From Luteolibacter sp. LG18 (lineage in GTDB: Bacteria; Verrucomicrobiota; Verrucomicrobiia; Verrucomicrobiales; Akkermansiaceae): 64,000 bases of DNA. Below, in pieces: positions 1-64,000 of this stretch (positions are counted from its first letter, which is position 1; each line of letters begins with the position of its first letter). Location of the stretch: NCBI RefSeq assembly GCF_036322585.1, contig NZ_AP024600.1, positions 1,984,001 to 2,048,000 of the forward strand, read 5' to 3'. The translations under genes were made by a program, and so were the position numbers. The notes beneath the pieces were generated by a model that did not search any database, was not told the origin of the DNA, and saw only the letters and a program-made list of their open reading frames with translations.

Positions 1-310
1 TCGGCGGCTCGTTGGCGTTCATCTCGATGAGGGCGTTGTCGACTCCCATGCCGGTGAGGGCGGAGAGGACGTGCTCGACAGTGTGGACCTTCACGGAGCC
101 CTCGGCGAGGGTGGTGGCGCGCTCGACGGTCTGGACCTTGTCGACATCCGCGGCGATGAAGGGCTGGTCCGGCAGGTCGATGCGGCGGAACTTGAAGCCG
201 TGGCCCTCCGGGGCGGGCTTCAGGGTCAGGGTGACCTTTTCACCGGTGTGAAGGGAGGTGCCTTCGAGGGTGGCGGAACCGGCGAGAGTGTGCTGGACGT
301 CGGCGGGCAT
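1..310 (-). CDS. lpxC: UDP-3-O-acyl-N-acetylglucosamine deacetylase LpxC (5' part only)
   Basis: Partial gene: the first 103 codons are here and the rest lies beyond base 1. LpxC is the zinc-dependent deacetylase that commits UDP-3-O-acyl-GlcNAc to lipid A synthesis in the cytoplasm. The visible part follows the LpxC N-terminus: GTSLHTGEKVTLTLKPAP at residues 17-34, then RRIDLP, then VHTVEHVLSALTGMGVDNA at about 75-93. H80 corresponds to the first zinc-ligand histidine of the family (H79 in E. coli). The ATG at 310-308 gives the usual N-terminus. Some Verrucomicrobiota carry an LpxC-FabZ fusion; that end is outside the window, so this cannot be judged. Confidence 0.9.
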   Translation of the reverse strand, partial: MPADVQHTLAGSATLEGTSLHTGEKVTLTLKPAPEGHGFKFRRIDLPDQPFIAADVDKVQTVERATTLAEGSVKVHTVEHVLSALTGMGVDNALIEMNANEPP

Positions 311-420
311 GGGCGCGCAGTGGAAAGGCTGGAGGGCCTGCTGGCAAGGCGGAATCCAGCTCAAGGGCTTGTATCGCAAGGGAGAGCGTGGGCGGGCGGG
401 TTTGCTCCAAACAGATGGAA

Positions 421-546
421 TTGAACCACGGATGGACGCAGATGGACACGGATAGGAGAGGAAGAGGGATGGACGCCAAAGGGAGACATCTCTCCCAATT
501 CGTCCTGTCTTCCATCCGTGTGCATCCGCGTTCATCCGTGGTTGAA
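421..546. repeat. Inverted-repeat element with 33-bp arms
   Basis: Left arm 421-453 reads TTGAACCACGGATGGACGCA and onward; right arm 514-546 is its reverse complement with a few mismatches. The middle (454-513) has no coding signal. The arms contain an internal GGATG/ACGGAT periodicity. It fills most of the 327-bp gap between the lpxC start (310) and the pseudouridine synthase (638); I see no gene in that gap. It looks like a small non-autonomous palindromic repeat of the REP/MITE kind, but only one copy is in the window. Confidence 0.6.
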
Positions 547-637
547 GCTCTTTCCTTCATGAATCCATGGAGATCCCGGCGCCACTTGATACGCATCAGG
601 GCTTGGTTTTGAAGGCGGCGGAGGCGAGGTTGCGGGC

Positions 638-1387
638 ATGGGTGTGCATGCGATCGCCGATTTCCAGGTCCTCGGGGAGAGTGATGACTGGATCGTCGTG
701 GACAAGCCCGCGCCCCTGATCGTCCACCCGGCGAACGGCAAGATCGAACCGAACCTGCTGGGCGGGGTGGAGACGCTGCTGATGTTCGAGATGGAGAACG
801 GGGCGGCGCTTTCGATCATCACCCGGCTGGACCGGGAGACGAGCGGGGTGGTGCTGATCGCGAAGCACCGGGACGCGGCGCGGGATCTTTCCCGGATCTT
901 CGAGCGCCGGGAGGCGCGGAAGGAGTATCTGGCGATCGTCCACGGCTGGCCGGCCTTCGATACCTGGACGAACGATTCGCCGATCCTGCGGGCGGGCGAG
1001 GTCCAGGAGTCTCCGATCTGGCTGCGGCAGATGGTGCACCCGGAGGGACGCGAGTGTGAGACCGGATTTTGGGTGGAACGGCGGTTCGAACGGAACGGCC
1101 GCCCCTTCGCGGTGGTGCGGTGTTTTCCGAAAACCGGGCGGATGCACCAGATCCGGGTGCATCTCCAGCACTCCGGCCACCCGATCGTGGGCGACAAGCT
1201 CTACTCGGGCGAGGGCGCGGAGTATTTGGAATGGACGCGCACCGGCTGGACCCCGGCGCTGCAGGAAAAGCTGCTGCTCCAGCGCCACGCGCTGCATGCG
1301 GCGCTGCTGGGCGTGCCGTGGGGAGGCCACGAGGTGACGTGGCAGTCCGGGCTGGCGGCGGATCTGGCGGAGTTCGCGGCCGGGTGA
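638..1387 (+). CDS. RluA/RluD-family pseudouridine synthase
   Basis: 249-residue enzyme that isomerises uridine to pseudouridine in rRNA or tRNA. The family signature RLDRETSG is at residues 63-70, with the catalytic Asp at 65 (the common preceding HR is TR here). The C-terminal RluA block GRMHQIRVHLQHSGHPIVGD is also present. There is no N-terminal S4 domain, so it resembles the short RluA-like members. The ATG at 638 directly precedes the conserved core (VLGESDDWIVVDKPAPLIVH). The exact target base cannot be read from sequence. It is convergent with the minus-strand SUMF1 gene that ends at 1419. Confidence 0.88.
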   Translation: MGVHAIADFQVLGESDDWIVVDKPAPLIVHPANGKIEPNLLGGVETLLMFEMENGAALSIITRLDRETSGVVLIAKHRDAARDLSRIFERREARKEYLAIVHGWPAFDTWTNDSPILRAGEVQESPIWLRQMVHPEGRECETGFWVERRFERNGRPFAVVRCFPKTGRMHQIRVHLQHSGHPIVGDKLYSGEGAEYLEWTRTGWTPALQEKLLLQRHALHAALLGVPWGGHEVTWQSGLAADLAEFAAG

Positions 1388-1418
1388 GGTCACCGGCCGC
1401 GGGTGGCCGCGGATCCGG

Positions 1419-2195
1419 TCAGTTTTCGATCACGCAGCGGAAGCCGTTGTCGAAATCGTAGAGGGGGCTGGTGACGATGGCGCGCTGGTTGACATAGACT
1501 TTGTCATTGTCCGCCCAGGAGCCGCCGCGGAGGGCTCTGGACTCGCACCATTCCCACACGTTGCCACCTAGGTTGTGGAGGCCCAGGCCGTTGGTGGTGC
1601 CGCTGTCCACGGGGGCGGTGTAGAGATAGGGGTCCTTGAAGCCGGTGATGAGGCCCTTGGTCCCCTTGCCGGCGTTCGATTTCCACAGATCCTTGAGGTG
1701 GGCGAGATCGGCCGGGGAGGCATCCCGCCATTCCTGGCCACAGTAGTTGTAGAGGCCGCTGGCGGTGGCGGGGGGCCACTCCTCGCCCCACGGATAGGTG
1801 CTACCGCCTGCGGCGGCATTCCATTCCGCGGAGGTGGGAAGCCGGTATTTACGCCCTTCCTTGGCGGACATCCAATCGCACCACGCCTTGGCGTCGTCCC
1901 ACTTCAGATTGGCAGCGGGGTGGTTATAGCCCTGATTGTAGAAGGGGGCGGGATAGCCGCGGCCCGCGAGCTGGTATTGCGCCACGCTGGTTTCCGTCGT
2001 GCACATCAGGACCTTCGTTCCCGGCACGGGCACGAATTTCATGCCGATCGAGTTCACGAAGGGAGAGGCCACGGATGCGGTGGAGGGATTTCCGGAACCA
2101 CTGCCGGAGGAGGTCGGCGCGCACTGGGTCAGCAGCCCGAAGGCGGAGCAGGCCGCCACGGAGGCCAGCCGGGTGAGGATGGGTTGTGTTTTCAT
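1419..2195 (-). CDS. Secreted SUMF1-fold lipoprotein-like protein, paralogue 1
   Basis: 258 residues, last gene of the minus-strand secreted cluster. The start chosen is the ATG at 2195, because it opens directly on a signal peptide ending LLTQC (C25); an ATG 30 codons upstream adds an unlikely His/Pro-rich leader. The rest is an FGE-sulfatase (SUMF1/EgtB/PvdO) domain: NSIGMKFVPVPGT near residue 50, EGRKYRLPTSAEWNAAA, NLGGNVWEWCE, LRGGSW, and a final NGFRC. The two active-site cysteines of true formylglycine-generating enzymes are absent from the segment after RGGSW, so catalysis is unlikely and a binding role is more plausible. 26 bp downstream of paralogue 2. Confidence 0.82.
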   Translation of the reverse strand: MKTQPILTRLASVAACSAFGLLTQCAPTSSGSGSGNPSTASVASPFVNSIGMKFVPVPGTKVLMCTTETSVAQYQLAGRGYPAPFYNQGYNHPAANLKWDDAKAWCDWMSAKEGRKYRLPTSAEWNAAAGGSTYPWGEEWPPATASGLYNYCGQEWRDASPADLAHLKDLWKSNAGKGTKGLITGFKDPYLYTAPVDSGTTNGLGLHNLGGNVWEWCESRALRGGSWADNDKVYVNQRAIVTSPLYDFDNGFRCVIEN

Positions 2196-2221
2196 GGTCG
2201 GACGAGGAGGCGGGAGAAATG

Positions 2222-3106
2222 TTAGTGGACCAGCACACAGCGGAAGCCAGTGGTGGTGCTGTGGGCGAGGCTTTTGACCGGCCAATCGGAGCTGCCCAGC
2301 GAGCCGCGTTCGTGGTTGCGGATCGCGTAGGCATTCGCGCTCTTCCAGTTGCTGCCGCGGGTCACCCGCAGGCCGGTCATCTTGTCCACCCAGCCATCGC
2401 AGACTTCCGAGACATTGCCGACCATGTCATGGAGGCCCGCGGCGTTGGGGGCATAGCTGCCTACGGGGGCTGTGAACTTATGGTGGTCGGTATACCCGCC
2501 GATGGCCGCGAAGCTTTTCGAAGTCATCGCGTCCCGGATCGTGGCGAGTTGCTGCTGATCGTAGAAGGAGTGGCTGTTCGGAACGTTCTTGCTGAATTCG
2601 GTCTTGAGTTGAGTCCGTTCGGATTCGGAGCTGCCTTTGAGTTCTTGCCCAGCCAGGTTGCCAACATTGCTCGCTGGCGGCCAGGAACCGGGGGACTTGC
2701 CCGCGGCGGCCAGCCATTCCGTTTCGGTAGGCAGGCGGTAGGTATGCCCGTCCTTCCGGCTCAGCCATTCGCAGAACTTCACGGCGTCGCCCGCGGTCAT
2801 GTTCACGACGGGGTGGTTGCCGCCCTGGGGATATTCGGAGCCTTGGAAGGGGAGCCCGGATTGCTGATACTGGGCCACGGTGGTTTCGGTCGTACACATC
2901 AGGATGTTCGTGCCTGGAACAGGGACGAACTTCATGCCGAGCGAGTTGGTGTAGGGGCTTTCCTTCGTTACGGATTGGAGGTTGGCACCGCTGGTGCCGC
3001 CGCCCGTGGAAACCGGGGTGGTCGCGCACTGGGTGAGAAGGCAAACGGCGGAACACGCGAGGACACGGGCGAAAAGCGATGGGATGGAGGGAGGAGTGGC
3101 TTTCAT
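2222..3106 (-). CDS. Secreted SUMF1-fold lipoprotein-like protein, paralogue 2
   Basis: 294 residues; the longest of the three tandem paralogues. The ATG at 3106 starts a signal peptide ending LLTQC (C27), followed by a low-complexity Gly/Thr linker; an upstream ATG at 3184 adds 26 implausible residues. SUMF1-fold landmarks are NSLGMKFVPVPGT, GHTYRLPTETEWLAAA, GLHDMVGNVSEVCDG, VTRGSNWK and TTGFRCVLVH. Compared with paralogue 1 it has an insertion (about 40 residues) between the RLPTETEW motif and GLHDMVGN. The FGE catalytic Cys pair is missing. The DNA near the GMKFVPVPGT codons is strongly alike between paralogues 2 and 3, pointing to tandem duplication. Confidence 0.82.
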   Translation of the reverse strand: MKATPPSIPSLFARVLACSAVCLLTQCATTPVSTGGGTSGANLQSVTKESPYTNSLGMKFVPVPGTNILMCTTETTVAQYQQSGLPFQGSEYPQGGNHPVVNMTAGDAVKFCEWLSRKDGHTYRLPTETEWLAAAGKSPGSWPPASNVGNLAGQELKGSSESERTQLKTEFSKNVPNSHSFYDQQQLATIRDAMTSKSFAAIGGYTDHHKFTAPVGSYAPNAAGLHDMVGNVSEVCDGWVDKMTGLRVTRGSNWKSANAYAIRNHERGSLGSSDWPVKSLAHSTTTGFRCVLVH

Positions 3107-3180
3107 GGGGAGAGGTGGTGGGGAAAAATGATCTAAGAGAATGGGCGAATGGCAGGCACGGGGGCGGTTGTGGAAACGGC

Positions 3181-3939
3181 TCACCGTTCCACCACCAGAC
3201 GGAGACCTGCCTGGGATTGCCCGGAGGTAGGATAGTAGGTCTCCAGCTCGCGCTTGTCGTCACCCGCGCTGTTGTTGCTGCCTCCACGGGTCATGGGACC
3301 ATCACCGACCCATTCCGCCACGTTGCCGAAGAGGTCATGGATGCCGAGGGCGTTGGCCGGGTAGCTCCCAACCGCGGCACGGGTGGGGTTTCCGTCCTGG
3401 AACCCCTTGATAATCGGAAGCTTTTGAACGCCATTGCCTCTCAGATAACTTTTCATGTCATCGGTTTTACGTTCCTCCCCGGAGTAGTTGGCGAAGTTCG
3501 AGGGCGGCGGCCAAGCGGAACCCCATGGGTAGGGCGTGGAGGCTCCCACCGCGGCGGCGCTCCATTCGGCATTGGTTGGCAGGCGGTAGCGTCGGCCTTC
3601 TTTGAGGGACAATTGTTCGCACCATTTTTTGGCTTCATTCCATCCGGTGTCCCATTGGGGGTGATTCCCACTGTTGCCCCAGGAATCCAGAGGGGGCGCT
3701 CCACCTCCGGCTACCCATTGTTGCTCGGTCGTCTCCGTGGTGCACATCAGGATATTGGTGCCAGGAACGGGCACGAACTTCATGCCCAGCGAGTTCACGA
3801 AGGGGGACGAGGCGGTGGCCGCCGCCGTGGTCCCGCCACCGCCAGACGAAACCGGGGTGGGAGCGCAGTGGGTGAGGAGGCATACGGCGGAACACGCGGC
3901 GGCGCGTGCCATGAAGGAAAGGACGGGGGCAGATTTCAT
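3181..3939 (-). CDS. Secreted SUMF1-fold lipoprotein-like protein, paralogue 3
   Basis: 252 residues. Signal peptide ends LLTHC (C25), then a Ser/Gly linker and an FGE-sulfatase fold: NSLGMKFVPVPGT, EGRRYRLPTNAEWSAAA, ALGIHDLFGNVAEWVGDG, MTRGGSNN, and a degenerate end AGLRLVVER in place of the usual GFR. No active-site Cys pair. It is the first SUMF1 gene after the caspase-like gene (119 bp apart) and 74 bp before paralogue 2. The His before the putative lipid-bearing Cys is unusual for a lipobox, so lipidation is uncertain; secretion is likely. Function is inferred only as binding or scaffolding. Confidence 0.82.
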   Translation of the reverse strand: MKSAPVLSFMARAAACSAVCLLTHCAPTPVSSGGGGTTAAATASSPFVNSLGMKFVPVPGTNILMCTTETTEQQWVAGGGAPPLDSWGNSGNHPQWDTGWNEAKKWCEQLSLKEGRRYRLPTNAEWSAAAVGASTPYPWGSAWPPPSNFANYSGEERKTDDMKSYLRGNGVQKLPIIKGFQDGNPTRAAVGSYPANALGIHDLFGNVAEWVGDGPMTRGGSNNSAGDDKRELETYYPTSGQSQAGLRLVVER

Positions 3940-3947
3940 GAGCAGGG

Positions 3948-3987
3948 GGCAGGATAAAGGATTGTTAGATCTCCTTCATATCCTGCC
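3948..3987. other. Intergenic hairpin between caspase and SUMF1 genes
   Basis: GGCAGGATAAAGGA at 3948-3961 can pair with TCCTTCATATCCTGCC at 3972-3987, leaving a loop of about 10 nt. There is no U-run on either side, so it is not a typical terminator. It lies just upstream of the SUMF1 paralogue 3 start (3939), where a structure in the mRNA could affect processing or translation between the two genes. Confidence 0.35.
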
Positions 3988-4058
3988 GATCCGCCTGTCT
4001 TCAATCTGGAAATGGCGCTCCCGCCCGCTTGTCGGGGCACGGGAGGTTCGTCGCCTGA

Positions 4059-5405
4059 TCAGGTGTCGATGAAGAAGTCGTCCTTGGGCTTCTTCGGGGC
4101 CGGAGCGGGTTTGCGCGGGGCCGTGGGTGTCTCCGCTTTGGCCTTGGGTTTCGGGGTGGAGCGTGGCGTTTCGTCGTCCACCGCGGCGGCGGTTTCCTTG
4201 ACGCCGGCGATCTGGAGTCCGGCCTGGGTGGCGGCGTCCAGCTTGCCGGTGCGGGGCAGGCCGCTCTGGGCTTGGAAGTCGAGGATCGCCTTCTGGGTGC
4301 CGAGGCCCATGTTGCCGTCCGCGGAGCCGCCGTAGAGCTGGTGTTGCTTCAGTTTCTCCTGGGCCTTGCCGAGGATCTTCTTCTTCGAGGAGGCGTTGTA
4401 GCCGCTGTAGGCGGTGCCGTCGAAAAGCTGGTCCATCGCGAAGAACCCGTTCGCGGGAATGGCTGGAAGCGCGGGTGCCTCCGGCGGCGGGGCCGGAGTG
4501 GTGGCCGCGACGTTGCTGGCGGCGGGGGCGAAATGGAAGGTGCCGTAGAACTTGCTGTTCGACCACGGTTCCTGCTTGCCGTTGGTGGCCTTGGAGACGC
4601 GCGCGCCGACGTTCTTGAAGACCTTTTCGAAATCGATGCCGGGTTGGCCGATTTCCTCGAGGAGAGCGGCGGTGTAGGGGCTGTTCGCACCACCCCCATC
4701 CTCGGCGGTGGTGTCCGGGCTGGTGGCGAAGGCGATGAACATGCCGCGGGGGATGTCCTTCGGCACCGTGAGGCCGCCGGAGCCGATCGAACGGGTGGTG
4801 GAGCCGGCGGGAGATGCGGTGCCACCGGTCGCCTGGGTGTCGGTGTTGCTGGTTTTGGCCCGCAACGCGTTGAGGCGGGTGGCTTTCGCGTCGTCGTCCT
4901 TGGCGGCCGCGGCCTTGCCCTTCGAGAAGGGATCGTCCCGGCAGCAATCGAGCACCAGCATGTTGAGGGAGCTGCCGGTGCCTTCGAGGGTCTTCATGAC
5001 GGTGTCCATGGGCAGGGTTTCCTCCGGGACCTTGTATTCGGAGGAAAGATCGGCATCGACCGGCACGAGGTAGTTGCGGCCGTTGATCTGCAAACCGTGG
5101 CCTGCGTAGTAGATGAGGCAGACGCCGTCCTTCGGCACCTTGGCGGCGAATTCCTCGAGGGTGGCCTTGAGGGTTTTCTGGTTCGCGTCGAGTCGCTCGG
5201 TGACCTGGAAACCGAGGGTGCGGAGCTTGGTGGCCATGGCGGCGGCGTCGCTCCGGGGATTGATCAGGATGCGGGTGTGTTGGTAGGCGCTGTTGCCGAT
5301 GACGAGGGCCTGGCGGGATTCCGCGCGGGCATGGTCCGCCATTCCCACAAGAAGGATCGTGGCGGCCACGGTGCCGAAGACAGGGAAACGGAAGCGTGTT
5401 GTCAT
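4059..5405 (-). CDS. Secreted caspase-like (peptidase C14) protease with peptidoglycan-binding-like domain
   Basis: 448 residues. N-terminal signal peptide (about 1-28, ending DHARA), then a caspase-fold domain from RQALVIGNSAYQ (31-42). The catalytic dyad is intact: His103 in IYYAGHGLQINGRNYLVP and Cys155 in LVLDCCRDDPF. After a Pro/Ala linker comes a peptidoglycan-binding-like module (about 330-395: DGNMGLGTQKAILDFQAQSG, LPRTGKLDAATQAGL), then a Lys/Pro-rich tail ending DFFIDT. Bacterial caspase homologues usually cut after basic residues; the target here is unknown. It sits between a retropepsin-like protease (70 bp upstream) and three SUMF1-fold genes, all on the same strand and all with signal peptides, so an envelope-located proteolytic unit is plausible. 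Confidence 0.88.
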   Translation of the reverse strand: MTTRFRFPVFGTVAATILLVGMADHARAESRQALVIGNSAYQHTRILINPRSDAAAMATKLRTLGFQVTERLDANQKTLKATLEEFAAKVPKDGVCLIYYAGHGLQINGRNYLVPVDADLSSEYKVPEETLPMDTVMKTLEGTGSSLNMLVLDCCRDDPFSKGKAAAAKDDDAKATRLNALRAKTSNTDTQATGGTASPAGSTTRSIGSGGLTVPKDIPRGMFIAFATSPDTTAEDGGGANSPYTAALLEEIGQPGIDFEKVFKNVGARVSKATNGKQEPWSNSKFYGTFHFAPAASNVAATTPAPPPEAPALPAIPANGFFAMDQLFDGTAYSGYNASSKKKILGKAQEKLKQHQLYGGSADGNMGLGTQKAILDFQAQSGLPRTGKLDAATQAGLQIAGVKETAAAVDDETPRSTPKPKAKAETPTAPRKPAPAPKKPKDDFFIDT

Positions 5406-5475
5406 GGCAGGGGGAGAGGTGATGGAAAGGGAAGATAGGGAAGCCGGGACGGATCATCAAGATCGTCCGTCGGGA

Positions 5476-6543
5476 TCAGGGGACGGCGAGGGTGATCGTG
5501 CCGGGCTGGCGGTTGCGGCGGATCCGGAAGGTGGCCTTGGCACCGGGGGTGCGCACGAGATCGAACATTGTCGCGAAGCTGGGCGGCGAGCCACTGCCGT
5601 TGAGCTCGAGGATGCGGTCGCCGTCCTGGAGTCCGGCGTGTTCACCCGCGCCGCCGGGGAGGAGTTTCACGCAGAGCGCCGTGGTGCGGTCCGGATCGGG
5701 AAGGAAGGCGGCCTGGAGGCGGTTCGGCGGTAGCGGCTGGTAGGCCGGGGCTCGCTCGGAGGGCTGGAAGTAAACGCGCTTGCCGGGGCCATCGACGACC
5801 ATGGTGGTGGTGGTGAAGGTTTCCAGTCCGAGGAGGATGGAGGCGCCATCGTGGCCGGGATCGAAGAAGGCCTCGCCGACATTGGTGTGGCGGAACTGGA
5901 GCGGAGGGAGATCGAAGGCGATGTCGTGGGCGACGGGGTTCGCGAAGGCACCGCCGGGGCTGGCCGGGCTGAGGCCTTCGGAAAGGGTCAGCGGGGTGTC
6001 CGGATGGGCCTTCCGCCAGGCGGCCCAGCGGTCATTGGTGAGGCAGACGCCACGGCGCGCGCCACTGTCCAGGAAGACCTCGCCAAGCTGGGGATGGCGG
6101 ATGGCGAGGCTGTCGCGCTCGGCGATGATCGGAAACGAGGCCCAGCCGCGGACGTCGGGGAGGGTGGTGGGGAATTCGTGGCGGCCGGTGGGGAGGTCGA
6201 GCTTCCACAGGCTGCCCTTCAGCAGCGGCCAGCCGAGGATGCCCTTTGCACCGGGGATTTCCGCGGCGAGGACGGTGGCGCTTTCGGTGAGCGGCGGCTG
6301 TTTCGCGGAGAGACGGAGGTCGACCGCGGCGGTTTTGCCGGTGGCGTCGGGCAGGGTTTCCGGGAACACCACCAGCGGCACGGACGAGCCGGTGTCGACC
6401 AGCAGCGGCGTGGCCTTGCCATTGAGCTGGAGGGTGACGAGCGCCTGGGACCGGACTTCCCGGGGCTTGGCGACGATCGGAGGAGGAGCAGCCCGGGCAA
6501 TCGCGACGGCCAGCAGCAGCGGCAGGAAACGGAGGGCGGGCAT
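5476..6543 (-). CDS. Secreted retropepsin-like aspartic protease with C-terminal PDZ domain
   Basis: 355 residues with a signal peptide ending ARAA. The aspartyl-protease motif LLVDTGSSVPLVVF has the active Asp at 50. A second half-site, EVFLDSGARRG (around residue 155), suggests a two-lobed single chain rather than a homodimer. The C-terminal about 80 residues (AGEHAGLQDGDRILELNGSG) form a PDZ-like domain. It is the first gene of the minus-strand cluster with the caspase and SUMF1 genes and is divergent from the Nif3 gene at 6608. Natural substrates are not known for such proteins; processing of a neighbouring secreted protein is a guess. Confidence 0.8.
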   Translation of the reverse strand: MPALRFLPLLLAVAIARAAPPPIVAKPREVRSQALVTLQLNGKATPLLVDTGSSVPLVVFPETLPDATGKTAAVDLRLSAKQPPLTESATVLAAEIPGAKGILGWPLLKGSLWKLDLPTGRHEFPTTLPDVRGWASFPIIAERDSLAIRHPQLGEVFLDSGARRGVCLTNDRWAAWRKAHPDTPLTLSEGLSPASPGGAFANPVAHDIAFDLPPLQFRHTNVGEAFFDPGHDGASILLGLETFTTTTMVVDGPGKRVYFQPSERAPAYQPLPPNRLQAAFLPDPDRTTALCVKLLPGGAGEHAGLQDGDRILELNGSGSPPSFATMFDLVRTPGAKATFRIRRNRQPGTITLAVP

Positions 6544-6594
6544 GCCTCGCCATCAAAGGGGGCGAGGGAGGGCTGGGCAAGCCCGCGGCCATGG

Positions 6595-6600
6595 GCTAGA
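6595..6600 (+). promoter_or_regulatory. Possible -10 element of the Nif3 gene
   Basis: GCTAGA ends 7 nt before the ATG at 6608, in a gap of only 64 bp to the divergent protease gene. The region 17 nt further upstream has only a weak -35 match (GCTGGG). If used, the transcript would start at or next to the start codon. Confidence 0.25.
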
Positions 6601-6607
6601 GAGCGGC

Positions 6608-7375
6608 ATGGATGCGAGCGGTGTGAATCTGGCGGCCCTGACGGGCGTTCTCGATGCGGAGCTGCGGATCGGCGAGATCGCGGACTACTCCGGGGCGGTC
6701 AACGGGCTGCAATTGGAGAATGGCGGCGCGGTGCCGCGGATCGTGGCGGCGGTGGACGCCTCGCTGGCGGTGGTGGAGGCCGCGGCGGCGGGCGGGCCGG
6801 GCCTGCTGCTGGTGCACCACGGGATGTTCTGGCAGGGGACGCAGCCGGTGCGTGGCGCGTTTTACCGGAAGCTGAAGGTGGCGATGGACGCCGGGCTGGC
6901 GATCTACTCGGCCCACCTGCCGCTGGACGTCCATCCGGAGTGGGGGAACAACATTCTGCTCGCCCGCGCGATCGGTTTGCAGGATCCGGTACCGTTCCTG
7001 GATTGGAAGGGGCGTCCGATGGGGCTTCGCGGCGGCTGGCAGGGGACTCGGCAGCAATTGGTGGAGGCGACCGCAGCGGCGGTGGGCGGCCCGGTGCATG
7101 TCTGCCCGGGTGGCAAAGATTCCATTTCAAGCGTGGGCCTGGTCACCGGCGGGGCGGGCAGCGAGGTGGCGGCGGCCGCGGCCAGCGGGATCGATGCCTT
7201 CCTTACCGGGGAGGGTCCGCACTGGAGCTATCCGCTGGCAGAGGAGTTGGGAATCAACGTGTTGTATGCCGGGCACTACGCCACCGAGACCTTCGGGGTG
7301 AAGGCGCTGGCGGCGGAGTTGTCACGTCGCTATGACATTCCTTGGGAATTCATCGACCGCCCGACCGGGCTCTGA
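6608..7375 (+). CDS. Nif3-like dinuclear metal centre protein (YbgI/YqfO family)
   Basis: 255 residues. The family binds two metal ions; its biochemical role is unsettled, although members are often labelled GTP cyclohydrolase type 2 homologues. Metal-ligand motifs are visible: VHHGMFW at 69-75, YSAHLPLD in the middle, LTGEGPHW and AGHYATE near the end. The ATG at 6608 is chosen because the family's N-terminus (ALTGVLDAELRIGEIADYSG) follows at once; the open frame extends far upstream but across the divergent protease gene. The next gene (DNA glycosylase) begins 2 nt after its stop, so the two are cotranscribed. Confidence 0.88.
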   Translation: MDASGVNLAALTGVLDAELRIGEIADYSGAVNGLQLENGGAVPRIVAAVDASLAVVEAAAAGGPGLLLVHHGMFWQGTQPVRGAFYRKLKVAMDAGLAIYSAHLPLDVHPEWGNNILLARAIGLQDPVPFLDWKGRPMGLRGGWQGTRQQLVEATAAAVGGPVHVCPGGKDSISSVGLVTGGAGSEVAAAAASGIDAFLTGEGPHWSYPLAEELGINVLYAGHYATETFGVKALAAELSRRYDIPWEFIDRPTGL

Positions 7376-7377
7376 AG

Positions 7378-7941
7378 ATGGAGCGGATCGGTCCGGAGTT
7401 TTTCCAGCGGCATCCCGTGGCCTGCGCCCGGGAGTTGATCGGATGCCTGTTCCACTGGCACGGTTGTGCCGGTAGAATCGTGGAAACGGAGGCCTATGCG
7501 GCGGAGGGAGACCCGGCCTGCCATACCTTTTTTCGGCCCGGCGCGCGGCGGTTCGTGGCATCCCATGAAGCCGGGGATGCATATGTCTATCTCAACTACG
7601 GCGTCCACTGGCTGTTTAACATTCTCGTTCGGGGAGGCGGCATGGACGGCTTCGTGCTGCTCCGGGCGCTGGAGCCGGTGGCCGGGCTGGAGGCCATGCG
7701 GGAGCGCCGGCCGGATGTCCGGGATGTGGATCTTTGCGCCGGACCGGGTAAGCTGACCAAGGCCCTCGGCATCGATGGCGGACATCATGCCGCGGCATTT
7801 CTTGATGATCCGCAGTGCTTGATAATCAGGAATTCGGCGAAATCGGTAATGGAAGGACCCCGGATCGGGATCTCGACAGCCGTGGACTTGCCTTGGCGCT
7901 TCGGGCTGGCGGGGTCGGTGTCGCTCAGCCGGAAATTTTAG
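7378..7941 (+). CDS. 3-methyladenine DNA glycosylase (AAG/Mpg family)
   Basis: 187 residues; base-excision repair enzyme that removes alkylated purines. The active-site strand GRIVETEAYAAEGDPACHTF carries the catalytic Glu at 36, and YVYLNYGVHWLFNIL and CAGPGKLTKALGI are the typical AAG blocks. The ATG at 7378 lies 2 nt after the Nif3 stop codon, giving a tight operon and the normal AAG N-terminus; an ATG at 7342 would overlap the Nif3 gene. Length is normal for bacterial members (about 190). Confidence 0.9.
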   Translation: MERIGPEFFQRHPVACARELIGCLFHWHGCAGRIVETEAYAAEGDPACHTFFRPGARRFVASHEAGDAYVYLNYGVHWLFNILVRGGGMDGFVLLRALEPVAGLEAMRERRPDVRDVDLCAGPGKLTKALGIDGGHHAAAFLDDPQCLIIRNSAKSVMEGPRIGISTAVDLPWRFGLAGSVSLSRKF

Positions 7942-8053
7942 AAATTTGCCGGGAGGGCAGGAAGTTGATCCCGGTGGGCGGGCAAGCGGCGTGGAATGAT
8001 GCCTTTTGCTGGAACCGATTGGAAATGAATTGGTTGCTCTGCCCGGAAAGTGG

Positions 8054-8124
8054 TACGGGTGATGAGAATCGAACTCACGTATCGAGCTTGGGAAGCTCGC
8101 GTTCTACCATTGAACTACACCCGC
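8054..8124 (-). tRNA. tRNA-Gly (anticodon CCC)
   Basis: Reading the minus strand from 8124: acceptor GCGGGTG pairs with CACCCGT, D stem GTTC/GAAC with an AATGGTA loop, anticodon stem CGAGC/GCTCG around loop TTCCCAA (anticodon CCC, reads GGG), and a T arm with TTCGATT. The discriminator is A and a CCA follows in the DNA (down to 8051). Cloverleaf derived by hand. Confidence 0.93.
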
Positions 8125-8246
8125 GTTGGGCGGACCGGGAGCAGGGCTAGCCCACCGGTGGTCAAAGGCAATGCAAAAACGCCCGCAATCGTCGAAAAAC
8201 CGGGGTTTTGCCATGCAAATTGCCCGTCGGAAATCCAAAAAAACTC

Positions 8247-8275
8247 TTGCGGGTATTTTGGGGTGCCTGTTAGTT
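8247..8275 (+). promoter_or_regulatory. Candidate promoter of tRNA-Gly(UCC)
   Basis: TTGCGG (8247-8252) and TTAGTT (8270-8275) are separated by 17 nt and lie 13 nt before the mature tRNA end at 8289. The rest of the 164-bp gap between the two tRNAs has no gene. Confidence 0.4.
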
Positions 8276-8288
8276 TGCGTTCGTCAAC

Positions 8289-8359
8289 GCGGGCATAGCT
8301 TAGTGGTAAAGCTCTAGCCTTCCAAGCTAGCTATGCGGGTTCGATTCCCGCTGCCCGCT
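8289..8359 (+). tRNA. tRNA-Gly (anticodon UCC)
   Basis: Acceptor GCGGGCA pairs with TGCCCGC (8352-8358), D stem GCTT/AAGC, anticodon stem CTAGC/GCTAG around loop CTTCCAA (anticodon TCC, reads GGA/GGN), and T arm GCGGG-TTCGATT-CCCGC. No CCA is encoded. Divergent from the Gly(CCC) gene 164 bp away. Confidence 0.93.
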
Positions 8360-8405
8360 TATTTCTCAGCCGGTATTTTCACATCAGGAAATTGACCCAG
8401 TCCCC

Positions 8406-9251
8406 ATGAACAAGACTGCCCAGCGCGCTATCTTCGGCGCAGCCTTCGGCTTCCTCGCTTCCGTTTCCGCGAATGGCGCGGAGGATTGCGCGAAGCTCAC
8501 TGCCTCCGTGAAGGAGGCTATCGCGACCAAGCCGTCCGATCTTCTTTCCATCGTTGAGCGCAACGTGGCCGCTCACTCCACCTGCGCGTGCGAGGTGGTG
8601 AAGGCCGCGATTGAAGCCTCGCAGGCCAATGCCGACACGGTTGCCTCCATCGTCCAGACCGCCTCCACCGCGGCTCCGGACCAGATGCGCCTGATCGCCC
8701 AGTGCTCGCTGGCCGCGGCTCCGGATGCCATCACCAGCGTGCAGGCCGTGATCGCTAAACTCGATCCGGGCACCGGCGGCGGTTCTTACAGCGCCAAGGA
8801 AGACACCGATTACCTCTGGGCGAAGAACACCCGCCTTGGCCGCGCCGTCCCGACCGACAGCGCCGAGCACTACAAGGTGGTGGACACCAATGGCGTCTAC
8901 CTCGGTGACCTCAATGCCAAGGAAGGCATCGACACCCGCGTCCGCGCCACCGCCACCGGCGGCGGCAGCACCTGGGTTTACACCGCGCGTGTCCCGGTTC
9001 CGGGTGAAGGCTGGATCAAGGTGGCCGGCGGCTACCTCGCCCTCCGCAGCGCCGACAATCTCGACTTCTATCTCCAGAGCATCGACGAGGAGTTCAACCC
9101 GCTGAATTTCCCGGGTCAAGGCGCGGTCAATTTCGGCCCTCCCGGCACCCGTCCCCCGGGTGGTCTGCTGCCTCCCGGTCCTGGTGCTGGATTCCCGCCG
9201 ATTCTGGAGCCCCCGTCCTCCACGGAGACGGAGTTCTCCAATCCGACCTGA
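8406..9251 (+). CDS. Secreted protein of unknown function, heading the polysaccharide-export genes
   Basis: 281 residues; I do not recognise a named domain. A signal peptide (about 1-25, ending SANGA) is followed by an Ala-rich helical half with Cys at intervals (EDCAKL, STCACEVVKAA, IAQCSLAAAPDA), then a beta-rich, SH3-like stretch (YKVVDTNGVYLGDL, WVYTARVPVPGEGWIKVAGGYL) and a Pro/Gly-rich C-terminus (PPGTRPPGGLLPPGPG). It lies 45 bp upstream of an outer-membrane barrel gene, so it may be a periplasmic or surface partner in the same export system. No transmembrane segment besides the signal. Confidence 0.65.
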   Translation: MNKTAQRAIFGAAFGFLASVSANGAEDCAKLTASVKEAIATKPSDLLSIVERNVAAHSTCACEVVKAAIEASQANADTVASIVQTASTAAPDQMRLIAQCSLAAAPDAITSVQAVIAKLDPGTGGGSYSAKEDTDYLWAKNTRLGRAVPTDSAEHYKVVDTNGVYLGDLNAKEGIDTRVRATATGGGSTWVYTARVPVPGEGWIKVAGGYLALRSADNLDFYLQSIDEEFNPLNFPGQGAVNFGPPGTRPPGGLLPPGPGAGFPPILEPPSSTETEFSNPT

Positions 9252-9296
9252 ATAGACCTACCCCCCCATTCTGTTCACCCGTAATTTCCAGCTCCG

Positions 9297-10643
9297 ATGA
9301 AACGCACCCTTCTTGCCGGCGTCGCCGGTTTGTCCGCCCTGGGCTCCGCCTCCGGGGAAGGCCTTTATTACGCCGGTTCCGAAAGCCAGGAGAGCACTCC
9401 GCTCAAATGGACCGTCGGCATCAATTTCACCTACGACGACAACGTCAACCCGACCGCCACCCCGGTCATTCCCGACCCGAACAACCCCGGTGGGCTGCTG
9501 GCGAATCCCGGCTACAAGGAAGAGGCGTTCAGCGCGAATCCTTACGTCGGTCTGTCGTTCGTGTCCACGAATCCGCAGACCACGTGGGATGTCTATGCCC
9601 GCCTCGGCCTGATTTACTACTTCGACAAGCCGAGCGCTTCCGGTTCGGATGATCTTTACACCCAGGCCCGTGCCGGGGTGAACCTGACCCACCGCTTCAA
9701 CGAGCGCCTTCGCCTGAGCAGCCGCAGCTTCGTTTCCTACGAGCTGGAACCGGATTACGCTTACGGCTACGCCACGTCCCGTCAGGTCGGCGAGTATTTC
9801 TACTGGGAAACCGACAACGCTCTTGGCTACCGGTGGACCGAACGCCTTGCGACCTACACCGGTCTGGCGCTGCGCGGCCTCTCCTACGATAGCAACGTTC
9901 CGAATGCGGACCGTTTCACGTGGGAAGCTTACAACCAGTTCCGCTACCAGGTCAGCCCGCAGGCTGTCGTGACCGCGGAGTACCGCTACGGTCAGACCAC
10001 TGCGGACGGCCTCGCTTCCGACGCGACCGACCAGTATGCCTTGCTGGGCGTGGAATACCGTCTCAGCCCGAACACCATTTTCGTGGCGAAGGCTGGTGTG
10101 CAGCTCCACGACGTGGATACCGTGAGCGGTAACGGTGATACCACCAACCCGTATTTCGAAGCGGCTCTGAATTCGCAGATCAACTCCGCCTTCCGGGTGC
10201 GTGCGTTCGCCCGCTACTCCAATGAGAACTACGACACCGTTCGCACCGTGTTCGGCGCCATCAACGGCACCAACCAGTTCGACCTGTATGAGTTCACCTC
10301 CCGTGAGACCCTGCGCCTTGGCGTGAGCGCGGATTACACGCTCTCCCAGCGCCTGTCGCTGTTTGCCGGCGTGGATTACATCCCGGCAAGCTTTGACAAC
10401 GGTCTGCTCCGGAACTCGGCTGCGCAGCCGCCGGCCCAGATTGGCGACGATTTCGGGGGCATTCCCGCGGCGGTCAGTGGCCTGAGCGAAGACATGTTCA
10501 ACGCCTACATCGGCGTGTCGGTCAAGCTCACCGATCGCATCACCGGCGACGTGTCCTACAACTACACGGACTCCAGCTCGGACCTCTTTGCGAACACTTA
10601 CAACCGGAACCGCATCAACGTGGGTGTCCGTGCCGAGTTCTAA
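9297..10643 (+). CDS. Outer-membrane beta-barrel protein linked to exopolysaccharide export
   Basis: 448 residues with a signal peptide (MKRTLLAGVAGLSALGSASG). The body alternates hydrophobic and polar residues in many aromatic-rich strands (WTVGINFTYDDNVNP, TWDVYARLGLIYYF, ERLRLSSRSFVSYELEP), and the last strand NRINVGVRAEF ends in Phe as expected for BAM-dependent insertion. Such barrels of about 400-450 residues accompany EPS/exosortase-type clusters. It is followed by a terminator (10691) and then the chain-length kinase gene, consistent with a role in secretion or anchoring of polysaccharide; this role is inferred from context. Confidence 0.72.
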   Translation: MKRTLLAGVAGLSALGSASGEGLYYAGSESQESTPLKWTVGINFTYDDNVNPTATPVIPDPNNPGGLLANPGYKEEAFSANPYVGLSFVSTNPQTTWDVYARLGLIYYFDKPSASGSDDLYTQARAGVNLTHRFNERLRLSSRSFVSYELEPDYAYGYATSRQVGEYFYWETDNALGYRWTERLATYTGLALRGLSYDSNVPNADRFTWEAYNQFRYQVSPQAVVTAEYRYGQTTADGLASDATDQYALLGVEYRLSPNTIFVAKAGVQLHDVDTVSGNGDTTNPYFEAALNSQINSAFRVRAFARYSNENYDTVRTVFGAINGTNQFDLYEFTSRETLRLGVSADYTLSQRLSLFAGVDYIPASFDNGLLRNSAAQPPAQIGDDFGGIPAAVSGLSEDMFNAYIGVSVKLTDRITGDVSYNYTDSSSDLFANTYNRNRINVGVRAEF

Positions 10644-10690
10644 GTCGGTTCACGCTGTTACAAAACGTCACGACATTTGACTTCCCCGGG

Positions 10691-10727
10691 ACTCCCGCAA
10701 TGATTCCATTGCGGGAGTTCGTCTTTT
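10691..10727 (+). terminator. Rho-independent-type terminator
   Basis: A perfect 12-bp stem (ACTCCCGCAATG / CATTGCGGGAGT) with a 4-nt loop, followed by TCGTCTTTT. It is 47 bp after the barrel gene and separates it from the BY-kinase gene. Confidence 0.8.
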
Positions 10728-10767
10728 GAAGGGGATCGTCTTTCAGAATCCTCTCCCGTCCCAAGCC

Positions 10768-12942
10768 ATGAATCCGCAGACTCCCACCCCCTCCGAGGCG
10801 ACCCTGCACGCGGTCGACTACTGGCAGGTTATCAAGAACCGGTATGGTGTCATCCTGTTGACGCTGCTTCTGGTGTTCATGACGGCCGCGGTGATCACCT
10901 ACGTGATGCCGAAGAAGTACGAAAGCACCGCCGTGGTGGAAGTGCGCCCCCCGTCGCCAGGTTTGACGGTGCTGGGCAAGGAAACCGCCGAATTGAGCAC
11001 GGGGGTGGTGACCCAGCAGTTCTTCGCGACCCAGTTCGAAATCATCAAGTCCCGCAATGTGCTGATGAAGGTCTCCGACCAGCTTGAGTTGCCGAACCGC
11101 TGGTCCTACGACAAGGAGAGCGTCTTGCTCATCCTGAAGGGGATCATCGACGCCCAGAGCCGCCGCGGCACCGACCTGATCGACATCAAGGTCCGCCATA
11201 CCAACAAGGAAGACGCCCGCGACATCGCCGACGAGGTGGCGAAGGCCTACCGCGCGTATCGCATGGAGGATGAGAACGCCGATTCCGATGCCGCTCTCAA
11301 GGAGTTGCGCCGACTGGTGCAGGCCCAGGAGGACCGGGTGGAGGAGAAGCGGAAGCTGCTGACCAACATCCTGCGCACCAAGCAGATCATTCTGACCGGT
11401 CAGGAAAGTGTGTATCGTTCCGACATCAACGAGGATGATCGGGGGGCTGCCAGCGCCCGGGACACCGCCAACAAGCTCGAGCAGGAGAAGATCCAGCTCG
11501 AGAGTCAGATCCAGACCCTGCTCAAGTACAACAGCGACCAGCTCCTGGCCTATGCCGCCGGGCTCAACCTGCCGGAAAACATCATCAAGACGATGTATCC
11601 GCAGTATCTCGAACAGCAGCGGATGCTTGGCACGCTGAAGACCCAGGGTCTCGGCGATCGCCACCCGACGGTGCAGGCCCAGACGCAGGCGCTGGAGAAG
11701 ATGAAGCGCCAGCTCGATGACGGGGTGGTGAGCCTGCGCGACACGCTGCGGGCCCAGCTTGCTTTGGCCGAGGATCGTCTCGCCAAGGTCAAGATCCTCA
11801 GCGAGCAGAAGTTGGAAGGCGCGCTCGAGCGCTCGATCGATTCGACGGATTACGCCTCGGCGAAGCGGGAGCTGGAAAGCTCCCAGACGATGCTGGACTC
11901 CATGAAACTCAAACTCGCAGGGGAAGAAGCCCAGCGCAAGGTGACGAGCCCGTTCGTGAAGGTTCATGAAAACCCGGTGATCGCGAATGGTCCTGTGAGC
12001 CCGAACGTGACGCTGAACCTGATCCTCGGTGCCGTGGTCGGCTTGGTCTTCGGGGTGGGTATCGCCTTCTTCCTGGAGTACCTCGACACCTCGGTGAAGA
12101 CCCTGGAGGACGTCGAGCGCTACCTCCAGGTGCCGGTGCTTGCGGTGGTGCCGAAGGACGTGGGCGTGCTGCACAAGCAGAGCGGCATGAGCCCGGATGC
12201 GGAAGCCTACCGTATCCTGCGCACGAACATCGAGTTCAACCGCAAGAATCCCGAGGACAATTCGATCACGGTGGTGTCCGGCGGTGCCGGCGAAGGCAAA
12301 TCGACCACGTTGGTCAACCTCGCCTACATCTGCGCCCAGGGCGGCTACACCACCCTCATGATCGACGCCGACTTGCGTCGTCCTCGCCTCCACACCTTCT
12401 TCGACATCAACAACTCGGTGGGCCTGACCAACTACCTCACCACCGAGCTGATGCTGGAGGACGTGATTCTTCAGACCCCGGTCGACAACCTCTATTTCAT
12501 GCCGTCCGGCATCCTGCCGGCGGATGCCGCGGGCATCTTGAACTCCCGCCGCATGTCCGAGCTGATCCAGGATGTGAAGCAGCGCTTCGACCTGGTGCTG
12601 GTGGACAGCCCGCCGATCCTCGGTGTGAGCGATGCCTCCGTGCTGGCGAGCGAAGTGGACCTTACCATGATCGTGGTGCAGCACCGCAAGCTGCCGCGTA
12701 ACATGCTGATGCGCGTGAAGCGCGCGGTGGAAGACGTGGGTGGCCACGTCATCGGGGTGGTGCTCAACAACGTGGATGTCCGCAGCGACAGCCAGTATCA
12801 GTACTACACCAGCTACTACACGTATTACGCTCCGGCGGAATCCCAGCCGGTGGCATCGACCGCGTCGGCTCCGGCGGCGGGTGCGGTGGCTCCCGCTCCC
12901 CGTCCGCAAGCGGGCGGCAAGGGCGATTCCGAGCTGTATTGA
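10768..12942 (+). CDS. Polysaccharide co-polymerase / tyrosine autokinase (Wzz + BY-kinase)
   Basis: 724 residues, inner membrane. The N-terminal Wzz domain has a first TM segment (ILLTLLLVFMTAAVITYVM) and a long periplasmic coiled region (about 190-390). A second TM (LILGAVVGLVFGVGIAFFLE, about 413-432) leads to a cytoplasmic BY-kinase domain: Walker A GGAGEGKST (about 504-512), A' LMIDADLRRPRL, Walker B LVLVDSPP. The C-terminal tyrosine cluster (QYQYYTSYYTYY, about 675-687) is the autophosphorylation site of the family. It sets polysaccharide chain length with the export protein that follows 31 bp downstream. The ATG at 10768 is preferred to an in-frame ATG at 10726, which lies at the edge of the terminator. 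Confidence 0.92.
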   Translation: MNPQTPTPSEATLHAVDYWQVIKNRYGVILLTLLLVFMTAAVITYVMPKKYESTAVVEVRPPSPGLTVLGKETAELSTGVVTQQFFATQFEIIKSRNVLMKVSDQLELPNRWSYDKESVLLILKGIIDAQSRRGTDLIDIKVRHTNKEDARDIADEVAKAYRAYRMEDENADSDAALKELRRLVQAQEDRVEEKRKLLTNILRTKQIILTGQESVYRSDINEDDRGAASARDTANKLEQEKIQLESQIQTLLKYNSDQLLAYAAGLNLPENIIKTMYPQYLEQQRMLGTLKTQGLGDRHPTVQAQTQALEKMKRQLDDGVVSLRDTLRAQLALAEDRLAKVKILSEQKLEGALERSIDSTDYASAKRELESSQTMLDSMKLKLAGEEAQRKVTSPFVKVHENPVIANGPVSPNVTLNLILGAVVGLVFGVGIAFFLEYLDTSVKTLEDVERYLQVPVLAVVPKDVGVLHKQSGMSPDAEAYRILRTNIEFNRKNPEDNSITVVSGGAGEGKSTTLVNLAYICAQGGYTTLMIDADLRRPRLHTFFDINNSVGLTNYLTTELMLEDVILQTPVDNLYFMPSGILPADAAGILNSRRMSELIQDVKQRFDLVLVDSPPILGVSDASVLASEVDLTMIVVQHRKLPRNMLMRVKRAVEDVGGHVIGVVLNNVDVRSDSQYQYYTSYYTYYAPAESQPVASTASAPAAGAVAPAPRPQAGGKGDSELY

Positions 12943-12973
12943 CATCGTGCCGATCACCAGCACCTTTAAAAAC

Positions 12974-13543
12974 ATGAACTTGAAGAGTATCGTTTTCACC
13001 CTGCTTGCGGGTCTCGGGCTCGTGGCGTCTGCCGCGGCGCAGACCACGATCAAGGCCGGGCAGGCCATCAAGATCGACATTCGCGGCGTACCCTCGGAGG
13101 AGGTCGCCCGCGTGAGCGGGGAGTATCCCGTTTCCGACGGGGGCACCGTGAACATGCCGCTGATTGGCCAGGTGGCGGCCGCGGGCCTCAGCCCGGCATC
13201 GCTGGGCACCCGGATCGAGGCGGCTTACAAGGCCGCCGAGATCTACAAGAACCCGACCATCCTGGTGATCGCCTCGTCCGCGGAAACACTGGCGAAGCAG
13301 GTCGTGCACGTCGGCGGTCATGTCCGCCGCACTGGCCAGGTCGAGTTCGTGCCCGGACTGACCATTTACCAAGCGATCCAGGTCGCCGGTGGCGCGGATG
13401 AGTTCGGCGCCATCAACCGGGTGCTGCTGACCCGGAATGGCACGGTCCGGAAGCTCGATTTGAAGCAGGACCAGTTCAAGCGTTTCGTCCTCGAGCAGAA
13501 CGACACGATCGAGGTTCCCGAAAAGAACATCTGGGGCCAGTAA
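12974..13543 (+). CDS. Polysaccharide export protein (Wza-like, Poly_export + SLBB)
   Basis: 189 residues. Signal peptide ending ASAAA. The Poly_export domain (IKAGQAIKIDIRGVPSEEVA, YPVSDGGTVNMPLIGQV) is followed by an SLBB-like domain (VVHVGGHVRRTGQVEFVPGL, VAGGADEFGAINRVLLTRNG). It lacks the lipoprotein Cys and the long C-terminus of full-size Wza, so it is a short member that may assemble with the barrel protein at 9297. A long open frame upstream (from 12740) is out of phase with the kinase gene and has no matching content, so the ATG at 12974 before the signal peptide is used. A terminator follows. Confidence 0.87.
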   Translation: MNLKSIVFTLLAGLGLVASAAAQTTIKAGQAIKIDIRGVPSEEVARVSGEYPVSDGGTVNMPLIGQVAAAGLSPASLGTRIEAAYKAAEIYKNPTILVIASSAETLAKQVVHVGGHVRRTGQVEFVPGLTIYQAIQVAGGADEFGAINRVLLTRNGTVRKLDLKQDQFKRFVLEQNDTIEVPEKNIWGQ

Positions 13544-13553
13544 GGTTCCCTCC

Positions 13554-13584
13554 GGCACCGGTTCTCATGAGCCGGTGCCTTTTT
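13554..13584 (+). terminator. Rho-independent terminator of the export operon
   Basis: GGCACCGGTTC pairs with GAGCCGGTGCC (one G-T pair) around a TCAT loop, followed by TTTTT. It begins 11 bp after the export protein's stop codon. Confidence 0.85.
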
Positions 13585-13595
13585 CGTGTACGACC

Positions 13596-14306
13596 ATGCG
13601 ATTTCACCGCTCCAGCCGCATGTGCCTGCCGTCGCTCTTGCTGGCGATGGCCTGGGGCGGGGTGGGGCGGGCGGCCACGGGGCCCCCTCCGGCGGTGCTG
13701 AAGCAGCTCGGTGCGGAGGATTTCAAGGAACGGCAAACGGCGCAGGACGCGCTGCTGGCGTGGGGGCGGAAGACGCCGAAAACGGCTCTGGAGTGGCTTT
13801 ATCTCCGGTCCTTGGGTGAGGTCGATCCCGAGATCCGGCGGCGCTGCACCAGCGTGCTGCGGGAACTGGTGCTGGACGTCTACCGGCAGGAAGGGGAGGG
13901 CTATGTCGGCATCCTGATGCAGGCCGTGGCGGTGGTGGTCCCGGGCGATCCGGGCAAGCGCTTCGGGGTGCGGGTGACGTTCGTGATTCCCGGGGGGCCG
14001 GCGGCCAAGGCCGGAATCGCGGCGGGCGAGCTGATTGTCGGGGCCGGGGACCGGGTTTGGCGGGACATGGAGGCGGTGCCGGATTTCCAACGCTGGATCC
14101 GCGGCCACAAGCCGGGGACCAAGGTGACGCTGAAGGCGCTGCGTGGCAACCAGCTCGCAGACGTGGTGGTCGAGCTCGACCGCCGCCCGCCGGAGGTCGA
14201 GCGGATGCTGCCATTCGGGGATGTGCCGGACGTTGGCAAGCTGAAGCAGGAGGCGGAGGACACCTATTTCAAGGAGTGGCTGGAGAAGCGGAAAGCCCGC
14301 AAGTAA
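13596..14306 (+). CDS. Secreted PDZ-domain protein
   Basis: 236 residues with a signal peptide (the Met at 13596 or the one 8 codons on at 13620 would both work). Residues about 40-105 are helical with HEAT-like spacing (VLKQLGAEDFKERQTAQDAL, DPEIRRRCTSVLRELV). A PDZ domain then follows (GVRVTFVIPGGPAAKAGIAA, GELIVGAGDRVWRDME, VTLKALRGNQ), and the tail is charged and helical. No protease domain is present. It stands just upstream of the tail-specific protease, which also has a PDZ, so both may act on periplasmic proteins; the link is inferred. Confidence 0.72.
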   Translation: MRFHRSSRMCLPSLLLAMAWGGVGRAATGPPPAVLKQLGAEDFKERQTAQDALLAWGRKTPKTALEWLYLRSLGEVDPEIRRRCTSVLRELVLDVYRQEGEGYVGILMQAVAVVVPGDPGKRFGVRVTFVIPGGPAAKAGIAAGELIVGAGDRVWRDMEAVPDFQRWIRGHKPGTKVTLKALRGNQLADVVVELDRRPPEVERMLPFGDVPDVGKLKQEAEDTYFKEWLEKRKARK

Positions 14307-14397
14307 GCCGCCTTCCCGGTCTTTTAATAAATCGACATCACGCGGGGTTGTGGCAAGGTGGGGGGACTCCGCAAACACGTCCATCGTGCCCCCTTCC

Positions 14398-16653
14398 ATG
14401 AGTATCATCCGCATCCGCCGGTCGGTGCTGGCCGTTCTGGCCGCCGCAGTGTCGAGCACCGCATGCGCCCAAAAGGCCGATTTCAACGAAGTGGGGCGCC
14501 AGATGGCGATCCTGTTGCAGAACAGCCACTACTCGCGGCTGCCGTTCAACGCCAAGCTCAGCGAGCAGTTCCTGGACGACTACCTGCGGGATCTCGATTA
14601 TGGCCGCGTCTATTTCACGCAGCAGGATGTGGACCGCTTCAAGGCCGCTTACGGGGACAAGCTGCATTCGATGCTGCTCCAGAACGAGAGCATGAAGCCG
14701 GCCCAGGACATCTACCACACCTTCCAGGCGCGGGTGGAGGCCCGGGTGGCGGAGGCGAAGACGATGCTCTCCGGTCCGGATTTCGATTTCAGCAAGGATG
14801 AGACCGTCCAGCGCTCCCGCAAGGACGCTCCGTGGCCGAAGGATGAGGCCGAGGCGAAGGTGATCTGGCGCCAGCAGATCCGCGAGGCGGTGCTGGCCGA
14901 GACCCTGCGCCGCGACATGCTCGTGAAAATGGCCGCGGACCAGGGCAAGCCGGACCCGACCAAGGGCGACCGCGAGCCGAAGGACAAGATCAAGCTCCGC
15001 TACGACCGTTTCCTTCACAGCATCAAGGACGATGTGGATGACGAGGAGATCGCGAACTATTTCCTCAGCGCGGTGGCGCGGTCCTATGATCCGCACACGG
15101 ACTACATGAGCTTCCGGGAGATGAACCGGTTCAAGGACGGCATGAAGAACGAGCTCGTCGGCATCGGGGCGCTGCTCCAGGCCGAGGAGGACGGTGCCAC
15201 CAAGATCACCGGCATCGTGGTGAACGGCCCGGCCGACCGCGAGGCGAGCCTCAAGCTCAACGACCGTATCGTGGGGGTGGACAGCGCCAACGGCGGCGAG
15301 ATGACGGACATCATGTTCATGAAGATCGACAAGGTGGTCGATCTGATCCGTGGCAAGGAGAACACCACGGTGCGCCTGAAGGTGGAGCCGGCTGGCGGTG
15401 CCCGCGGCGAGACGAAGATCGTCACCATCACCCGCGGCAAGGTGGAGCTGAAGGACGAGCAGGCCAGCGCCGAGATCATCGAAATGAAGCAGCCGGGAGG
15501 AACCCCGCGCCGCCTCGGTTGGATTACCCTGCCATCGTTTTACGCTGATTTCGACGAGGGCACCACGCGCTGCTCGGTGGACGTCGAGCGCATCCTCCAG
15601 CGCCTCAACGAGGAGAAGATCGACGGCCTCGTGTTCGACATCCGCAACGACGGCGGCGGCTCGCTCGACGAGGTGCGCCGCATGACCGGCTTCTTCATCA
15701 ACCGCGGCCCGGTGGTGCAGGTGAAGAACACGCTCGGCCAGGTGCAGGTGAAGGACGCGGACAACCGCAAGCCGCTCTACGAGGGCCCGATGGTGGTGCT
15801 CATCGACAAGGCGAGCGCCTCCGCCAGCGAGATCCTCGCCGGCGCGCTCCAGGACTACAACCGCGCCGTGATCGTGGGGGATTCCTCCACCTTCGGAAAG
15901 GGCACCGTGCAGCAGCCGATGGACATCGGCAAGATGCTGCCGTTCTTCGCCGCCCGGGATCGCGCGGGTTTCCTCAAGGTGACGATCCAGAAGTTCTACC
16001 GCCCGTCCGGTTCCTCCACCCAGCTCGAAGGGGTGGCCTCGGACGTGGTGCTGCCGAGTCTCGCGGACGCGGTGGAGATCGGCGAGGCGTTCCTGGACCA
16101 CGCGATGCCGCACGACCGCATCCGTCCGGCCGGGGAGTTCAACCAACTGCCGAAGGCGGATTTGTTCCTGCCGCGGCTCCAGGAGCTGAGCAAGGCGCGC
16201 GTGGCCGCGAGCAAGGACTTCGCCTACATCACGGAAGACGTCACGAAGGCGAAGACCCGCATGGCCGAGAACAAGGTCTCGCTGAACATCGCCACCCGGA
16301 AGAAGGAACTGGAGGAGGCGGATGCCACCCAGAAGACCCGCAATCTGGAGCGCAAGGACCGTTTCAAGAAGCAGCAGGGCGAGGACTCCGGCCGCTTCAA
16401 GTTCTACAAGCTTTCGCTCGAGGACATCGAGAAGGGCGCGGACATCCACGCCTACGACCCGTCCGTGGAGGACGAGGGCTTCATGCGCAAGGCGAAGGAC
16501 AAGACCGAGGATCTCGATGACACCCCGCGTTGGCCCAGCGGCATGGACCCGGTGAAGCGCGAGGGCTTGATGGTGCTCAAGGACTTGATCGACATCACTG
16601 AGAACGCCCGCATGGCCGGGATGATCAAGAAACCGTCGGGAGACGCCCGCTGA
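14398..16653 (+). CDS. Tail-specific carboxy-terminal processing protease (S41, Prc/Tsp type)
   Basis: 751 residues, periplasmic. Signal peptide ends with an SSTACA lipobox-like stretch. Domains in order: an N-terminal Tsp helical region (to about 230), PDZ (about 255-345), S41 catalytic domain (about 365-560) and a C-terminal DUF3340-like region. The Ser-Lys dyad lies in VVLIDKASASASEILAGALQ and STFGKGTVQQ, about 25 residues apart as in E. coli Prc. It degrades or trims periplasmic proteins from their C-termini. The ATG at 14398 is chosen over one at 14350 because it opens on the signal sequence. The YggS gene starts 4 nt after its stop. Confidence 0.9.
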   Translation: MSIIRIRRSVLAVLAAAVSSTACAQKADFNEVGRQMAILLQNSHYSRLPFNAKLSEQFLDDYLRDLDYGRVYFTQQDVDRFKAAYGDKLHSMLLQNESMKPAQDIYHTFQARVEARVAEAKTMLSGPDFDFSKDETVQRSRKDAPWPKDEAEAKVIWRQQIREAVLAETLRRDMLVKMAADQGKPDPTKGDREPKDKIKLRYDRFLHSIKDDVDDEEIANYFLSAVARSYDPHTDYMSFREMNRFKDGMKNELVGIGALLQAEEDGATKITGIVVNGPADREASLKLNDRIVGVDSANGGEMTDIMFMKIDKVVDLIRGKENTTVRLKVEPAGGARGETKIVTITRGKVELKDEQASAEIIEMKQPGGTPRRLGWITLPSFYADFDEGTTRCSVDVERILQRLNEEKIDGLVFDIRNDGGGSLDEVRRMTGFFINRGPVVQVKNTLGQVQVKDADNRKPLYEGPMVVLIDKASASASEILAGALQDYNRAVIVGDSSTFGKGTVQQPMDIGKMLPFFAARDRAGFLKVTIQKFYRPSGSSTQLEGVASDVVLPSLADAVEIGEAFLDHAMPHDRIRPAGEFNQLPKADLFLPRLQELSKARVAASKDFAYITEDVTKAKTRMAENKVSLNIATRKKELEEADATQKTRNLERKDRFKKQQGEDSGRFKFYKLSLEDIEKGADIHAYDPSVEDEGFMRKAKDKTEDLDDTPRWPSGMDPVKREGLMVLKDLIDITENARMAGMIKKPSGDAR

Positions 16654-16657
16654 GCTG

Positions 16658-17356
16658 ATGTCGGAGGTGGCGGAGCAATTGGCGGCCGTGGAGGCCCGCA
16701 TCGCGGCGGCGTGCCGTCGGGCGTGCCGGGAGCGGTCGGAGGTGGGGTTGATCGCGGTGTCGAAGACCTTTCCCGCCGAGGCGGTGGCGGAAGCTGCGGC
16801 GGCCGGGCAGACCCTTTTTGGCGAGAGCCGCTGGCAGGAGGCGGAGCCGAAGATCGGTGCGCTGCCGGACACGCTGCGCTGGCATTTCATCGGCGGTGTG
16901 CAGCGGAACAAGGTCCGGAAGATCCTGCCCTTGTTCGAGGCCGTCCACGCGATCGATTCACTGCGGCTCGCCGCCTACGCCGACCAAGTGGCGTCCGAGT
17001 TGGGGTTGAAGCCGAAGGTGTTCTTCCAGGTGAATCCGGCGGGTGAAGCATCGAAAGGCGGCTTCGAACCGGACACGCTGCGTCGCGAGCTGGAGGAGCT
17101 GCTCACGCTCCGGTCGCTGGAGGTCCAAGGGCTGATGGTGATTCCGCCGGACGATGATGAACCACGGCGCTGGTTCGCGGGAGTAAGGAAACTGCGCGAT
17201 GAACTCGCTGCCGCGTCCGGCCATCCGCTCGCAGGTCTGAGCATGGGCATGAGCGGGGACTACGAGGAGGCGATCGAGGAAGGGGCCACGCTGGTGCGGG
17301 TGGGTTCGGCGATTTTCGGCCGGCGTGCCTATCGGGTGGACGGCGAGCTGGGATGA
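16658..17356 (+). CDS. yggS: YggS/PLPBP-family pyridoxal phosphate homeostasis protein
   Basis: 232 residues; alanine-racemase N-terminal fold. The PLP-binding Lys is in GLIAVSKTFPAEAV, and the family blocks FGESRWQEAEPKI, WHFIGGVQRNKVRKI, GLMVIPP, LSMGMSGDYEEAIEEGATLV and VRVGSAIFG are all present. Members buffer PLP and affect vitamin B6 and amino-acid balance; no catalytic reaction is assigned. It follows the protease gene by 4 nt and overlaps the next gene's start by 4 nt (ATGA at 17353-17356). Confidence 0.92.
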   Translation: MSEVAEQLAAVEARIAAACRRACRERSEVGLIAVSKTFPAEAVAEAAAAGQTLFGESRWQEAEPKIGALPDTLRWHFIGGVQRNKVRKILPLFEAVHAIDSLRLAAYADQVASELGLKPKVFFQVNPAGEASKGGFEPDTLRRELEELLTLRSLEVQGLMVIPPDDDEPRRWFAGVRKLRDELAAASGHPLAGLSMGMSGDYEEAIEEGATLVRVGSAIFGRRAYRVDGELG

Positions 17357-17682
17357 TTCATGCTCTGCCGCGCATGGCCGCCACCTTTGCCCAAGCCACC
17401 GTCATCGGAACCGAACTCGCGATCTCCTTCTCGGATGGGGAGGAGCTCTACCTCGCGCTGCCGATGCTGCGCCGCGCCTGCCCGTGTGCGAATTGCCAGG
17501 GTGAGCCGGATGCCCTCGGACGGGTGGTGAAGCCGGTGGTCGAGCACGGTCCGCGCGCGTTCGAACTGGTGAAGATCGACACCGTGGGCGGCTACGCGCT
17601 CCAGCTTGGCTGGGCGGATGGCCATGCCACCGGGCTCTATAGCTTCGAGTATCTCCGCCGTCTGGCGTTGCTGGGTGAGTAA
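17353..17682 (+). CDS. DUF971-family small protein
   Basis: 109 residues, matching the DUF971 / gamma-butyrobetaine-hydroxylase N-terminal-like fold: LAISFSDGEELYLALPMLRRACPCANC, with a Cys-x-Cys-x-x-Cys group (residues about 44-49), then VGGYALQLGWADGHATGLYS and FEYLRRLA. In other bacteria the family neighbours Fe-S or ATPase (Mrp/ApbC) genes; its role is uncertain. The start at 17353 overlaps the yggS stop (ATGA), suggesting translational coupling, though an internal ATG at 17374 also precedes the conserved part. Confidence 0.8.
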   Translation: MIHALPRMAATFAQATVIGTELAISFSDGEELYLALPMLRRACPCANCQGEPDALGRVVKPVVEHGPRAFELVKIDTVGGYALQLGWADGHATGLYSFEYLRRLALLGE

Positions 17683-17691
17683 CCGATTTCC

Positions 17692-19704
17692 ATGATCCCC
17701 GCCACCGCCGACCTTTCCACGCTGCCGGTGCTGCCGACCAAGGAGGTCGCGGCGTTGGCCGCGGCGGGCTTGCGGACGCCGGGGCAGGTGCTGGAGTGGC
17801 TGCCGAAGCGGCATGAGGACCGGCGGCGTTTCGATGCCTTTCCGGTTCAGGCGTCCGGAGTGCCGGTGTGCCTGCGCGGCACCGTGGTGGATGCCTCGCT
17901 GCGTGGCTTCGGCGGGCGGCGGTTTTATGAAGCGGTGGTGATGGATGGCACCGGCGGCCTGTTCGGCTCGGGCAAGGTGACCTGCCGCTGGTTCAACATG
18001 CCGTTCATCCACAAGATGCTCGCCAGCGGTCATCCGGTGATCGTCTACGGCAAGGTGAAGGATTCGAACGGGCGGCTGGTGATCGATCACCCGGAATTCG
18101 AAATCCTGCGGGAGGACGAGGGGCCTTCGATCCACCTCGAGCGGATCGTGCCGATCTACCGGAACGTGTCTGGCATTCCGCAGCGCCGCCTGCGCGAGAT
18201 CATCCATCTGATGCTGCACCAGGTGGATGCTGCCTCGCTGGCATGGTGCCACGATGTCGATCCGGCGATGCCGCGAGCGGAGGCGTTCCGGCAGGTGCAT
18301 TTCCCGGACTCGCTGGAGGAAACCGCGGCCGCACGCCGGCGGTTCGCGCTGGAGGAGTTCTTCGCGCTCCAGCTCAACGTGCTGTGGCGTCGGGCGCGCC
18401 ATGACGAGCATTCCGGCCGGGTGCAAGGCATCCGCACGACCCTGCTGAAGCGCTTTTACGAAAGCCTGCCCTTCGATCTCACCGGCGCGCAGAAGCGCTC
18501 GATCAAGGAGATCGTGGCTGACCTGCGGTCGCCGCGCGCGATGAACCGCCTGCTGCAAGGCGACGTGGGCGCGGGCAAAACATTCGTCGCCATGGCGGCG
18601 ATGCTACTGGCGGTGGATTCCGGCGCGCAGGCCGCGTTGATGGCACCCACCCAGATTTTGGCAGAGCAGCATTTCCTCACCTTCCGGCGCTGGCTGGAGC
18701 CGCTGGGCGTGCGCATCACCCTGCTCACCGCCGCGAAGGAGGAATCGACGCACCTCGCGATCGAGGGCGAGCCGCAGATCGTGATCGGCACCCACGCGCT
18801 GCTGTATGACAAGGTGGCGTTCCACGACCTCGGGCTGGTGGTGATCGATGAGCAGCACAAGTTCGGCGTCGCCCAGCGCGGGCGCTTGGTCGGCCAGGGT
18901 TCGATCCCGGATGTGCTGGTGATGACCGCCACGCCGATCCCTCGCACACTCACCCTCACCATCTACGGCGACCTCGATGTCTCGCTGCTGGACGAGAAGC
19001 CGCCGGGTCGCGGTAAGATCGTCACCGCCCTGCGTGCCGGGGCGAAGCAGACGGACGTGACGAAATTCGTCAAAAGCCAGCTCGATGAGGGACGGCAGGC
19101 CTACCTCGTCTATCCGCTGGTGGAGGAAAGCGAGACCTTGAAGGCGGAGTCCGCCACCGAGGCCTTCGAGAAATGGCGGAAGCGCCTGCCCGGCCGCGAG
19201 ATCGGCCTGCTGCACGGCAAGTTGCCGCCGGAGGAAAAGGAGACCGTCATGCGGCGGTTCCGGGATGGCGAACTCGCCGTGCTGGTGGCCACCACCGTGA
19301 TCGAGGTCGGCGTCGACGTGCCGAACGCCAGCGTGATGATCCTCCACCATGCCGAGCGTTTCGGGCTGGCGCAGCTTCATCAGCTCCGCGGGCGCATCGG
19401 ACGCGGCGGGCACAAGGGCTACTGCGTGTTGCTCACCGATGGGAAAAGCCCGGAGGCGATGGAGAAATTGAAGGTGCTGGAAAGCACCGCGGATGGATTC
19501 GAGATCGCGGAGGCGGACCTGCGGCTGCGCGGGCCTGGCGATGTGCTGGGCACCGCGCAGAGCGGCATGGCGGATTTGAAGTTCGTCGATTTCCTTTCGG
19601 ATATCCCCTTGATCCGGGAGGCCAGGGCGCTGGCGGAGCGGGTGATTGACGTGGATCCGCGGTTGGAAGGTGCGTTTGTCAAGCTGGCCGTCCTGATCGC
19701 CTGA
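17692..19704 (+). CDS. recG: ATP-dependent DNA helicase RecG
   Basis: 670 residues. RecG reverses stalled replication forks and processes Holliday junctions. An N-terminal wedge/OB-fold domain (GTVVDASLRGFGGRRFYEAV, CRWFNMPF) precedes helicase motifs: I GDVGAGKT (about 290), Ia MAPTQILAEQH, II VVIDEQHKFGV (DEQH, about 384-387), III TATPIPRT, then VGVDVPNASVM and HQLRGRIGRGG, which is motif VI. The C-terminal RecG tail (DLRLRGPGDVLGTAQSG) is complete. It follows the DUF971 gene by 9 bp. Confidence 0.95.
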   Translation: MIPATADLSTLPVLPTKEVAALAAAGLRTPGQVLEWLPKRHEDRRRFDAFPVQASGVPVCLRGTVVDASLRGFGGRRFYEAVVMDGTGGLFGSGKVTCRWFNMPFIHKMLASGHPVIVYGKVKDSNGRLVIDHPEFEILREDEGPSIHLERIVPIYRNVSGIPQRRLREIIHLMLHQVDAASLAWCHDVDPAMPRAEAFRQVHFPDSLEETAAARRRFALEEFFALQLNVLWRRARHDEHSGRVQGIRTTLLKRFYESLPFDLTGAQKRSIKEIVADLRSPRAMNRLLQGDVGAGKTFVAMAAMLLAVDSGAQAALMAPTQILAEQHFLTFRRWLEPLGVRITLLTAAKEESTHLAIEGEPQIVIGTHALLYDKVAFHDLGLVVIDEQHKFGVAQRGRLVGQGSIPDVLVMTATPIPRTLTLTIYGDLDVSLLDEKPPGRGKIVTALRAGAKQTDVTKFVKSQLDEGRQAYLVYPLVEESETLKAESATEAFEKWRKRLPGREIGLLHGKLPPEEKETVMRRFRDGELAVLVATTVIEVGVDVPNASVMILHHAERFGLAQLHQLRGRIGRGGHKGYCVLLTDGKSPEAMEKLKVLESTADGFEIAEADLRLRGPGDVLGTAQSGMADLKFVDFLSDIPLIREARALAERVIDVDPRLEGAFVKLAVLIA

Positions 19705-19905
19705 GGCGTATGGCTTATCCCCCCACCGCTCGTGGATAAGTCAAAAGTCTCATTTTAGAGGCTTGGTTTTGTGAGGGTTGGGATAGGTGATGGACGATGC
19801 TGTGATGCCGTTTTGAGGAACTATCCCCAAAGGGTATCGCGGCATTTCCCATGCTTGGCCCTGCGGCCCTGTGGTGGCCGGGCTATCCCTTACCCTGAAG
19901 AAAAC
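19705..19905. other. Leader region of the autotransporter gene
   Basis: A 201-bp non-coding stretch between recG and the autotransporter ATG. It is less GC-rich at its start (TCATTTTAGAGGCTTGGTTT region near 19750) and contains a small inverted repeat (TATCCCCAAAGGGTATC, 19823-19839). No gene, terminator with U-run, or known riboswitch could be recognised. Confidence 0.4.
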
Positions 19906-22900
19906 ATGAAACCGAAGTTCCTTCGTTTGGCGAAAACCGCGCTCCCTGCGCTCATCGTATTTGGATCCGCTCAGATCCTCCATGGTGCCATCATCGTCCC
20001 TGACACCCCGGGCAACGTGTTCGTGCCGGGCAACTACAACGGCGGTTTGGCCGCGGCGGACTCGATCGCCGCGAGCGGAGGCACCACTCCGCCTTACACG
20101 GTGACGGTCGCCAACGGCGCGATCCTGACAGGCAATGCCGGTGGCGACGTGGTCGTCGTGACTTCCGCCAATTACACCATCAACAATGCCGGCCAGCTCA
20201 CGGGTTCCGGTGGCCGGGGCATCGGCGCGGCCGGTTTCGGGATCGATGTGATCAACACGGGCACGATCAGCGGTGGTGCGGGTAACTCGGCCGTGTCCGC
20301 CGGATCCATTGGCACGCTCACGAACAGCTCCCTGATCCGCGGTGACAACACCGGCATCTTCGTCACCGGCAATGCCACGACGATCACCAATAACCTCGGC
20401 GGAATCATCCAAGGCGACTTCAATGCCGATGGCTTTGGCAATGGCATCCGCGTCGGTGGAGCCCTGAACTCGCTGACGAACCGCGGCACGATCTCCGGCG
20501 TCAGCGGGGTGGTGGTGGTTGGAAATGCCCTCATCGACAACTACTCCTCGATCACCGGCAATGCGGGTTTCGGCGGCGACGGTGTCAACGTGGGCGGGGA
20601 TGCGCTTCTGACGAACTATCTCGGCGCCACGATCACCGGTGCGGCGAATGGCGTCGTGGTGGGTGCCAACTCGGACGTGCTCACCTATGGCTCGATCACC
20701 GGCAACGGCGGCAGCGGCGTGGTCGCCGGAAACGGTTCGACCGTCAATACCCTCACCACCTACGATGTGCTCACCTCGCTTCCCATCGCCGGCGGATCGA
20801 TCACCGGCAGTGTCCACGGCGTCAGCGGAGGCAACGGTTTGATAGTCACCAACACCTCGCTCGGCACGATCACCGGCAACGGTGGCAACGGTATCCTCGC
20901 CTTGGATTCCGCGAACATCATCAACGATAGCACGGCCTCGATCACCGGCAGCGTCGGCGGCATCAACGCCCAGAATTCGCTGATCTTGAACAACAGCGGC
21001 TCGGTCACCGGCAACGGCGGCGACGGGGTCCACGCCCAGGACAGCGGTTCGGTGACGAACAACCTCGGGGCCACGATCAGCGGCACGGTCGCCGGCGTCT
21101 GGCTCGATGATTCCGCCACCGTCGTCAACAACGGCACCATCACCGGCGGCACCGGCGACGGCGTGCGCGTCAGCGACAACTCCACGGTGACGAACACCGG
21201 CTCGATCAGCGGCACCACGGGTATCCAGGCCTTCGCGGGCGGGGGCACGTTCTCGCTGACAAACTCCTCCACCATCACCGGCACCGGGGGCACCGCCATT
21301 GATGGCGCGATCAGCGGCATCGACACGCTGAACCTGAACTCCGGTTCCACGGTCACCGGCGCGATCATCACCCGCGGCGGTGCGGATATCATCAACCTGA
21401 CCTCCGGGGCCTCCAGCTCGCTCGTCAACGGCGCGATCAACATGGGCCTCGGCAACGACACGCTCAACCTGATCAACGGCCAGACGGCGATCGGCGGCGC
21501 GACGATCCGGGTGACCGGCCTGGTTTCCTTCACCGAGACCATCAACAAGTCGAATGCCGGCGTCGCCTTCCTCAACGGTGGAGCCAACGTCAACACCGTG
21601 AACATCACCGGCGGCGGGCTCTACATCAACGGCCCGGTCGATGGCAACACCACCTCCCAAGCCACCATCAACGCCGGCGGTTCCGCCCTCGGCGGCACCG
21701 GCACCTGGGACGCGAACATCGCCCTCACCGCCGGCGGCTTCAGCGCGGGCAGCGTGCCGATCACGCTCGATGCCGTGCCGACCAACGCGATCGGCCAGCT
21801 CAATCTGACCGGCAACGTGACCCACAGCCCGGGATCGTTCATCCGCTGGGACGTGGCCCCGCAGACCGCCGTGAACAACGGTGTCAACAGCGACCTCATC
21901 GTCCAGACCGGTGCGAACACCTACAACGTGAACGGCGCGAACATCCGCATCGCCGCCACCAACATCAACCAGGCGATCGGCAACGGCACCTACACGGTGG
22001 TCGACAGCGCCTCCGGCATCGTGAACTTCGGCACGATGGGAGCGCTCGGCGTGCAGTTCAACGGCAACATCGTGGACAGCGGCCCGTTCTTCGCCAGTGA
22101 GAGCGGCGCGAACGCCACCACCACCGTGCTCACGAATTTCTTCACCACCGCCGCGCTGGCGGATGGCGGGACGAACATCGTGCTCACCGTGCAGCACAAC
22201 TTCGCCGGCCTGCCGGGCATCACTCCGAACCAGGCCTCGCTCGGCGCGGCCCTGGACGCCTCGGTGAATACCCCGAACCCGCTGGTGCAGGACTTCATCG
22301 CGGCGCTCGATTACTCGAACCTCGCCACGGTGCAGGCCAGCCTCGCCGCGATCGATCCGTCCACCTACCTGGCCCTCACCGCCTCCGTGGTGAACAGCGA
22401 TTACACGCTGCACCGCCAGATCGGCGACCGCCTCGCGGGCCTGCGGGACAGCGATGAAGGCGGCGGCCTCTATCGCACCCAGGTCAGCGCGAAGGGTGGC
22501 ATGGCTCCCTCGGCTCCGGCGTCGGTTTCCTCCAGCGGTCCGTTCAATGTCTGGGGCGGCCTGTCCTATGACTGGCAGGACTACAGCGGCCCGACCTCGC
22601 TCTCGGATTACGATGGCAACGTCTCCGCGTTCACCGTGGGCATCGACTACCGCGTTTCGCCGAACTTCGTGATCGGCGCGCTGCTCAATGGCTCGAAGAG
22701 CGATCTCGATTACACCGGCGGCAGCTCGGATATCGACAGCCTGCGCGGCGCGATTTACGCCACGCTCGGCGGCTCCACCGGCTGGTACTCGGACGCGCTC
22801 GTCGGCTACGGCAATCACAGCATCGATGCCTCGCGCTCGCTCGGCGGCGTGCTGGTGGGAGCCAGCGGCGCCAACTTCGATGCCAACAGCGTGCAGGCGC

Positions 22901-23346
22901 TGTGGACCGTCGGCTACACCTTCGATGCTGGTTCCTTCAAACACGGTCCATTCGCGGGCGTGGAGTACCAGAACATCGATGCGGACGGCTTCACCGCCGG
23001 TGGCCCGTTCCCGATCGGCATCAGCAGCTACAGCGTGGACTCGCTGCGCGGGCTGATCGGCTACCGGATCAAGGGTGCCTGCGGGCGCTTCAGTCCCTAC
23101 GCCTCGGCAGCCTATGCCCATGAGTTCGAGGACGGCGGGAACACCGCGCTGGCCACCCTGCCGAACGGTGCTCCGTTCTCGGTGGTGGGTCCGGAGCTGA
23201 ATTCGGCGATCTTGCTGACGGCGGGCACGGGCATCAGCCTGACTCCGGCGCTGATCCTGGACATCGGCTACCGCGGGGAGATCTCCACGGAGAGCGAGGG
23301 CCTGGATAGCCACGGCGGTTCGATCGGTCTGAACTACAATTTCTGA
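19906..23346 (+). CDS. Autotransporter (type Va) with long beta-helix passenger
   Basis: 1146 residues. Signal peptide about 1-29 (ending ILHGA). The passenger (about 30-700) is made of short repeats rich in Asn, Gly, Thr and Ile such as GSITGNGGSGVVAGNGSTVN and GTISGVSGVVVVGNALIDN, as expected for a right-handed parallel beta-helix. A linker with DYSNLATVQASLAAIDPSTY follows, then an autotransporter beta-domain (about 877-1146: FNVWGGLSYDWQDYSG to the terminal GSIGLNYNF ending in Phe). It should be secreted to the cell surface through its own barrel; the ligand is unknown. The ATG at 19906 is chosen by the signal peptide. A terminator follows. Confidence 0.92.
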   Translation: MKPKFLRLAKTALPALIVFGSAQILHGAIIVPDTPGNVFVPGNYNGGLAAADSIAASGGTTPPYTVTVANGAILTGNAGGDVVVVTSANYTINNAGQLTGSGGRGIGAAGFGIDVINTGTISGGAGNSAVSAGSIGTLTNSSLIRGDNTGIFVTGNATTITNNLGGIIQGDFNADGFGNGIRVGGALNSLTNRGTISGVSGVVVVGNALIDNYSSITGNAGFGGDGVNVGGDALLTNYLGATITGAANGVVVGANSDVLTYGSITGNGGSGVVAGNGSTVNTLTTYDVLTSLPIAGGSITGSVHGVSGGNGLIVTNTSLGTITGNGGNGILALDSANIINDSTASITGSVGGINAQNSLILNNSGSVTGNGGDGVHAQDSGSVTNNLGATISGTVAGVWLDDSATVVNNGTITGGTGDGVRVSDNSTVTNTGSISGTTGIQAFAGGGTFSLTNSSTITGTGGTAIDGAISGIDTLNLNSGSTVTGAIITRGGADIINLTSGASSSLVNGAINMGLGNDTLNLINGQTAIGGATIRVTGLVSFTETINKSNAGVAFLNGGANVNTVNITGGGLYINGPVDGNTTSQATINAGGSALGGTGTWDANIALTAGGFSAGSVPITLDAVPTNAIGQLNLTGNVTHSPGSFIRWDVAPQTAVNNGVNSDLIVQTGANTYNVNGANIRIAATNINQAIGNGTYTVVDSASGIVNFGTMGALGVQFNGNIVDSGPFFASESGANATTTVLTNFFTTAALADGGTNIVLTVQHNFAGLPGITPNQASLGAALDASVNTPNPLVQDFIAALDYSNLATVQASLAAIDPSTYLALTASVVNSDYTLHRQIGDRLAGLRDSDEGGGLYRTQVSAKGGMAPSAPASVSSSGPFNVWGGLSYDWQDYSGPTSLSDYDGNVSAFTVGIDYRVSPNFVIGALLNGSKSDLDYTGGSSDIDSLRGAIYATLGGSTGWYSDALVGYGNHSIDASRSLGGVLVGASGANFDANSVQALWTVGYTFDAGSFKHGPFAGVEYQNIDADGFTAGGPFPIGISSYSVDSLRGLIGYRIKGACGRFSPYASAAYAHEFEDGGNTALATLPNGAPFSVVGPELNSAILLTAGTGISLTPALILDIGYRGEISTESEGLDSHGGSIGLNYNF

Positions 23347-23371
23347 TCCAACTTCTTGGATTCGTGACACC

Positions 23372-23406
23372 GGCCGCCGTCCCGCGAGGGGCGGCGGCCT
23401 TTTTTT
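23372..23406 (+). terminator. Rho-independent terminator of the autotransporter gene
   Basis: GGCCGCCGTCCC pairs with GGGGCGGCGGCC (one G-T pair) around GCGA, followed by seven T. It lies 25 bp after the stop codon. Confidence 0.9.
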
Positions 23407-23422
23407 CAGTGCCGCCCGGGGG

Positions 23423-23450
23423 TTGACGCGGGGGCTGGCGTCGATACAGG
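23423..23450 (+). promoter_or_regulatory. Candidate promoter of grpE-dnaJ-rsmE
   Basis: TTGACG (23423-23428), a 16-nt spacer and TACAGG (23445-23450). The -10-like hexamer ends 7 nt before the grpE ATG, so transcription would start at the ATG itself. No CIRCE-type inverted repeat is seen upstream of grpE. Confidence 0.45.
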
Positions 23451-23457
23451 TAGCGCC

Positions 23458-24009
23458 ATGAATTCCGACAACGACAAGGCCGCAGCCGAAACGGAGGTCC
23501 TCGAAGACGCCCCCGCCGCGACCCCGGACGTCGCTGCCGAAGCGGCGGAGCTGGATCCCTGGGAGCAGCTCGAGGCGGAAGCCGCGAAGTGGAAGGAAGT
23601 GGCGGTCCGCACCGCCGCCGACCTGGAGAACTACCGCAAGCGCGCCGCCCGCGAGCGCGAGGACGCCCTCCGCTACGCCAACCAGCGCCTGCTGGAGGAG
23701 CTGCTGCCGGTGATCGACAACTTTGAAATGGGCATGATGGCCGCCTCCAAGGACCAAGGCTCGATGATCTACATCGGCATGGACATGGTGCGCCGCCAGC
23801 TCTCCGACTTCCTCGCCTCGCAGGGCGTGGAGGAAATTCCGGCGGAAGGGAAGGACTTCGATCCGAACCTCCACGACGCTGTCACCGAGGAGGAAAGCGC
23901 GGAGGTGCCGGAAGGCCGGGTGCTGCGTGTGACACGCCGCGGGTTCCGCCTGCGCGACCGCCTGCTGCGCCCCGCCAGCGTCGTCGTTTCGAAAGCCCCT
24001 AGCGCCTGA
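23458..24009 (+). CDS. grpE: Nucleotide exchange factor GrpE
   Basis: 183 residues; exchanges ADP on DnaK. Acidic disordered N-terminus (to about 35), a long helix (EQLEAEAAKWKEVAVRTAAD, LENYRKRAAREREDALRYAN), the four-helix hinge with LLEELLPVIDNFEMGM, and the beta-wing DFDPNLHDAVTEEES, VLRVTRRGFRLRDRLLRPAS. First gene of a heat-shock group with dnaJ 12 bp downstream; dnaK is not in the window. Confidence 0.93.
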   Translation: MNSDNDKAAAETEVLEDAPAATPDVAAEAAELDPWEQLEAEAAKWKEVAVRTAADLENYRKRAAREREDALRYANQRLLEELLPVIDNFEMGMMAASKDQGSMIYIGMDMVRRQLSDFLASQGVEEIPAEGKDFDPNLHDAVTEEESAEVPEGRVLRVTRRGFRLRDRLLRPASVVVSKAPSA

Positions 24010-24021
24010 GGAGCCCCAGCC

Positions 24022-25188
24022 ATGTCCACCATGTCCGATAAACGTGACTATTACGAGATCCTGGGAGTGGCCCGGGATGCCTCGCAGGAGGAGATCAAGA
24101 AGGCCTACCGCAAACTGGCGGTGAAATTCCACCCGGATAAAAACCCGGGGGACAAGGAGGCCGAAGACAAGTTCAAGGAGCTCGGCGAGGCCTACGAGGC
24201 CCTGAGCGATGTCGACAAGCGCGCCGCGTACGACCGCTACGGCCATGCCGCCTTCGGCGGTGGAGGTGGTTTTGGTGGCGGCGGCTTCGGCGGCGGTGGT
24301 GGTTTCCACGATCCGATGGACCTGTTCTCGCAGGTCTTTGGCTCCGCCTTCGGTGGCGGCTTCGAGGAGTTCTTCGGGGGTGGCGGTGGCCGCCGCCAGA
24401 AGGGCAGCAAGCAGCGCGGCAGCGACCTGCGCTACGATCTGGAAATCTCCCTTGAAGAGGCCGCCCGCGGCGTCGAGAAGGAGCTGGAGATCGAGCGTTT
24501 CAACGGCTGCGACACCTGCCACTCCACCGGTTCGAAGGGCAGCGGCGGCACCCGCCCGTGCACGACTTGCGGTGGCCGCGGCGTGGTGGCCCGCCAGGCC
24601 GGCATTTTCATCCAGCAATCGACCTGCCCGGAATGCCGTGGCGCGGGCGAGGTGGTGTCCGATCCCTGCGGTTCCTGCAAGGGCGAGGGCCGTGTCCAGC
24701 GGGACAGCCGGATCAAGATCCGCATCCCGGCCGGCGTCGACACCGGCACCCGCTTGCGTTCCTCCGGCAACGGTGACGCGGGCGTCCGCGGCGGCGCGGG
24801 GGGCGACCTCTACGTCTTCCTCCATGTGAAGGATCACGACGTTTTCGAACGCGATGGCTCCGACCTGTTCTGCGAGGTGCCGCTGCCGTTCAGCACGGCG
24901 GCGCTCGGCGGCGAGCTGAGAATTCCGACGCTCGATGGCCAGTCCTCGATCAAGATCCCCGCGGGCACGCAGGGAGGCACGGTGTTCCGGCTCCGCGACA
25001 AGGGGATGCCGGCGCTTTCCGGAGGCCGCCGTGGCGATCTCCACGTGAAGGCCCAGGTGGAGGTGCCGACGAGACTGAGCAGCGAGCAGCAGGACAAGCT
25101 GCGCGCATTCTCGGAGTCCATCGGCGAGCAGAATTCCCCGATGCAGGAGTCCTTCTTCCAGAAGGCCCGGCGTTTCTTTGATCTCTGA
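24022..25188 (+). CDS. dnaJ: Chaperone protein DnaJ
   Basis: 388 residues, full-length class A. J domain with [20 protein letters not shown] and the HPD motif (FHPDKNPGD, about residue 38-40), a Gly/Phe-rich linker ([15 protein letters not shown]), four zinc-finger repeats ([32 protein letters not shown]) and the C-terminal substrate-binding domains. Met 1 (24022) and Met 4 (24031) are both possible starts. DnaJ delivers clients to DnaK and stimulates its ATPase. It overlaps none of its neighbours; rsmE starts 13 bp after its stop. Confidence 0.95.
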
Positions 25189-25201
25189 TCCCGCCCCGGC
25201 C

Positions 25202-25912
25202 ATGGCGCGCTTCTATCTTTCCCCGGACTCGTGGAACGAGGAGGCGTGGCTGGCCGGAGACGAGGCGAAGCATCTCTCGCAGGTGCTTCGCATCCGCGCC
25301 GGTGACACGGTGACGGTGTTCGATGGCCGTGGCCGCCGCGCCGAGGCCGTGGTCCGTGAGGTGGCCCGGGACCGGGTGGGCCTCGCGCTGGGTGAAACCC
25401 GGACCCTGCCGCGGATGCAGCCCGCCATGGTGCTGGCGATCGCCATTCCGAAGGGCAAGACGATGGACCTCGTCGTCCAAAAGGCCGTTGAGCTCGGTGT
25501 GGCCGCGATCCAGCCGCTGGTGACCCGGCGCACGATCGTCCAGCCAGGCGATGGCAAGGCGGACAAGTGGCGGCGGGTGGCGCTGGAAGCCTGCAAGCAG
25601 TGCGGCACCGACTTCCTGCCGGAGGTCGCCGAACCGTTGGATTTCATGAAGTGGCTGGCGGCTCCGCCGGAGGGGCTGCGCCTGATCGCCTCGTTGGCTC
25701 CGGGCGCTCGCGAGATGCGTCATGTGGTCCGTGGCGCGGGCGAGGTGCCGGTGGTGACCACGTTGGTGGGGCCGGAGGGGGATTTCACTCCGGAGGAAAC
25801 CGCCGCCGCGCTGGGGGTCGATTTCAAGCCGGTCACGCTCGGGCCGACGGTGCTGAGGACGGAGACGGCGGCGCTTTTTGCACTATCTGCCCTCCGTTAC
25901 GAGTTTGCCTGA
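25202..25912 (+). CDS. rsmE: 16S rRNA m3U1498 methyltransferase RsmE
   Basis: 236 residues. N-terminal PUA-like part (MARFYLSPDS, DEAKHLSQVLRIRAGDTVTV) and a SPOUT methyltransferase with KTMDLVVQKAVELGV, LVGPEGDFTPEET and the knot end LGPTVLRTETAA. RsmE methylates U1498 of 16S rRNA. The ATG at 25202 gives the family N-terminus (ARFY); an earlier ATG at 25178 would overlap dnaJ. The dnaJ-rsmE order is common in bacteria. Confidence 0.94.
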   Translation: MARFYLSPDSWNEEAWLAGDEAKHLSQVLRIRAGDTVTVFDGRGRRAEAVVREVARDRVGLALGETRTLPRMQPAMVLAIAIPKGKTMDLVVQKAVELGVAAIQPLVTRRTIVQPGDGKADKWRRVALEACKQCGTDFLPEVAEPLDFMKWLAAPPEGLRLIASLAPGAREMRHVVRGAGEVPVVTTLVGPEGDFTPEETAAALGVDFKPVTLGPTVLRTETAALFALSALRYEFA

Positions 25913-25960
25913 AGGCCTAACTGCTATTGATTAGGCGGCTGCGACCTTCTAGAAGCCCGC

Positions 25961-28900
25961 ATGAATTTCGTGCGCGGCGGATGGCTCGGATTGGCTCTGG
26001 GATTGGGGTGGATACCGGCGGCGCAGGCATGGACCGGCAATGGCGCGGCCCCCGGCACGGATGGCTATTCGGTGGACACCACCCAGCGCAACGACGTGGT
26101 GTCGTTCTGGCAGTCGGTCTACAAGGCGTCGGAGGGATATGAAAGCCGCATTGGTTGGACCGGTAGCTACACCACCGGCGCTCCCGGGACGGTGGCGGCG
26201 GCTTTTTCCGATGATGTCGAGAGGCGGGTGAACTTCGTGCGCGCCCTCTGCAAGGTGCCGGCTTCCGCCCAGCTCAATACTTCCTCCACCATCGCCTACA
26301 CCGCCGGTGATGCCGCTGCCCCGTCCTTGAGCACGCTCAAGTCGACCGCCGCGCAGGCTTCCGCCATGCTCATCGCGCGGAATGGATCGAGCGCGATGAA
26401 TCATTCGCCGGCTTCGAACCTGACCGGTTGGTCCGCGGTGGCATGGAATGGCAACCATTACGGAAACCTCGCCAATGGCTTCTTCGGCCCGGGTGCGATC
26501 GATGCCTACATGCGCGAGGATGCCGCTGGTGTGTCGACCTGGAACACGGCCGTCGGCCACCGCCGCTGGCTGCTCCGCGTGCAGTCCACGAATTTCGCCA
26601 CCGGTGACACCCCGGGCCTGAAGACCGAGCAGTCCGGCGGTCCGAAGGCCCCCACCAATACCCTCTACGTCGCCCAGATTTCGGGGGAGTCCGACACCGG
26701 GGCCGCTGCCCGCTACGTGCCCTATCCGGCCGCTGGCTATTTCCCGGCACCACTGAACAGCCCTTACTGGTCGCTTTCGTATCCCGGCGCGACCTTCACG
26801 GCGCAGACCACCGTGCAGATGTATGACGCGAACGACGTGGAAATCGCGCCGGCCGCGGGCTGGGGTGTGTTCTCGATCACATCCGGCTACGGGGACAATT
26901 CCATCGTCTGGCAGGTGCCGGCGGCGGCCGCCGTGAAGGCGGTCAATTCCGACACCACCTTCAAGGTGAAGGTCTCCAACTTCGACATCCCCAGCGGGCA
27001 TGTGGGCTCCTACACCTACTCGGTGACGCTCATGAATCCGGAGAAGCTCACGGATTCGCTGATCGTTTCGGGCTCGGCCACGCCACCGGCCACGGGATCC
27101 ACCAACTACTTCTTCGCCCGTCCCGATTTTTCGGACGCAGTGGAGGTCGGCTGCTTCAAGGTCCAGCCGGCCACCTGGACGGAGGGGGCGGAGGACTCGC
27201 CCGCGCCGAAGGTGATCGACCGCACCACCAATGGTGCCGCCGCCCCGCTGATCGCGACGACCTATCACAATACTGGCGCGAAGTCCTTCCGCCTCACGAT
27301 TCCCACGTCCTACGACCCGGTCGTGGGTGGGGCTCCGGACCAGAGCTTCGAGATCGACCGCGACATCGTTCTGGCTTCCGGCGCGAAGCTGAACTTCGCC
27401 TACAAGCGCGGGCAGATGACCGCGAACATGTTCATGAACGTCGAGACGTCCCTGGACGGGGGCGTGACCTGGAGCGTGCTCAACACGCTTCAATACAATG
27501 GCACCAACAACCTCGACGCGGCCTTCACCAGCGCTTCGCTCGACCTCCCGACCTCGGGCATCCTGCGGGTGCGGTTCCGGTTGTACTACACCCCCGCCAC
27601 CGGCGGCACCATTTACACGGTGGGCAACACGCCGGGAACGACCACTGGCATCTACCTCGATGACATCAGCGTCACCAACTGCAAGTGGCCGGACAAGAGG
27701 GGAACCCTGTCCACGGTCTCGCCCGCCACGCAGGTGGCCTTCAGTTCCGCCACCGTGGGGGAAACCCTGGTGCCTGGCGACACCTGGTGGCTGCGCGCCC
27801 GCGCGATGATGGGCGGGCGGTGGATGGCTTACGGTGCCTACACCGCTGTGGTGCCGCAGCCGCCGCTGCCCTTGACCGGTCCCGCCGCGCCGCCGGTGGC
27901 CGGTGCCACCTACCTGTTCACTCCGGAAAATACGCCCACCAGCTACCAGCTCGAGGTGGCGCGGATCGGTGCCGGCACTTGGACGGAAGGGGCGGAAGAC
28001 AGCCCGACCCCGCAGGTGATCGATGGCACGGGCATCTACGAGCTGCGCAGCTCGCGGAACAAGAAAACCGGCAGCAAGGCGTTCCGTCTCGGCGTGGATT
28101 CCGTCTCCGACACCCTGGACACCTTCACGATCGACCGGAACATCATCCCCACCGCGACGAGCAATCTGACGTTCCAGAGCCGCCGCGGGCCGATGCTCAA
28201 GACAAACTTCATCCACGCGGAGATCTCCGCGGATGGCGGCACTACCTGGACGTCGGTCTGGAATCTGCCCGGTCTGGCGGCCTCCACTGGGGTGAACACC
28301 GCGGACACGGCCTTCACGGCGCGGACCGTTTCTCTCGCGTCCTACGCCGGGCAGACGATCCGCATTCGCTTCGCCTTCCGGAATGACGTGGGCTCCGCGA
28401 TCCTTTCGACCAGCAACCTCACCACCGGTACCTCCCGCGCCGACACCTCCGGCGTGTGGATCGATGACGTGGCGGTCAGCAATTCCACGGTGCTGTCCCC
28501 GATCACGGTGACCAGCCTGCCGGGAACGGCCGCTTCGGCCCGCTTGGACGCGACCTCGGCCGGGGAAACCCTCGTGGCCGGAGCCAGTTATCGCCTGCGG
28601 ATCCGCGAGATGAACGGCGCGGTGCCGGGTGTGTGGGGCCAGGCCCTCACCGTGGTGCCGACCAATACCCCGGCCCTGACCGGATTCAACGCGTGGTTGA
28701 ACTACGACTACCCCACCTTGATCGGCGTTCCGCTTACCACCGATACGGATGGCGACGGCATCCCGAATATCCTTGAGTATGCCCTTTCCCTCAATCCGTT
28801 GGTGAGGAACGTGTCGACCGACTCCATGGTCTACGATTCCGGGGATTCCTCGTTCACGATTTCCCGCCCCTTGCCGGTGGATCGCGCTGACATCACCTAT

Positions 28901-29041
28901 GGAGCCGAGTTCTCGTTCGATATGGTGAACTGGACCACCTCGGGGGTGACGGTCACCAAAACCGGCGGCCAGTTGAAGGCCTCGGTCGTCACCGGATCGG
29001 CCCAGAGGCGCTTCCTGCGCTGGAAAATCACCAAATCCTGA
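25961..29041 (+). CDS. Large secreted CAP-like protein with duplicated beta-sandwich modules
   Basis: 1026 residues. Signal peptide ends AAQAW. Residues about 40-200 resemble a CAP/SCP domain (NDVVSFWQSVYKASEGYESR, AAQASAMLIARNGSSAMNHS, AVGHRRWLL). Two related modules follow, each beginning WTEGAEDSP (about 406 and 676), with matching FxIDRxI and SxDGGxTW motifs, as in MAM/jelly-roll type folds. Near the C-terminus DTDGDGIPNILEYALSLNPL is a calcium-binding thrombospondin-3-like stretch common in Verrucomicrobiota exoproteins, followed by a last beta-domain. Probably secreted or surface-bound; catalytic activity is not indicated. No clear partner gene on either side. Confidence 0.7.
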   Translation: MNFVRGGWLGLALGLGWIPAAQAWTGNGAAPGTDGYSVDTTQRNDVVSFWQSVYKASEGYESRIGWTGSYTTGAPGTVAAAFSDDVERRVNFVRALCKVPASAQLNTSSTIAYTAGDAAAPSLSTLKSTAAQASAMLIARNGSSAMNHSPASNLTGWSAVAWNGNHYGNLANGFFGPGAIDAYMREDAAGVSTWNTAVGHRRWLLRVQSTNFATGDTPGLKTEQSGGPKAPTNTLYVAQISGESDTGAAARYVPYPAAGYFPAPLNSPYWSLSYPGATFTAQTTVQMYDANDVEIAPAAGWGVFSITSGYGDNSIVWQVPAAAAVKAVNSDTTFKVKVSNFDIPSGHVGSYTYSVTLMNPEKLTDSLIVSGSATPPATGSTNYFFARPDFSDAVEVGCFKVQPATWTEGAEDSPAPKVIDRTTNGAAAPLIATTYHNTGAKSFRLTIPTSYDPVVGGAPDQSFEIDRDIVLASGAKLNFAYKRGQMTANMFMNVETSLDGGVTWSVLNTLQYNGTNNLDAAFTSASLDLPTSGILRVRFRLYYTPATGGTIYTVGNTPGTTTGIYLDDISVTNCKWPDKRGTLSTVSPATQVAFSSATVGETLVPGDTWWLRARAMMGGRWMAYGAYTAVVPQPPLPLTGPAAPPVAGATYLFTPENTPTSYQLEVARIGAGTWTEGAEDSPTPQVIDGTGIYELRSSRNKKTGSKAFRLGVDSVSDTLDTFTIDRNIIPTATSNLTFQSRRGPMLKTNFIHAEISADGGTTWTSVWNLPGLAASTGVNTADTAFTARTVSLASYAGQTIRIRFAFRNDVGSAILSTSNLTTGTSRADTSGVWIDDVAVSNSTVLSPITVTSLPGTAASARLDATSAGETLVAGASYRLRIREMNGAVPGVWGQALTVVPTNTPALTGFNAWLNYDYPTLIGVPLTTDTDGDGIPNILEYALSLNPLVRNVSTDSMVYDSGDSSFTISRPLPVDRADITYGAEFSFDMVNWTTSGVTVTKTGGQLKASVVTGSAQRRFLRWKITKS

Positions 29042-29093
29042 GGGGTTTATTCCGGCTTGTTACCCGGGCGGGTGCCCCCGATGCTCCCGCCCG

Positions 29094-30977
29094 ATGTTCG
29101 AACGCTTCCGTCCCTACTTCGCGCTGCTCGGCCGGGTCAAAGGCCGCTTTGTCGCGTCCATGATCGCCGGGGTGATCTTCGCGGCCGCCAGCGGTTTCGG
29201 CATGCCGTTCCTGCTCAGCACCGTGTTCCCGGTGATTTTCGGGCAGTCGCAGACGGTGCTGGATGCCCGGGACGCGTTGGCGAAGACCAATGGCGAGGAG
29301 GAGGCCACCCGGATCATCGAGAAGGCGTTTCCGGGGAAGCTGAAGACCGCCGAAAAACAGCAGGAAATCGCGGCCGATTTCGAAAAATACGCCGGCAAGG
29401 AGAACGCGGGCATCTGGCTGCTCATCGCCGCCTGTGCCATCATGCCCATCGCCTTCCTGATCCGCGGGGCCGCGGGCTTCCTCAATGTCTACTGGACCAC
29501 CCAGTGCGGCCTCGAGGTACTGAAGGACATCCAGCAGAAGGTGTTCGACAAGCTCCAGCGCCTGCCGCTCGGGTTCTTCAGCGGCAAGAAGACCGGTGAC
29601 CTGATCAGCCGCGTGATGGGGGACACCCAGATGATGAACATGGTCATCACCACGGTGGCGAACGACATCGTGAAACAACCGCTCACGCTGGTCAGCGCCC
29701 TCGGCTTCCTCGCCTACAGCAGTTGGAAGAGCAAGGAGTCGTTCTTCCTGCTGCTGTGCCTCATCAGCATCCCGATCTGTGTGCTGCCGATCCGTCTCGT
29801 GGGCAAGAAGCTGATGCGTCGCGCGGCATTGATGCAGCATACCCAGGGGGACAACACCGCCGTGCTCAGCGAGACGCTCGGTGCCGCCCGTGAGATCCGC
29901 GCGTTCAACCTGGAGGATCTGATGGCCGGGCGCTTCCTCTCCGGCCTCGCCCGCTGGACGAAGCTCCATCTGAAGGTCATCAAGTACCGCTTCCTCGCCC
30001 CGCCCGCCATCGAGTTCGTGTCCGCCATCGTGGTGTCCATCGCGCTCTTTTATGGCGCGCGCCAGCACCTCACCTTGGAGGCCTTCATCCCGCTCGTGGC
30101 GGCGCTCTACATGTGCTATGACCCGATGAAGAAGCTCGGCGAGGTTCACAACCGCCTCAAGCAGGGCGGCGTGTCGCTCGACCGTCTCGAAGAGATTCTC
30201 AATGCCCCGGAAAGCACGCCGGACCCGGTGGCTCCCGCCAAAATTTCGAATGTGAAGGGCGCGATCACGTTCCACGATGTGTCGTTCTCCTACGGCGATT
30301 CCCCGGCGTTGAAGGACATCAATGTCGAGATTCCCGCCGGACAGATCGTGGCGCTCGTCGGTCCGTCCGGCGCGGGCAAGACCACCTTCGCCAGCCTGGT
30401 GCCGCGCTTCTACGATCCGCTCGCGGGATCCATCCAACTCGATGGCACCGACCTGCGCGAGGTGCGGAAGAAGGACCTGCGCGACCACATCACGCTGGTG
30501 CCGCAGGAGGCCGTTTTGTTCTCCGATTCGATCGAGGCGAACATCCGGCTCGGCCGGGAAGGCGCGAGCAAGGAGCAGGTGCTCGAAGCCGCCCGCCAGG
30601 CGAACGCCCATGATTTCATCGTCAAGCAGCCGCAGGGCTACGATACCCCGGTGGGCGAGCGTGGCGCGCAGCTCTCCGGCGGCCAGAAGCAGCGCATCTC
30701 GATCGCGCGTGCCTTCCTGCGTAATGCTCCGGTGCTGATCCTCGATGAGGCGACCAGTGCGCTCGATTCCGAGAGCGAGGCGCGCATCCAGCAGGAGCTG
30801 GCGGACCTCGCCCGCGGCCGCACCACGCTCATCATCGCGCACCGTTTCAGCACCATCCGCATCGCCGACCGCATCCTCGTTTTCGACGGCGGCCGGATCG
30901 TGGGCGATGGCACCTTCGCCGAGCTGGAGAAGTCGCACGACCTCTTCCGCCTGCTGCTCGAACAGCAGCGGCATTGA
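29094..30977 (+). CDS. ABC transporter, fused permease and ATPase (MsbA/lipid-exporter type)
   Basis: 627 residues, half-transporter expected to dimerise in the inner membrane. The membrane domain has six predicted helices and, unusually, a hydrophilic insertion of about 80 residues after the first (DARDALAKTNGEEEATRIIE and onward, about 60-110). The nucleotide-binding domain has Walker A GPSGAGKTT (about 423-431), Q-loop VPQEAVLFSD, signature LSGGQKQR (about 527), Walker B VLILDEATSALDSESE and switch His IIAHRFSTI. It belongs to the MsbA-like multidrug/lipid A exporter group; the substrate is not determinable. A palindromic repeat follows its stop. Confidence 0.9.
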   Translation: MFERFRPYFALLGRVKGRFVASMIAGVIFAAASGFGMPFLLSTVFPVIFGQSQTVLDARDALAKTNGEEEATRIIEKAFPGKLKTAEKQQEIAADFEKYAGKENAGIWLLIAACAIMPIAFLIRGAAGFLNVYWTTQCGLEVLKDIQQKVFDKLQRLPLGFFSGKKTGDLISRVMGDTQMMNMVITTVANDIVKQPLTLVSALGFLAYSSWKSKESFFLLLCLISIPICVLPIRLVGKKLMRRAALMQHTQGDNTAVLSETLGAAREIRAFNLEDLMAGRFLSGLARWTKLHLKVIKYRFLAPPAIEFVSAIVVSIALFYGARQHLTLEAFIPLVAALYMCYDPMKKLGEVHNRLKQGGVSLDRLEEILNAPESTPDPVAPAKISNVKGAITFHDVSFSYGDSPALKDINVEIPAGQIVALVGPSGAGKTTFASLVPRFYDPLAGSIQLDGTDLREVRKKDLRDHITLVPQEAVLFSDSIEANIRLGREGASKEQVLEAARQANAHDFIVKQPQGYDTPVGERGAQLSGGQKQRISIARAFLRNAPVLILDEATSALDSESEARIQQELADLARGRTTLIIAHRFSTIRIADRILVFDGGRIVGDGTFAELEKSHDLFRLLLEQQRH

Positions 30978-30980
30978 CTG

Positions 30981-31068
30981 GGAGTAGGGACATTCTTGTC
31001 CCGTTTGGAAAAGCCACCCAGCTTCGCTGGCAAATTCTGAAGAGACGGGACAGGAATGTCCCTACTCC
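30981..31068. repeat. Palindromic repeat between convergent genes
   Basis: GGAGTAGGGACATTCTTGTC at 30981-31000 is matched in inverted orientation by GACAGGAATGTCCCTACTCC at 31049-31068 (arms of about 23 bp, one mismatch). The loop contains CCAGC-TTC-GCTGG. It lies between the ABC transporter (ends 30977) and the convergent pseudouridine synthase (ends 31062) and overlaps the latter's last codons. It could act as a bidirectional terminator. Confidence 0.6.
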
Positions 31069-31739
31069 TTGGCTAAAAACCGCCACTCCCCCGGCTTCAA
31101 ATCCTCCGGAAGCCGGAACTCCCCGACGCTCACCCGATGCAACGCCGTGACGCGGTTGCCGATGCGGTGGAACATGCGCTTCACCTGATGGTAGCGGCCC
31201 TCGTGGAGGGTGAGCCGCGCCTGCCGCTCGCCGAGAATCTCCAGCTCCGCGGGCAGGGTGGTGAGGTCCTCGGTGTGGAAATAGAATCCGGCGGCGAAGG
31301 CGGCCACTGCTTCCCGTGGAATCGGGTCGCGGGTCTCCACCAGATAGACCTTGTCCACCTTGTGGGCCGGGTCCATCAGCCGCTTTGACCAATTGCCGTC
31401 GTTGGTGAGCAGCACCAGCCCGGAGGTGTTCCGGTCGAGGCGTCCGGCGATGTGCAGCGTGTGCTTGTCCGGGTCATCGATGAGATCGATCACGGTGGTG
31501 TGCTCGGCATCGACGGTGGCGCTGACCACGCCGACCGGCTTGTGCAACAGGATGCGGAGCCGGCGTTCCGGCGCGCGGACGATTTCATCCTCCAGCGTCA
31601 CGCCGCTGAAGCGGTCGACCTCCTGGTCGTGGCGCGTGACCACCTCGCCATCCACCCGCACGCTGCCGCGCAGGATGCGGCGGCGGGCTTCATTGCGGCC
31701 CATCGACTGGTGTTTGGCGAGGAGGCGGTCGAGCTTCAC
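31062..31739 (-). CDS. RsuA/RluB-family pseudouridine synthase
   Basis: 225 residues. An N-terminal S4 RNA-binding domain (KLDRLLAKHQSMGRNEARRR) is followed by the catalytic domain with IAGRLDRNTSGLVLLTNDG, whose Asp is catalytic, and HEGRYHQVKRMFHRIGNRV. It modifies a uridine in rRNA. No ATG suits the S4 start; a GTG at 31739-31737 begins exactly at the domain and overlaps the upstream gene's TGA (GTGA, 31736-31739), so coupled translation is likely. The last codons run into the palindromic repeat at 30981-31068. Confidence 0.88.
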   Translation of the reverse strand: MKLDRLLAKHQSMGRNEARRRILRGSVRVDGEVVTRHDQEVDRFSGVTLEDEIVRAPERRLRILLHKPVGVVSATVDAEHTTVIDLIDDPDKHTLHIAGRLDRNTSGLVLLTNDGNWSKRLMDPAHKVDKVYLVETRDPIPREAVAAFAAGFYFHTEDLTTLPAELEILGERQARLTLHEGRYHQVKRMFHRIGNRVTALHRVSVGEFRLPEDLKPGEWRFLAKE

Positions 31740-32989
31740 GAGGTGGGCGCCATCGTATACAGCGCCATCGTCATGCACCAAGCATGACCGGCGGGCATGC
31801 GCTTCAGCTCGTGCCCGGCTCCCCACGAGTCCGAGTAAATGACCTCCTCGGTCTTGGTGTTGTAGCCGATGATCAGCCGCATGTGGCCGCCGTGGGTCTG
31901 GGGCAGACCGGCTTCCTGGAACATGCCGAGCTGGAGCGACCAACTCACCGGGATGCCCTTGTCGATGGATTCCTGGATACGGGCGATGAAGCGCTTGTAG
32001 CCGGATTGCTTCACCTTCGCGGCGAGGTAGATCTCCGGCTTCACGGCCTGCTGGAGGGCGGCGACGTCGATGACGTTCGGGTTCGGCTCGAATTTCTCGC
32101 CTCCGGCGCGCTTGGCCGCGGAGTTGTAATCGCGGACGTCCTCCTCGTACTGCTTGGCGTCGTAGTCGAAACGCTTGGTGGTGCTGATGTGGAGGCGGCC
32201 GGTGATGCGTTTCAGCGCCTCTTCCATCTCCGCCATGCTGGTGCCGTTCTCGCCGGTCTTCGCGACCTGGGCCATCTCGTGTTGATCGACTTCTAGGCCG
32301 TAGTAGCGGGCGACCCGTTCGGCGGTGGCGACGGCGCAGTAGCCTTTCTGGCCCTGGTCGACCATCGGCACGTTGTCGATGTAAACGTCGCCATTGTCCT
32401 TCTTCACGAGGTGCTCGGTGAGGCTTGCGCGCTTCGCCACCTGGGCCTTCGTCCCGGCGGTGTCGAGCGAGGCGAGGCGGAGCCGCAGGAACTCGGCCTG
32501 CGGAGCGCCGTCGCCACGGCTGATCGAGGATTCGAGCAGCCACGCGGCCTTGTCCTTCTTCCACATCCAGCCCTTGAGGTTCACGGCGCTGCGCTGCGAG
32601 TAAACCTCGCCGGGATTGCCGAGGCCGATGGTCAGGCGCTTTTTCCAATCCTCGAAACGCGCTTCCAGATCCTTTACGGAAATCTCGCCGTCGTCGCCAC
32701 GGTTGTAGAGCGACACGCTCACGGAGCTGGTCTTGGTCTCATCGCCGCGGATCACGATCTCGCCGGTCTTTTCACCGAACAACGACCAGCGGCTGGCATT
32801 GGCGCGCAGTCCGTCCTTCTTGTCGCTGAGCCAGGCGAAGCCGCCGGTGGCGGGCATCAGGTCCTTGACCGGTTTGGTGAAAAGCGCGGCATCCGTCAGC
32901 GTGGCGTCGATCGGCGCGGGAGCGGGATCGGCGTGGACGGGCAGGGTCAGGAGGGCAAGTGCCAGCGCGAAGGGGGCGTGGGATTTCAT
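31736..32989 (-). CDS. Secreted C39-like cysteine peptidase
   Basis: 417 residues. Signal peptide ends PVHA. The first 200 residues are beta-rich and unassigned. The C-terminal half looks like a papain/C39-like fold: VPMVDQGQKGYCAVATAERV with candidate nucleophile Cys218, then GGHMRLIIGYNTKTEEVIYS with the His, and SDSWG with the Asp. Substrate unknown; periplasmic or extracellular. It overlaps the pseudouridine synthase by 4 nt, an odd pairing of a secreted protease with an RNA enzyme. Confidence 0.75.
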   Translation of the reverse strand: MKSHAPFALALALLTLPVHADPAPAPIDATLTDAALFTKPVKDLMPATGGFAWLSDKKDGLRANASRWSLFGEKTGEIVIRGDETKTSSVSVSLYNRGDDGEISVKDLEARFEDWKKRLTIGLGNPGEVYSQRSAVNLKGWMWKKDKAAWLLESSISRGDGAPQAEFLRLRLASLDTAGTKAQVAKRASLTEHLVKKDNGDVYIDNVPMVDQGQKGYCAVATAERVARYYGLEVDQHEMAQVAKTGENGTSMAEMEEALKRITGRLHISTTKRFDYDAKQYEEDVRDYNSAAKRAGGEKFEPNPNVIDVAALQQAVKPEIYLAAKVKQSGYKRFIARIQESIDKGIPVSWSLQLGMFQEAGLPQTHGGHMRLIIGYNTKTEEVIYSDSWGAGHELKRMPAGHAWCMTMALYTMAPTS

Positions 32990-33049
32990 GCGGAAAACGG
33001 ACGTTACAAAAACAGAGTGTCTTCCTGAGAGCGCCGCCGGACAGCCGGG

Positions 33050-34354
33050 TCACCTATTTTTCCGCCGTAACCCGTTGCGAAGCAATTCCGTGACGCAGTC
33101 GATTTCCTCCGCGGTCAGGCCGAGCGGCGGGCTGAAAGCGAGCACGTGGCCGACGGGGCCCTCGGGCAGCAGGAGGATGCCTTCCTGCAGGAGTTCCTGC
33201 ACCAGGGCGATGGCGAGGTCTCCGGCGGGGCGGCCGTCCGGGTGATGGAGTTCGATCGCCTGGAGCAGCCCGCGGCCCCGGATCGCGGTGACGAAGGGCT
33301 CGCCGGAAAGGGTGGAAAGCGCGGCGTGCAGGGCCTCGCCCTCGGCCAGCGCGCGGGCGGGGGTGGACGGTTTCGCATGCTCGTCGAGCGCGGCGACGGC
33401 CATCGCGCAGCCCATCGGATTGCCGAGGAAGGTGCTGGTGTGGAGGGCTTCGCCGTGGGTCTCCGGCCAGCGGTCCATCACCGCGGCCTTGCCCACGCAG
33501 GCGGAGATCGGGAAGCCGCCGCTGAGCGCCTTGCCGAGACAGACGAGATCGGGCACCACGCCGTCCCACTCGCAGGCGAAGGGCTTGCCGGTGCGGTTCA
33601 GACCGGTGAAAATCTCATCGATCACCAGCAGCGCGCCGTGGTGGTCGCACCACTCGCGCAGTTCCCGCAGGAATGCCGGTGGCGGGATCACGATGCCGCC
33701 GCGGCCTTGGATCGGCTCGACCAATACCGCGCCGATGTCCGTACCGTCGACCTCCGCGAGCGCGGCTCGGAAGGTTTCGAGGGCGGTGTCATCGGCGGGG
33801 AAGGGGAGCAGGGTGGTGACGCGGGCGAGCTGGCCCTCGAACGGTTCGCGGAACCATGGGATGCCCGCGCCCAGCAGCGCGCCATAACCGAGGCCGTGGT
33901 AGGCACCCTGGAAGGCGACGATGCCCTTCCGGCCGGTGGCGAGCGCGGCGGTTTTCAGCGCGGCCTCCACCGCCTCGAAGCCGGAGTTGCCGAGCAGGGC
34001 CTTGCCTTTTTCACCGGTCCAGCGTTCGAAGGTCAGGGCGCTGAGGCGTTCGCACAGTTCCACCTTCAGGCGCGCCGGGTGGACATCGCCCATGGCGTGG
34101 AGCAGGTGGTGGGACTGGGCGCGCGCGGCGGCAGCGGTGAAGCCGTGGCCCAGTGTGGCCACACCGAAGGCGCTGGTGAGTTCCAGGAAGCGGTTGCCAT
34201 CGGAGTCCCACACGTTCACCCCCTCCGCGCGTTCCCAAAACACCGGCCATTCCGGCGAGCGGAAGGTGGTGTTCCGGCACTCCACCGCGCCGAGGCGGGC
34301 GGCGAGTTCTTGGGAGCGCGGGCCGGGGACCGGGGTGACTAGGGCGGGCAGCAT
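33050..34354 (-). CDS. Class III PLP-dependent aminotransferase
   Basis: 434 residues, cytoplasmic. The class III (ornithine/GABA/acetylornithine) pattern is clear: DSDGNRFLELTSAFGVATLG, GNSGFEAVEAALKTAAL, AYHGLGYG, VEPIQGRGG, LLVIDEIFTGLNRTG, and the PLP-binding Lys in CLGKALSGGFPISACVG. The specific substrate cannot be fixed from motifs. The ATG at 34354 is only 8 bp from the start of a full-length dispersed repeat (34363-34561), so its promoter lies in or beyond that repeat. Confidence 0.87.
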   Translation of the reverse strand: MLPALVTPVPGPRSQELAARLGAVECRNTTFRSPEWPVFWERAEGVNVWDSDGNRFLELTSAFGVATLGHGFTAAAARAQSHHLLHAMGDVHPARLKVELCERLSALTFERWTGEKGKALLGNSGFEAVEAALKTAALATGRKGIVAFQGAYHGLGYGALLGAGIPWFREPFEGQLARVTTLLPFPADDTALETFRAALAEVDGTDIGAVLVEPIQGRGGIVIPPPAFLRELREWCDHHGALLVIDEIFTGLNRTGKPFACEWDGVVPDLVCLGKALSGGFPISACVGKAAVMDRWPETHGEALHTSTFLGNPMGCAMAVAALDEHAKPSTPARALAEGEALHAALSTLSGEPFVTAIRGRGLLQAIELHHPDGRPAGDLAIALVQELLQEGILLLPEGPVGHVLAFSPPLGLTAEEIDCVTELLRNGLRRKNR

Positions 34355-34362
34355 GGGGGAGA

Positions 34363-34561
34363 GGAGTTGAGCCTTCAGGCGAGGAAGGTCTTCCGCGAGG
34401 CGGAGGCTGGGGAGATTTCAGCCGCAAAGCAGCGCAAAAATCGCAAAAGGAAGAGCTGGAGGTCTGTCAGTCTTCACTTCTTGAAAACTGAACACTGCAA
34501 ACCAGCAAACTTTTAGGCCTCCGCCCCCGGGAAGACCTTCCTCGCCTAAAGGCTCAACTCC
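34363..34561. repeat. Dispersed intergenic repeat, full-length copy A
   Basis: About 199 bp, bounded by GGAGTTGAGCCTTCAGGCGA at the left and its near-complement ending GGCTCAACTCC at the right (arms of about 45 bp). The core contains GCCGCAAAGCAGCGCAAAAA and CTGAACACTGCAAACCAGCA, also found in copies B and F. It lies between the rhomboid gene's 3' end and the aminotransferase start; the right end supplies the rhomboid stop codon (TGA within GGAGTTGA). No protein is encoded. Confidence 0.85.
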
Positions 34562-35738
34562 TTCCGAGGACCTTCCAGATCGCGAAGCCCACCGAGGCCA
34601 GGGTGGCGGCGAGCGCGAGGCCGCCCACCACGCGGTCGGTGAGCGTGCTTTGCGGCCGGTGCGGGGAGGAGGATTTCGGGAACACGATGATCCCGTAGAT
34701 CATGCCCGCGAGCAGGCCACCGGCGTGAGCGGCATTGTCGATGAAACGGTAGCCGATAAGGCCGATCAACGCGGTGAGTGCCACGCCCGCGAGCAAGCGC
34801 CGTCGCGACGAGCGCGGGACCAACCGTGAGTGCAGGGTTTCGAACACCAGCAGGAATCCGAGCCAGCCCATCAGCCCGCCGGAGGCTCCGACCGACATGG
34901 TTTCGACAAACCGGGCCGAGGCTTCGCCGCCGACCCACGCGGAGAACAGGAACACCACCACCAGATGCGGCCAGCGGGCGAGGACCTCCAAGCGCCTGCC
35001 GAGATAGAGCAGTGCCCCCATGTTCATGAACCAGTGAAGTTCATTGCCGTGAAGAAAGGGGGCGGTGAAAAGACGCCAGGTCTCGCCGTGGAGGTAGGCG
35101 GATTTCACCAGACCGGCGGTGACGATGGAGCTGTGGCCGGCGGGTGAGAAGATCTGCGCCAGGCCGGTCAGCGTCATCAGGACGAGGAACAACCGGGTGA
35201 ACGGAGCGCGTTGGAGATCGAGCCAGGTTTCAAACCGCAGTGGTGCCACCGCGGCGGTCATGCTCTCGGGGGTCCAGGAGTGGAGTTCGCGGCCGCGTTT
35301 CCATGCTTGGTACCACGGGATCAGCGCGAACATCACGAACAGCAGCAGCGCGATGCCGAGCGGGGTGGAGGTGAGCAGCGGCTGGTCCTTCCACCAAGCC
35401 ATGGCCACCATGGCGGCAACCCCGGCTCCGAAAATCTTGAGCTGGCCGTGGGAGTGCTCCAGATCGGCGGCGGTCCAGCGCCGGCGGGCGTGGAAGAGCG
35501 CGTGGAACAGCTCGGGGATTTCCTCCGGCACCACCATCCGCGGGCTCGCGGGGGTCCAGACGAGGTCGATGGCGGAGGAACGGTCCTCCCGGATCGAACC
35601 CGCGAGCTCCTCCAGGGAGGAAACGGGGTGCTGACCGCCCTTGCGATCGGTCCACCCCCATCCGTCGGGAGCTGCGGGGAATGCCTCCGCGCGTGCCCAC
35701 ACCGGGGCATCGTCGGAGATCTCAGGCGTGGCGGTCAC
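34554..35738 (-). CDS. Rhomboid-family intramembrane serine protease
   Basis: 394 residues. The N-terminal about 85 residues (PDGWGWTDRKGGQHPVSSLE and on) resemble a GYF_2-like input domain. Two hydrophobic helices follow, then the rhomboid core: HGETWRLFTAPFLHGNELHW, FMNMGALLYLGRRLE, VGASGGLMGWLGF with the catalytic Ser in GxSG, and RFIDNAAHAGGLLAGMIYG with the catalytic His. It cleaves membrane proteins within or near the bilayer. The last codons (GGA AGG AGT TGA) and stop come from repeat copy A, so the C-terminus has been set by that insertion. Confidence 0.88.
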   Translation of the reverse strand: MTATPEISDDAPVWARAEAFPAAPDGWGWTDRKGGQHPVSSLEELAGSIREDRSSAIDLVWTPASPRMVVPEEIPELFHALFHARRRWTAADLEHSHGQLKIFGAGVAAMVAMAWWKDQPLLTSTPLGIALLLFVMFALIPWYQAWKRGRELHSWTPESMTAAVAPLRFETWLDLQRAPFTRLFLVLMTLTGLAQIFSPAGHSSIVTAGLVKSAYLHGETWRLFTAPFLHGNELHWFMNMGALLYLGRRLEVLARWPHLVVVFLFSAWVGGEASARFVETMSVGASGGLMGWLGFLLVFETLHSRLVPRSSRRRLLAGVALTALIGLIGYRFIDNAAHAGGLLAGMIYGIIVFPKSSSPHRPQSTLTDRVVGGLALAATLASVGFAIWKVLGRS

Positions 35739-35750
35739 GCCGGAAAAGCG

Positions 35751-36293
35751 TCACTGACCGGCGGGTTTTTCTCCGCCATTGGCCGGAGCCGGAGCGTCGG
35801 CGGGAGCGGCCGGTTGGGCCGGGGCCGCAGGCTCGGCCGGAGCTTCCGTCTTGGGAGCCTCGGTCTTCGGTGCTTCTTCGGTTTTCGGAGCGGCGTCAGC
35901 CGGGGCCGGAGCGGGAGCCGGGGTTTCCACCGGGGCGGCGGGAACGACCGGAGCAGCCGGGGTCGGCTCGGCAGGGGCGATTTCAGCAGGGGCTTCCTTC
36001 GCATTCTTGTCGACCAGCGACATGGCGTTGTTGCGGTGGCCGAAGAGGATGGCGAGCGTGAGGGCCAGCACGAAGAAAGCGGAGGCGAGGTAAACCGTGC
36101 CGCGCTGGAGGACGTTGGTGGTGCGGGCACCGAAGACCTGGTCGGTCACGTTGGCACCGAACGCGGCTCCAAGACCTTCCTGCTTCGGACGCTGCATCAG
36201 GATCAGCAGGACCATCATCACGCAGACGAAGAAGAAGATCACCAGCAACAGGTTGATGCTGAGGTTAAGCCAAGGAATGTCAGCGAGAATCAT
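35751..36293 (-). CDS. secG: Preprotein translocase subunit SecG with extended C-terminus
   Basis: 180 residues. SecG supports protein export through SecYEG. Two TM helices (LNLSINLLLVIFFFVCVMMV; VYLASAFFVLALTLAILFG) enclose the family's cytoplasmic loop LMQRPKQEGLGAAFGANVTD. The remaining about 100 residues are a low-complexity Ala/Pro/Glu tail, roughly doubling the usual length (75-120). The ATG at 36293 fits the family N-terminus; an earlier ATG 10 codons up is unlikely. It lies 12 bp upstream of the rhomboid gene on the same strand. Confidence 0.9.
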   Translation of the reverse strand: MILADIPWLNLSINLLLVIFFFVCVMMVLLILMQRPKQEGLGAAFGANVTDQVFGARTTNVLQRGTVYLASAFFVLALTLAILFGHRNNAMSLVDKNAKEAPAEIAPAEPTPAAPVVPAAPVETPAPAPAPADAAPKTEEAPKTEAPKTEAPAEPAAPAQPAAPADAPAPANGGEKPAGQ

Positions 36294-36302
36294 GGGCGCG
36301 GG

Positions 36303-36331
36303 ACTATGGGAGGCGGTCCCCACCTTGTAAA
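36303..36331 (-). promoter_or_regulatory. Candidate secG promoter
   Basis: On the minus strand TTTACA (36331-36326), a 17-nt spacer and CATAGT (36308-36303). The -10-like hexamer ends 9 nt before the secG ATG. Confidence 0.45.
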
Positions 36332-36371
36332 GCGGGGAGTTGTGGCGAAAAATCGGGGGTATCCGGGGCGG

Positions 36372-36719
36372 TCAGCGGCCCTGGCGGATGATTTCGTTGG
36401 TTTCGGAGAGGACCAGCTTTTGCGCGACCACCTGGGTCTCGGACAGGCAGAAGGCCATGATGGCGACCCGCTCCCCGACTTTGATGCGGTGGGCGGCGCC
36501 GCCGTTGATGATGATGTGGCCCAGTCCCGGAGGGCCCGGCTGGACGTAGGTCTGGAGGCGGTTGCCGGTGGTGATGGAGGCCACGAGGACCTTTTCGCCC
36601 TCCCACAGTCCGGCGGCCTCCATGAGGTCCGTCGGGATCTCGATGCTGCCTTCATAGTCCACGTCGCCGTGGGTGATCATGGCGCGGTGGATCTTCGATT
36701 TGAGGAACTGACGGAGCAT
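36372..36719 (-). CDS. panD: Aspartate 1-decarboxylase PanD
   Basis: 115 residues; makes beta-alanine for pantothenate and CoA. The proenzyme cleavage site is present at Gly24-Ser25 (DYEGSIEIP), where Ser25 becomes the pyruvoyl group. Family blocks MLRQFLKSKIHRAMITHGDV, GNRLQTYVQPG, IINGGAAHRIKVGE and VIIMAF-like (VAIMAF) are all there. The ATG at 36719 matches the family start; the open frame continues 32 codons upstream with no family content. A TTGACG hexamer lies upstream at 36758-36753 on the same strand. Confidence 0.95.
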   Translation of the reverse strand: MLRQFLKSKIHRAMITHGDVDYEGSIEIPTDLMEAAGLWEGEKVLVASITTGNRLQTYVQPGPPGLGHIIINGGAAHRIKVGERVAIMAFCLSETQVVAQKLVLSETNEIIRQGR

Positions 36720-36917
36720 GGCGCGCGGGAAGGAAACTCCCCCGGGGCGCGCCGTCAAGCGGCAAGCTGTGTTTCCACAGCCCCGTTCGGCCGCCGGAAG
36801 CGTTTGAAGGCGCATCGTTTACGACGATCCGGAGCCCCCGGGCGGGCGGTGGGTTTCCGGAAACCACAAGGCTTCGCTTTCCCATTCGGCCCGCTTCGTG
36901 CTTGAGTGGCCGCGCCC

Positions 36918-39695
36918 ATGACCGGAACGGCCACCACGACCCCCACCCGCGAACAACTGCGACTCGAAGGTTTCGACCTGATCGATGAGACGCTTTCCCT
37001 TCTGATCGGCTGCCTCGGCGAGGCCCTCGAATCGACGGGCGAAACCGCGCTGCTGCCTTATTTGCCGTGGTCCGGCACCATCCCGAACGACGCCAATCCG
37101 CCCGCCGGGATTCCCCAGCTTTACTCGATCGGCTTCCAGCTCCTGAACATGGTGGAGGAGCGCGTGGCCGCCGCCATCCGCCGTGAGCGTGAGAACGTCC
37201 TCGGCGCGGAATCGATCCGCGGGCTGTGGCCGCAGGCGCTCCGCGATCTCCGCGAGCTGGGCCTGAAGCCCGAGCAAATCCTCGAAGTGCTGCGGGACGT
37301 GAATGTCGAGCCGGTGCTCACCGCCCACCCGACCGAGGCGAAGCGCTCCAGCATCCGCGAGCGCCACCGTGCGCTCTACGACGATCTCGTCCGCAACGAG
37401 TATCCGAAATACACGGACCGCGAGCGCGGCCGCCTGCGCCAGCACATGGTGACCACGCTGGAAACCCTGTGGCGCACCGCGGAAATCCATCTCGTCCGCC
37501 CGGACATCATCAGCGAGCTGCGGAATTCCATCCACTACCTCCGCGACCTGTTCCCGGACGCGGTGAACCGCCTCGACCTGAACTTCACCGATGCCTGGCG
37601 CGATGCCGGCCTGCCGCTGGAGGCGTTGCGTTCCGCCGGCAACATCCCGCGCCTGTCCTTCGGCACGTGGATCGGTGGCGACCGCGACGGCCACCCGCTC
37701 GTCACCCCGCAGGTCACCGAGACCGCCTTGGTCCAGCTCCGCCAGGCCGCCTTCGAGCTGCTCCACCGCGAGTTCGCGGCGCTGTCGTCGCAGCTCACGC
37801 TGTCCCGCCACCTCACGCCCGCGCCGGATGATCTCCAGGCCCGCATCGATGAGCTCTCGTTCGTGCTCGGTTTCGGCGCGGAGGACGCGGTGAAGGAAAT
37901 CTTCGATCGCCATAGCGAGGAGCCGTGGCGCCAGCTCGCGGCCTTGGTCGCGCTGCGTCTCCGCCTCCAGTCGAAGGGCGATCTCGGTTACGTGTCCCCG
38001 GATCAATTGTCCGCCGATCTCGACCTGTTGGCGCGCACGCTGCAGGACGCCGGTTGCCACCTCCTGGAGGAGCAGTACATCCGTCCGCTGCGCCACAAGA
38101 TCGAGATGTTCGGCTTCCACTTGGCCACCCTCGACATCCGCCAGAATTCCGAGTTCCACGACAAGGCGATCGCCCAGCTCCTCACTGCCGCCCACGTGCC
38201 GGACGGCGAGAACTATCCGACCTGGCCGGAGGACAAGCGCCTGGAGTTCCTCAATGCCGAACTCACCTCGACCCGCCCGTTCCTGCACGAGGGCATCGTC
38301 GCCGGTCCGGAGGCCGCGGCCGTGCTCGATTGCTACCGCGTGCTGGTCCGCCACCGCCGCGCGTGGGGGGATGCCGGACTGGGCGCGCTCATCATCTCGA
38401 TGACCCGCCAGCTTTCGGACCTGCTCGGCGTCTATCTGCTGGCCCGCGAGGCCGGGCTGATGGAGGTCATCGATGGCGGCCTCGCCTGCCCGCTGGAGGT
38501 CGTGCCGCTGTTCGAAACGATGGATGACCTCGATCGCTCGCCGGACATCCTGGCGGCCTTCCTGGAGCATCCGTTCACGCGCCGCAGCCGCTCGTATCTG
38601 GTGGGCACCAATGAGTGCTTCACCACCCAGCAGGTGATGCTGGGCTACTCGGATTCCAACAAGGACTGCGGCATCCTCGCCGCGCAGTGGGCCCTCCACA
38701 AGGCGGAGGAAGCCCTCACCGCCACCGGCAAGGAGCATGGTGTCCCGCTGTGCTTCTTCCACGGCCGCGGCGGCACCATTTCCCGCGGCGCGGGTCCGAC
38801 GCACTGGTTCATGGCCTCGCTGCCGCACGGCGCGATGTCCGGCCATTTCCGCATGACCGAGCAGGGCGAGACCATCGCCCAGAAGTACGCGAACCTCGCC
38901 AACGCCACCTACAACCTCGAGCTGCTGCTCGCGGGTGCGGCGGTTACGACCGCGCGCCACCGCTTCGGCGTGAAACAGCAGGATCCGTGCGAGCGCTTCA
39001 TGCCGCGCCTCGCGCAGGCCAGCCAGCAGGCCTACCAGGCCCTCCTCCACGCCGAGGACTTCATCACCTTCTACCGCCAGGCCACGCCGCTTGACGCGCT
39101 GGAGCACGCCCGCATCGGATCGCGTCCCGCCCGCCGCACCGGCAAGCAGGGTCACTCGATCTCCGACCTGCGCGCGATCCCGTGGGTGTTCTCGTGGACC
39201 CAGGCCCGCTATTACCTGCCGGGCTGGTTCGGCGTCGGCTCCGGTTTGGAGGCACTCAAGAAGGAAGACCCCGCTGGCTTCCAGGAACTGAAGGCCGCGC
39301 TGCCGGATTCCACCTTCCTGACCTACGTGCTGACGAACGTGGAGACGAACCTCGCCTCCGCGAACCTCCAGCTCATGCACGAGTATGCGGCGCTGGTGAC
39401 GAACGAGAAGCTGCGCGAGCGCTTCCTGGCGATCATCGATGCCGAGTTCGAGCGCACCCGCGTGCTGCTCGCCGAATTGTTCGATGGCGAGATGGCGGAC
39501 CGCCGCCCGCGTATGGCGAAGACCCTCGATATCCGCGAGGCCCCGCTGCGCGTGCTGCACCACCGCCAGATCGTCCTGCTGCGGAAGTGGCGCGAGCTGC
39601 TGGCCGCAGGAAAGCACCACGACGCCGACGCGCTGTTGCCGGACCTGCTGCTCTCCATCAACGCCATCGCCTCGGGCCTGCGTACCACCGGTTGA
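36918..39695 (+). CDS. ppc: Phosphoenolpyruvate carboxylase
   Basis: 925 residues. Carboxylates PEP to oxaloacetate to refill the TCA cycle. Signature 1 VEPVLTAHPTEAKRSS has the catalytic His137. Also present are FGTWIGGDRDGHP, signature 2 VMLGYSDSNKDCGILAAQW, and the Gly-rich loop FFHGRGGTISRGAGPTH. The C-terminus is INAIASGLRTTG, the usual -TG ending. The ATG at 36918 is used; a GTG at 36906 is an alternative giving four more residues. The 198-bp gap to the divergent panD has no gene. Repeat copy B starts 6 bp after the stop. Confidence 0.95.
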   Translation: MTGTATTTPTREQLRLEGFDLIDETLSLLIGCLGEALESTGETALLPYLPWSGTIPNDANPPAGIPQLYSIGFQLLNMVEERVAAAIRRERENVLGAESIRGLWPQALRDLRELGLKPEQILEVLRDVNVEPVLTAHPTEAKRSSIRERHRALYDDLVRNEYPKYTDRERGRLRQHMVTTLETLWRTAEIHLVRPDIISELRNSIHYLRDLFPDAVNRLDLNFTDAWRDAGLPLEALRSAGNIPRLSFGTWIGGDRDGHPLVTPQVTETALVQLRQAAFELLHREFAALSSQLTLSRHLTPAPDDLQARIDELSFVLGFGAEDAVKEIFDRHSEEPWRQLAALVALRLRLQSKGDLGYVSPDQLSADLDLLARTLQDAGCHLLEEQYIRPLRHKIEMFGFHLATLDIRQNSEFHDKAIAQLLTAAHVPDGENYPTWPEDKRLEFLNAELTSTRPFLHEGIVAGPEAAAVLDCYRVLVRHRRAWGDAGLGALIISMTRQLSDLLGVYLLAREAGLMEVIDGGLACPLEVVPLFETMDDLDRSPDILAAFLEHPFTRRSRSYLVGTNECFTTQQVMLGYSDSNKDCGILAAQWALHKAEEALTATGKEHGVPLCFFHGRGGTISRGAGPTHWFMASLPHGAMSGHFRMTEQGETIAQKYANLANATYNLELLLAGAAVTTARHRFGVKQQDPCERFMPRLAQASQQAYQALLHAEDFITFYRQATPLDALEHARIGSRPARRTGKQGHSISDLRAIPWVFSWTQARYYLPGWFGVGSGLEALKKEDPAGFQELKAALPDSTFLTYVLTNVETNLASANLQLMHEYAALVTNEKLRERFLAIIDAEFERTRVLLAELFDGEMADRRPRMAKTLDIREAPLRVLHHRQIVLLRKWRELLAAGKHHDADALLPDLLLSINAIASGLRTTG

Positions 39696-39701
39696 TCCGG
39701 G

Positions 39702-39918
39702 GGAGTTGAGCCTTTGGGTGAGGAAGGTCTTCCCGGGAGGCGGAGGCCTGAAAGTTTGCTGGTTTGCAGTGTTCAGTTTTCAGGAAGAGAAGATGGGTTT
39801 CTCCGCAGCGAAATCCGATCTCTTCCCTTTTGCGCCCTTCGTGCGTCTTTTTGCGGCTAAAATCTCCGGAGCCTCCGCCTCCCTCTGAAGAGCTTCCTCG
39901 GCTGAAAGCCTCAACTCC
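39702..39918. repeat. Dispersed intergenic repeat, full-length copy B (inverted)
   Basis: About 217 bp, same family as copy A in the opposite orientation: GGAGTTGAGCCTTTGGGTGA at the left, TCGGCTGAAAGCCTCAACTCC-like end at the right. The core TTTGCTGGTTTGCAGTGTTC is the complement of the core in A and F. It occupies most of the 309-bp gap between ppc and the nitroreductase. The remaining 86 bp hold a possible nitroreductase promoter (TTGGGC 39965, TATCGT 39990). Confidence 0.85.
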
Positions 39919-40004
39919 TTCAGAGGGCATGCCGTGGAGTATGGCTCAGCCCAACGAAGCGGCATTGGGCGGCGCGGCGGGTTTCTGCCTATCGTGCGGC
40001 CATC

Positions 40005-40655
40005 ATGAAAACCGCCACCCGCGAGCAACTCATCGACCAACTCAACTGGCGCTACGCCACCAAGCAGTTCGACGCCGATCGCCAGATCGATCCCGCCGAT
40101 TGGAGCACGCTGGAGGAGGCGCTCCAGCTTTCCCCATCCAGCCTCGGCCTCCAGCTTTGGAAGTTCGTCGTCGTCGAGGACCCGGAGGTCCGCGAACAGC
40201 TCAAGGCCGCGTCGTGGGGCCAGTCCCAGATCACGGACGCCTCGAAGCTGGTCGTCCTCGCGGTGAAGAAGAACATCACCGAGAAGGACATCGATGCCCA
40301 TCTCCAGCGCATCTCGGAGGTCCGAGGCGTGCCGGTGGAAGCGCTCGCGCCGCTGCGTGAGATGTCCGTGGGCAGCGTGATCCTCGGCAAGGACGATGCC
40401 GCCCGCGATGTCTGGGCGAGCCGACAGGTTTACATCGCGCTGGGCAACTTGCTCACCAGCGCCGCCCTGCTCGGTATCGACGCCTGCCCGATGGAGGGAT
40501 TCTCGCCAGCGGATTACGATCGCATCCTCGGCCTTGAGGAAAAGGGTCTCGGCTCGGTCGTGGTCGCCGCCATCGGCTATCGCTCGTCCCAGGACAAATA
40601 CGCCGGCCTGCCGAAGGTCCGCTTCCCGAAGGAAGAGGTGCTGCTGCACGTGTGA
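40005..40655 (+). CDS. NAD(P)H-dependent nitroreductase-family FMN protein
   Basis: 216 residues. N-terminal LNWRYATKQFD and LQLSPSSLGLQLWKFVVVED bind FMN in NfsB/NfnB-type enzymes, and VWASRQVYIALGNLLTSAAL with LGIDACPMEGFSPADYD is the typical central block. These enzymes reduce nitroaromatics, quinones or enones; the natural substrate is not clear. Homodimer, cytoplasmic. Flanked on both sides by copies of the dispersed repeat, and convergent with deoC. Confidence 0.88.
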   Translation: MKTATREQLIDQLNWRYATKQFDADRQIDPADWSTLEEALQLSPSSLGLQLWKFVVVEDPEVREQLKAASWGQSQITDASKLVVLAVKKNITEKDIDAHLQRISEVRGVPVEALAPLREMSVGSVILGKDDAARDVWASRQVYIALGNLLTSAALLGIDACPMEGFSPADYDRILGLEEKGLGSVVVAAIGYRSSQDKYAGLPKVRFPKEEVLLHV

Positions 40656-40662
40656 GTTTCAG

Positions 40663-40834
40663 CAGGTCGTCCAACAGCGTGGAGGGACGCGACCGAATCT
40701 CTTCCTTTTGCGCTCTTCGTGCGCCTCTTTGCGGCAAAAAATCCCGGGAGCCTCCGCCTCCCTCTAAAGACCCTCCTCGCCTAAAGGCTCAACTCCTCAG
40801 ATCTCCGCGATCAGGTCGTCCAACAGCGTGGAGG
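40663..40834. repeat. 23-bp direct duplication of the deoC 3' end
   Basis: CAGGTCGTCCAACAGCGTGG plus AGG occurs at 40663-40685 and again at 40812-40834, where it is the antisense of the last codons of deoC (STLLDDL). The spacing is 149 bp and the truncated repeat copy C lies between. Outside the 23 bp the flanks differ. Confidence 0.85.
40686..40796. repeat. Dispersed intergenic repeat, truncated copy C
   Basis: About 110 bp corresponding to the right part of copy B: ATCTCTTCCTTTTGCGCTCT, CTCTTTGCGGC, GCCTCCGCCTCCCTCTAAAG, then CTCGCCTAAAGGCTCAACTCC. The left terminal arm is missing. Its outer end abuts the deoC stop codon (40797-40799). Confidence 0.75.
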
Positions 40835-41534
40835 CCCCGATGCGGAAATTCGCGGCGGTGACTTCCGGGAAGAATTCCGCCGCGAGATCGTGGTAAGCGC
40901 GGGCGTCGCCGGTGTTCCGGATGCCGCCCGCGGGCTTCACGCCGATCAGCTTGCCAGTGGCGGTGGTCCAGGCGGTTGCTTCCTCCAGCAGAATACGGGT
41001 GTGGCCGAGGGTGGCGCCGTGCTTGCCCTTGCCGGTCGAGGTCTTGAGGAAATCGGTGCCGCTTTCGAGCGCGATCCGGCAGGCGGTGCGGATCGCGGCC
41101 TCGTCCGGGAGGTCGCAGGTTTCGAGGATGACCTTGAGATGGGCGGGGCCGCAGGCGGCCTTCATCGCGGCGATCTCCTCACGCAACTCGTCATGGCGGC
41201 CGGAGAGAAACAGCCCGCGGTGGATCGCGATGTCGATCTCGGTGGCTCCCGCCTCCACGGCGGCGGCGACTTCGGCGACCTTGACCGCGAGCGGCGATTG
41301 GGAAAACGGGAAGGCACCGGCTACGCACGCGACCTCCACACCGCTGCCCTTCACGGCGCGGGCGGCCGTGGCGGCGAAGTTCGGCCACACGCACACCGCG
41401 GCGCAGCGGATTTCCGGGTGGCCGGGCACGGGAGCAAGCGCCCGCGCGGCGAGCGCTTCGACATCGGCCTCCGTGTCGGTGGGGCCGAGCGTGGTGAGAT
41501 CGAGCAGCCCGATGAGGCGCGCGGGATCAGCCAT
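40797..41534 (-). CDS. deoC: Deoxyribose-phosphate aldolase DeoC
   Basis: 245 residues; splits 2-deoxyribose 5-phosphate to glyceraldehyde 3-phosphate and acetaldehyde in nucleoside catabolism. The Schiff-base Lys is in SGTDFLKTSTGKGKHGATLG, and GVKPAGGIRNTGDARAYHDL provides the second conserved Lys. Also LKVILETCDLPDEA. The ATG at 41534 overlaps the upstream gene's stop by 8 bp, indicating an operon with the two genes above. Its 3' end has been partly duplicated downstream (see the 23-bp repeat). Confidence 0.93.
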   Translation of the reverse strand: MADPARLIGLLDLTTLGPTDTEADVEALAARALAPVPGHPEIRCAAVCVWPNFAATAARAVKGSGVEVACVAGAFPFSQSPLAVKVAEVAAAVEAGATEIDIAIHRGLFLSGRHDELREEIAAMKAACGPAHLKVILETCDLPDEAAIRTACRIALESGTDFLKTSTGKGKHGATLGHTRILLEEATAWTTATGKLIGVKPAGGIRNTGDARAYHDLAAEFFPEVTAANFRIGASTLLDDLIAEI

Positions 41535-42045
41535 CGGTCTTGTCATCGGTGACCAGCAGCGGCGCGCTGGCGGTGGAGCTGGAATTGCCGAGACCCGGGA
41601 GCACGCGGCGGACGAGCTTCTTCAAGCCGGAGTCCGCTGCGGCGAGATCGGTTTCGGCCTGGCGGATCGCCTTTTCCCACGCGGGAGCGAACCCCGGAGC
41701 CTGCTCGCGCATCAGGCGCACGGCGGTCTCGTTGATCTGGAGCTGGCGCAGCTCGGCCTGGCCGGGCTTCTGCTGGAGGGCGGCGAGGTTGATGCGCAGC
41801 GTCTCGTTCTGCTTCTTCAGCTCGTCGAGCTCGCTTTGCAGGGTCTGGTTGCCGCTGGCGTTGATCTTGAGCTGGGTATTGAGGTGGCTGGTCAGGTCGC
41901 GGTGTTCGTCGGCGATGCGCTTGTTCTCGCGGACGAGCGTGCGCTTCGCGTGGAAGCCGGATTTCCAGATGAATCCGGCGATCAGCAGGCCCAGCAGCAG
42001 GCCCCAGGTGAAGTGTTCGCTCAGGATGGCTTTGAGTGTTTCCAT
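41527..42045 (-). CDS. Membrane-anchored coiled-coil protein, unknown
   Basis: 172 residues, not recognised as a named family. One N-terminal TM helix (FTWGLLLGLLIAGFIW) is followed by a long helical, heptad-like segment (about 40-105: KRIADEHRDLTSHLNTQLKI, LQSELDELKKQNETLRINL) and a charged tail. It resembles small septal or envelope coiled-coil proteins only in general layout. It sits between skp (5 bp upstream) and deoC (8-bp overlap), so it is cotranscribed with an envelope chaperone. Confidence 0.65.
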   Translation of the reverse strand: METLKAILSEHFTWGLLLGLLIAGFIWKSGFHAKRTLVRENKRIADEHRDLTSHLNTQLKINASGNQTLQSELDELKKQNETLRINLAALQQKPGQAELRQLQINETAVRLMREQAPGFAPAWEKAIRQAETDLAAADSGLKKLVRRVLPGLGNSSSTASAPLLVTDDKTDG

Positions 42046-42050
42046 GGCAG

Positions 42051-42692
42051 TCAGCGGACTGGTTTGACGGGAGGTTTCGAAGCCGGGGTGGCGGGCGCGG
42101 CAGGTGCGGCGGTCGGGGCTTCAGGTGGCGTGTTCTGGGAAGTTTGTCCGGACAGGGCGGCGAGCACGTCGGCGGTCAGGTCCGGGGCGTTCTTTGAGTA
42201 GAGAACGACAGGGAGCCCGGTATTTGTGTTTCCGGAGCTGTCGATCAGCCAATCGTAGCCCTGTTTCTCGGCCACCGCACGGGCTTGTTTGGTGATCCGG
42301 TCGAAGGAAACGCGCATGGTTTTCACCATCTCGCGGTTGATCTCCAGGTTGCGCTCGCTGCTGAAAGTTTCAAATTCCTGCTGGAGGCTCTTCATCGCGG
42401 AAACCTTGCTCTCGTAGTCCTTCAGGAGCTTCTGGCGCGTCGGGTCGGAAGCGTCGCCCTCCTTCTGGATGCTGGCCTGGAGGGCCTTGAGTTCCTCCAC
42501 CAGCTTGCGGATCTCGTCGGCGCGGCGGTCTTTCAGGACATCCGCGCGCTGGGCGTCGAAGCCGGCGATCTCCGCCTTGGTGGAGGGCAGGTCCTTGTAG
42601 AGATCGGTGATGCGGACCAGGGCGATGCGGGGCGGGGCCGCGGCGGCCCCGAGCGTGCCCAGGGCAATGAAGGTGGCGATCAATCGTCTCAT
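42051..42692 (-). CDS. OmpH/Skp-family periplasmic chaperone
   Basis: 213 residues. Signal peptide ends AAAAP; then the OmpH/Skp core: PPRIALVRITDLYKDLPSTK, a long coiled-coil (about 40-135) and AVAEKQGYDWLIDSSG with the usual end, followed by a Pro/Ala-rich tail of about 40 residues. Skp holds unfolded outer-membrane proteins in the periplasm. The ATG at 42692 begins the signal peptide; a longer frame up to 42812 has no supporting features. The outer-membrane genes skp commonly pairs with (bamA, lpxD) are not adjacent here. Confidence 0.85.
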   Translation of the reverse strand: MRRLIATFIALGTLGAAAAPPRIALVRITDLYKDLPSTKAEIAGFDAQRADVLKDRRADEIRKLVEELKALQASIQKEGDASDPTRQKLLKDYESKVSAMKSLQQEFETFSSERNLEINREMVKTMRVSFDRITKQARAVAEKQGYDWLIDSSGNTNTGLPVVLYSKNAPDLTADVLAALSGQTSQNTPPEAPTAAPAAPATPASKPPVKPVR

Positions 42693-42910
42693 GGATCTGG
42701 CCCGAGGATGCACCTGGAAATGATCCCTGTCGAGCCCCCGCGGGACGGTTCCGGGCGGAGCGGCGGAAAACCTGTTAGGACGCTTGGAACAGCCGCGCAC
42801 GCGAATCACCACGGGGCTCCAAAGTCACTTCTAATTTTGCAACCATTTTATAAGTAGTGGCTTGTGCAAATTCGCTTGCTTTTCCGGTTAGGTTGGCCGC
42901 TCATCGGCGC

Positions 42911-42937
42911 GTGTCCGCCCCCCAGCGGGTCGGACAC
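42911..42937 (+). promoter_or_regulatory. Strong hairpin in the kup leader
   Basis: GTGTCCG (42911-42917) pairs with CGGACAC (42931-42937), and CCC/GGG extends the stem to about 10 bp with one bulge. It lies 21 nt before the kup ATG. No long U-run follows, so it could control translation or RNA stability instead of ending transcription. The rest of the 266-bp gap (42693-42958) has an AT-rich stretch at about 42830-42856 (TTTTGCAACCATTTTATAAG) that may be the promoter. Confidence 0.4.
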
Positions 42938-42958
42938 TTTAAAGAACCAAACCGCCGA

Positions 42959-44896
42959 ATGAGTCAGGCTGAATCTGGGACGACGTCGCGCTGGCCTGTG
43001 GCTGCCGCGTTGGGTGCATTGGGAGTGGTTTTCGGGGACATCGGCACGAGTCCCCTGTATGCCTTCAAGGAGTGCTTCCTCAGTGGGCACGGTGCGGAGG
43101 TCACACAAACCAATCTGGTCGGAGCGGCCTCGCTGATCGTCTGGTCGCTGCTGTTCATCGTGGGCTTCAAGTATCTCCGGATGATCCTGCGCCTCGACAA
43201 CCGCGGCGAAGGCGGCGTGCTCGCTCTCGCGGCGCTGATTCGAAACGCGGTGCCCGGCGAGAAGAACCAGAAGTGGTTCTTCATGCTCGGTTTGTTCGGT
43301 GCGGCACTGATCTACGCGGACGGGATGCTCACCCCGGCCATCTCGGTGCTCAGCGCCGTGGAAGGTCTGAAGACGGTGAAACCGCTGGTGGAAGCGTTCC
43401 CGCAGATCACGAAAAGCGAGCACCTCATTCCGCTGATCGCCATCGTCATCCTCGTGGGCCTGTTCGCCATCCAGCGCCACGGGACGGAGAAGGTCGGCAA
43501 GCTGTTCGGCCCGATCGTGCTGGCCTGGTTCGGGGTGCTGGCGATCACCGGCATCGTGTCGCTGGCCCAGACCCCGAGGGTGCTGTGGGCCCTGTCCCCG
43601 ACCACGGCGGTGAATTTCCTGATCCACGAGTGGAAACACGGCCTGCCGCTGCTGGCCGCGGTCTTCCTTGCCGTCACCGGGGGTGAAGCTCTCTACGCCG
43701 ATCTCGGCCACTTCGGCCGCCGCCCGATCCGCATGGCCTGGTGGGGAGTTGTTTGCCCCGCCTTGGTGTTGAACTACCTCGGCCAGGCGGCCCTGCTCGA
43801 ACGCCAGCCGGAGATCATGGCCGGCGAGAACGCCTCGCCGTTTTTCCACCTGATCGATCCCGATCGCTTTCCCGGCCTGAACATCCTGTTGGTGGTCCTC
43901 GCCGTGTTCGCGACCATCATTGCCAGCCAGGCCCTCATTTCCGGAGCCTTCTCGCTCACCGCCCAGGCGATCCAGCTCAACTGCCTGCCGCGCCTGCGCA
44001 TCTTCCACACCTCGGTTACCGAAAAGGGCCAGATCTACCTGCCGATGGTGAATTGGCTGCTGGCCATCGCCTGCGTGCTGCTGGTGGCGATCTTCCAATC
44101 CTCCGAGGCCCTCGCCGCGGCCTACGGCATCGCCATCGCGCTGACGATGACGGCCACTTCGGTGCTGTTCTGGGCCGCCGCGCGCAAGATCTGGCAATGG
44201 TCGGTGGCGAAGGCCGCGATCCTCTCCTGCATCTTCCTGGGCGTGGACGTCGCCTTCCTGGCCGCGAACTCGCTGAAGATCCACGACGGCGGCTGGTTGC
44301 CGCTGGTGGTGGCCTCCGCCGTGATGTTCCTGATGACCACTTGGACCTGGGGCCGCAACCGCAGTGCCATCCAGTTCGCCCGCCAGCGCATCCCGCTCGG
44401 CGACCTGCTCGATCAGGTGGCCCGCGGCACGATTCCCCGCGTCCGTGGCACCGCCATCTTCATGACCGGCCAGGCCGATGCCGTGCCGGTGCCGCTGCTG
44501 CACAACCTCAAGCACAACGGCGTGATCCACGAGCGCCTCATCCTGCTCCACGTGCTCACGCTGGACGTGGCGGTGGCGGCGAAGGAGGAGCGCTTCGAGT
44601 TCAAGGACCTGGGTCAGGGCTTCCACAATGTCATCATGCGCTTCGGGTTCGCCGAGGAGCCGGATGTCCCGCAGGCGCTGAAGGAGGGCATGCCGCCCGA
44701 GATCGGCTACCATCCGGGCCGGACCAGCTTCTTCCTCGGCCGTGAAACCATCGTCACCGGCAAGGCCTGCACCTCGAAGCACCGCGTCCGTCTCGCCATC
44801 TTCGCCTCGATGCTGCGCAACGCGACCCCGGCCTCCGCCTACTTCAAGCTGCCGCCGAACCGCGTGGTGGAGCTCGGTGCCCAGGTGACGCTTTAA
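42959..44896 (+). CDS. kup: KUP-family potassium uptake protein
   Basis: 645 residues; inner-membrane proton-coupled K+ importer. The family hallmark ALGVVFGDIGTSPLYAFKEC is at the first TM helix, followed by LRLDNRGEGGVLALAALIRN, GAALIYADGMLTPAISVLSA, VFLAVTGGEALYADLGHFGR and about 12 predicted helices, then a soluble C-terminal domain of about 190 residues. The ATG at 42959 fits the family N-terminus; the frame upstream covers the leader hairpin and is not family-like. Confidence 0.94.
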   Translation: MSQAESGTTSRWPVAAALGALGVVFGDIGTSPLYAFKECFLSGHGAEVTQTNLVGAASLIVWSLLFIVGFKYLRMILRLDNRGEGGVLALAALIRNAVPGEKNQKWFFMLGLFGAALIYADGMLTPAISVLSAVEGLKTVKPLVEAFPQITKSEHLIPLIAIVILVGLFAIQRHGTEKVGKLFGPIVLAWFGVLAITGIVSLAQTPRVLWALSPTTAVNFLIHEWKHGLPLLAAVFLAVTGGEALYADLGHFGRRPIRMAWWGVVCPALVLNYLGQAALLERQPEIMAGENASPFFHLIDPDRFPGLNILLVVLAVFATIIASQALISGAFSLTAQAIQLNCLPRLRIFHTSVTEKGQIYLPMVNWLLAIACVLLVAIFQSSEALAAAYGIAIALTMTATSVLFWAAARKIWQWSVAKAAILSCIFLGVDVAFLAANSLKIHDGGWLPLVVASAVMFLMTTWTWGRNRSAIQFARQRIPLGDLLDQVARGTIPRVRGTAIFMTGQADAVPVPLLHNLKHNGVIHERLILLHVLTLDVAVAAKEERFEFKDLGQGFHNVIMRFGFAEEPDVPQALKEGMPPEIGYHPGRTSFFLGRETIVTGKACTSKHRVRLAIFASMLRNATPASAYFKLPPNRVVELGAQVTL

Positions 44897-44899
44897 AGC

Positions 44900-44934
44900 C
44901 ATAAGGCCCATAGGACGTATAGGCCCTATGGGGG
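44900..44934. repeat. Short imperfect palindrome after kup
   Basis: CCATAAGGCCCATAGGACGT and the following TATAGGCCCTATGG form an imperfect palindrome of about 33 bp just after the kup stop codon. No U-run. Single copy in the window. Confidence 0.4.
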
Positions 44935-44999
44935 CCGCCGCTCTAACGCACCGCCTTTTCGATTGCGCTGCCGGGGGCGGCGGCGCAACGTGCCGCACT

Positions 45000-45602
45000 G
45001 TGAAAGCGATCCCGCTCCTCGTGCTCCCGGTCCTCGCCGTGCTGGTGGTTTCCTGTGCCGACAAAAAGGAAACCTCCTCCTCCGGCACCCCGCGGCCGAA
45101 GACCATGTCCGCGCGCATGAATGAGAAGACCGGCTTCGCGCAGGATTCGGAGGGCAATTGGAAGCCGCTGGTGAACCGCCGCAGCTCCTTCGAAACGAAG
45201 GGCGACTCGCCTTATTTCAAGGGCGAGTACTCCGGCACCAACAAGCAGTACAAGACCGGCGACTATCAGAAGAAGTCCTGGTGGGGGAACAAGGAATACT
45301 CCCTCAAGGAATACTCCGGCAACACCGATGGCAGCCGGTTCCAGAAGGCCTCCCATTTTGGTGACAAAGCGGCGCGCGATGCTGACAAGATCGCGCGCGA
45401 TGCCGGGAAATCCGCCCGTGAGGGCGGCAGCCATTTCGCCACCAAGGACGCCCGCGAGGCTTCCGGCAAGATCCTCGATCATCCCTCCGATGCCGAGACC
45501 GACGAGCGCCGCCGGGTCTATGCCTCCCCGTCCGTGATCGACTGGCAGGAGGAGCGGAAGCTCAACATCCAGGAGACGAAGGGGATTCTTGGGAAACAGT
45601 GA
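45000..45602 (+). CDS. Putative lipoprotein, unknown
   Basis: 200 residues, not recognised. The start is taken as GTG at 45000 because it opens on a lipoprotein signal (LLVLPVLAVLVVSCADKK, lipobox VVSC). The mature part is hydrophilic and Lys/Ser/Tyr-rich: YFKGEYSGTNKQYKTGDYQK, KSWWGNKEYSLKEYSG, a charged repeat (KAARDADKIARDAGKSAREG), and a C-terminal VIDWQEERKLNIQETKGILG. No catalytic motif. Its 3' end overlaps the convergent FGase-like gene by 41 bp. Confidence 0.68.
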   Translation: MKAIPLLVLPVLAVLVVSCADKKETSSSGTPRPKTMSARMNEKTGFAQDSEGNWKPLVNRRSSFETKGDSPYFKGEYSGTNKQYKTGDYQKKSWWGNKEYSLKEYSGNTDGSRFQKASHFGDKAARDADKIARDAGKSAREGGSHFATKDAREASGKILDHPSDAETDERRRVYASPSVIDWQEERKLNIQETKGILGKQ

Positions 45603-46272
45603 GTTCCCGGGCCGTCGCCACCAAGGTGTCGATCAGGTGCTTCTTGAGCTTTTCCCAGCGCCACGGCCGGTTCTCGAGGAAGAACGATTGGGACACCCGT
45701 AGCACGATCGCCGCATAGGCCGCGGAGCCGAAAAACAGGCGCAGCGAGGCGGCGCCGGCGGGCATCACGGGCACGCTCCGGGTTTCCACCCGCAGCGGTT
45801 CATCGGCCTTCCGGATGGCGCTCGACCACGCCGTGGCCCAGGCGGTCCCGGAGGCATCGTCCTCATGGGCCTCCAGGGCCACCACGGCGTCTTCGTCCGG
45901 GGTGGTGTGGATCATCACATGCACGACTTGCGGATCCCGGCGGATGGCTTCGGTGATCTGCGCCACCAGCATGTCATGGTGCTTCGTTTCATGGCGCTCC
46001 ACCAGCTTGGTGTGCTGGGCGTCGGTGAGCTGGCTGGAAAAGCGGCTCCACCGGGCATCGCCCGCGGCGTCCAGGTCGATCAGCAGCCGGGTGACGTCAC
46101 CGTACACCAGCGGCGTGCGGAATTTCATCGCGAAGCCCTGCGCCAGATTCAGCGCGCCGGGTTCCCAGCCTTCGGTGGAGGCGACGATCTCCTCGCTGCC
46201 ACGGAAGAGGTCGCGCCAAGCTTCCGGAATGGCGCAGGTGGCGTTTTCGCAACTGAAAAGCAGGGGAACCAT
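45562..46272 (-). CDS. N-formylglutamate amidohydrolase-like protein
   Basis: 236 residues. The fold pattern of FGase (HutG-like) is present: VPLLFSCENATCAIPEAW, STEGWEPGALNLAQGFAMKF, TRLLIDLDAAGD and VMIHTTPDED. However the usual CEHGG metal-binding His is replaced (CENAT), and DLNRS is DLDAA, so the function may have drifted. The ATG at 46272 starts at the family's first strand; upstream Mets do not help. Its 3' end is antisense to the last 41 bp of the lipoprotein gene. No histidine-degradation genes are nearby. Confidence 0.68.
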   Translation of the reverse strand: MVPLLFSCENATCAIPEAWRDLFRGSEEIVASTEGWEPGALNLAQGFAMKFRTPLVYGDVTRLLIDLDAAGDARWSRFSSQLTDAQHTKLVERHETKHHDMLVAQITEAIRRDPQVVHVMIHTTPDEDAVVALEAHEDDASGTAWATAWSSAIRKADEPLRVETRSVPVMPAGAASLRLFFGSAAYAAIVLRVSQSFFLENRPWRWEKLKKHLIDTLVATARELTVSQESPSSPGC

Positions 46273-46322
46273 GATTGCTCGCGACGTTCCATGGCAGATT
46301 CCCGCCGCCATGCAATCCCGCT

Positions 46323-46844
46323 TCAGCCTTCGGCCTCAAGTCGCCGTGCCAGGTCGTCCTTGCCGCTGGCACGGGCCAGGCGGATGCGCAGGGCTTTCGT
46401 CTCCGGCAGATGCAGCTCGGCATCGTCCATGGCGGCCACGGCATCGGCCGCGGCCTGGAAATCACCGATCGCCAGCGCGCCCTCCGCCTGCACCAGCAGC
46501 GAGGGTTCCTCGCCGGGAAGAGGCTCGGTTTTGTAGATCGCCCACTTCGCCTGGTCCGGCAGATCCTTGGCCTCCGGCTCCTGGATCTGGTCGAGATACA
46601 CGAACTCGTCGCCCTCCTTCTTCATCCGCCAGTGGTTGAGTGCCAGCACGATGAGGAAACCGATGCAGAAGAAGGAGATCTCCAGGAAGACCGGAGTCGA
46701 GAGCACACCGGTGATCATGCCGAAGAATTCACCCGCGAGGCCGGGCAGAAAACTGGCCGCGCGGATCGCCAGGCTGACTACCAGCACGCAGGCCAGGATG
46801 CCCGCCGCTATCATCACCTGCTTGAACCGTTCGTCCCGTGGCAT
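46323..46844 (-). CDS. Small membrane protein, unknown
   Basis: 173 residues, not recognised. Two TM helices (VMIAAGILACVLVVSLAIRA; FLEISFFCIGFLIVLALNHW) are followed by a cytoplasmic helical domain of about 80 residues with TPR-like spacing (LVQAEGALAIGDFQAAADAV, ALRIRLARASGKDDLARRL). The ATG at 46844 is used; a GTG at 46853 is an alternative. It is followed 50 bp later by the FGase-like gene on the same strand and is divergent from the PEP-CTERM gene. Confidence 0.62.
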   Translation of the reverse strand: MPRDERFKQVMIAAGILACVLVVSLAIRAASFLPGLAGEFFGMITGVLSTPVFLEISFFCIGFLIVLALNHWRMKKEGDEFVYLDQIQEPEAKDLPDQAKWAIYKTEPLPGEEPSLLVQAEGALAIGDFQAAADAVAAMDDAELHLPETKALRIRLARASGKDDLARRLEAEG

Positions 46845-46900
46845 GTCGATCACGGCGGAACGGTAGTCCTGATCCCGTCCCAGCCAATCCCAGAGTGGGG

Positions 46901-46947
46901 GAAATTATTTTAAATAAATTGATATTTTTTAAAAATTTCCTATTTTG
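46901..46947. promoter_or_regulatory. AT-rich divergent promoter region
   Basis: About 46 bp that are more than 80% A/T (GAAATTATTTTAAATAAATT, then TATTTTTTAAAAATTTCC) in an otherwise GC-rich window, between the divergent genes at 46844 and 46957. Likely an UP-element-like or easily melted promoter; no separate -35 can be fixed. Confidence 0.45.
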
Positions 46948-46956
46948 CGACCGTTC

Positions 46957-47262
46957 ATGGTTGCCCGGGCGTTCCATCCGATCGTTCTCGCCGGAGCGCT
47001 GGTGGCCTTGCCCGCCTTCGCGGCGCTCGGTCGTTCCCGGGAAACGAGATCCACGGCCGCCACGGTGCCGGTGGCGGAGATTCGGGTCAGCTCGCCCGCG
47101 CCGGTTCCCGGGCCGGATGGGGCGGTGATGGTGCCGATCGAGGTGGTGGATGCCGGTGCGCTGCCGGTGCGGAAGCTGGTGGAGATTCAGGCGGTGCCGG
47201 AGCCCTCCGTGCTGCTGTTGCTCGCGCCCTCGTTGTTGCTGGTCTTGCGTCGCCGCCGATGA
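46957..47262 (+). CDS. Very small PEP-CTERM sorting-signal protein
   Basis: 101 residues. An N-terminal signal peptide (ARAFHPIVLAGALVALPAFA) and a C-terminal PEP-CTERM tripartite signal: VPEP at about residue 80, a hydrophobic helix (SVLLLLAPSLLLVL) and an Arg cluster at the end. Only about 55 residues remain after processing (GRSRETRSTAATVPVAEIRV and on). In the family exosortase (EpsH/XrtA) removes the tail. No exosortase gene is in the window. The ATG at 46957 is chosen; a TTG at 46945 is possible. A strongly AT-rich region precedes it. Confidence 0.72.
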   Translation: MVARAFHPIVLAGALVALPAFAALGRSRETRSTAATVPVAEIRVSSPAPVPGPDGAVMVPIEVVDAGALPVRKLVEIQAVPEPSVLLLLAPSLLLVLRRRR

Positions 47263-47265
47263 GGC

Positions 47266-47294
47266 TTGCCCATTGGCGTTCCAATCCGTTGCAT
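47266..47294 (+). promoter_or_regulatory. Candidate cysS promoter
   Basis: TTGCCC (47266-47271), a 17-nt spacer, and TTGCAT (47289-47294), which ends 5 nt before the cysS ATG. Predicted transcript would begin at or near the start codon. Confidence 0.35.
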
Positions 47295-47299
47295 CGCGC

Positions 47300-48688
47300 A
47301 TGCGGCTTTTCGACACCCTGAGCCGGAGCGAACGCGAGCTCCAGCCCCTGGACGGGTCCACCTTCCGGTTCTACTGCTGCGGCCCCACCGTCTACGGGCC
47401 CGCGCACATCGGGAACTTCCGGACCTTCGTCCTGCAGGACGTGTTCCGCCGCACCCTGGAGACCAGCGGGGTCCGCACCTTCCACGTCCGGAACATCACC
47501 GACGTGGATGACAAGACGATCCGCGATTCGCAGAAGGCGGGGAAGTCGCTCACCGAGTTCACCGCTTTCTGGACGGAGAAGTTCCACACCGATTGCGAAA
47601 AGCTCGCCTGCCAGCCGCCGCACGTGGAGCCCGGTGCCGTGGAGCACCTGCCCCAGCAGATCGCGATGATCCAGACGCTGGTGGACAAGGGCCACGCCTA
47701 CGCGTCCGAAGATGGCTCGGTCTATTTCAACATCGCCTCCTATCCCGCCTACGGGAAGCTATCCCGCCTCGACCAGCGCGAGTTGGAAATCGGCAAGACC
47801 CAGAACTCCCGCTCCAGCTCGGACGAATACGAGAAGGAGAGCCTATCCGATTTCGTGCTGTGGAAGGCGCGCAAGCCCGAGGACGGCGAGAACTTCTGGG
47901 ATTCCCCGTGGGGCCAGGGCCGCCCCGGCTGGCACCTTGAGTGCTCGGCGATGATCGCGGAGTACCTCGGTGATACCTTCGACCTCCACTCCGGCGGCGT
48001 GGACCTCGTCTTCCCGCACCATGAGAACGAGATCGCCCAGAGCCAGTGCGCCTGCGGCGGCCACTTCGCCGAGCACTGGTTCCACACCACCCACCTGCTC
48101 GTGGATGGTGGCAAGATGTCGAAATCGCTCGGCAATCTCTACACCCTCGACGACCTCGAAGCGAAGGGCTTCACCGCGATGGAAGTGCGCTACGTGCTGA
48201 TCGGCGCGCACTACCGGAAGCCGCTGAACTTCACGCTCGATTCGCTTCACGGCGCGAAAGAGGCCCTCGCCAAGCTGGCGAAGGGAGCCCGCGCGCTCGC
48301 TGCCAAGGCTCCGGCCGAGGCCCGCTTCGACAGCGTCGATTTCGGCCCGTTCCAAGCGGCGTGGGATTCGCTCGCGAACGACCTCAATACCCCCGGCGCG
48401 CTCGGCGGGCTCTTCACCGGGCTCCGTGAGGCCGCCGCGCTGGAAGGCGAGGCCGCCGCCAAGGCGCTCGCCGGGTTCAACCGCGTGCTCCGCGCCCTCG
48501 GCCTCACGCTTCCGGAGGAGGAAGCCGCCGCCGAAGTGCCGGAAGACATCCGCTCCCTCGCCGAGGAGCGCTGGCAGGCCCGCCTTTCCAAGGACTGGGC
48601 AAAGTCCGACGAACTCCGCGCCAAGCTCACCGATCTCGGCTGGGCCGTGAAGGACGCCAAGGACTCCTACGAGATCAGCCCGGTCTGA
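47300..48688 (+). CDS. cysS: Cysteinyl-tRNA synthetase
   Basis: 462 residues; class Ia enzyme. HIGH-type motif GPAHIGNFRTFVLQDV, the zinc-site Cys in FYCCGPTVY and WHLECSAM, HHENEIAQSQCACGG, and KMSKS (GGKMSKSLGNLYTLDDL) are all present. The C-terminal DALR-like and anticodon regions are complete. The ATG at 47300 fits the conserved N-terminus (RLFDTLSRSERELQPL). Repeat copy D begins 1 bp after its stop codon. Confidence 0.95.
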   Translation: MRLFDTLSRSERELQPLDGSTFRFYCCGPTVYGPAHIGNFRTFVLQDVFRRTLETSGVRTFHVRNITDVDDKTIRDSQKAGKSLTEFTAFWTEKFHTDCEKLACQPPHVEPGAVEHLPQQIAMIQTLVDKGHAYASEDGSVYFNIASYPAYGKLSRLDQRELEIGKTQNSRSSSDEYEKESLSDFVLWKARKPEDGENFWDSPWGQGRPGWHLECSAMIAEYLGDTFDLHSGGVDLVFPHHENEIAQSQCACGGHFAEHWFHTTHLLVDGGKMSKSLGNLYTLDDLEAKGFTAMEVRYVLIGAHYRKPLNFTLDSLHGAKEALAKLAKGARALAAKAPAEARFDSVDFGPFQAAWDSLANDLNTPGALGGLFTGLREAAALEGEAAAKALAGFNRVLRALGLTLPEEEAAAEVPEDIRSLAEERWQARLSKDWAKSDELRAKLTDLGWAVKDAKDSYEISPV

Positions 48689-48689
48689 A

Positions 48690-48742
48690 GGAGTTGAGGC
48701 TTTAGCCGAGGAAGGTCTTCCTGGGGGCGGAGTCTGGGTTGC
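48690..48742. repeat. Dispersed intergenic repeat, solo end D
   Basis: Only one terminal arm of the repeat family: GGAGTTGAGGCTTTAGCCGA, GGAAGGTCTTCC and GGGGGCGGAGTCT. It starts 1 bp after the cysS stop codon and just precedes the low-GC gene pair at 48782. Confidence 0.75.
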
Positions 48743-48781
48743 TGATTTGCTCGTTACTCTCGAAATTCGAATAATCCGATC

Positions 48782-48967
48782 ATGTCTGCGAAGGAAGCTG
48801 CTCTCGATGCGATTGGTCGACTGTCCGAGCAAGCGACATGGGAGGAGGTGGTGGAACGTATTCGATTTACGGCTGCCATCGAGAAGGGTCTCGAAGAGGT
48901 CGGGAATGGCAGTGTCGTTTCTCACGAGAAAGTCCGAGAGGATTTGCAGCGTTGGATTTCCGAATAA
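48782..48967 (+). CDS. Antitoxin-like small protein (RelB/stability-determinant style)
   Basis: 61 residues. Pattern: a helix MSAKEAALDAIGRLSEQATW, then EEVVERIRFTAAIEKGLEEV, then GSVVSHEKVREDLQRWI. This matches the general layout of small antitoxin-like proteins (helical, with a G-x-V-x-S-H-E-E/K motif before a C-terminal Trp helix). It ends 24 bp before a second small gene. Base composition is nearer 50% GC than its surroundings, suggesting acquisition. No classic RelE/ParE toxin is next to it, so the toxin-antitoxin label is tentative. Confidence 0.6.
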   Translation: MSAKEAALDAIGRLSEQATWEEVVERIRFTAAIEKGLEEVGNGSVVSHEKVREDLQRWISE

Positions 48968-48991
48968 TTGGTAGCAACCACGGCGACGAAA

Positions 48992-49432
48992 ATGGCTTCA
49001 GACTCTCTATACGGCCGTGTGGCGATTTTGGCGGCAAAGCTTTGCTGGGAAGACCGTAATCCGAGAGCTGCATGGATAGAGGCTGCTGGAGAAGTCTGTT
49101 CCAACGAAAGTTCTAAAACGAAGCATTGCCCTCAAGGTGCGTTTCTGGGGCTTTGCGCAAAGGCGCTGTTTAAGAATAAGAAGATCCAACCAGACCCAAA
49201 GGCTAAGATCGGCGTCAACGGGGAATACGCAATCCAACTTGTGGCCAAGCTTCAAAAGGACCATTCGCTGGAAGAGCTATCTGCGTCCGATTTTTGGAAC
49301 CTGTTAGGCCTCAGAAGTCGTGTGGATCCTTCCAAGAAGAAAGCGCACAACAGCCAAGCTCATGTCGTTCTGGCTCTGTGGCGAGCAGGGCTTATCGACG
49401 GCTCTCCTCATGCGGAGGCATCGTGTAAATAG
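48992..49432 (+). CDS. Small protein with CPxGAFLGLC motif (DUF6979-like), unknown
   Basis: 146 residues. It matches my memory of the DUF6979-type family: YGRVAILAAKLCWED, PRAAWIEAAGEVCSNESSK, KHCPQGAFLGLCAKALFKNK, GVNGEYAIQLVAKLQKDHSL, and a C-terminal LIDGSPHAEASC. Biochemistry unknown to me. The ATG at 48992 is used over a TTG at 48968. GC is low compared with both neighbours (cysS and hemB), and the gene follows an antitoxin-like gene, so the pair may be a mobile defence or addiction cassette; this is an inference. Confidence 0.6.
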   Translation: MASDSLYGRVAILAAKLCWEDRNPRAAWIEAAGEVCSNESSKTKHCPQGAFLGLCAKALFKNKKIQPDPKAKIGVNGEYAIQLVAKLQKDHSLEELSASDFWNLLGLRSRVDPSKKKAHNSQAHVVLALWRAGLIDGSPHAEASCK

Positions 49433-49482
49433 CTCTTCTTCCCATTCGTCATTAGGATTTAGTCATTAGTCATTTCTTTCCC

Positions 49483-50472
49483 ATGAATTTCCCGCTTCGT
49501 CCCCGCCGCAACCGCCGCACGCCCGCGATCCGTTCGCTGGTCCGTGAAACCACGCTGTCCGCTTCGGATTTCATCCTGCCGGTGTTCCTCCACGAGGACG
49601 CGGAGGACACGCCGATCGCTTCGATGCCCGGCGTCACCCGCTGGTCGCTGCCGGGGCTGGTGAAGGAAGTCGGCGAGGCGATGGCACTCGGTGTGAACGC
49701 CGTGGTGCTGTTCCCGAAGATCGAAGAATCCCTCAAGACGCCGCACGCCGAGGAAGCCTTCAACGACGACGGCCTGGTGCCGCGCGCGATCGAGGCGCTG
49801 AAGGAGGCCTACCCGTCGCTCTGCGTCATCACCGACGTCGCCCTCGATCCCTACAACTCCGACGGCCACGATGGCGTGGTCGCGCGCGACGGCCTCGGCG
49901 AGATCCACATTCTCAATGACGAGACCGTCGAAATCCTCGTCGCCCAGGCGATCTGCCACGCCCGCGCCGGGGCGGACATCGTTTCGCCGTCCGACATGAT
50001 GGATGGCCGCGTCGCCGCGATCCGCGCCGCGCTCGATGACTCCGGCTTCGAGCACGTCTCGATCCTCAGCTACACCGCCAAGTATGCCTCGGCCTACTAC
50101 GGCCCGTTCCGCGGCGCGCTCGATTCCGCGCCGAAGGATGGCGACAAGAAGACCTACCAGATGGACCCGGCCAACGCCCGCGAGGCGATCCGCGAGCTCC
50201 AGCTCGACGAGGCCGAAGGCGCGGACATGGTGATGGTGAAACCCGCCGGTCCCTACCTCGACATCATCTCCACGCTGCGCGGCAGCACCACGCTGCCCGT
50301 GGCCGCCTATCAGGTCAGCGGCGAGTATCTCATGATCAAGAGCGCCTGCGCCGCCGGCTGGCTCGATGAAAAGGCGGTGGTCCTGGAGTCCCTCACCGGC
50401 ATCAAGCGCGCCGGCGCGGACATGATCCTGACCTACTTCGCGAAGCAGGCCGCGGCGTGGCTGAAGGAGTAG
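49483..50472 (+). CDS. hemB: Delta-aminolevulinic acid dehydratase (porphobilinogen synthase)
   Basis: 329 residues; condenses two ALA to porphobilinogen in heme synthesis. The two active-site lysines are in SYTAKYASAYYGPFRGAL and DMVMVKPAGPYLDI. The metal segment reads VITDVALDPYNSDGHDG, with Asp where zinc enzymes have Cys, so it belongs to the Mg-dependent type. Other blocks: PVFLHEDAEDTPIASMPGV and VAAYQVSGEYLMIK. The ATG at 49483 matches the family N-terminus (PLRPRRNRRTPAIR). A palindromic repeat overlaps its stop. Confidence 0.95.
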   Translation: MNFPLRPRRNRRTPAIRSLVRETTLSASDFILPVFLHEDAEDTPIASMPGVTRWSLPGLVKEVGEAMALGVNAVVLFPKIEESLKTPHAEEAFNDDGLVPRAIEALKEAYPSLCVITDVALDPYNSDGHDGVVARDGLGEIHILNDETVEILVAQAICHARAGADIVSPSDMMDGRVAAIRAALDDSGFEHVSILSYTAKYASAYYGPFRGALDSAPKDGDKKTYQMDPANAREAIRELQLDEAEGADMVMVKPAGPYLDIISTLRGSTTLPVAAYQVSGEYLMIKSACAAGWLDEKAVVLESLTGIKRAGADMILTYFAKQAAAWLKE

Positions 50473-50603
50473 CGTAAGCATTCCTGCTTGCGAGTGGGAA
50501 CGCTCCGCTATCAGGCAAAAGCATCAATCGGATCATTCCGGTGGAATGTGAATCCATCCGGCAACGAGCCGCGCACGCTCACAAGCAGGAATGCTTGTGC
50601 TAC
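50470..50603. repeat. Palindromic element between hemB and the convergent gene
   Basis: TAGCGTAAGCATTCCTGCTT at about 50470-50489 is mirrored by AAGCAGGAATGCTTGTGCTA at 50583-50602, with arms of about 28 bp. The first TAG is the hemB stop codon and the right arm ends beside the stop of the convergent gene at 50604. The 75-bp centre has no coding signal. Confidence 0.65.
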
Positions 50604-51287
50604 TTAGCCCCTCCGGCGTTCGAGTAGCACCAGCATCATGAACGAGAGGATCTGGTTCATCTCCTCGCGCGGGGAAAGATCGCCGAGCTTCTCGATCTGG
50701 AAGCGGCCTTCGAAGAACGCGGGCTGTTTGGTCAGGCGCATCGCGGGCTGGCCGTTGCTGCGGGTCGAAAGGTACTTCGGGTGGAAGAAGTAGCCGGTGA
50801 GCAGGCCCAGCAGCGGGATCTCGCCGAGCAGGGCGTCCATCACCTTCGCGCCGGGGTTTTCCTCCCGGATCGAGAAATCCGGCACCTCGTCGCCGGGGTT
50901 GAAGCTCTCGTAGTGCGCGCGCCAGATCGAGCGCCAGCCGCGGCGGCCGACGCTGCCGATCTCGCCGCCTCCGGCATCGGTGAACATGTAGCGGGCCGAC
51001 CAGTCGATCACCTTGCGGGTCTTGATCTCGGCCAGCAGGGTGGAGCGGGTGTTGTCGGTGAAGATCTCCACGTGCTCGCGGAACTTGAAGAGCTTCTGCT
51101 TGGTGTAGAGCACGGTGCGGCCGGAGGCATCGGTCACGGTCGCCTGGCTGGCCAGGGCGAGCACCTTGAAGGAAAGCTGGAGCGGGTATTGGAGTCCCGT
51201 GAGCGCCTTCGTCACCTGGTCATTGGAGAGCGGTGGCGGCGTGGCGATCTGGGAGGGCGGGGTGGCGTAAGGGTCGAGAGTGGACAT
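50604..51287 (-). CDS. LURP/Tubby-like (scramblase-fold) domain protein
   Basis: 227 residues. The body reads like a Tubby/LURP1-type beta-barrel with a central hydrophobic helix: LSFKVLALASQATVTDASGR, TVLYTKQKLFKFREHVEIFT, LLAEIKTRKVIDWSARYMFT, and GSVGRRGWRSIWRAHYE. The C-terminal EIPLLGLLTGYFFHPKYL and ILSFMMLVLLERRR are hydrophobic. The assignment rests on pattern resemblance only. The ATG at 51287 is preferred over one at 51305. A promoter-like CTGACA-16-TTAGAC (51324-51297, minus strand) ends 9 nt before it. Confidence 0.58.
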   Translation of the reverse strand: MSTLDPYATPPSQIATPPPLSNDQVTKALTGLQYPLQLSFKVLALASQATVTDASGRTVLYTKQKLFKFREHVEIFTDNTRSTLLAEIKTRKVIDWSARYMFTDAGGGEIGSVGRRGWRSIWRAHYESFNPGDEVPDFSIREENPGAKVMDALLGEIPLLGLLTGYFFHPKYLSTRSNGQPAMRLTKQPAFFEGRFQIEKLGDLSPREEMNQILSFMMLVLLERRRG

Positions 51288-51337
51288 GACGGCGCGGTCT
51301 AACATCTCCCGGCGAGCCTGTCAGCCCAAAGCGGCTC

Positions 51338-51574
51338 TCATCTGTCGTAGCCGCGCTCGTGAGAGCGTGGGCGGGGAAGAGCTGCCCAGATGCTCCGGGA
51401 TGTTTGGTCGAGGGCGATCCCGAGAGGGCGAATCTTGGTCCTAACCACGCCTTGCCGGTCTTCCGCTCCTTTCGGAAGGTGCCCACGTTTGGTCAATTCG
51501 AGTAAGTGTGCCGACCGCCTTTTCCCCTCGGCCGTCATCTCAAGCCGTGCGATGATTCGCGGAGTGGGTTTCAT
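51338..51574 (-). CDS. Short ORF coupled to the upstream membrane-protein gene, uncertain
   Basis: 78 residues, basic, not recognised (IIARLEMTAEGKRRSAHLLE; GVVRTKIRPLGIALDQTSRS). Its ATG overlaps the upstream gene's TGA (ATGA at 51571-51574), which supports translation. However its last codons are read from a repeat-like stretch (GTAGCCGCGCTCGTGAGAGC, 51345-51364), so the C-terminus may be an accident of a repeat insertion. Could be a real small gene or a decayed one. Confidence 0.35.
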   Translation of the reverse strand: MKPTPRIIARLEMTAEGKRRSAHLLELTKRGHLPKGAEDRQGVVRTKIRPLGIALDQTSRSIWAALPRPRSHERGYDR

Positions 51575-51924
51575 GCTTCGGGATCAGGCAGCTTTCGGAT
51601 GTGGAAGACCAGTCTTCTCTCGACGAACCATAACGCCACCAGCACGGCACCCACGGCTCCCGCCTTCCAGGGACTGTCTTGGATACTGTCCGGGAAATAG
51701 CGGAACTGCCCGTGGGAAACGGCGAACGAAAGAGCCCACGGGGGCGGAGGAGGACTTGGCGAACCATAAGATTTGATTCCGCTGATCGGAGTGGCCATCA
51801 GCCAAGGCCACCACCAGAGCAAAACCACCAGTCCGCATACGAATGCCAGGACCCTGGCAGCCAGCAAGGCCCGTCCGAGAGGGGAATGCCATGCCTTCAT
51901 CCAATCGTCTGGAAGCGCCGCCAT
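51571..51924 (-). CDS. Small two-helix membrane protein, unknown
   Basis: 117 residues. First TM VLAFVCGLVVLLWWWPWLMA, a Pro-rich loop (SPSPPPPPWAL), and a second TM AGAVGAVLVALWFVERRLVF, then a short charged tail. No family recognised. GC is lower than its neighbours. Start at 51924 is the first ATG of the frame. Confidence 0.5.
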   Translation of the reverse strand: MAALPDDWMKAWHSPLGRALLAARVLAFVCGLVVLLWWWPWLMATPISGIKSYGSPSPPPPPWALSFAVSHGQFRYFPDSIQDSPWKAGAVGAVLVALWFVERRLVFHIRKLPDPEA

Positions 51925-52028
51925 GGGTGACGATCCTACCAGTTCGACCCCGGGAACAAAAGGTCCGATCCGTAGAAGGGATGTGCCCGCTCAAGTGAGA
52001 GCGCATGGCGAACGGAAAGTATGCATTC

Positions 52029-52060
52029 CCACAAGGACAGGAATGTCCTTGCTCCCTGGG
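52029..52060. repeat. Short palindrome related to the 31 kb repeat
   Basis: AAGGACAGGAATGTCCTTGC lies within 52029-52060. The core GGACAGGAATGTCC-like hairpin also occurs at the right arm of the element at 30981-31068. It sits just downstream of the gene ending at 52061. Confidence 0.45.
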
Positions 52061-52417
52061 CTACGCCAACCGGGCGTCGTCGAGATCCACTTGCGCCCGG
52101 TTTTCTCCGATCTGTAGATCCAGCCGGAAATCCCGGCCGTTCGCGTGCATGTCCGTGACCACCGCCAACAAGGGTGGTCTATCGCACGTCTTCGTGCTGG
52201 TGACATGCATGATGCCGGTGAATTCGATCTTCCGGGGATTGCGAATCTTGCAACGGAATTCCGCGGCTCCATCGAAGAAAGAATCCGGCGAAGGCGCGTC
52301 CATCAGCCGCAGGGCGATGAACTCGAAAATGAAACCGAGATCCTCCGCGTATGGCTCCATGCTTTCCCCCGCGAAGAGCGAGGGAAGCATGGCGCGGAAA
52401 CGTTCGAGTGGGCTCAT
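52061..52417 (-). CDS. Small protein translationally coupled to proS, unknown
   Basis: 118 residues; not recognised. The N-terminal half is helical (LERFRAMLPSLFAGESMEPY, FIFEFIALRLMDA) and the C-terminal half beta-rich (FRCKIRNPRKIEFTGIMHVT, DFRLDLQIGENRAQVDLDDA). Its ATG overlaps the proS stop (TGATG at 52419-52415), so it is translated from the proS message. The start is therefore well supported although the function is unknown. Confidence 0.62.
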   Translation of the reverse strand: MSPLERFRAMLPSLFAGESMEPYAEDLGFIFEFIALRLMDAPSPDSFFDGAAEFRCKIRNPRKIEFTGIMHVTSTKTCDRPPLLAVVTDMHANGRDFRLDLQIGENRAQVDLDDARLA

Positions 52418-53934
52418 CAATAGCTCCGGCCCCAGATCGCGCGGGCGCGGGTCGGGACGCCGGTGAGCACGCAGGGCGCTTCCGGTTCGTTCTGCTTGTC
52501 GAGCGGCAGGCAGCGGATCGAGATCTTGTGCTTGCCGGAAAGCTCGTCTTCCTGCTCCGGCGAGGCGGCCCAGGGAGTGATCAGCCAGCCCGGGTTTTCC
52601 TGGCTCCAGTGGGCGTGGAAGGTGTCGATGGAATCGCAGGGGGTGATGTTCTCGTCGCGGAAGGCGGTGGCCTTCGCCAGCAACGAGTCGTGGATCTCCT
52701 GCAGGATGTCCGCGGCGCGTTGGATGAAGTCCTCCTTGTCGGCGAATTCCTTCGCGGACACGGCCTGGTCGCGGCGCTGGAGGCAGACCTTGCGGGTCTC
52801 GATGTCGCGCGGTCCGATCTCGATGCGGATCGGCACGCCCTTCTTGATCCACTCCCACTTCTTCACGCCGCCGTTGAGGTCGCGGGTGTCGACGTGGACG
52901 CGCAGCGGCTCGCCGTGGAAGGTCTGGTTCCGCAGCGTGCTGGCCAGCGCCTGGCAGGAGGCGAGCACCGCCTCGCGCGTGTCTTCCTTCGGCGTCACCG
53001 GCGTGATCACGATCTGCTGGGTGGCCACGCGCGGCGGCAGCACCAGGCCGTCGTCGTCCGCGTGGGCCATGATCAGCGTGCCGATCATGCGGGTGGACAC
53101 GCCCCACGAGGTGGTGTGGGCGTGCTGGATCGCGCCATCGCGGCCGGTGAAGGAAATGTCCTGCGCCTTCGAGAAATTCTGGCCGAGGTAGTGCGAGGTG
53201 CCGGCTTGGATCGCCTTGCGGTCCTGCACCATCGCCTCGACGGTGAGGGTCATGTCGGCACCCGGGAAACGCTCGTTTTCGGTCTTCTCGCCCGGGATCA
53301 CCGGGATCGCGAGGTGGTCGCGGAGGAATTCCTCGTAGAGACCGTGGATCATCCGCGTCTCGACGATGGCTTCTTCCTGCGTCTCGTGTGCGGTGTGGCC
53401 TTCCTGCCAGAGGAACTCGGCGGTGCGGAGGAACAGGCGCGGACGCATTTCCCAGCGCATCACATTCGCCCACTGGTTGATGAGCAGCGGCAGGTCGCGG
53501 TAGGACTGCACCCAGCGGGCGAAGGCCGCGCCGATGATCGTCTCGGAAGTCGGGCGGATGACGTACGGCTCGGCGAGCTCGCCGGTCGGGATCATCTTGG
53601 TCTTGCCGGTCACCTCGTCCTTCTGCGCTTCCAGGCGGTGGTGCGTGACCACGGCGCACTCGGTGGCGAAGCCCTCGGCGTGCTCGGCTTCCTTTTCCAG
53701 GTAGGAAAGCGGGATCAGCAGCGGGAAATAGGCGTTCTGGTGGCCGGTGGCCTTGAAGCGGCGGTCGAGCTGCTGCTGGATGAGTTCCCAGATGCCGTAG
53801 CCCCACGGCTTGATCACCATGCAGCCGCGGGTTTCCGAATTTTCCGCCAGGTCGGCGGCACGGACGACCTGCTGGTACCACTCGGGGAAGTCCTGGGCAC
53901 GGGTCGGGGTGATGGCGGTCTTGTCGTTGGACAT
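52417..53934 (-). CDS. proS: Prolyl-tRNA synthetase, short archaeal/eukaryotic-like type
   Basis: 505 residues; class II synthetase without the editing insertion of the long bacterial type. Motif 2 (VMRWEMRPRLFLRTAEFLWQ), motif 3 region (TSWGVSTRMIGTLIMAHADD), and the C-terminal zinc-binding-like extension ending WGRSY typical of this form. The catalytic region VIRPTSETIIGAAFARWVQ is intact. The ATG at 53934 (SNDKTAITPTRAQDFPEWYQ) is the family start; the frame extends 61 codons further through repeat copy E and is rejected. A small gene overlaps its stop. Confidence 0.93.
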   Translation of the reverse strand: MSNDKTAITPTRAQDFPEWYQQVVRAADLAENSETRGCMVIKPWGYGIWELIQQQLDRRFKATGHQNAYFPLLIPLSYLEKEAEHAEGFATECAVVTHHRLEAQKDEVTGKTKMIPTGELAEPYVIRPTSETIIGAAFARWVQSYRDLPLLINQWANVMRWEMRPRLFLRTAEFLWQEGHTAHETQEEAIVETRMIHGLYEEFLRDHLAIPVIPGEKTENERFPGADMTLTVEAMVQDRKAIQAGTSHYLGQNFSKAQDISFTGRDGAIQHAHTTSWGVSTRMIGTLIMAHADDDGLVLPPRVATQQIVITPVTPKEDTREAVLASCQALASTLRNQTFHGEPLRVHVDTRDLNGGVKKWEWIKKGVPIRIEIGPRDIETRKVCLQRRDQAVSAKEFADKEDFIQRAADILQEIHDSLLAKATAFRDENITPCDSIDTFHAHWSQENPGWLITPWAASPEQEDELSGKHKISIRCLPLDKQNEPEAPCVLTGVPTRARAIWGRSY

Positions 53935-53992
53935 GGGCGACGGGGTTTTCGCCGGTTCGCCCCGGGGATGCACGCGAAATTTGCGTGGTGAA

Positions 53993-54040
53993 GGAGTTGA
54001 GGCATTTAGCCGAGGAGGGTCTTCCCGGGAGGCGGAGTCC
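53993..54040. repeat. Dispersed intergenic repeat, solo end E
   Basis: One terminal arm: GGAGTTGAGGCATTTAGCCG, then GGAGGGTCTTCCCGGGAGGC and GGAGTCC. It lies between the proS start (53934) and the 3' end of the DUF3592 gene (54056). Confidence 0.75.
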
Positions 54041-54055
54041 TTGGATCGCCGGTTT

Positions 54056-54502
54056 CTAGAAAACCGACCGGCTGGCCCCGCCGATCCGGCGGCTCCGGCC
54101 CCACCAGCCCACTCCACACAGGATCGTCCCCAGCACCGCCAGCACCAGCGGCCCCAGCCACAGGTCCACGAAGCCGCCGAATTTCCCGCCCGCCGGATCG
54201 CCAGGCGGCACCAGGATCTTCACCGCGTCGCCGGTCTTGAAGCGCGGCGGCTCGGTGTGGGCCGGGGATTCCGCCTGATAGATCTTCCCGCCGACCTCAT
54301 ACTCCGCCAGCGGGTGCTTCACCGTGTGGTTCCGGCGGTCCTGCACGATCTCCCGGTAGCCGGTGATCCGGCCGTCCACCGTCGTCGCTCCCGCGACCAG
54401 CCGCGCGCTCGAGCTGCCCCACCCGGCACCGACCACCAGCGCGGCCCCGCCGAGGGTGAAGCAGAGCCAACTGAAAATCCGCGCGCGGGTGGCCGTGGTC
54501 AT
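54056..54502 (-). CDS. DUF3592-type membrane protein
   Basis: 148 residues. Two TM helices (FSWLCFTLGGAALVVGAGWG and LWLGPLVLAVLGTILCGVGW) enclose an extracytoplasmic domain of the DUF3592 kind (VDGRITGYREIVQDR, HPLAEYEVGGKIYQAES, FKTGDAVKILVPPGDP). Role unknown. The ATG at 54502 is preferred; one at 54541 is 13 codons upstream. Divergent from the subtilase gene. Confidence 0.7.
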   Translation of the reverse strand: MTTATRARIFSWLCFTLGGAALVVGAGWGSSSARLVAGATTVDGRITGYREIVQDRRNHTVKHPLAEYEVGGKIYQAESPAHTEPPRFKTGDAVKILVPPGDPAGGKFGGFVDLWLGPLVLAVLGTILCGVGWWGRSRRIGGASRSVF

Positions 54503-54571
54503 GCCCTCATCCTGCCGGAGATCGTGCAATCTGTCACTCATCCGGGATGATATCCCGCGCGAAACATGGGA

Positions 54572-54600
54572 TTGCCCGCCGTGAGCGCGGCCCGTTAGGT
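54572..54600 (+). promoter_or_regulatory. Candidate promoter of the subtilase gene
   Basis: TTGCCC (54572-54577), a 17-nt spacer, TTAGGT (54595-54600). The hexamer ends 7 nt before the GTG start at 54608. Confidence 0.4.
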
Positions 54601-54607
54601 TTCACGG

Positions 54608-57181
54608 GTGATTCCGAGATCCCCCTCGCTCGCCGCCACGCTCCTGCTCGCCGTTTCCTCCCTGGCCCAGGGTGATCCGGCCTCCGATGCCCTGCTCGGG
54701 GCCGCCCGCGCATCGGACGCCTCCCGGCTGGTGCTCGCCCTCGCCGAGGCGAAGCCCGATGTCCGCGATACCCAGGGCCGCACACCCCTGATGCTGGCCG
54801 CGCAGGCCGGGTCCTTCGAGTGCGCGAAGCGTCTGATCTGGGCCGGAGCCGATCCCCGGCTCACCGATTCCGCCGGGAAAACCGCGTTCGATTGGCTCGA
54901 TACCTCTTCACCCGCCTACGGCCCTCTCAGCCTGTTGCTGCGCTGCCACGCCTTCTGCCGCCAGAACGGCCGTCCCGGCGGCAAGGCCCGGATTCCCCAC
55001 CTCGCCTTGGTCAATGACACTTTCGTCGACTACACCCATCCGGCGCTCGCCGCGGCCTATCAGGTGAACTCCGCCGAGTCGAAGGGCCGCCGCGGCGTGG
55101 ACGACGACCGCAATGGCTTCGTCGACGACGTCTACGGCTGGAACCTCAACAACGACCAGCCCGTCCGCGCGCCGATGCTCTCGCTCGACGACTCCGCGGA
55201 GAACCGGAGCTTCCTCATCGGGATGCTGAACGACTACCTGAAGGCCCAAGGCGGCGACAAGGTGATGGAGACGAAGCTCCGGACCCGCTTCAACAACCCC
55301 CTGGTCCAACAGATCGGCCTCCAGAACCTGCTCGGCCAGAACATCGCGCTCAACGACCACGTCTACGCCGAGATGTTCATGGCCGCCTCCCACGGCACCC
55401 ACGTGGCGGGCATCATCAAGCGCTACAGCGGCGACAAGGCGAAGCTCACCTGCGCCACCATCGGGGCGGTGGTTTCGCCGAAGGTCTCGGTGGTGTTCGA
55501 TGAGGACACACTCTCCGGCCTCGCGGAGGAATCCGCGGACTACGGGGCTTTTGTCCTGGCCGTGCTCGATCGTTACCGCGGCGAGGCGATCGCGAAGGGC
55601 CGTCGCGCCTCGGACTATCTCCGGGCCAGCGGCGCGGGCATCGCGAACATGAGCTGGTGTCGCCCGAAGTCGTTTTTCGCCGGTTCCGCCGCCCGCTTGA
55701 AGAAGATCTACAAGGACCACGGGGCCGATCCGGCCAGCGTTGACCGCGCCTACACCGGCCAGGTGGCCGAGCGCATCGCCGAACTGCCGCTCGAGCTCAG
55801 CATCGCGGACGCCGCCGCCTTCGCGCTCGCGTTCTACGAGAACCCGGACGTGCTCGTGGTGGTGTCCGCGGGCAATGATCACCTCGACAACGACACCGGC
55901 CTGCCCTCGCCGCAATATCTCTCCCGCTTCTTCCCGAACGTCCTCACCGTCGCCTCCACCGATGACCAGGGGAAACCCTCGTCCTTCACCAACTACGGCG
56001 TGCGCTCGGTCCAGATCGCCGCACCCGGCGAGCAGATCCGCTCGACCATCCTCGGCGGGCTGGAGGCACCGATGAGCGGCACCTCGATGGCCGCTCCGGT
56101 CGTCGCGGGCGTGGCCGCCGGCATTCGTGCTGATTTCCCGAAACTCGCCGCCGCGGACCTGCGCCGGATCCTGGAATACTCGGCGCGGAAGGACCCGCGG
56201 CTGGCGGACAAGGTGGCCACCTCCGGCTGGGTGGATGCCGATGCCGCCCGGCGGATGGCCTCCACCTGGGCTGGTGCCACCGGCGCGATGCTGCTCGCCG
56301 AGGTCGCCCGCGATCGCCGCCCCGGCCAGGACGGGCCGAAAATCACCGCGCCGCCTGCCGCTGCACCGAAGCTCGCCTCGCTGAAGCTCAATCCCTTGCC
56401 CAAACCCGCCGCGCCGAACCCGGCTCCCACTCCGGCACCCGCGCCCGCGGTGCCGAAACCTTCCATTGGAAAAGGCTGGCGCATCACCACCACCGGCGGT
56501 TTCGCCGATTCCTGGCGGGTCGTGATGTCGAAGGGCGCGCCCTACACCGAACAGTGCCACCTCGGCACCGGCGAGTGGCCGGCCGATCAGATCGAGTCCT
56601 ATTGGAAACAGGGCTACCGCGTCACCTCCATCGCCGGGGATGGGGATGGCTGGAACGTGGTCATGAGCAAGGGCGTGCCCGGTGGTCAGCGCGTGCTGGG
56701 CATGGACTTCGATCAGGAGCAGCTCGCGAAGCTCTTCACCGAAGGTTGGCGCATCACCACCTTCGGCGGCTGGAAAAACCAGTGGGTTTTCGCCCTCGGC
56801 GACCAGACCGGTTACGGCCCCCAGCGCTACACCCTGCCCACGCCCCTCAATGACAGCCGTCGCGATTGGATCCAGAAACGCCGGGCGGAGGGCATGATGA
56901 TCACCGCCGTGGCGGGGGACGATACCCCGGAGGACGCCGAGGATGGCTGGTTGTTCGTGGCCACCGCGAATTCCGGCTACACCGATCAGGTGATGGAGGG
57001 CCCGGGACCGTGGCCGGGCCTGTGGATCGCCGGGAAACTGCGGGAGGGCTACCGCGTGACCTCGATCGCCGGTGGGCCGGGGCGCTCGCTGGTGATCATG
57101 TCGAAGGGCGCGAAACTGGGCGAACAGGTGCTTTCCGACGGCTCCTCCTACCCGGCGGACTGGATCCAGGAGCGCTGGTGA
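54608..57181 (+). CDS. Secreted subtilisin-like protease with ankyrin-like N-terminus and kinase-tail-like C-terminal repeats
   Basis: 857 residues, GTG start. Signal peptide (about 1-21), then ankyrin-like repeats (about 25-100: DVRDTQGRTPLMLAAQAGSF, GADPRLTDSAGKTAFDWL). The S8 domain (about 130-560) keeps the triad: Asp137 in LVNDTFVDYTHPAL (the usual DTG is DTF), His about 262 in ASHGTHVAG, and Ser about 492 in GTSMAAPVVAG. A Pro/Ala linker (about 585-620) leads to about five repeats (about 620-857) such as GWRITTTGGFADSWRVVMSK and GYRVTSIAGDGDGWNVVMSK. These repeats resemble those at the C-terminus of plant casein-kinase-1-like proteins (as I recall, DUF7477). Likely periplasmic or extracellular. 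Confidence 0.82.
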   Translation: MIPRSPSLAATLLLAVSSLAQGDPASDALLGAARASDASRLVLALAEAKPDVRDTQGRTPLMLAAQAGSFECAKRLIWAGADPRLTDSAGKTAFDWLDTSSPAYGPLSLLLRCHAFCRQNGRPGGKARIPHLALVNDTFVDYTHPALAAAYQVNSAESKGRRGVDDDRNGFVDDVYGWNLNNDQPVRAPMLSLDDSAENRSFLIGMLNDYLKAQGGDKVMETKLRTRFNNPLVQQIGLQNLLGQNIALNDHVYAEMFMAASHGTHVAGIIKRYSGDKAKLTCATIGAVVSPKVSVVFDEDTLSGLAEESADYGAFVLAVLDRYRGEAIAKGRRASDYLRASGAGIANMSWCRPKSFFAGSAARLKKIYKDHGADPASVDRAYTGQVAERIAELPLELSIADAAAFALAFYENPDVLVVVSAGNDHLDNDTGLPSPQYLSRFFPNVLTVASTDDQGKPSSFTNYGVRSVQIAAPGEQIRSTILGGLEAPMSGTSMAAPVVAGVAAGIRADFPKLAAADLRRILEYSARKDPRLADKVATSGWVDADAARRMASTWAGATGAMLLAEVARDRRPGQDGPKITAPPAAAPKLASLKLNPLPKPAAPNPAPTPAPAPAVPKPSIGKGWRITTTGGFADSWRVVMSKGAPYTEQCHLGTGEWPADQIESYWKQGYRVTSIAGDGDGWNVVMSKGVPGGQRVLGMDFDQEQLAKLFTEGWRITTFGGWKNQWVFALGDQTGYGPQRYTLPTPLNDSRRDWIQKRRAEGMMITAVAGDDTPEDAEDGWLFVATANSGYTDQVMEGPGPWPGLWIAGKLREGYRVTSIAGGPGRSLVIMSKGAKLGEQVLSDGSSYPADWIQERW

Positions 57182-57225
57182 CCCGGCAGTGGTCCGTTTC
57201 CGGTGAAAAACCCGGTGATGGGGGT

Positions 57226-57254
57226 TTGACAGCTCCGCGCTGGTTCGTCTTAGT
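57226..57254 (+). promoter_or_regulatory. Candidate promoter upstream of the Pro-rich protein gene
   Basis: TTGACA (57226-57231, full consensus), a 17-nt spacer, CTTAGT (57249-57254), 31 nt before the ATG at 57286. Confidence 0.42.
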
Positions 57255-57285
57255 AGCTTTCTCAAATCCCAAAACCCGCGTCTGA

Positions 57286-57960
57286 ATGAGCGAGAATGAA
57301 AACCAACCGCCGGCTCCGTCGAAGCAGACGTCGAGCGTTCCTCTGAAGAAGGAAACCGTCCGCGTGACCCTCAAGGCGGCCGATGCTCCTCCTGCCGCCA
57401 CCCTTCCGGGCGGCGCTCCGGTGGTCCGTCCGCCCTCGCCGACCGCTCCGCCGGTGCCCAGTGGCCTCGGTGGCGGCCCGCGTCCGCCGGCTCCGGCCCC
57501 GACCATTCCGCTCCGCCCCGCCGGTGCTCCCACCGTGCCGGGTGCCCCGACCGCCCCGGGCGGTGCCCCGCGCCCGCCGGGCCCGGCTCCGACCATCCCT
57601 CTCCGTCCTGCTGGCGCGCCGACCCTGCCGCCCGCCGCCGGTGGTGCTTCCGCCGCTCCCGCTCCGGGACCGACCGTCGCCCTGCCGAAGGCCACCGTGC
57701 AGCTCCAGGCTCCGACCCAGCCGCTCGGCACCGCCGCCCGCCCGTCCTTCAGCCAGGCCGCCACGCTGCAGGCCGATGACGAAGAGGATTCCGCCGGTGG
57801 CGAAGGCATCGCCAACGCGCTCTCCGTGGTCGGCTTCATCGCCGCCCTCGCCGTGCTCGCGTTCCAACTGATGATCGCCAACACCTGGATCAGCGCCGAA
57901 GACAATCCGGAAGCCGGCTCGTGGGGCCAGCTCTTCTCGTCCTCCGCTGCCGCCGAGTAA
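57286..57960 (+). CDS. Pro/Ala-rich membrane-anchored protein
   Basis: 224 residues. An N-terminal conserved-looking motif SSVPLKKETVRVTLKA, then about 130 residues of Pro/Ala/Gly repeats in which APTIPLRPAGAPT appears twice, then an acidic stretch (DDEEDSAGGEGIANA) and one C-terminal TM helix (VVGFIAALAVLAFQLMIANT) with a short tail. I recall similar proteins in Verrucomicrobiota but no function. It may span or probe the periplasm. A tiny membrane peptide gene follows 19 bp later, then trxA. Confidence 0.68.
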   Translation: MSENENQPPAPSKQTSSVPLKKETVRVTLKAADAPPAATLPGGAPVVRPPSPTAPPVPSGLGGGPRPPAPAPTIPLRPAGAPTVPGAPTAPGGAPRPPGPAPTIPLRPAGAPTLPPAAGGASAAPAPGPTVALPKATVQLQAPTQPLGTAARPSFSQAATLQADDEEDSAGGEGIANALSVVGFIAALAVLAFQLMIANTWISAEDNPEAGSWGQLFSSSAAAE

Positions 57961-57979
57961 CCTCTAGTTTCCAAAAACC

Positions 57980-58063
57980 ATGTTCCTTCCCATTCTCAAC
58001 CTGATCCTCGCCGGCGTCGTCGCGTTCCTCGCCTACTCCGCCGGGGCTCTCCCGCTGGGCTGA
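57980..58063 (+). CDS. 27-residue membrane peptide
   Basis: A very small ORF: ATG TTC CTT CCC ... to TGA, giving MFLPILNLILAGVVAFLAYS plus AGALPLG. It is almost entirely one hydrophobic helix. It begins 19 bp after the Pro-rich gene's stop and ends 94 bp before trxA, on the same strand. No obvious Shine-Dalgarno, as with most genes here. It could be a small partner of the Pro-rich TM protein; evidence is position and hydrophobicity only. Confidence 0.45.
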   Translation: MFLPILNLILAGVVAFLAYSAGALPLG

Positions 58064-58122
58064 TCTCCGGATCTCCCGCCGTTTGTTTTCCAAGGGCTGT
58101 CCTGCCATCCGCAGGGCGGCCC

Positions 58123-58151
58123 TTGACGTTTCGGCCCCCTGCATCCAAGTT
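58123..58151 (+). promoter_or_regulatory. Candidate trxA promoter
   Basis: TTGACG (58123-58128), a 17-nt spacer, CAAGTT (58146-58151) ending 6 nt before the trxA ATG. Confidence 0.38.
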
Positions 58152-58157
58152 CCGCGC

Positions 58158-58478
58158 ATGGCACTCCAACTTACCGAAGCCAATTTCCAATCCGAAGTCA
58201 TCGATTCCGACCAGCCCGTGCTCGTCGATTTCTGGGCCGAATGGTGCGGCCCGTGCAAAATGATCGGTCCGGTGATCGATCAGGTCTCGGCTGAACTGGA
58301 AGGCCAGGCCAAGGTCGCCAAGGTCAACGTCGACGACGCCCGCGAGCTCGCTGTGAAGTACGGCGTCCGCTCCATCCCGCTGCTCCTGTTCTTCAAGAAC
58401 GGCGAGGTGAAGGACCAGATCGTCGGCGCCAACGTCACCAAGGACCAGCTCAAGTCGAAGCTGCTCGCGCTTGCCTGA
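58158..58478 (+). CDS. trxA: Thioredoxin
   Basis: 106 residues. Active site WAEWCGPCKM (Cys pair WCGPC), cis-Pro loop GVRSIPLLLFFKNG, typical length. General cytoplasmic disulfide reductase. The ATG at 58158 (MALQLTEANF) is the family start; the frame continues upstream without thioredoxin content. A strong terminator follows 25 bp after the stop. Confidence 0.96.
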   Translation: MALQLTEANFQSEVIDSDQPVLVDFWAEWCGPCKMIGPVIDQVSAELEGQAKVAKVNVDDARELAVKYGVRSIPLLLFFKNGEVKDQIVGANVTKDQLKSKLLALA

Positions 58479-58503
58479 TCCGCCTGCCAGATCCGATTTT
58501 CCC

Positions 58504-58542
58504 AAACCGGCCTTCCTTCACGGGAAGGCCGGTTTTGTTTTT
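58504..58542 (+). terminator. Rho-independent terminator of trxA
   Basis: A perfect 13-bp stem (AAACCGGCCTTCC / GGAAGGCCGGTTT) with a 6-nt loop, followed by TGTTTTT. Confidence 0.92.
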
Positions 58543-58545
58543 GGA

Positions 58546-58753
58546 GGAGTTGAGGCTTTAGCCGAGGAAGGTCTTCCGGGGGGGCGGAGTCTCCAGAGAT
58601 TTTAGCCGCAAAGAGGCGCAAAAATCGCAAAAGGAAGAGCTCCTTGTCGCTGAAACGATCTCTTCCTCTTCCTGAAAACTGAACACTGCAAACCAGCAAA
58701 CTCTTCAGGCCTCCGCCCCCCGGAAGACCTTTCTCGGCTAAAGCCTCAACTCC
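58546..58753. repeat. Dispersed intergenic repeat, full-length copy F
   Basis: About 208 bp, same orientation as copy A. The left arm GGAGTTGAGGCTTTAGCCGA and the right arm are near-perfect inverted repeats over about 47 bp. The core has GCCGCAAAGAGGCGCAAAAA and CTGAACACTGCAAACCAGCA as in copy A. It starts 3 bp after the trxA terminator. No coding potential. Confidence 0.88.
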
Positions 58754-58805
58754 TTCCGCAACGGAGCTTTGAGGGTGCCCGCGGATCTGTTAGTTAGGAA
58801 CCACC

Positions 58806-59171
58806 ATGAACAGCCCATCCACGGTGAAACCCCAGGCGGTCAAGATGGTGCTCATGGCCGCCGACATGGAGCGGGCGGTCGCGTTCTACCGCGATGTGAT
58901 GGGTTTCGAGGAGAGCTTCATCACTCCGCACTGGTCGGAGCTTCGTTTCGGGGACGCGGTTCTCGGACTCCATGGCGGCGGCGATGGCTCGCGCGTTCCG
59001 ACCGGGCTCTCGATCCAATACGCGGACGTGGCCCAGGCCTACGCGGACGCGCTCGCCGCGGGAGCCACGGCCATCCAGGCACCGGAGCAACGCGGGGGTG
59101 AACCGATCATCCTCGCCACTGTGGTGGATCCCGAGGGCAACATCATCATGCTCACCCAGTACGTGGGATGA
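58806..59171 (+). CDS. VOC-family (glyoxalase/bleomycin-resistance fold) protein
   Basis: 121 residues. Two beta-alpha-beta-beta-beta units: VKMVLMAADMERAVAFYRDV, MGFEESFITPHWSELRFGDA, then GLSIQYADVAQAYADALAAG, PIILATVVDPEGNIIMLTQY. The metal or substrate specificity cannot be told. The next gene begins in its stop codon (ATGA at 59168-59171). Confidence 0.85.
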   Translation: MNSPSTVKPQAVKMVLMAADMERAVAFYRDVMGFEESFITPHWSELRFGDAVLGLHGGGDGSRVPTGLSIQYADVAQAYADALAAGATAIQAPEQRGGEPIILATVVDPEGNIIMLTQYVG

Positions 59172-59614
59172 GCTTCTCCCGGGACCAGAACCTGGAGAAC
59201 AAAGGATGCCCGGAATGCGGCTCCACCCTTGAGTGCATTCGCCAAGGTGGGTCGCTGGTCCATCGTTGCCATTCAGCCTCCTGTGGCTGGGGGGCCGTCA
59301 CCTCGTATCTCCCGCCGATTCTACGGGATGGTGGCCGATACATCCTCCGCGTGCCAGCGACCTGTGACCTTTCTCCCTCCCAATGGATCGTTCTCAACCG
59401 CAAGTTCACAGGCAGCATCGTGGAATTGCGCCGCCTTGTCGCCGAGGCCGGCCTTCGGGTGGTCGAAGGGTCGGCGCTTGAGATCTGGAACGAAAGCGGG
59501 AGCCTGAGAAAGGCTTCCATTCCTATGGAGATCGAGCCGCCCTATCCATTCGACTTCGATCGACCTGAGATGGCTTTTGGGCCTCCGGATGGACCGGTGG
59601 ATGGGCCTAGCTGA
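59168..59614 (+). CDS. Zinc-ribbon protein, unknown
   Basis: 148 residues. The first 45 residues form a zinc ribbon: CPECGSTLECIRQGGSLVHR then C-H-S-A-S-C-GWG, i.e. CxxC...CxxxxC. The rest is a small alpha/beta domain (PSQWIVLNRKFTGSIVELRR, LVAEAGLRVVEGSALEIW) with a Pro-rich end. No function recognised. Translationally coupled to the VOC gene by an ATGA overlap. GC is below that of neighbours. Confidence 0.7.
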   Translation: MSFSRDQNLENKGCPECGSTLECIRQGGSLVHRCHSASCGWGAVTSYLPPILRDGGRYILRVPATCDLSPSQWIVLNRKFTGSIVELRRLVAEAGLRVVEGSALEIWNESGSLRKASIPMEIEPPYPFDFDRPEMAFGPPDGPVDGPS

Positions 59615-59666
59615 ATACTTGCTCCGGGACGTTGCCCCCGCCACATCGCCACGGTGCCCTGTCGGC

Positions 59667-61055
59667 TTACTTCCTGTGTGACAAGCTCCACACCCGGCCA
59701 TCCGATTCGCCGATGATGGCTTTGGCCGAGGGCCTGCCGTCGGAGGGCGGAGTGCTGGTGACCAGCCAAACCCCTTCGTCGTGTACCGCCTTGTAAGGCT
59801 TTTCGTGGGCAATGGTCTTTTCTCCGTAAGCTGCCTTCCAAGCTTCTTGGGCGATGGCGATTGCTTCCATTTCGCTCGTCACCCGCCGTGGAATGGATGA
59901 CGGCCGAGGCAGGAACTGTTTGAACTGCCATTCGCTGTCCCTCTCCCCGAAGGCGAGCATCCCGAAGCTCCGTGTCATGACGAACAAGTCCCCCTGCTGG
60001 CTGACGGTTGCGGTCTTGAGAAACTGGAGGGACGGATGTGGCTCCGGTCGTTGCGGGAGCGATAGCAAGGTCTCGAACCTCCCATCGTTCCATCGGTAGA
60101 CCTCGCTCTTGGTGATGAGCAGCAGGCGTTGGTCGCTGCCCGCGTTGATGCTCTCGAGGGTATTCGCGATCGGCAGCGATACCGGTCCCTCGTTCCTGTC
60201 TCCGAACCCGCGAATCACGGTGTGCCATTTGCCCGAGGCATCGCGCCGATAGAGCTCGCGCGTATTCATGCCCATGTGATCCGTCCCGCTGGCTGTCCAC
60301 AGCTCCTTCCCCAAGGGAAGCAGGATGGCAACGCCACCGGAGTCCTCGATCCCGGTATCATCACCGGGCTCTCTCCCGGTGACCATCTTCCAAGCTGGCT
60401 TGCGGGCGGAGAGATCCATGGCGGCTAGTTGGCAATCTCCTTCATCAAGCGACCACGAGGCGTGGAGGAGGGGCCTCTGAAAGCAGAGATGGGTGAAGAT
60501 GATCCAGGATGGGCGAAGGCGATCCTGGATATCGGGAGGCATCGGCGCTTCAAACTTGAAGTGATGCCATTCCCTTTCGAACCACCAGAACGTGTCCCCG
60601 ATCCGCATCGCCGGGAGATCGGATCTGACCAGCGAACAGCTGCTCAGATCGGGCAGCCACTCTTTTGGCACCGGTATCGACTTCCGGGTGCCATCGCGAG
60701 ACTCGACGAGCAGCACGACATGGCTGGCCCGCATGCCGAAAAATAGCAGGCCATCCTTGATTCGTTCATAAGACCAAATGTGGTCGATACCTTCGACTCT
60801 GAGTGGCACCGGGGCGTTGGAATCGAAATGTGTGAACAACAGTTCGTTCTTCACGGTTTCCCCTGTGGAAGTAGTCACCCCGTCTTTTGTTTCGTCACTT
60901 GCCCAAAAGATCACTCCATTCCGATAGGGGGCGATACCAGTGATCCAAGCGTCATTGTGGATGGCTAGCTTCTCCGGTACCAACGCGCTCAAATCCTTCG
61001 CCGCGAGTGACACCAGCGGTAAAACACCCATGAGAGCCAGAAGGCGACCGATCAT
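59667..61055 (-). CDS. Secreted protein with C-terminal NTF2-fold immunity-like domain
   Basis: 462 residues. Signal peptide (LLALMGVLPLVSLAA). The central 350 residues look like a beta-propeller or WD-like secreted sensor (repeated W-x-FD/W-S blocks: IIFTHLCFQRPLLHASWSLD, ELYRRDASGKWHTVIRGFGD). The last about 70 residues (EMEAIAIAQEAWKAAYGEKT, VWLVTSTPPSDGRPSAKAII) match the pattern of NTF2-fold immunity proteins. No toxin gene is adjacent. GC is lower than the window average. The ATG at 61055 begins the signal peptide. Confidence 0.62.
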   Translation of the reverse strand: MIGRLLALMGVLPLVSLAAKDLSALVPEKLAIHNDAWITGIAPYRNGVIFWASDETKDGVTTSTGETVKNELLFTHFDSNAPVPLRVEGIDHIWSYERIKDGLLFFGMRASHVVLLVESRDGTRKSIPVPKEWLPDLSSCSLVRSDLPAMRIGDTFWWFEREWHHFKFEAPMPPDIQDRLRPSWIIFTHLCFQRPLLHASWSLDEGDCQLAAMDLSARKPAWKMVTGREPGDDTGIEDSGGVAILLPLGKELWTASGTDHMGMNTRELYRRDASGKWHTVIRGFGDRNEGPVSLPIANTLESINAGSDQRLLLITKSEVYRWNDGRFETLLSLPQRPEPHPSLQFLKTATVSQQGDLFVMTRSFGMLAFGERDSEWQFKQFLPRPSSIPRRVTSEMEAIAIAQEAWKAAYGEKTIAHEKPYKAVHDEGVWLVTSTPPSDGRPSAKAIIGESDGRVWSLSHRK

Positions 61056-61110
61056 GCCACATCGGTAGCTACGCAAGGTTGGGAAGTCGCGCGAAAATGC
61101 GCTGCGAGGA

Positions 61111-61611
61111 TTACTCCACCCCTCTCAACTCCCGCTCATACGCCCGTAATTCCAGCCGTTGCCGCCAGCGCCACAGCAGCCAGGCGGCGAGGATGAAGAC
61201 GGCGTCGTAGATCGGCCAGGTGAAGGGTTCGAGGTAGTATTCGCCGATCGGCTCCTCGTTCCACGGGGCCAGCCAGGCGATACCGCCGGACACGGCGTCC
61301 GCGGCGAGGTGAAGCATCGCCGCGAGCCACATCACCACCGCCACACGCAGGCGCATGCCCTTCTCGAACCAGAGGACGATCATCCCGCACACGGGCACCA
61401 GCACGGCGAGGAACAGCAGCGTGTGGGAGAAGCTGCCGTGGCGGTCTTCCAGCGAGATGTGCGGCGAGCAGATGTCCGGCAGCACGCCGAACAGGGCCAC
61501 CAGCGGCAGCGTCCAGTCCGGAAACACCCGCTGGTGCCGGAACCGCAGCGAAATTACCTCCGCGGTGAGACAGCCGGTGACCGGCATCATCGAATGGAAG
61601 CCTGCCATCAT
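61111..61611 (-). CDS. YdjM/DUF457-type membrane-bound metal-dependent hydrolase-like protein
   Basis: 166 residues. A His/Asp-bearing first half typical of the family (RVFPDWTLPLVALFGVLPDI, RHGSFSHTLLFLAVLVPVCG) and four TM helices, with MLHLAADAVSGG carrying a second His-x-x-x-Asp. The fold is that of the LexA-regulated YdjM group; hydrolase activity is not proven. ATG codons at 61611 and 61608 are equally possible starts; a longer frame to 61701 is not supported. Confidence 0.72.
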   Translation of the reverse strand: MMAGFHSMMPVTGCLTAEVISLRFRHQRVFPDWTLPLVALFGVLPDICSPHISLEDRHGSFSHTLLFLAVLVPVCGMIVLWFEKGMRLRVAVVMWLAAMLHLAADAVSGGIAWLAPWNEEPIGEYYLEPFTWPIYDAVFILAAWLLWRWRQRLELRAYERELRGVE

Positions 61612-61700
61612 GACGCGGCCATTAGACCGCGCCTGCCGCAGGAGGAAAGAAGATCCGCCGCCACCCCGCCACCATGCATGGGCGGGGTGGCGGACCGGCA

Positions 61701-62756
61701 TCAGCCCGGGTTGACCGGCTGGTATTCGAAGCTCGGTCCGATCGGGCCGGGCAGGTTGGTGCCAGCCATCATGTCGAGCGCCTGCTGGCGCAGTGACATC
61801 ATCGCGCCGAGCGTGCGGCGGAAGGTTTCCGGCTGGCCGTTGAAGAGGTCGTGGAGGCCCTTCAGCAGACTGGTGTAGGTGTAGTTGAAGTTGTCCATCG
61901 CGTGGCGCTGGGCCGAGCCGCTCGGATAGTCCGCGGCCTTCGGGTTGGTCGGGATCTGGGCGACCGCGGAGGCGTTGTAGGTGATCGGGGCACCGCCGTA
62001 GTAGTACTGCTGGTCCGGCGGATCGGTGGGCTTCGCGTTCGGATTCGGGATCAGCGCGTGGCCGTAGTAGATCTCGGCGAACTTGTAGTAGTGGGCCAGC
62101 TCGCCGTCCTCGCCCGCCAGCGGGGTGGTGCCGGTGCCTTCGCCCTGGTCGATGATGATGTCGATCGCTTCCAGCGCACTGGTGAGGTCGGTCACGATGC
62201 TGCCTTCCGGAAACGGCGGCTGCACCTGGAGCGCGGGATCGCCGGTGAAGGCGCCCTCGCCGAGGGCGATGAGCTGCTTTTTGATCTCATCGTAGAACTG
62301 GCCGATGGTGACGCCCTGCTCGCCGTTCGCGGCGAAGAGCGTTGCGGTTTCCGGATAATCGTTCGGGTGCTGCGGCTCCTCGATTTCCATGAAGACGTTC
62401 TTCACCACGTCCAGCGTGAACGGGGAGAGGTTCACGATCAGGCCGCTTTCCACGCCGCCGGGCAGCGGGCCCGGGTAGTCCGGGGTGAACACCGGGGTGT
62501 CGATCACCGGGTGGCCGCCGATGGCGTTGAGGACGTTGCACGCCAGCGTCATGTGCAGCATTTCCTCCGCCACGATGCTGCCGATGATGTCCGCCACCAC
62601 GGCGTTCTCCTCGCTCTGGCCGAGCGAGTACATGGTGTAGAGATACGGCGGGATGGTGGCGTGCTCGAGCTGGACGGCCTGTTGGAGCGCGGTCTGGACG
62701 GCTTGCTTGCTGCCGGTCGCGAGGTTCCGGACCAGGTTGGCTTTGAGAAGGATCAT
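61701..62756 (-). CDS. Ferritin-like (VioB/iminophenylpyruvate-synthase-type) protein
   Basis: 351 residues. The N-terminal helical bundle has ALQQAVQLEHATIPPYLYTM and GSIVAEEMLHMTLACNVLNA with an E-x-x-H pattern of a ferritin-like diiron site, then AIGGHPVIDTP. This matches the ferritin-like domain found in VioB-type enzymes and many orphan bacterial proteins. The C-terminal half is less conserved but has HYYKFAEIYYGH, a likely second metal motif. No violacein genes are here. It is cotranscribed with the large partner gene that ends 25 bp upstream. Confidence 0.78.
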   Translation of the reverse strand: MILLKANLVRNLATGSKQAVQTALQQAVQLEHATIPPYLYTMYSLGQSEENAVVADIIGSIVAEEMLHMTLACNVLNAIGGHPVIDTPVFTPDYPGPLPGGVESGLIVNLSPFTLDVVKNVFMEIEEPQHPNDYPETATLFAANGEQGVTIGQFYDEIKKQLIALGEGAFTGDPALQVQPPFPEGSIVTDLTSALEAIDIIIDQGEGTGTTPLAGEDGELAHYYKFAEIYYGHALIPNPNAKPTDPPDQQYYYGGAPITYNASAVAQIPTNPKAADYPSGSAQRHAMDNFNYTYTSLLKGLHDLFNGQPETFRRTLGAMMSLRQQALDMMAGTNLPGPIGPSFEYQPVNPG

Positions 62757-62781
62757 AAGGTGTGAAATGAGAGGTTCGGGA

Positions 62782-64000
62782 TCAGGCGGGTTGTTTGCTC
62801 CACAGGCGGCGGGAGAAGGCGGCGGCCTTGCCGCCGTGGCTCAGTGCCTCGCTGTGGGCCGGCGGCGCGGCGGCCAGCACCTGGGTCTTGGCCTGGGGCG
62901 GCGGCGTGCCTTCCAGCGGGTTCTGGAGCCACTCGAGGATGGCCTTCCGTTTCGCGGGCGCGAGGTCGCGGGTCACGGGCATGGCGTTCGGGTCCTTCTC
63001 CGGCAGGCTGAAGGCGAGCTGGAGCATCTGCCGGTAGCTCACCACCTGGGCGTAATCGCCGAGGTCCACGAAGCGCTCCATCACCGGGTAGAGGTTGGCG
63101 TACTGCTGGAAGATCGGCTGCATGCTGCCGTACCAAGTGATCGGGTGATCCGGCACGAAGGTGTCGAACACGAGCACGCTGACGAAGTTCCAGATGTTGG
63201 ACGGGTAGAGCGGGCCCTGGTCGGCGAGGCCGTAGCCGACGCCGTAGACCTGGCCGTCGATGTAGTGGCGCGGGTTGCCCGGGTTGGCGGCGGTCAGCGT
63301 GAGCGTGGCGGTGCCGGCCACCGCGTCGGTGGTGATGCTGGCCGGGAAAGTCAGCGCGCTGGTCGGGGTGCCCACATCGGGATCGGTGGGGCCGGCCTGG
63401 AGACCGTTGGTGTCGTAATCGAAGGTGATCTCCTGGTTGGTGTAGGGCTGGCCGTAGGCCGTGGCGTAGAAGGGCACCGCCTGGGTGTCGCCCGGGCTCA
63501 TGCGGAACACGAACATGTCCGCGCGGACGTAGAGGCCGCCCTCCGGCTCGGCGGTTGGCGCGTCCGGGTAGTCGGACAGCACCAGCGACAGCGGGTTGCT
63601 GCCGATGATCGCGAGCTGCGCGGCGGTCACCGGCACTTCCACCACCCCGGCGGTGGCCTGATACCAGCCCGGCTGGGTGTAGGCGATCGTGCCCAGTTCG
63701 ACGGGCGTGTCGTCCTGGATCACCGACAGCGTGAGCGTGCCGTTGTCCACCTGGGTGCCGTCGGGATTGATCTGGAGCGCGTTGCCGAGGTCCACCCGCA
63801 CCACGCCAGCGGTCTCATCGACCACCGCGGCGCAGTAGTTGATGGAGGGATTGAGGTTCTGGGCGGCGGCTTCCGGGGCCATGAGCTGGCGGCCGAGGAT
63901 GAAATGTTTCGGCTCGGCGGCGGAGGCCGGTCCCAGCGTGCCGACGATGCGGCCGCGGCAGAACTGGCTGCCGGGAGGCGTTTCCGCGGAAGCCTCGGTG
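62782..64000 (-). CDS. Large partner of the ferritin-like gene (5' end outside the window)
   Basis: At least 405 codons; the frame is open to the right edge, so the start is not visible. No signal or TM helix in the seen part. The sequence includes GRIVGTLGPASAAEPKHFIL, NYCAAVVDETAGVVRVDLGN, LVFDTFVPDHPITWYGSMQP and a C-terminal ALSHGGKAAAFSRRLWSKQP. It looks beta-rich until about residue 300, then helical (TRDLAPAKRKAILEWLQNP). I do not recognise the family; proteins like it are, as far as I recall, found beside VioB-type ferritin-like genes. Function unknown. Confidence 0.62.
   Translation of the reverse strand, partial: TEASAETPPGSQFCRGRIVGTLGPASAAEPKHFILGRQLMAPEAAAQNLNPSINYCAAVVDETAGVVRVDLGNALQINPDGTQVDNGTLTLSVIQDDTPVELGTIAYTQPGWYQATAGVVEVPVTAAQLAIIGSNPLSLVLSDYPDAPTAEPEGGLYVRADMFVFRMSPGDTQAVPFYATAYGQPYTNQEITFDYDTNGLQAGPTDPDVGTPTSALTFPASITTDAVAGTATLTLTAANPGNPRHYIDGQVYGVGYGLADQGPLYPSNIWNFVSVLVFDTFVPDHPITWYGSMQPIFQQYANLYPVMERFVDLGDYAQVVSYRQMLQLAFSLPEKDPNAMPVTRDLAPAKRKAILEWLQNPLEGTPPPQAKTQVLAAAPPAHSEALSHGGKAAAFSRRLWSKQPA

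Follow-up and report, generated by a model that had tools for sequence, protein, structure and literature searches.

Here, I describe an 857-aa protein of Luteolibacter sp. LG18 in which a signal-peptide-like start is followed by about three ankyrin repeats, an S8 catalytic domain, a Pro-rich linker and a five-unit DUF7477 tail. The interpretation favoured here, to which I would assign a fair degree of probability, is that of an exported subtilisin-type serine protease in which DUF7477 would serve as a substrate-docking exosite, DUF7477 itself, the tail of the plant PPK/MLK kinases and the N-domain of the fungal protein 7tpu being one and the same fold. The protease fold and the family of the tail are well supported by comparison with curated profiles; the conserved Ank-S8-DUF7477 architecture is new to me, each separate domain being already known. 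The features of the gene in the window (the whole stretch of 64,000 nucleotides that was analysed) are as follows:

54608..57181, forward strand: whole gene, 857 aa, GTG start (translated open reading frame, Pfam, relatives with the same domain order)
54608..54673, forward strand: probable Sec signal peptide, residues 1-22 (MIPRSPSLAATLLLAVSSLAQG), read by eye from the sequence
54674..54958, forward strand: about three ankyrin repeats, residues 23-117 (Pfam Ank families, E 1.9e-7 to 4.8e-7)
55001..56257, forward strand: subtilisin-like catalytic domain, residues 132-550 (Pfam Peptidase_S8, match to 3vv3)
55016..55024, forward strand: Asp motif D137-T-F, residues 137-139, where DTG is usual (alignment of eight proteins)
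55391..55393, forward strand: catalytic His262 (SHGTHVAG), invariant in 8/8
55874..55876, forward strand: oxyanion-hole Asn423 (SAGN), invariant in 8/8
56084..56086, forward strand: nucleophile Ser493 (SGTSMAAP), invariant in 8/8
56339..56461, forward strand: Ala/Pro-rich linker, residues 578-618 approximately, predicted to be disordered (sequence, pLDDT)
56474..57178, forward strand: DUF7477 tail of five units, predicted strand-strand-strand-helix blades (Pfam, unit alignment, model)

Gene, N-terminal region and distribution

The open reading frame named in an earlier note on this DNA was found at exactly 54608-57181, on the forward strand and with a product of 857 aa. The protein is conserved over its length in relatives from other genomes, and the gene is therefore regarded as real; the long open reading frame that runs in reverse across it (54908-57265) most likely arises from high G+C. 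Both the ankyrin and the subtilase part, which the same note had read from the letters, are matched by Pfam (E 1.9e-7 and E 6e-29, respectively).

Orthologues likewise begin with a hydrophobic stretch in the alignment, and the protein is probably exported. The Pfam ankyrin match spans residues 32-95 (E 1.9e-7) and passes the cut-offs of two families (PF00023, 30.2 bits vs 21.1; PF13857, 31.7 vs 27), the region terminating in LxLRC.xFC, the two Cys of which are mostly conserved among relatives. The repeats occupy the usual position of the subtilase propeptide, and no Pfam match to the Inhibitor_I9 propeptide was found in the 857-aa protein. In that position they may have a regulatory or guiding role, or may bind a second partner.

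The source genome (5.80 Mb, one contig) has a single DUF7477 locus. The domain was detected in 8 of 289 genomes of the same order, in 5 of 384 genomes of a class sample (four over the cut-off) and in 4 of 388 genomes of a phylum sample (three over the cut-off). The catalytic domain, used as a query, has matches in 69 of 278 genomes of the order, but only six of the matches are full length; all six lie in proteins that also carry DUF7477, so this type of catalytic domain is coupled to the tail. A scan of genome contigs with one narrow peptide pattern returned seven loci, all belonging to Verrucomicrobiota (Verrucomicrobiaceae, a Prosthecobacter debontii MAG and an Akkermansiaceae MAG). Judging from these searches, the architecture is a small Verrucomicrobiota family, rare even within Verrucomicrobiota; the serine protease, which is probably exported, occurs in a few of them. 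L023/G533 was discarded, being a weak match below the cut-off and due to chance.

DUF7477 also occurs in enzyme-free proteins, one of them with TPRs (G368) and another that looks exported (G069). Locus L025 (6187-8514, reverse strand), from another order of the class, encodes TPR repeats joined to a DUF7477 tail, in which about five units can be made out by eye, and lacks an enzyme domain; L021 (16120-17364) encodes a protein of 415 aa that looks exported and has DUF7477 units but no recognised enzyme. In an Akkermansiaceae MAG, a short frame (L033, 5902-6315) holds a degenerate remnant of DUF7477 units, probably a decayed gene. The orthologue at L020 (8132-10084, reverse strand) is disrupted in its N-terminal frame and retains only some two of the five units of the tail, due either to natural shortening or to an assembly error.

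None of the neighbours in the window recurs beside the orthologues, hence no operon function can be inferred from them. Just downstream (57286-57960, forward strand) lies a gene whose 224-aa product is rich in Pro and Ala, has a hydrophobic segment close to its end and matches no Pfam family; the gene is not conserved beside orthologues. Further on (61701-62756, reverse strand), a ferritin-like PF12902 protein is encoded (E 9.8e-65). A mobile or viral origin was rejected: no DUF7477 was found in plasmids, phage records queried with the complete protein yielded one short match to S8 but no DUF7477, viral contigs scanned with one narrow pattern gave no DUF7477, and the viral fold library contained no match.

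The DUF7477 tail and its plant counterpart

The tail matches Pfam DUF7477 (PF24289; E 4.7e-29, 101.8 bits vs a cut-off of 27), and so do 7/7 tails in the alignment of relatives; the identity that the earlier note had suggested, proposing a profile search of the tail as the check, is thus backed by a curated family. It had also counted about five repeats, and five units of 44-52 residues were found (623-668, 669-712, 713-761, 762-813 and 814-857), its GYRVTSIAG-type motif fitting units 1, 2 and 5 best. The summed pairwise score of the units is 515, compared with 222 +/- 14 when the units are shuffled (267 at most in 1000 shuffles), and the repeat is far beyond chance. Similarity among the units is low at the DNA level, therefore the repeat is old and not a recent tandem duplication. 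Upstream of the tail, pLDDT is below 50 across residues 557-621 in the full-length structure model. In that model the catalytic domain is poor (mean pLDDT 64.8, pTM 0.42), and it was rejected as a basis for active-site geometry or domain placement.

DUF7477 is presumably the C-terminal domain (PPKC) of the plant MLK/PPK (Mut9-like, CK1-like) kinases. A plant MLK/PPK tail sequence, entered by hand rather than taken from a database record, matches PF24289 at 5.1e-89 (model positions 127-268), so that the kinship with plant CK1-like proteins, first noticed from the repeat pattern, is very probably right. The PF24289 model has 268 positions, in agreement with the length of the plant tails, which comprise about 280 conserved residues (PMC7084540). 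The bacterial tail is like PPKC in its repeat pattern and in its position C-terminal to a catalytic domain, and very probably in its Pfam family (E 4.7e-29 for the bacterial tail); unlike in plant PPK, DUF7477 is here part of an exported-looking bacterial serine protease with ankyrin repeats and not of a nuclear kinase.

As to function, the plant PPK kinases act in light signalling, and CRY2 is one of their substrates. The PPKC domains of Arabidopsis bind CRY2 under blue light in the yeast two-hybrid assay and were named CRY2-interacting domains (PMC5437284); for PIF3, another PPK substrate, the kinase domain alone suffices (PMC5437280). The binding of CRY2 by PPKC offers a precedent for docking by DUF7477, which, placed on a flexible linker, would keep certain protein substrates close to the catalytic domain. 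Text searches of the literature found no paper for the plant tail peptides, nor any for DUF7477 by name in the literature searched.

The tail could, however, have a binding target other than the substrate, for instance a regulator or the cell surface. That it is a localisation or anchoring domain (for the cell surface, a polymer or a carbohydrate) and not a docking domain has perhaps a modest chance of being true: the C-terminal domains of many secreted subtilases anchor or localise, a flexible Pro-rich linker precedes the tail as in other secreted enzymes, DUF7477 is found on an enzyme-free exported-looking protein and beside TPRs, and aromatic residues recur in every tail unit. Yet Pfam gives no match to a carbohydrate-binding or sorting family, and in the relative that has been studied best, the plant PPK tail, the binding partner is a protein (PMC5437284). 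Substrate docking is the function preferred here.

Predicted fold of the tail and the fungal polyglycine hydrolases

The tail profile matches no sequence of a solved structure, hence no template was at hand. A model of the tail alone (11 sequences) reached pLDDT 92.0 and pTM 0.90 and consists of five strand-strand-strand-helix (EEEH) units. Its sole significant Foldseek match in the PDB is 7tpu_A (E 5.5e-6, probability 1.00), with a TM of 0.66 by query length over 243 columns at 12% identity, the next-best match having a probability of 0.23; matches to PCSK9, with probabilities no higher than 0.23 and a TM of about 0.2, were set aside as noise. The entry 7tpu is the polyglycine hydrolase of Fusarium vanettenii (Fvan-cmp). 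Its N-domain (residues 13-262) is made of five 44-residue EHEE repeats forming a barrel, and its authors present it as a novel fold, its function unknown, with relatives across all kingdoms; exosite binding has been suggested for it (PMC9912923). The match length and the five-repeat pattern fit only the N-domain, which is therefore taken as the aligned part of 7tpu. EEEH and EHEE are one cycle cut at different points, and in the predicted tail model the five repeats are closed into a 7tpu-type barrel (Foldseek E 5.5e-6, TM 0.66). Linking DUF7477 explicitly with the N-domain of 7tpu is new to me; the list of relatives given by the 7tpu authors may already include DUF7477 proteins.

Both domains are built from five structural repeats, each about 44 residues long, and are accessory to a secreted protease. 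They differ in that the accessory domain is C-terminal here and N-terminal in 7tpu, that the catalytic domain of the polyglycine hydrolase is beta-lactamase-like rather than S8, and that sequence identity is 12%.

At the sequence level, the Pfam family to consider is BTRD1 (PF17660), the polyglycine-hydrolase repeat. It is touched by three of the seven DUF7477 tails (best E 0.0028), and in one relative (L027) the match has an E of 1.2e-4 and 22.3 bits. The 857-aa protein itself has no Pfam match to BTRD1, and it was not filed under that family because of this and because even the best relative, at 22.3 bits, stays below the cut-off of 23. Unit profiles of DUF7477 and BTRD1 align in register, helix and GYR strand included, at E 0.0014, one of 200 column shuffles scoring as high, and the whole-domain profile comparison is weak (P 0.02, probability 2%). 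The two families thus appear to be linked weakly but in register, and common ancestry of DUF7477 and the fungal N-domain is likely but not proven.

The other possibility, namely that three-strand and helix repeats became ring-closed with five-fold symmetry twice, so that neither ancestry nor function is shared, agrees with the 12% identity between the tail and 7tpu and with the whole-domain comparison (P 0.02, probability 2%). It is nonetheless unlikely, given the equal number of units, their similar length, the same order of elements, the same register of the GYR strand, and Pfam BTRD1 matches just below the cut-off. Common descent would make DUF7477, the plant PPK/MLK tail and the fungal N-domain one five-bladed docking or exosite fold placed beside unrelated catalytic domains. 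Along the same line, the proposal of the earlier note that a shared binding module moves between kinases and proteases holds in part: a binding module is retained, by analogy only, whereas transfer between kinases and proteases was not borne out, and the pattern fits equally well an old fold recruited several times. Kinship with the N-domain of the fungal polyglycine hydrolase, another protease accessory domain, is more telling than the kinase link.

In the same bacterial order, four loci (L034, 1048-1800, reverse strand; L035, 1498-2229; L036, 1501-2277; L041, 1312-2097) encode a beta-lactamase-like domain preceded by units of the BTRD1 type. The profile of such BTRD1/beta-lactamase proteins with five units matches 7tpu at 4e-15, and these four proteins are bacterial counterparts of the fungal polyglycine hydrolases.

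The catalytic domain and the meaning of the architecture

The PF00082 Peptidase_S8 match covers residues 259-530 (E 6e-29, above the cut-off), and the closest solved relative of the catalytic domain is deseasin MCP-01 (3vv3, E 5.7e-28). The domain has insertions between Asp and His and also between His and Asn. It shares the Asp, His, Asn and Ser motifs with deseasin MCP-01 and other S8 subtilases bearing DDDxNGxxDDxxG, and, like deseasin MCP-01, has an Asp-rich stretch after the Asp motif (GVDDDxNGxxDDxxGW in this protein). It differs from deseasin MCP-01 by D-x-[F/W] for DTG, SW for SLG, the long insertions, the ankyrin repeats, the DUF7477 tail and the lack of a recognisable I9 propeptide.

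D[TS]G is the common S8 signature around the Asp, and the triad itself does not need it. Conservation was read from an alignment of eight proteins, seven of which cover the Asp-motif region: the canonical signature is absent, 7/7 sequences reading D-x-[F/W], and Asp137 is kept in every relative covering that position. The change from DTG to DTF pointed out earlier is indeed seen at residues 137-139, the third position being aromatic in 7/7 with the Asp retained. The S1-pocket strand reads N-x-S-W in the alignment, SW replacing the usual SLG. The protein is filed as a variant subtilase with its catalytic Asp retained, and DTF is a family-wide conserved trait, neither a random change nor the mark of a broken enzyme. 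Specificity is probably altered in this D-x-[F/W] and SW variant; Phe or Trp at the DTG glycine, together with the SW strand, would affect activity or specificity to some degree. The fixed D-x-[F/W] motif of this architecture is, again, new to me.

That the protein is a pseudo-protease, in which the D-x-F/W motif and the changed S1 strand abolished cleavage and left a scaffold that binds through its ankyrin and DUF7477 ends, is quite improbable: the aromatic residue for Gly fixed in 7/7 sequences, SW in place of SLG and protein-interaction-type repeat domains on both sides of the catalytic domain speak for it, but Asp, His, Asn and Ser are all invariant, where a dead enzyme usually loses one, and the S8 score is strong (E 6e-29).

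An active, probably exported protease with a docking tail is the preferred reading. It is also possible, if somewhat less likely than not, that DUF7477 of bacteria and plants and the fungal N-domain derive from one ancient module that docks protein substrates for whichever catalytic domain it is joined to. If so, its partners would be a subtilase, a CK1-like kinase and a beta-lactamase-like protease, and a function would be assigned to a fold that occurs in all kingdoms and has lacked one so far. Placing DUF7477 in the 7tpu fold would also yield a fold prediction for the conserved tail of the plant PPK/MLK kinases and, the plant version binding CRY2, would provide a concrete functional proposal for the fold, for which the 857-aa bacterial protein would be a simple test case.
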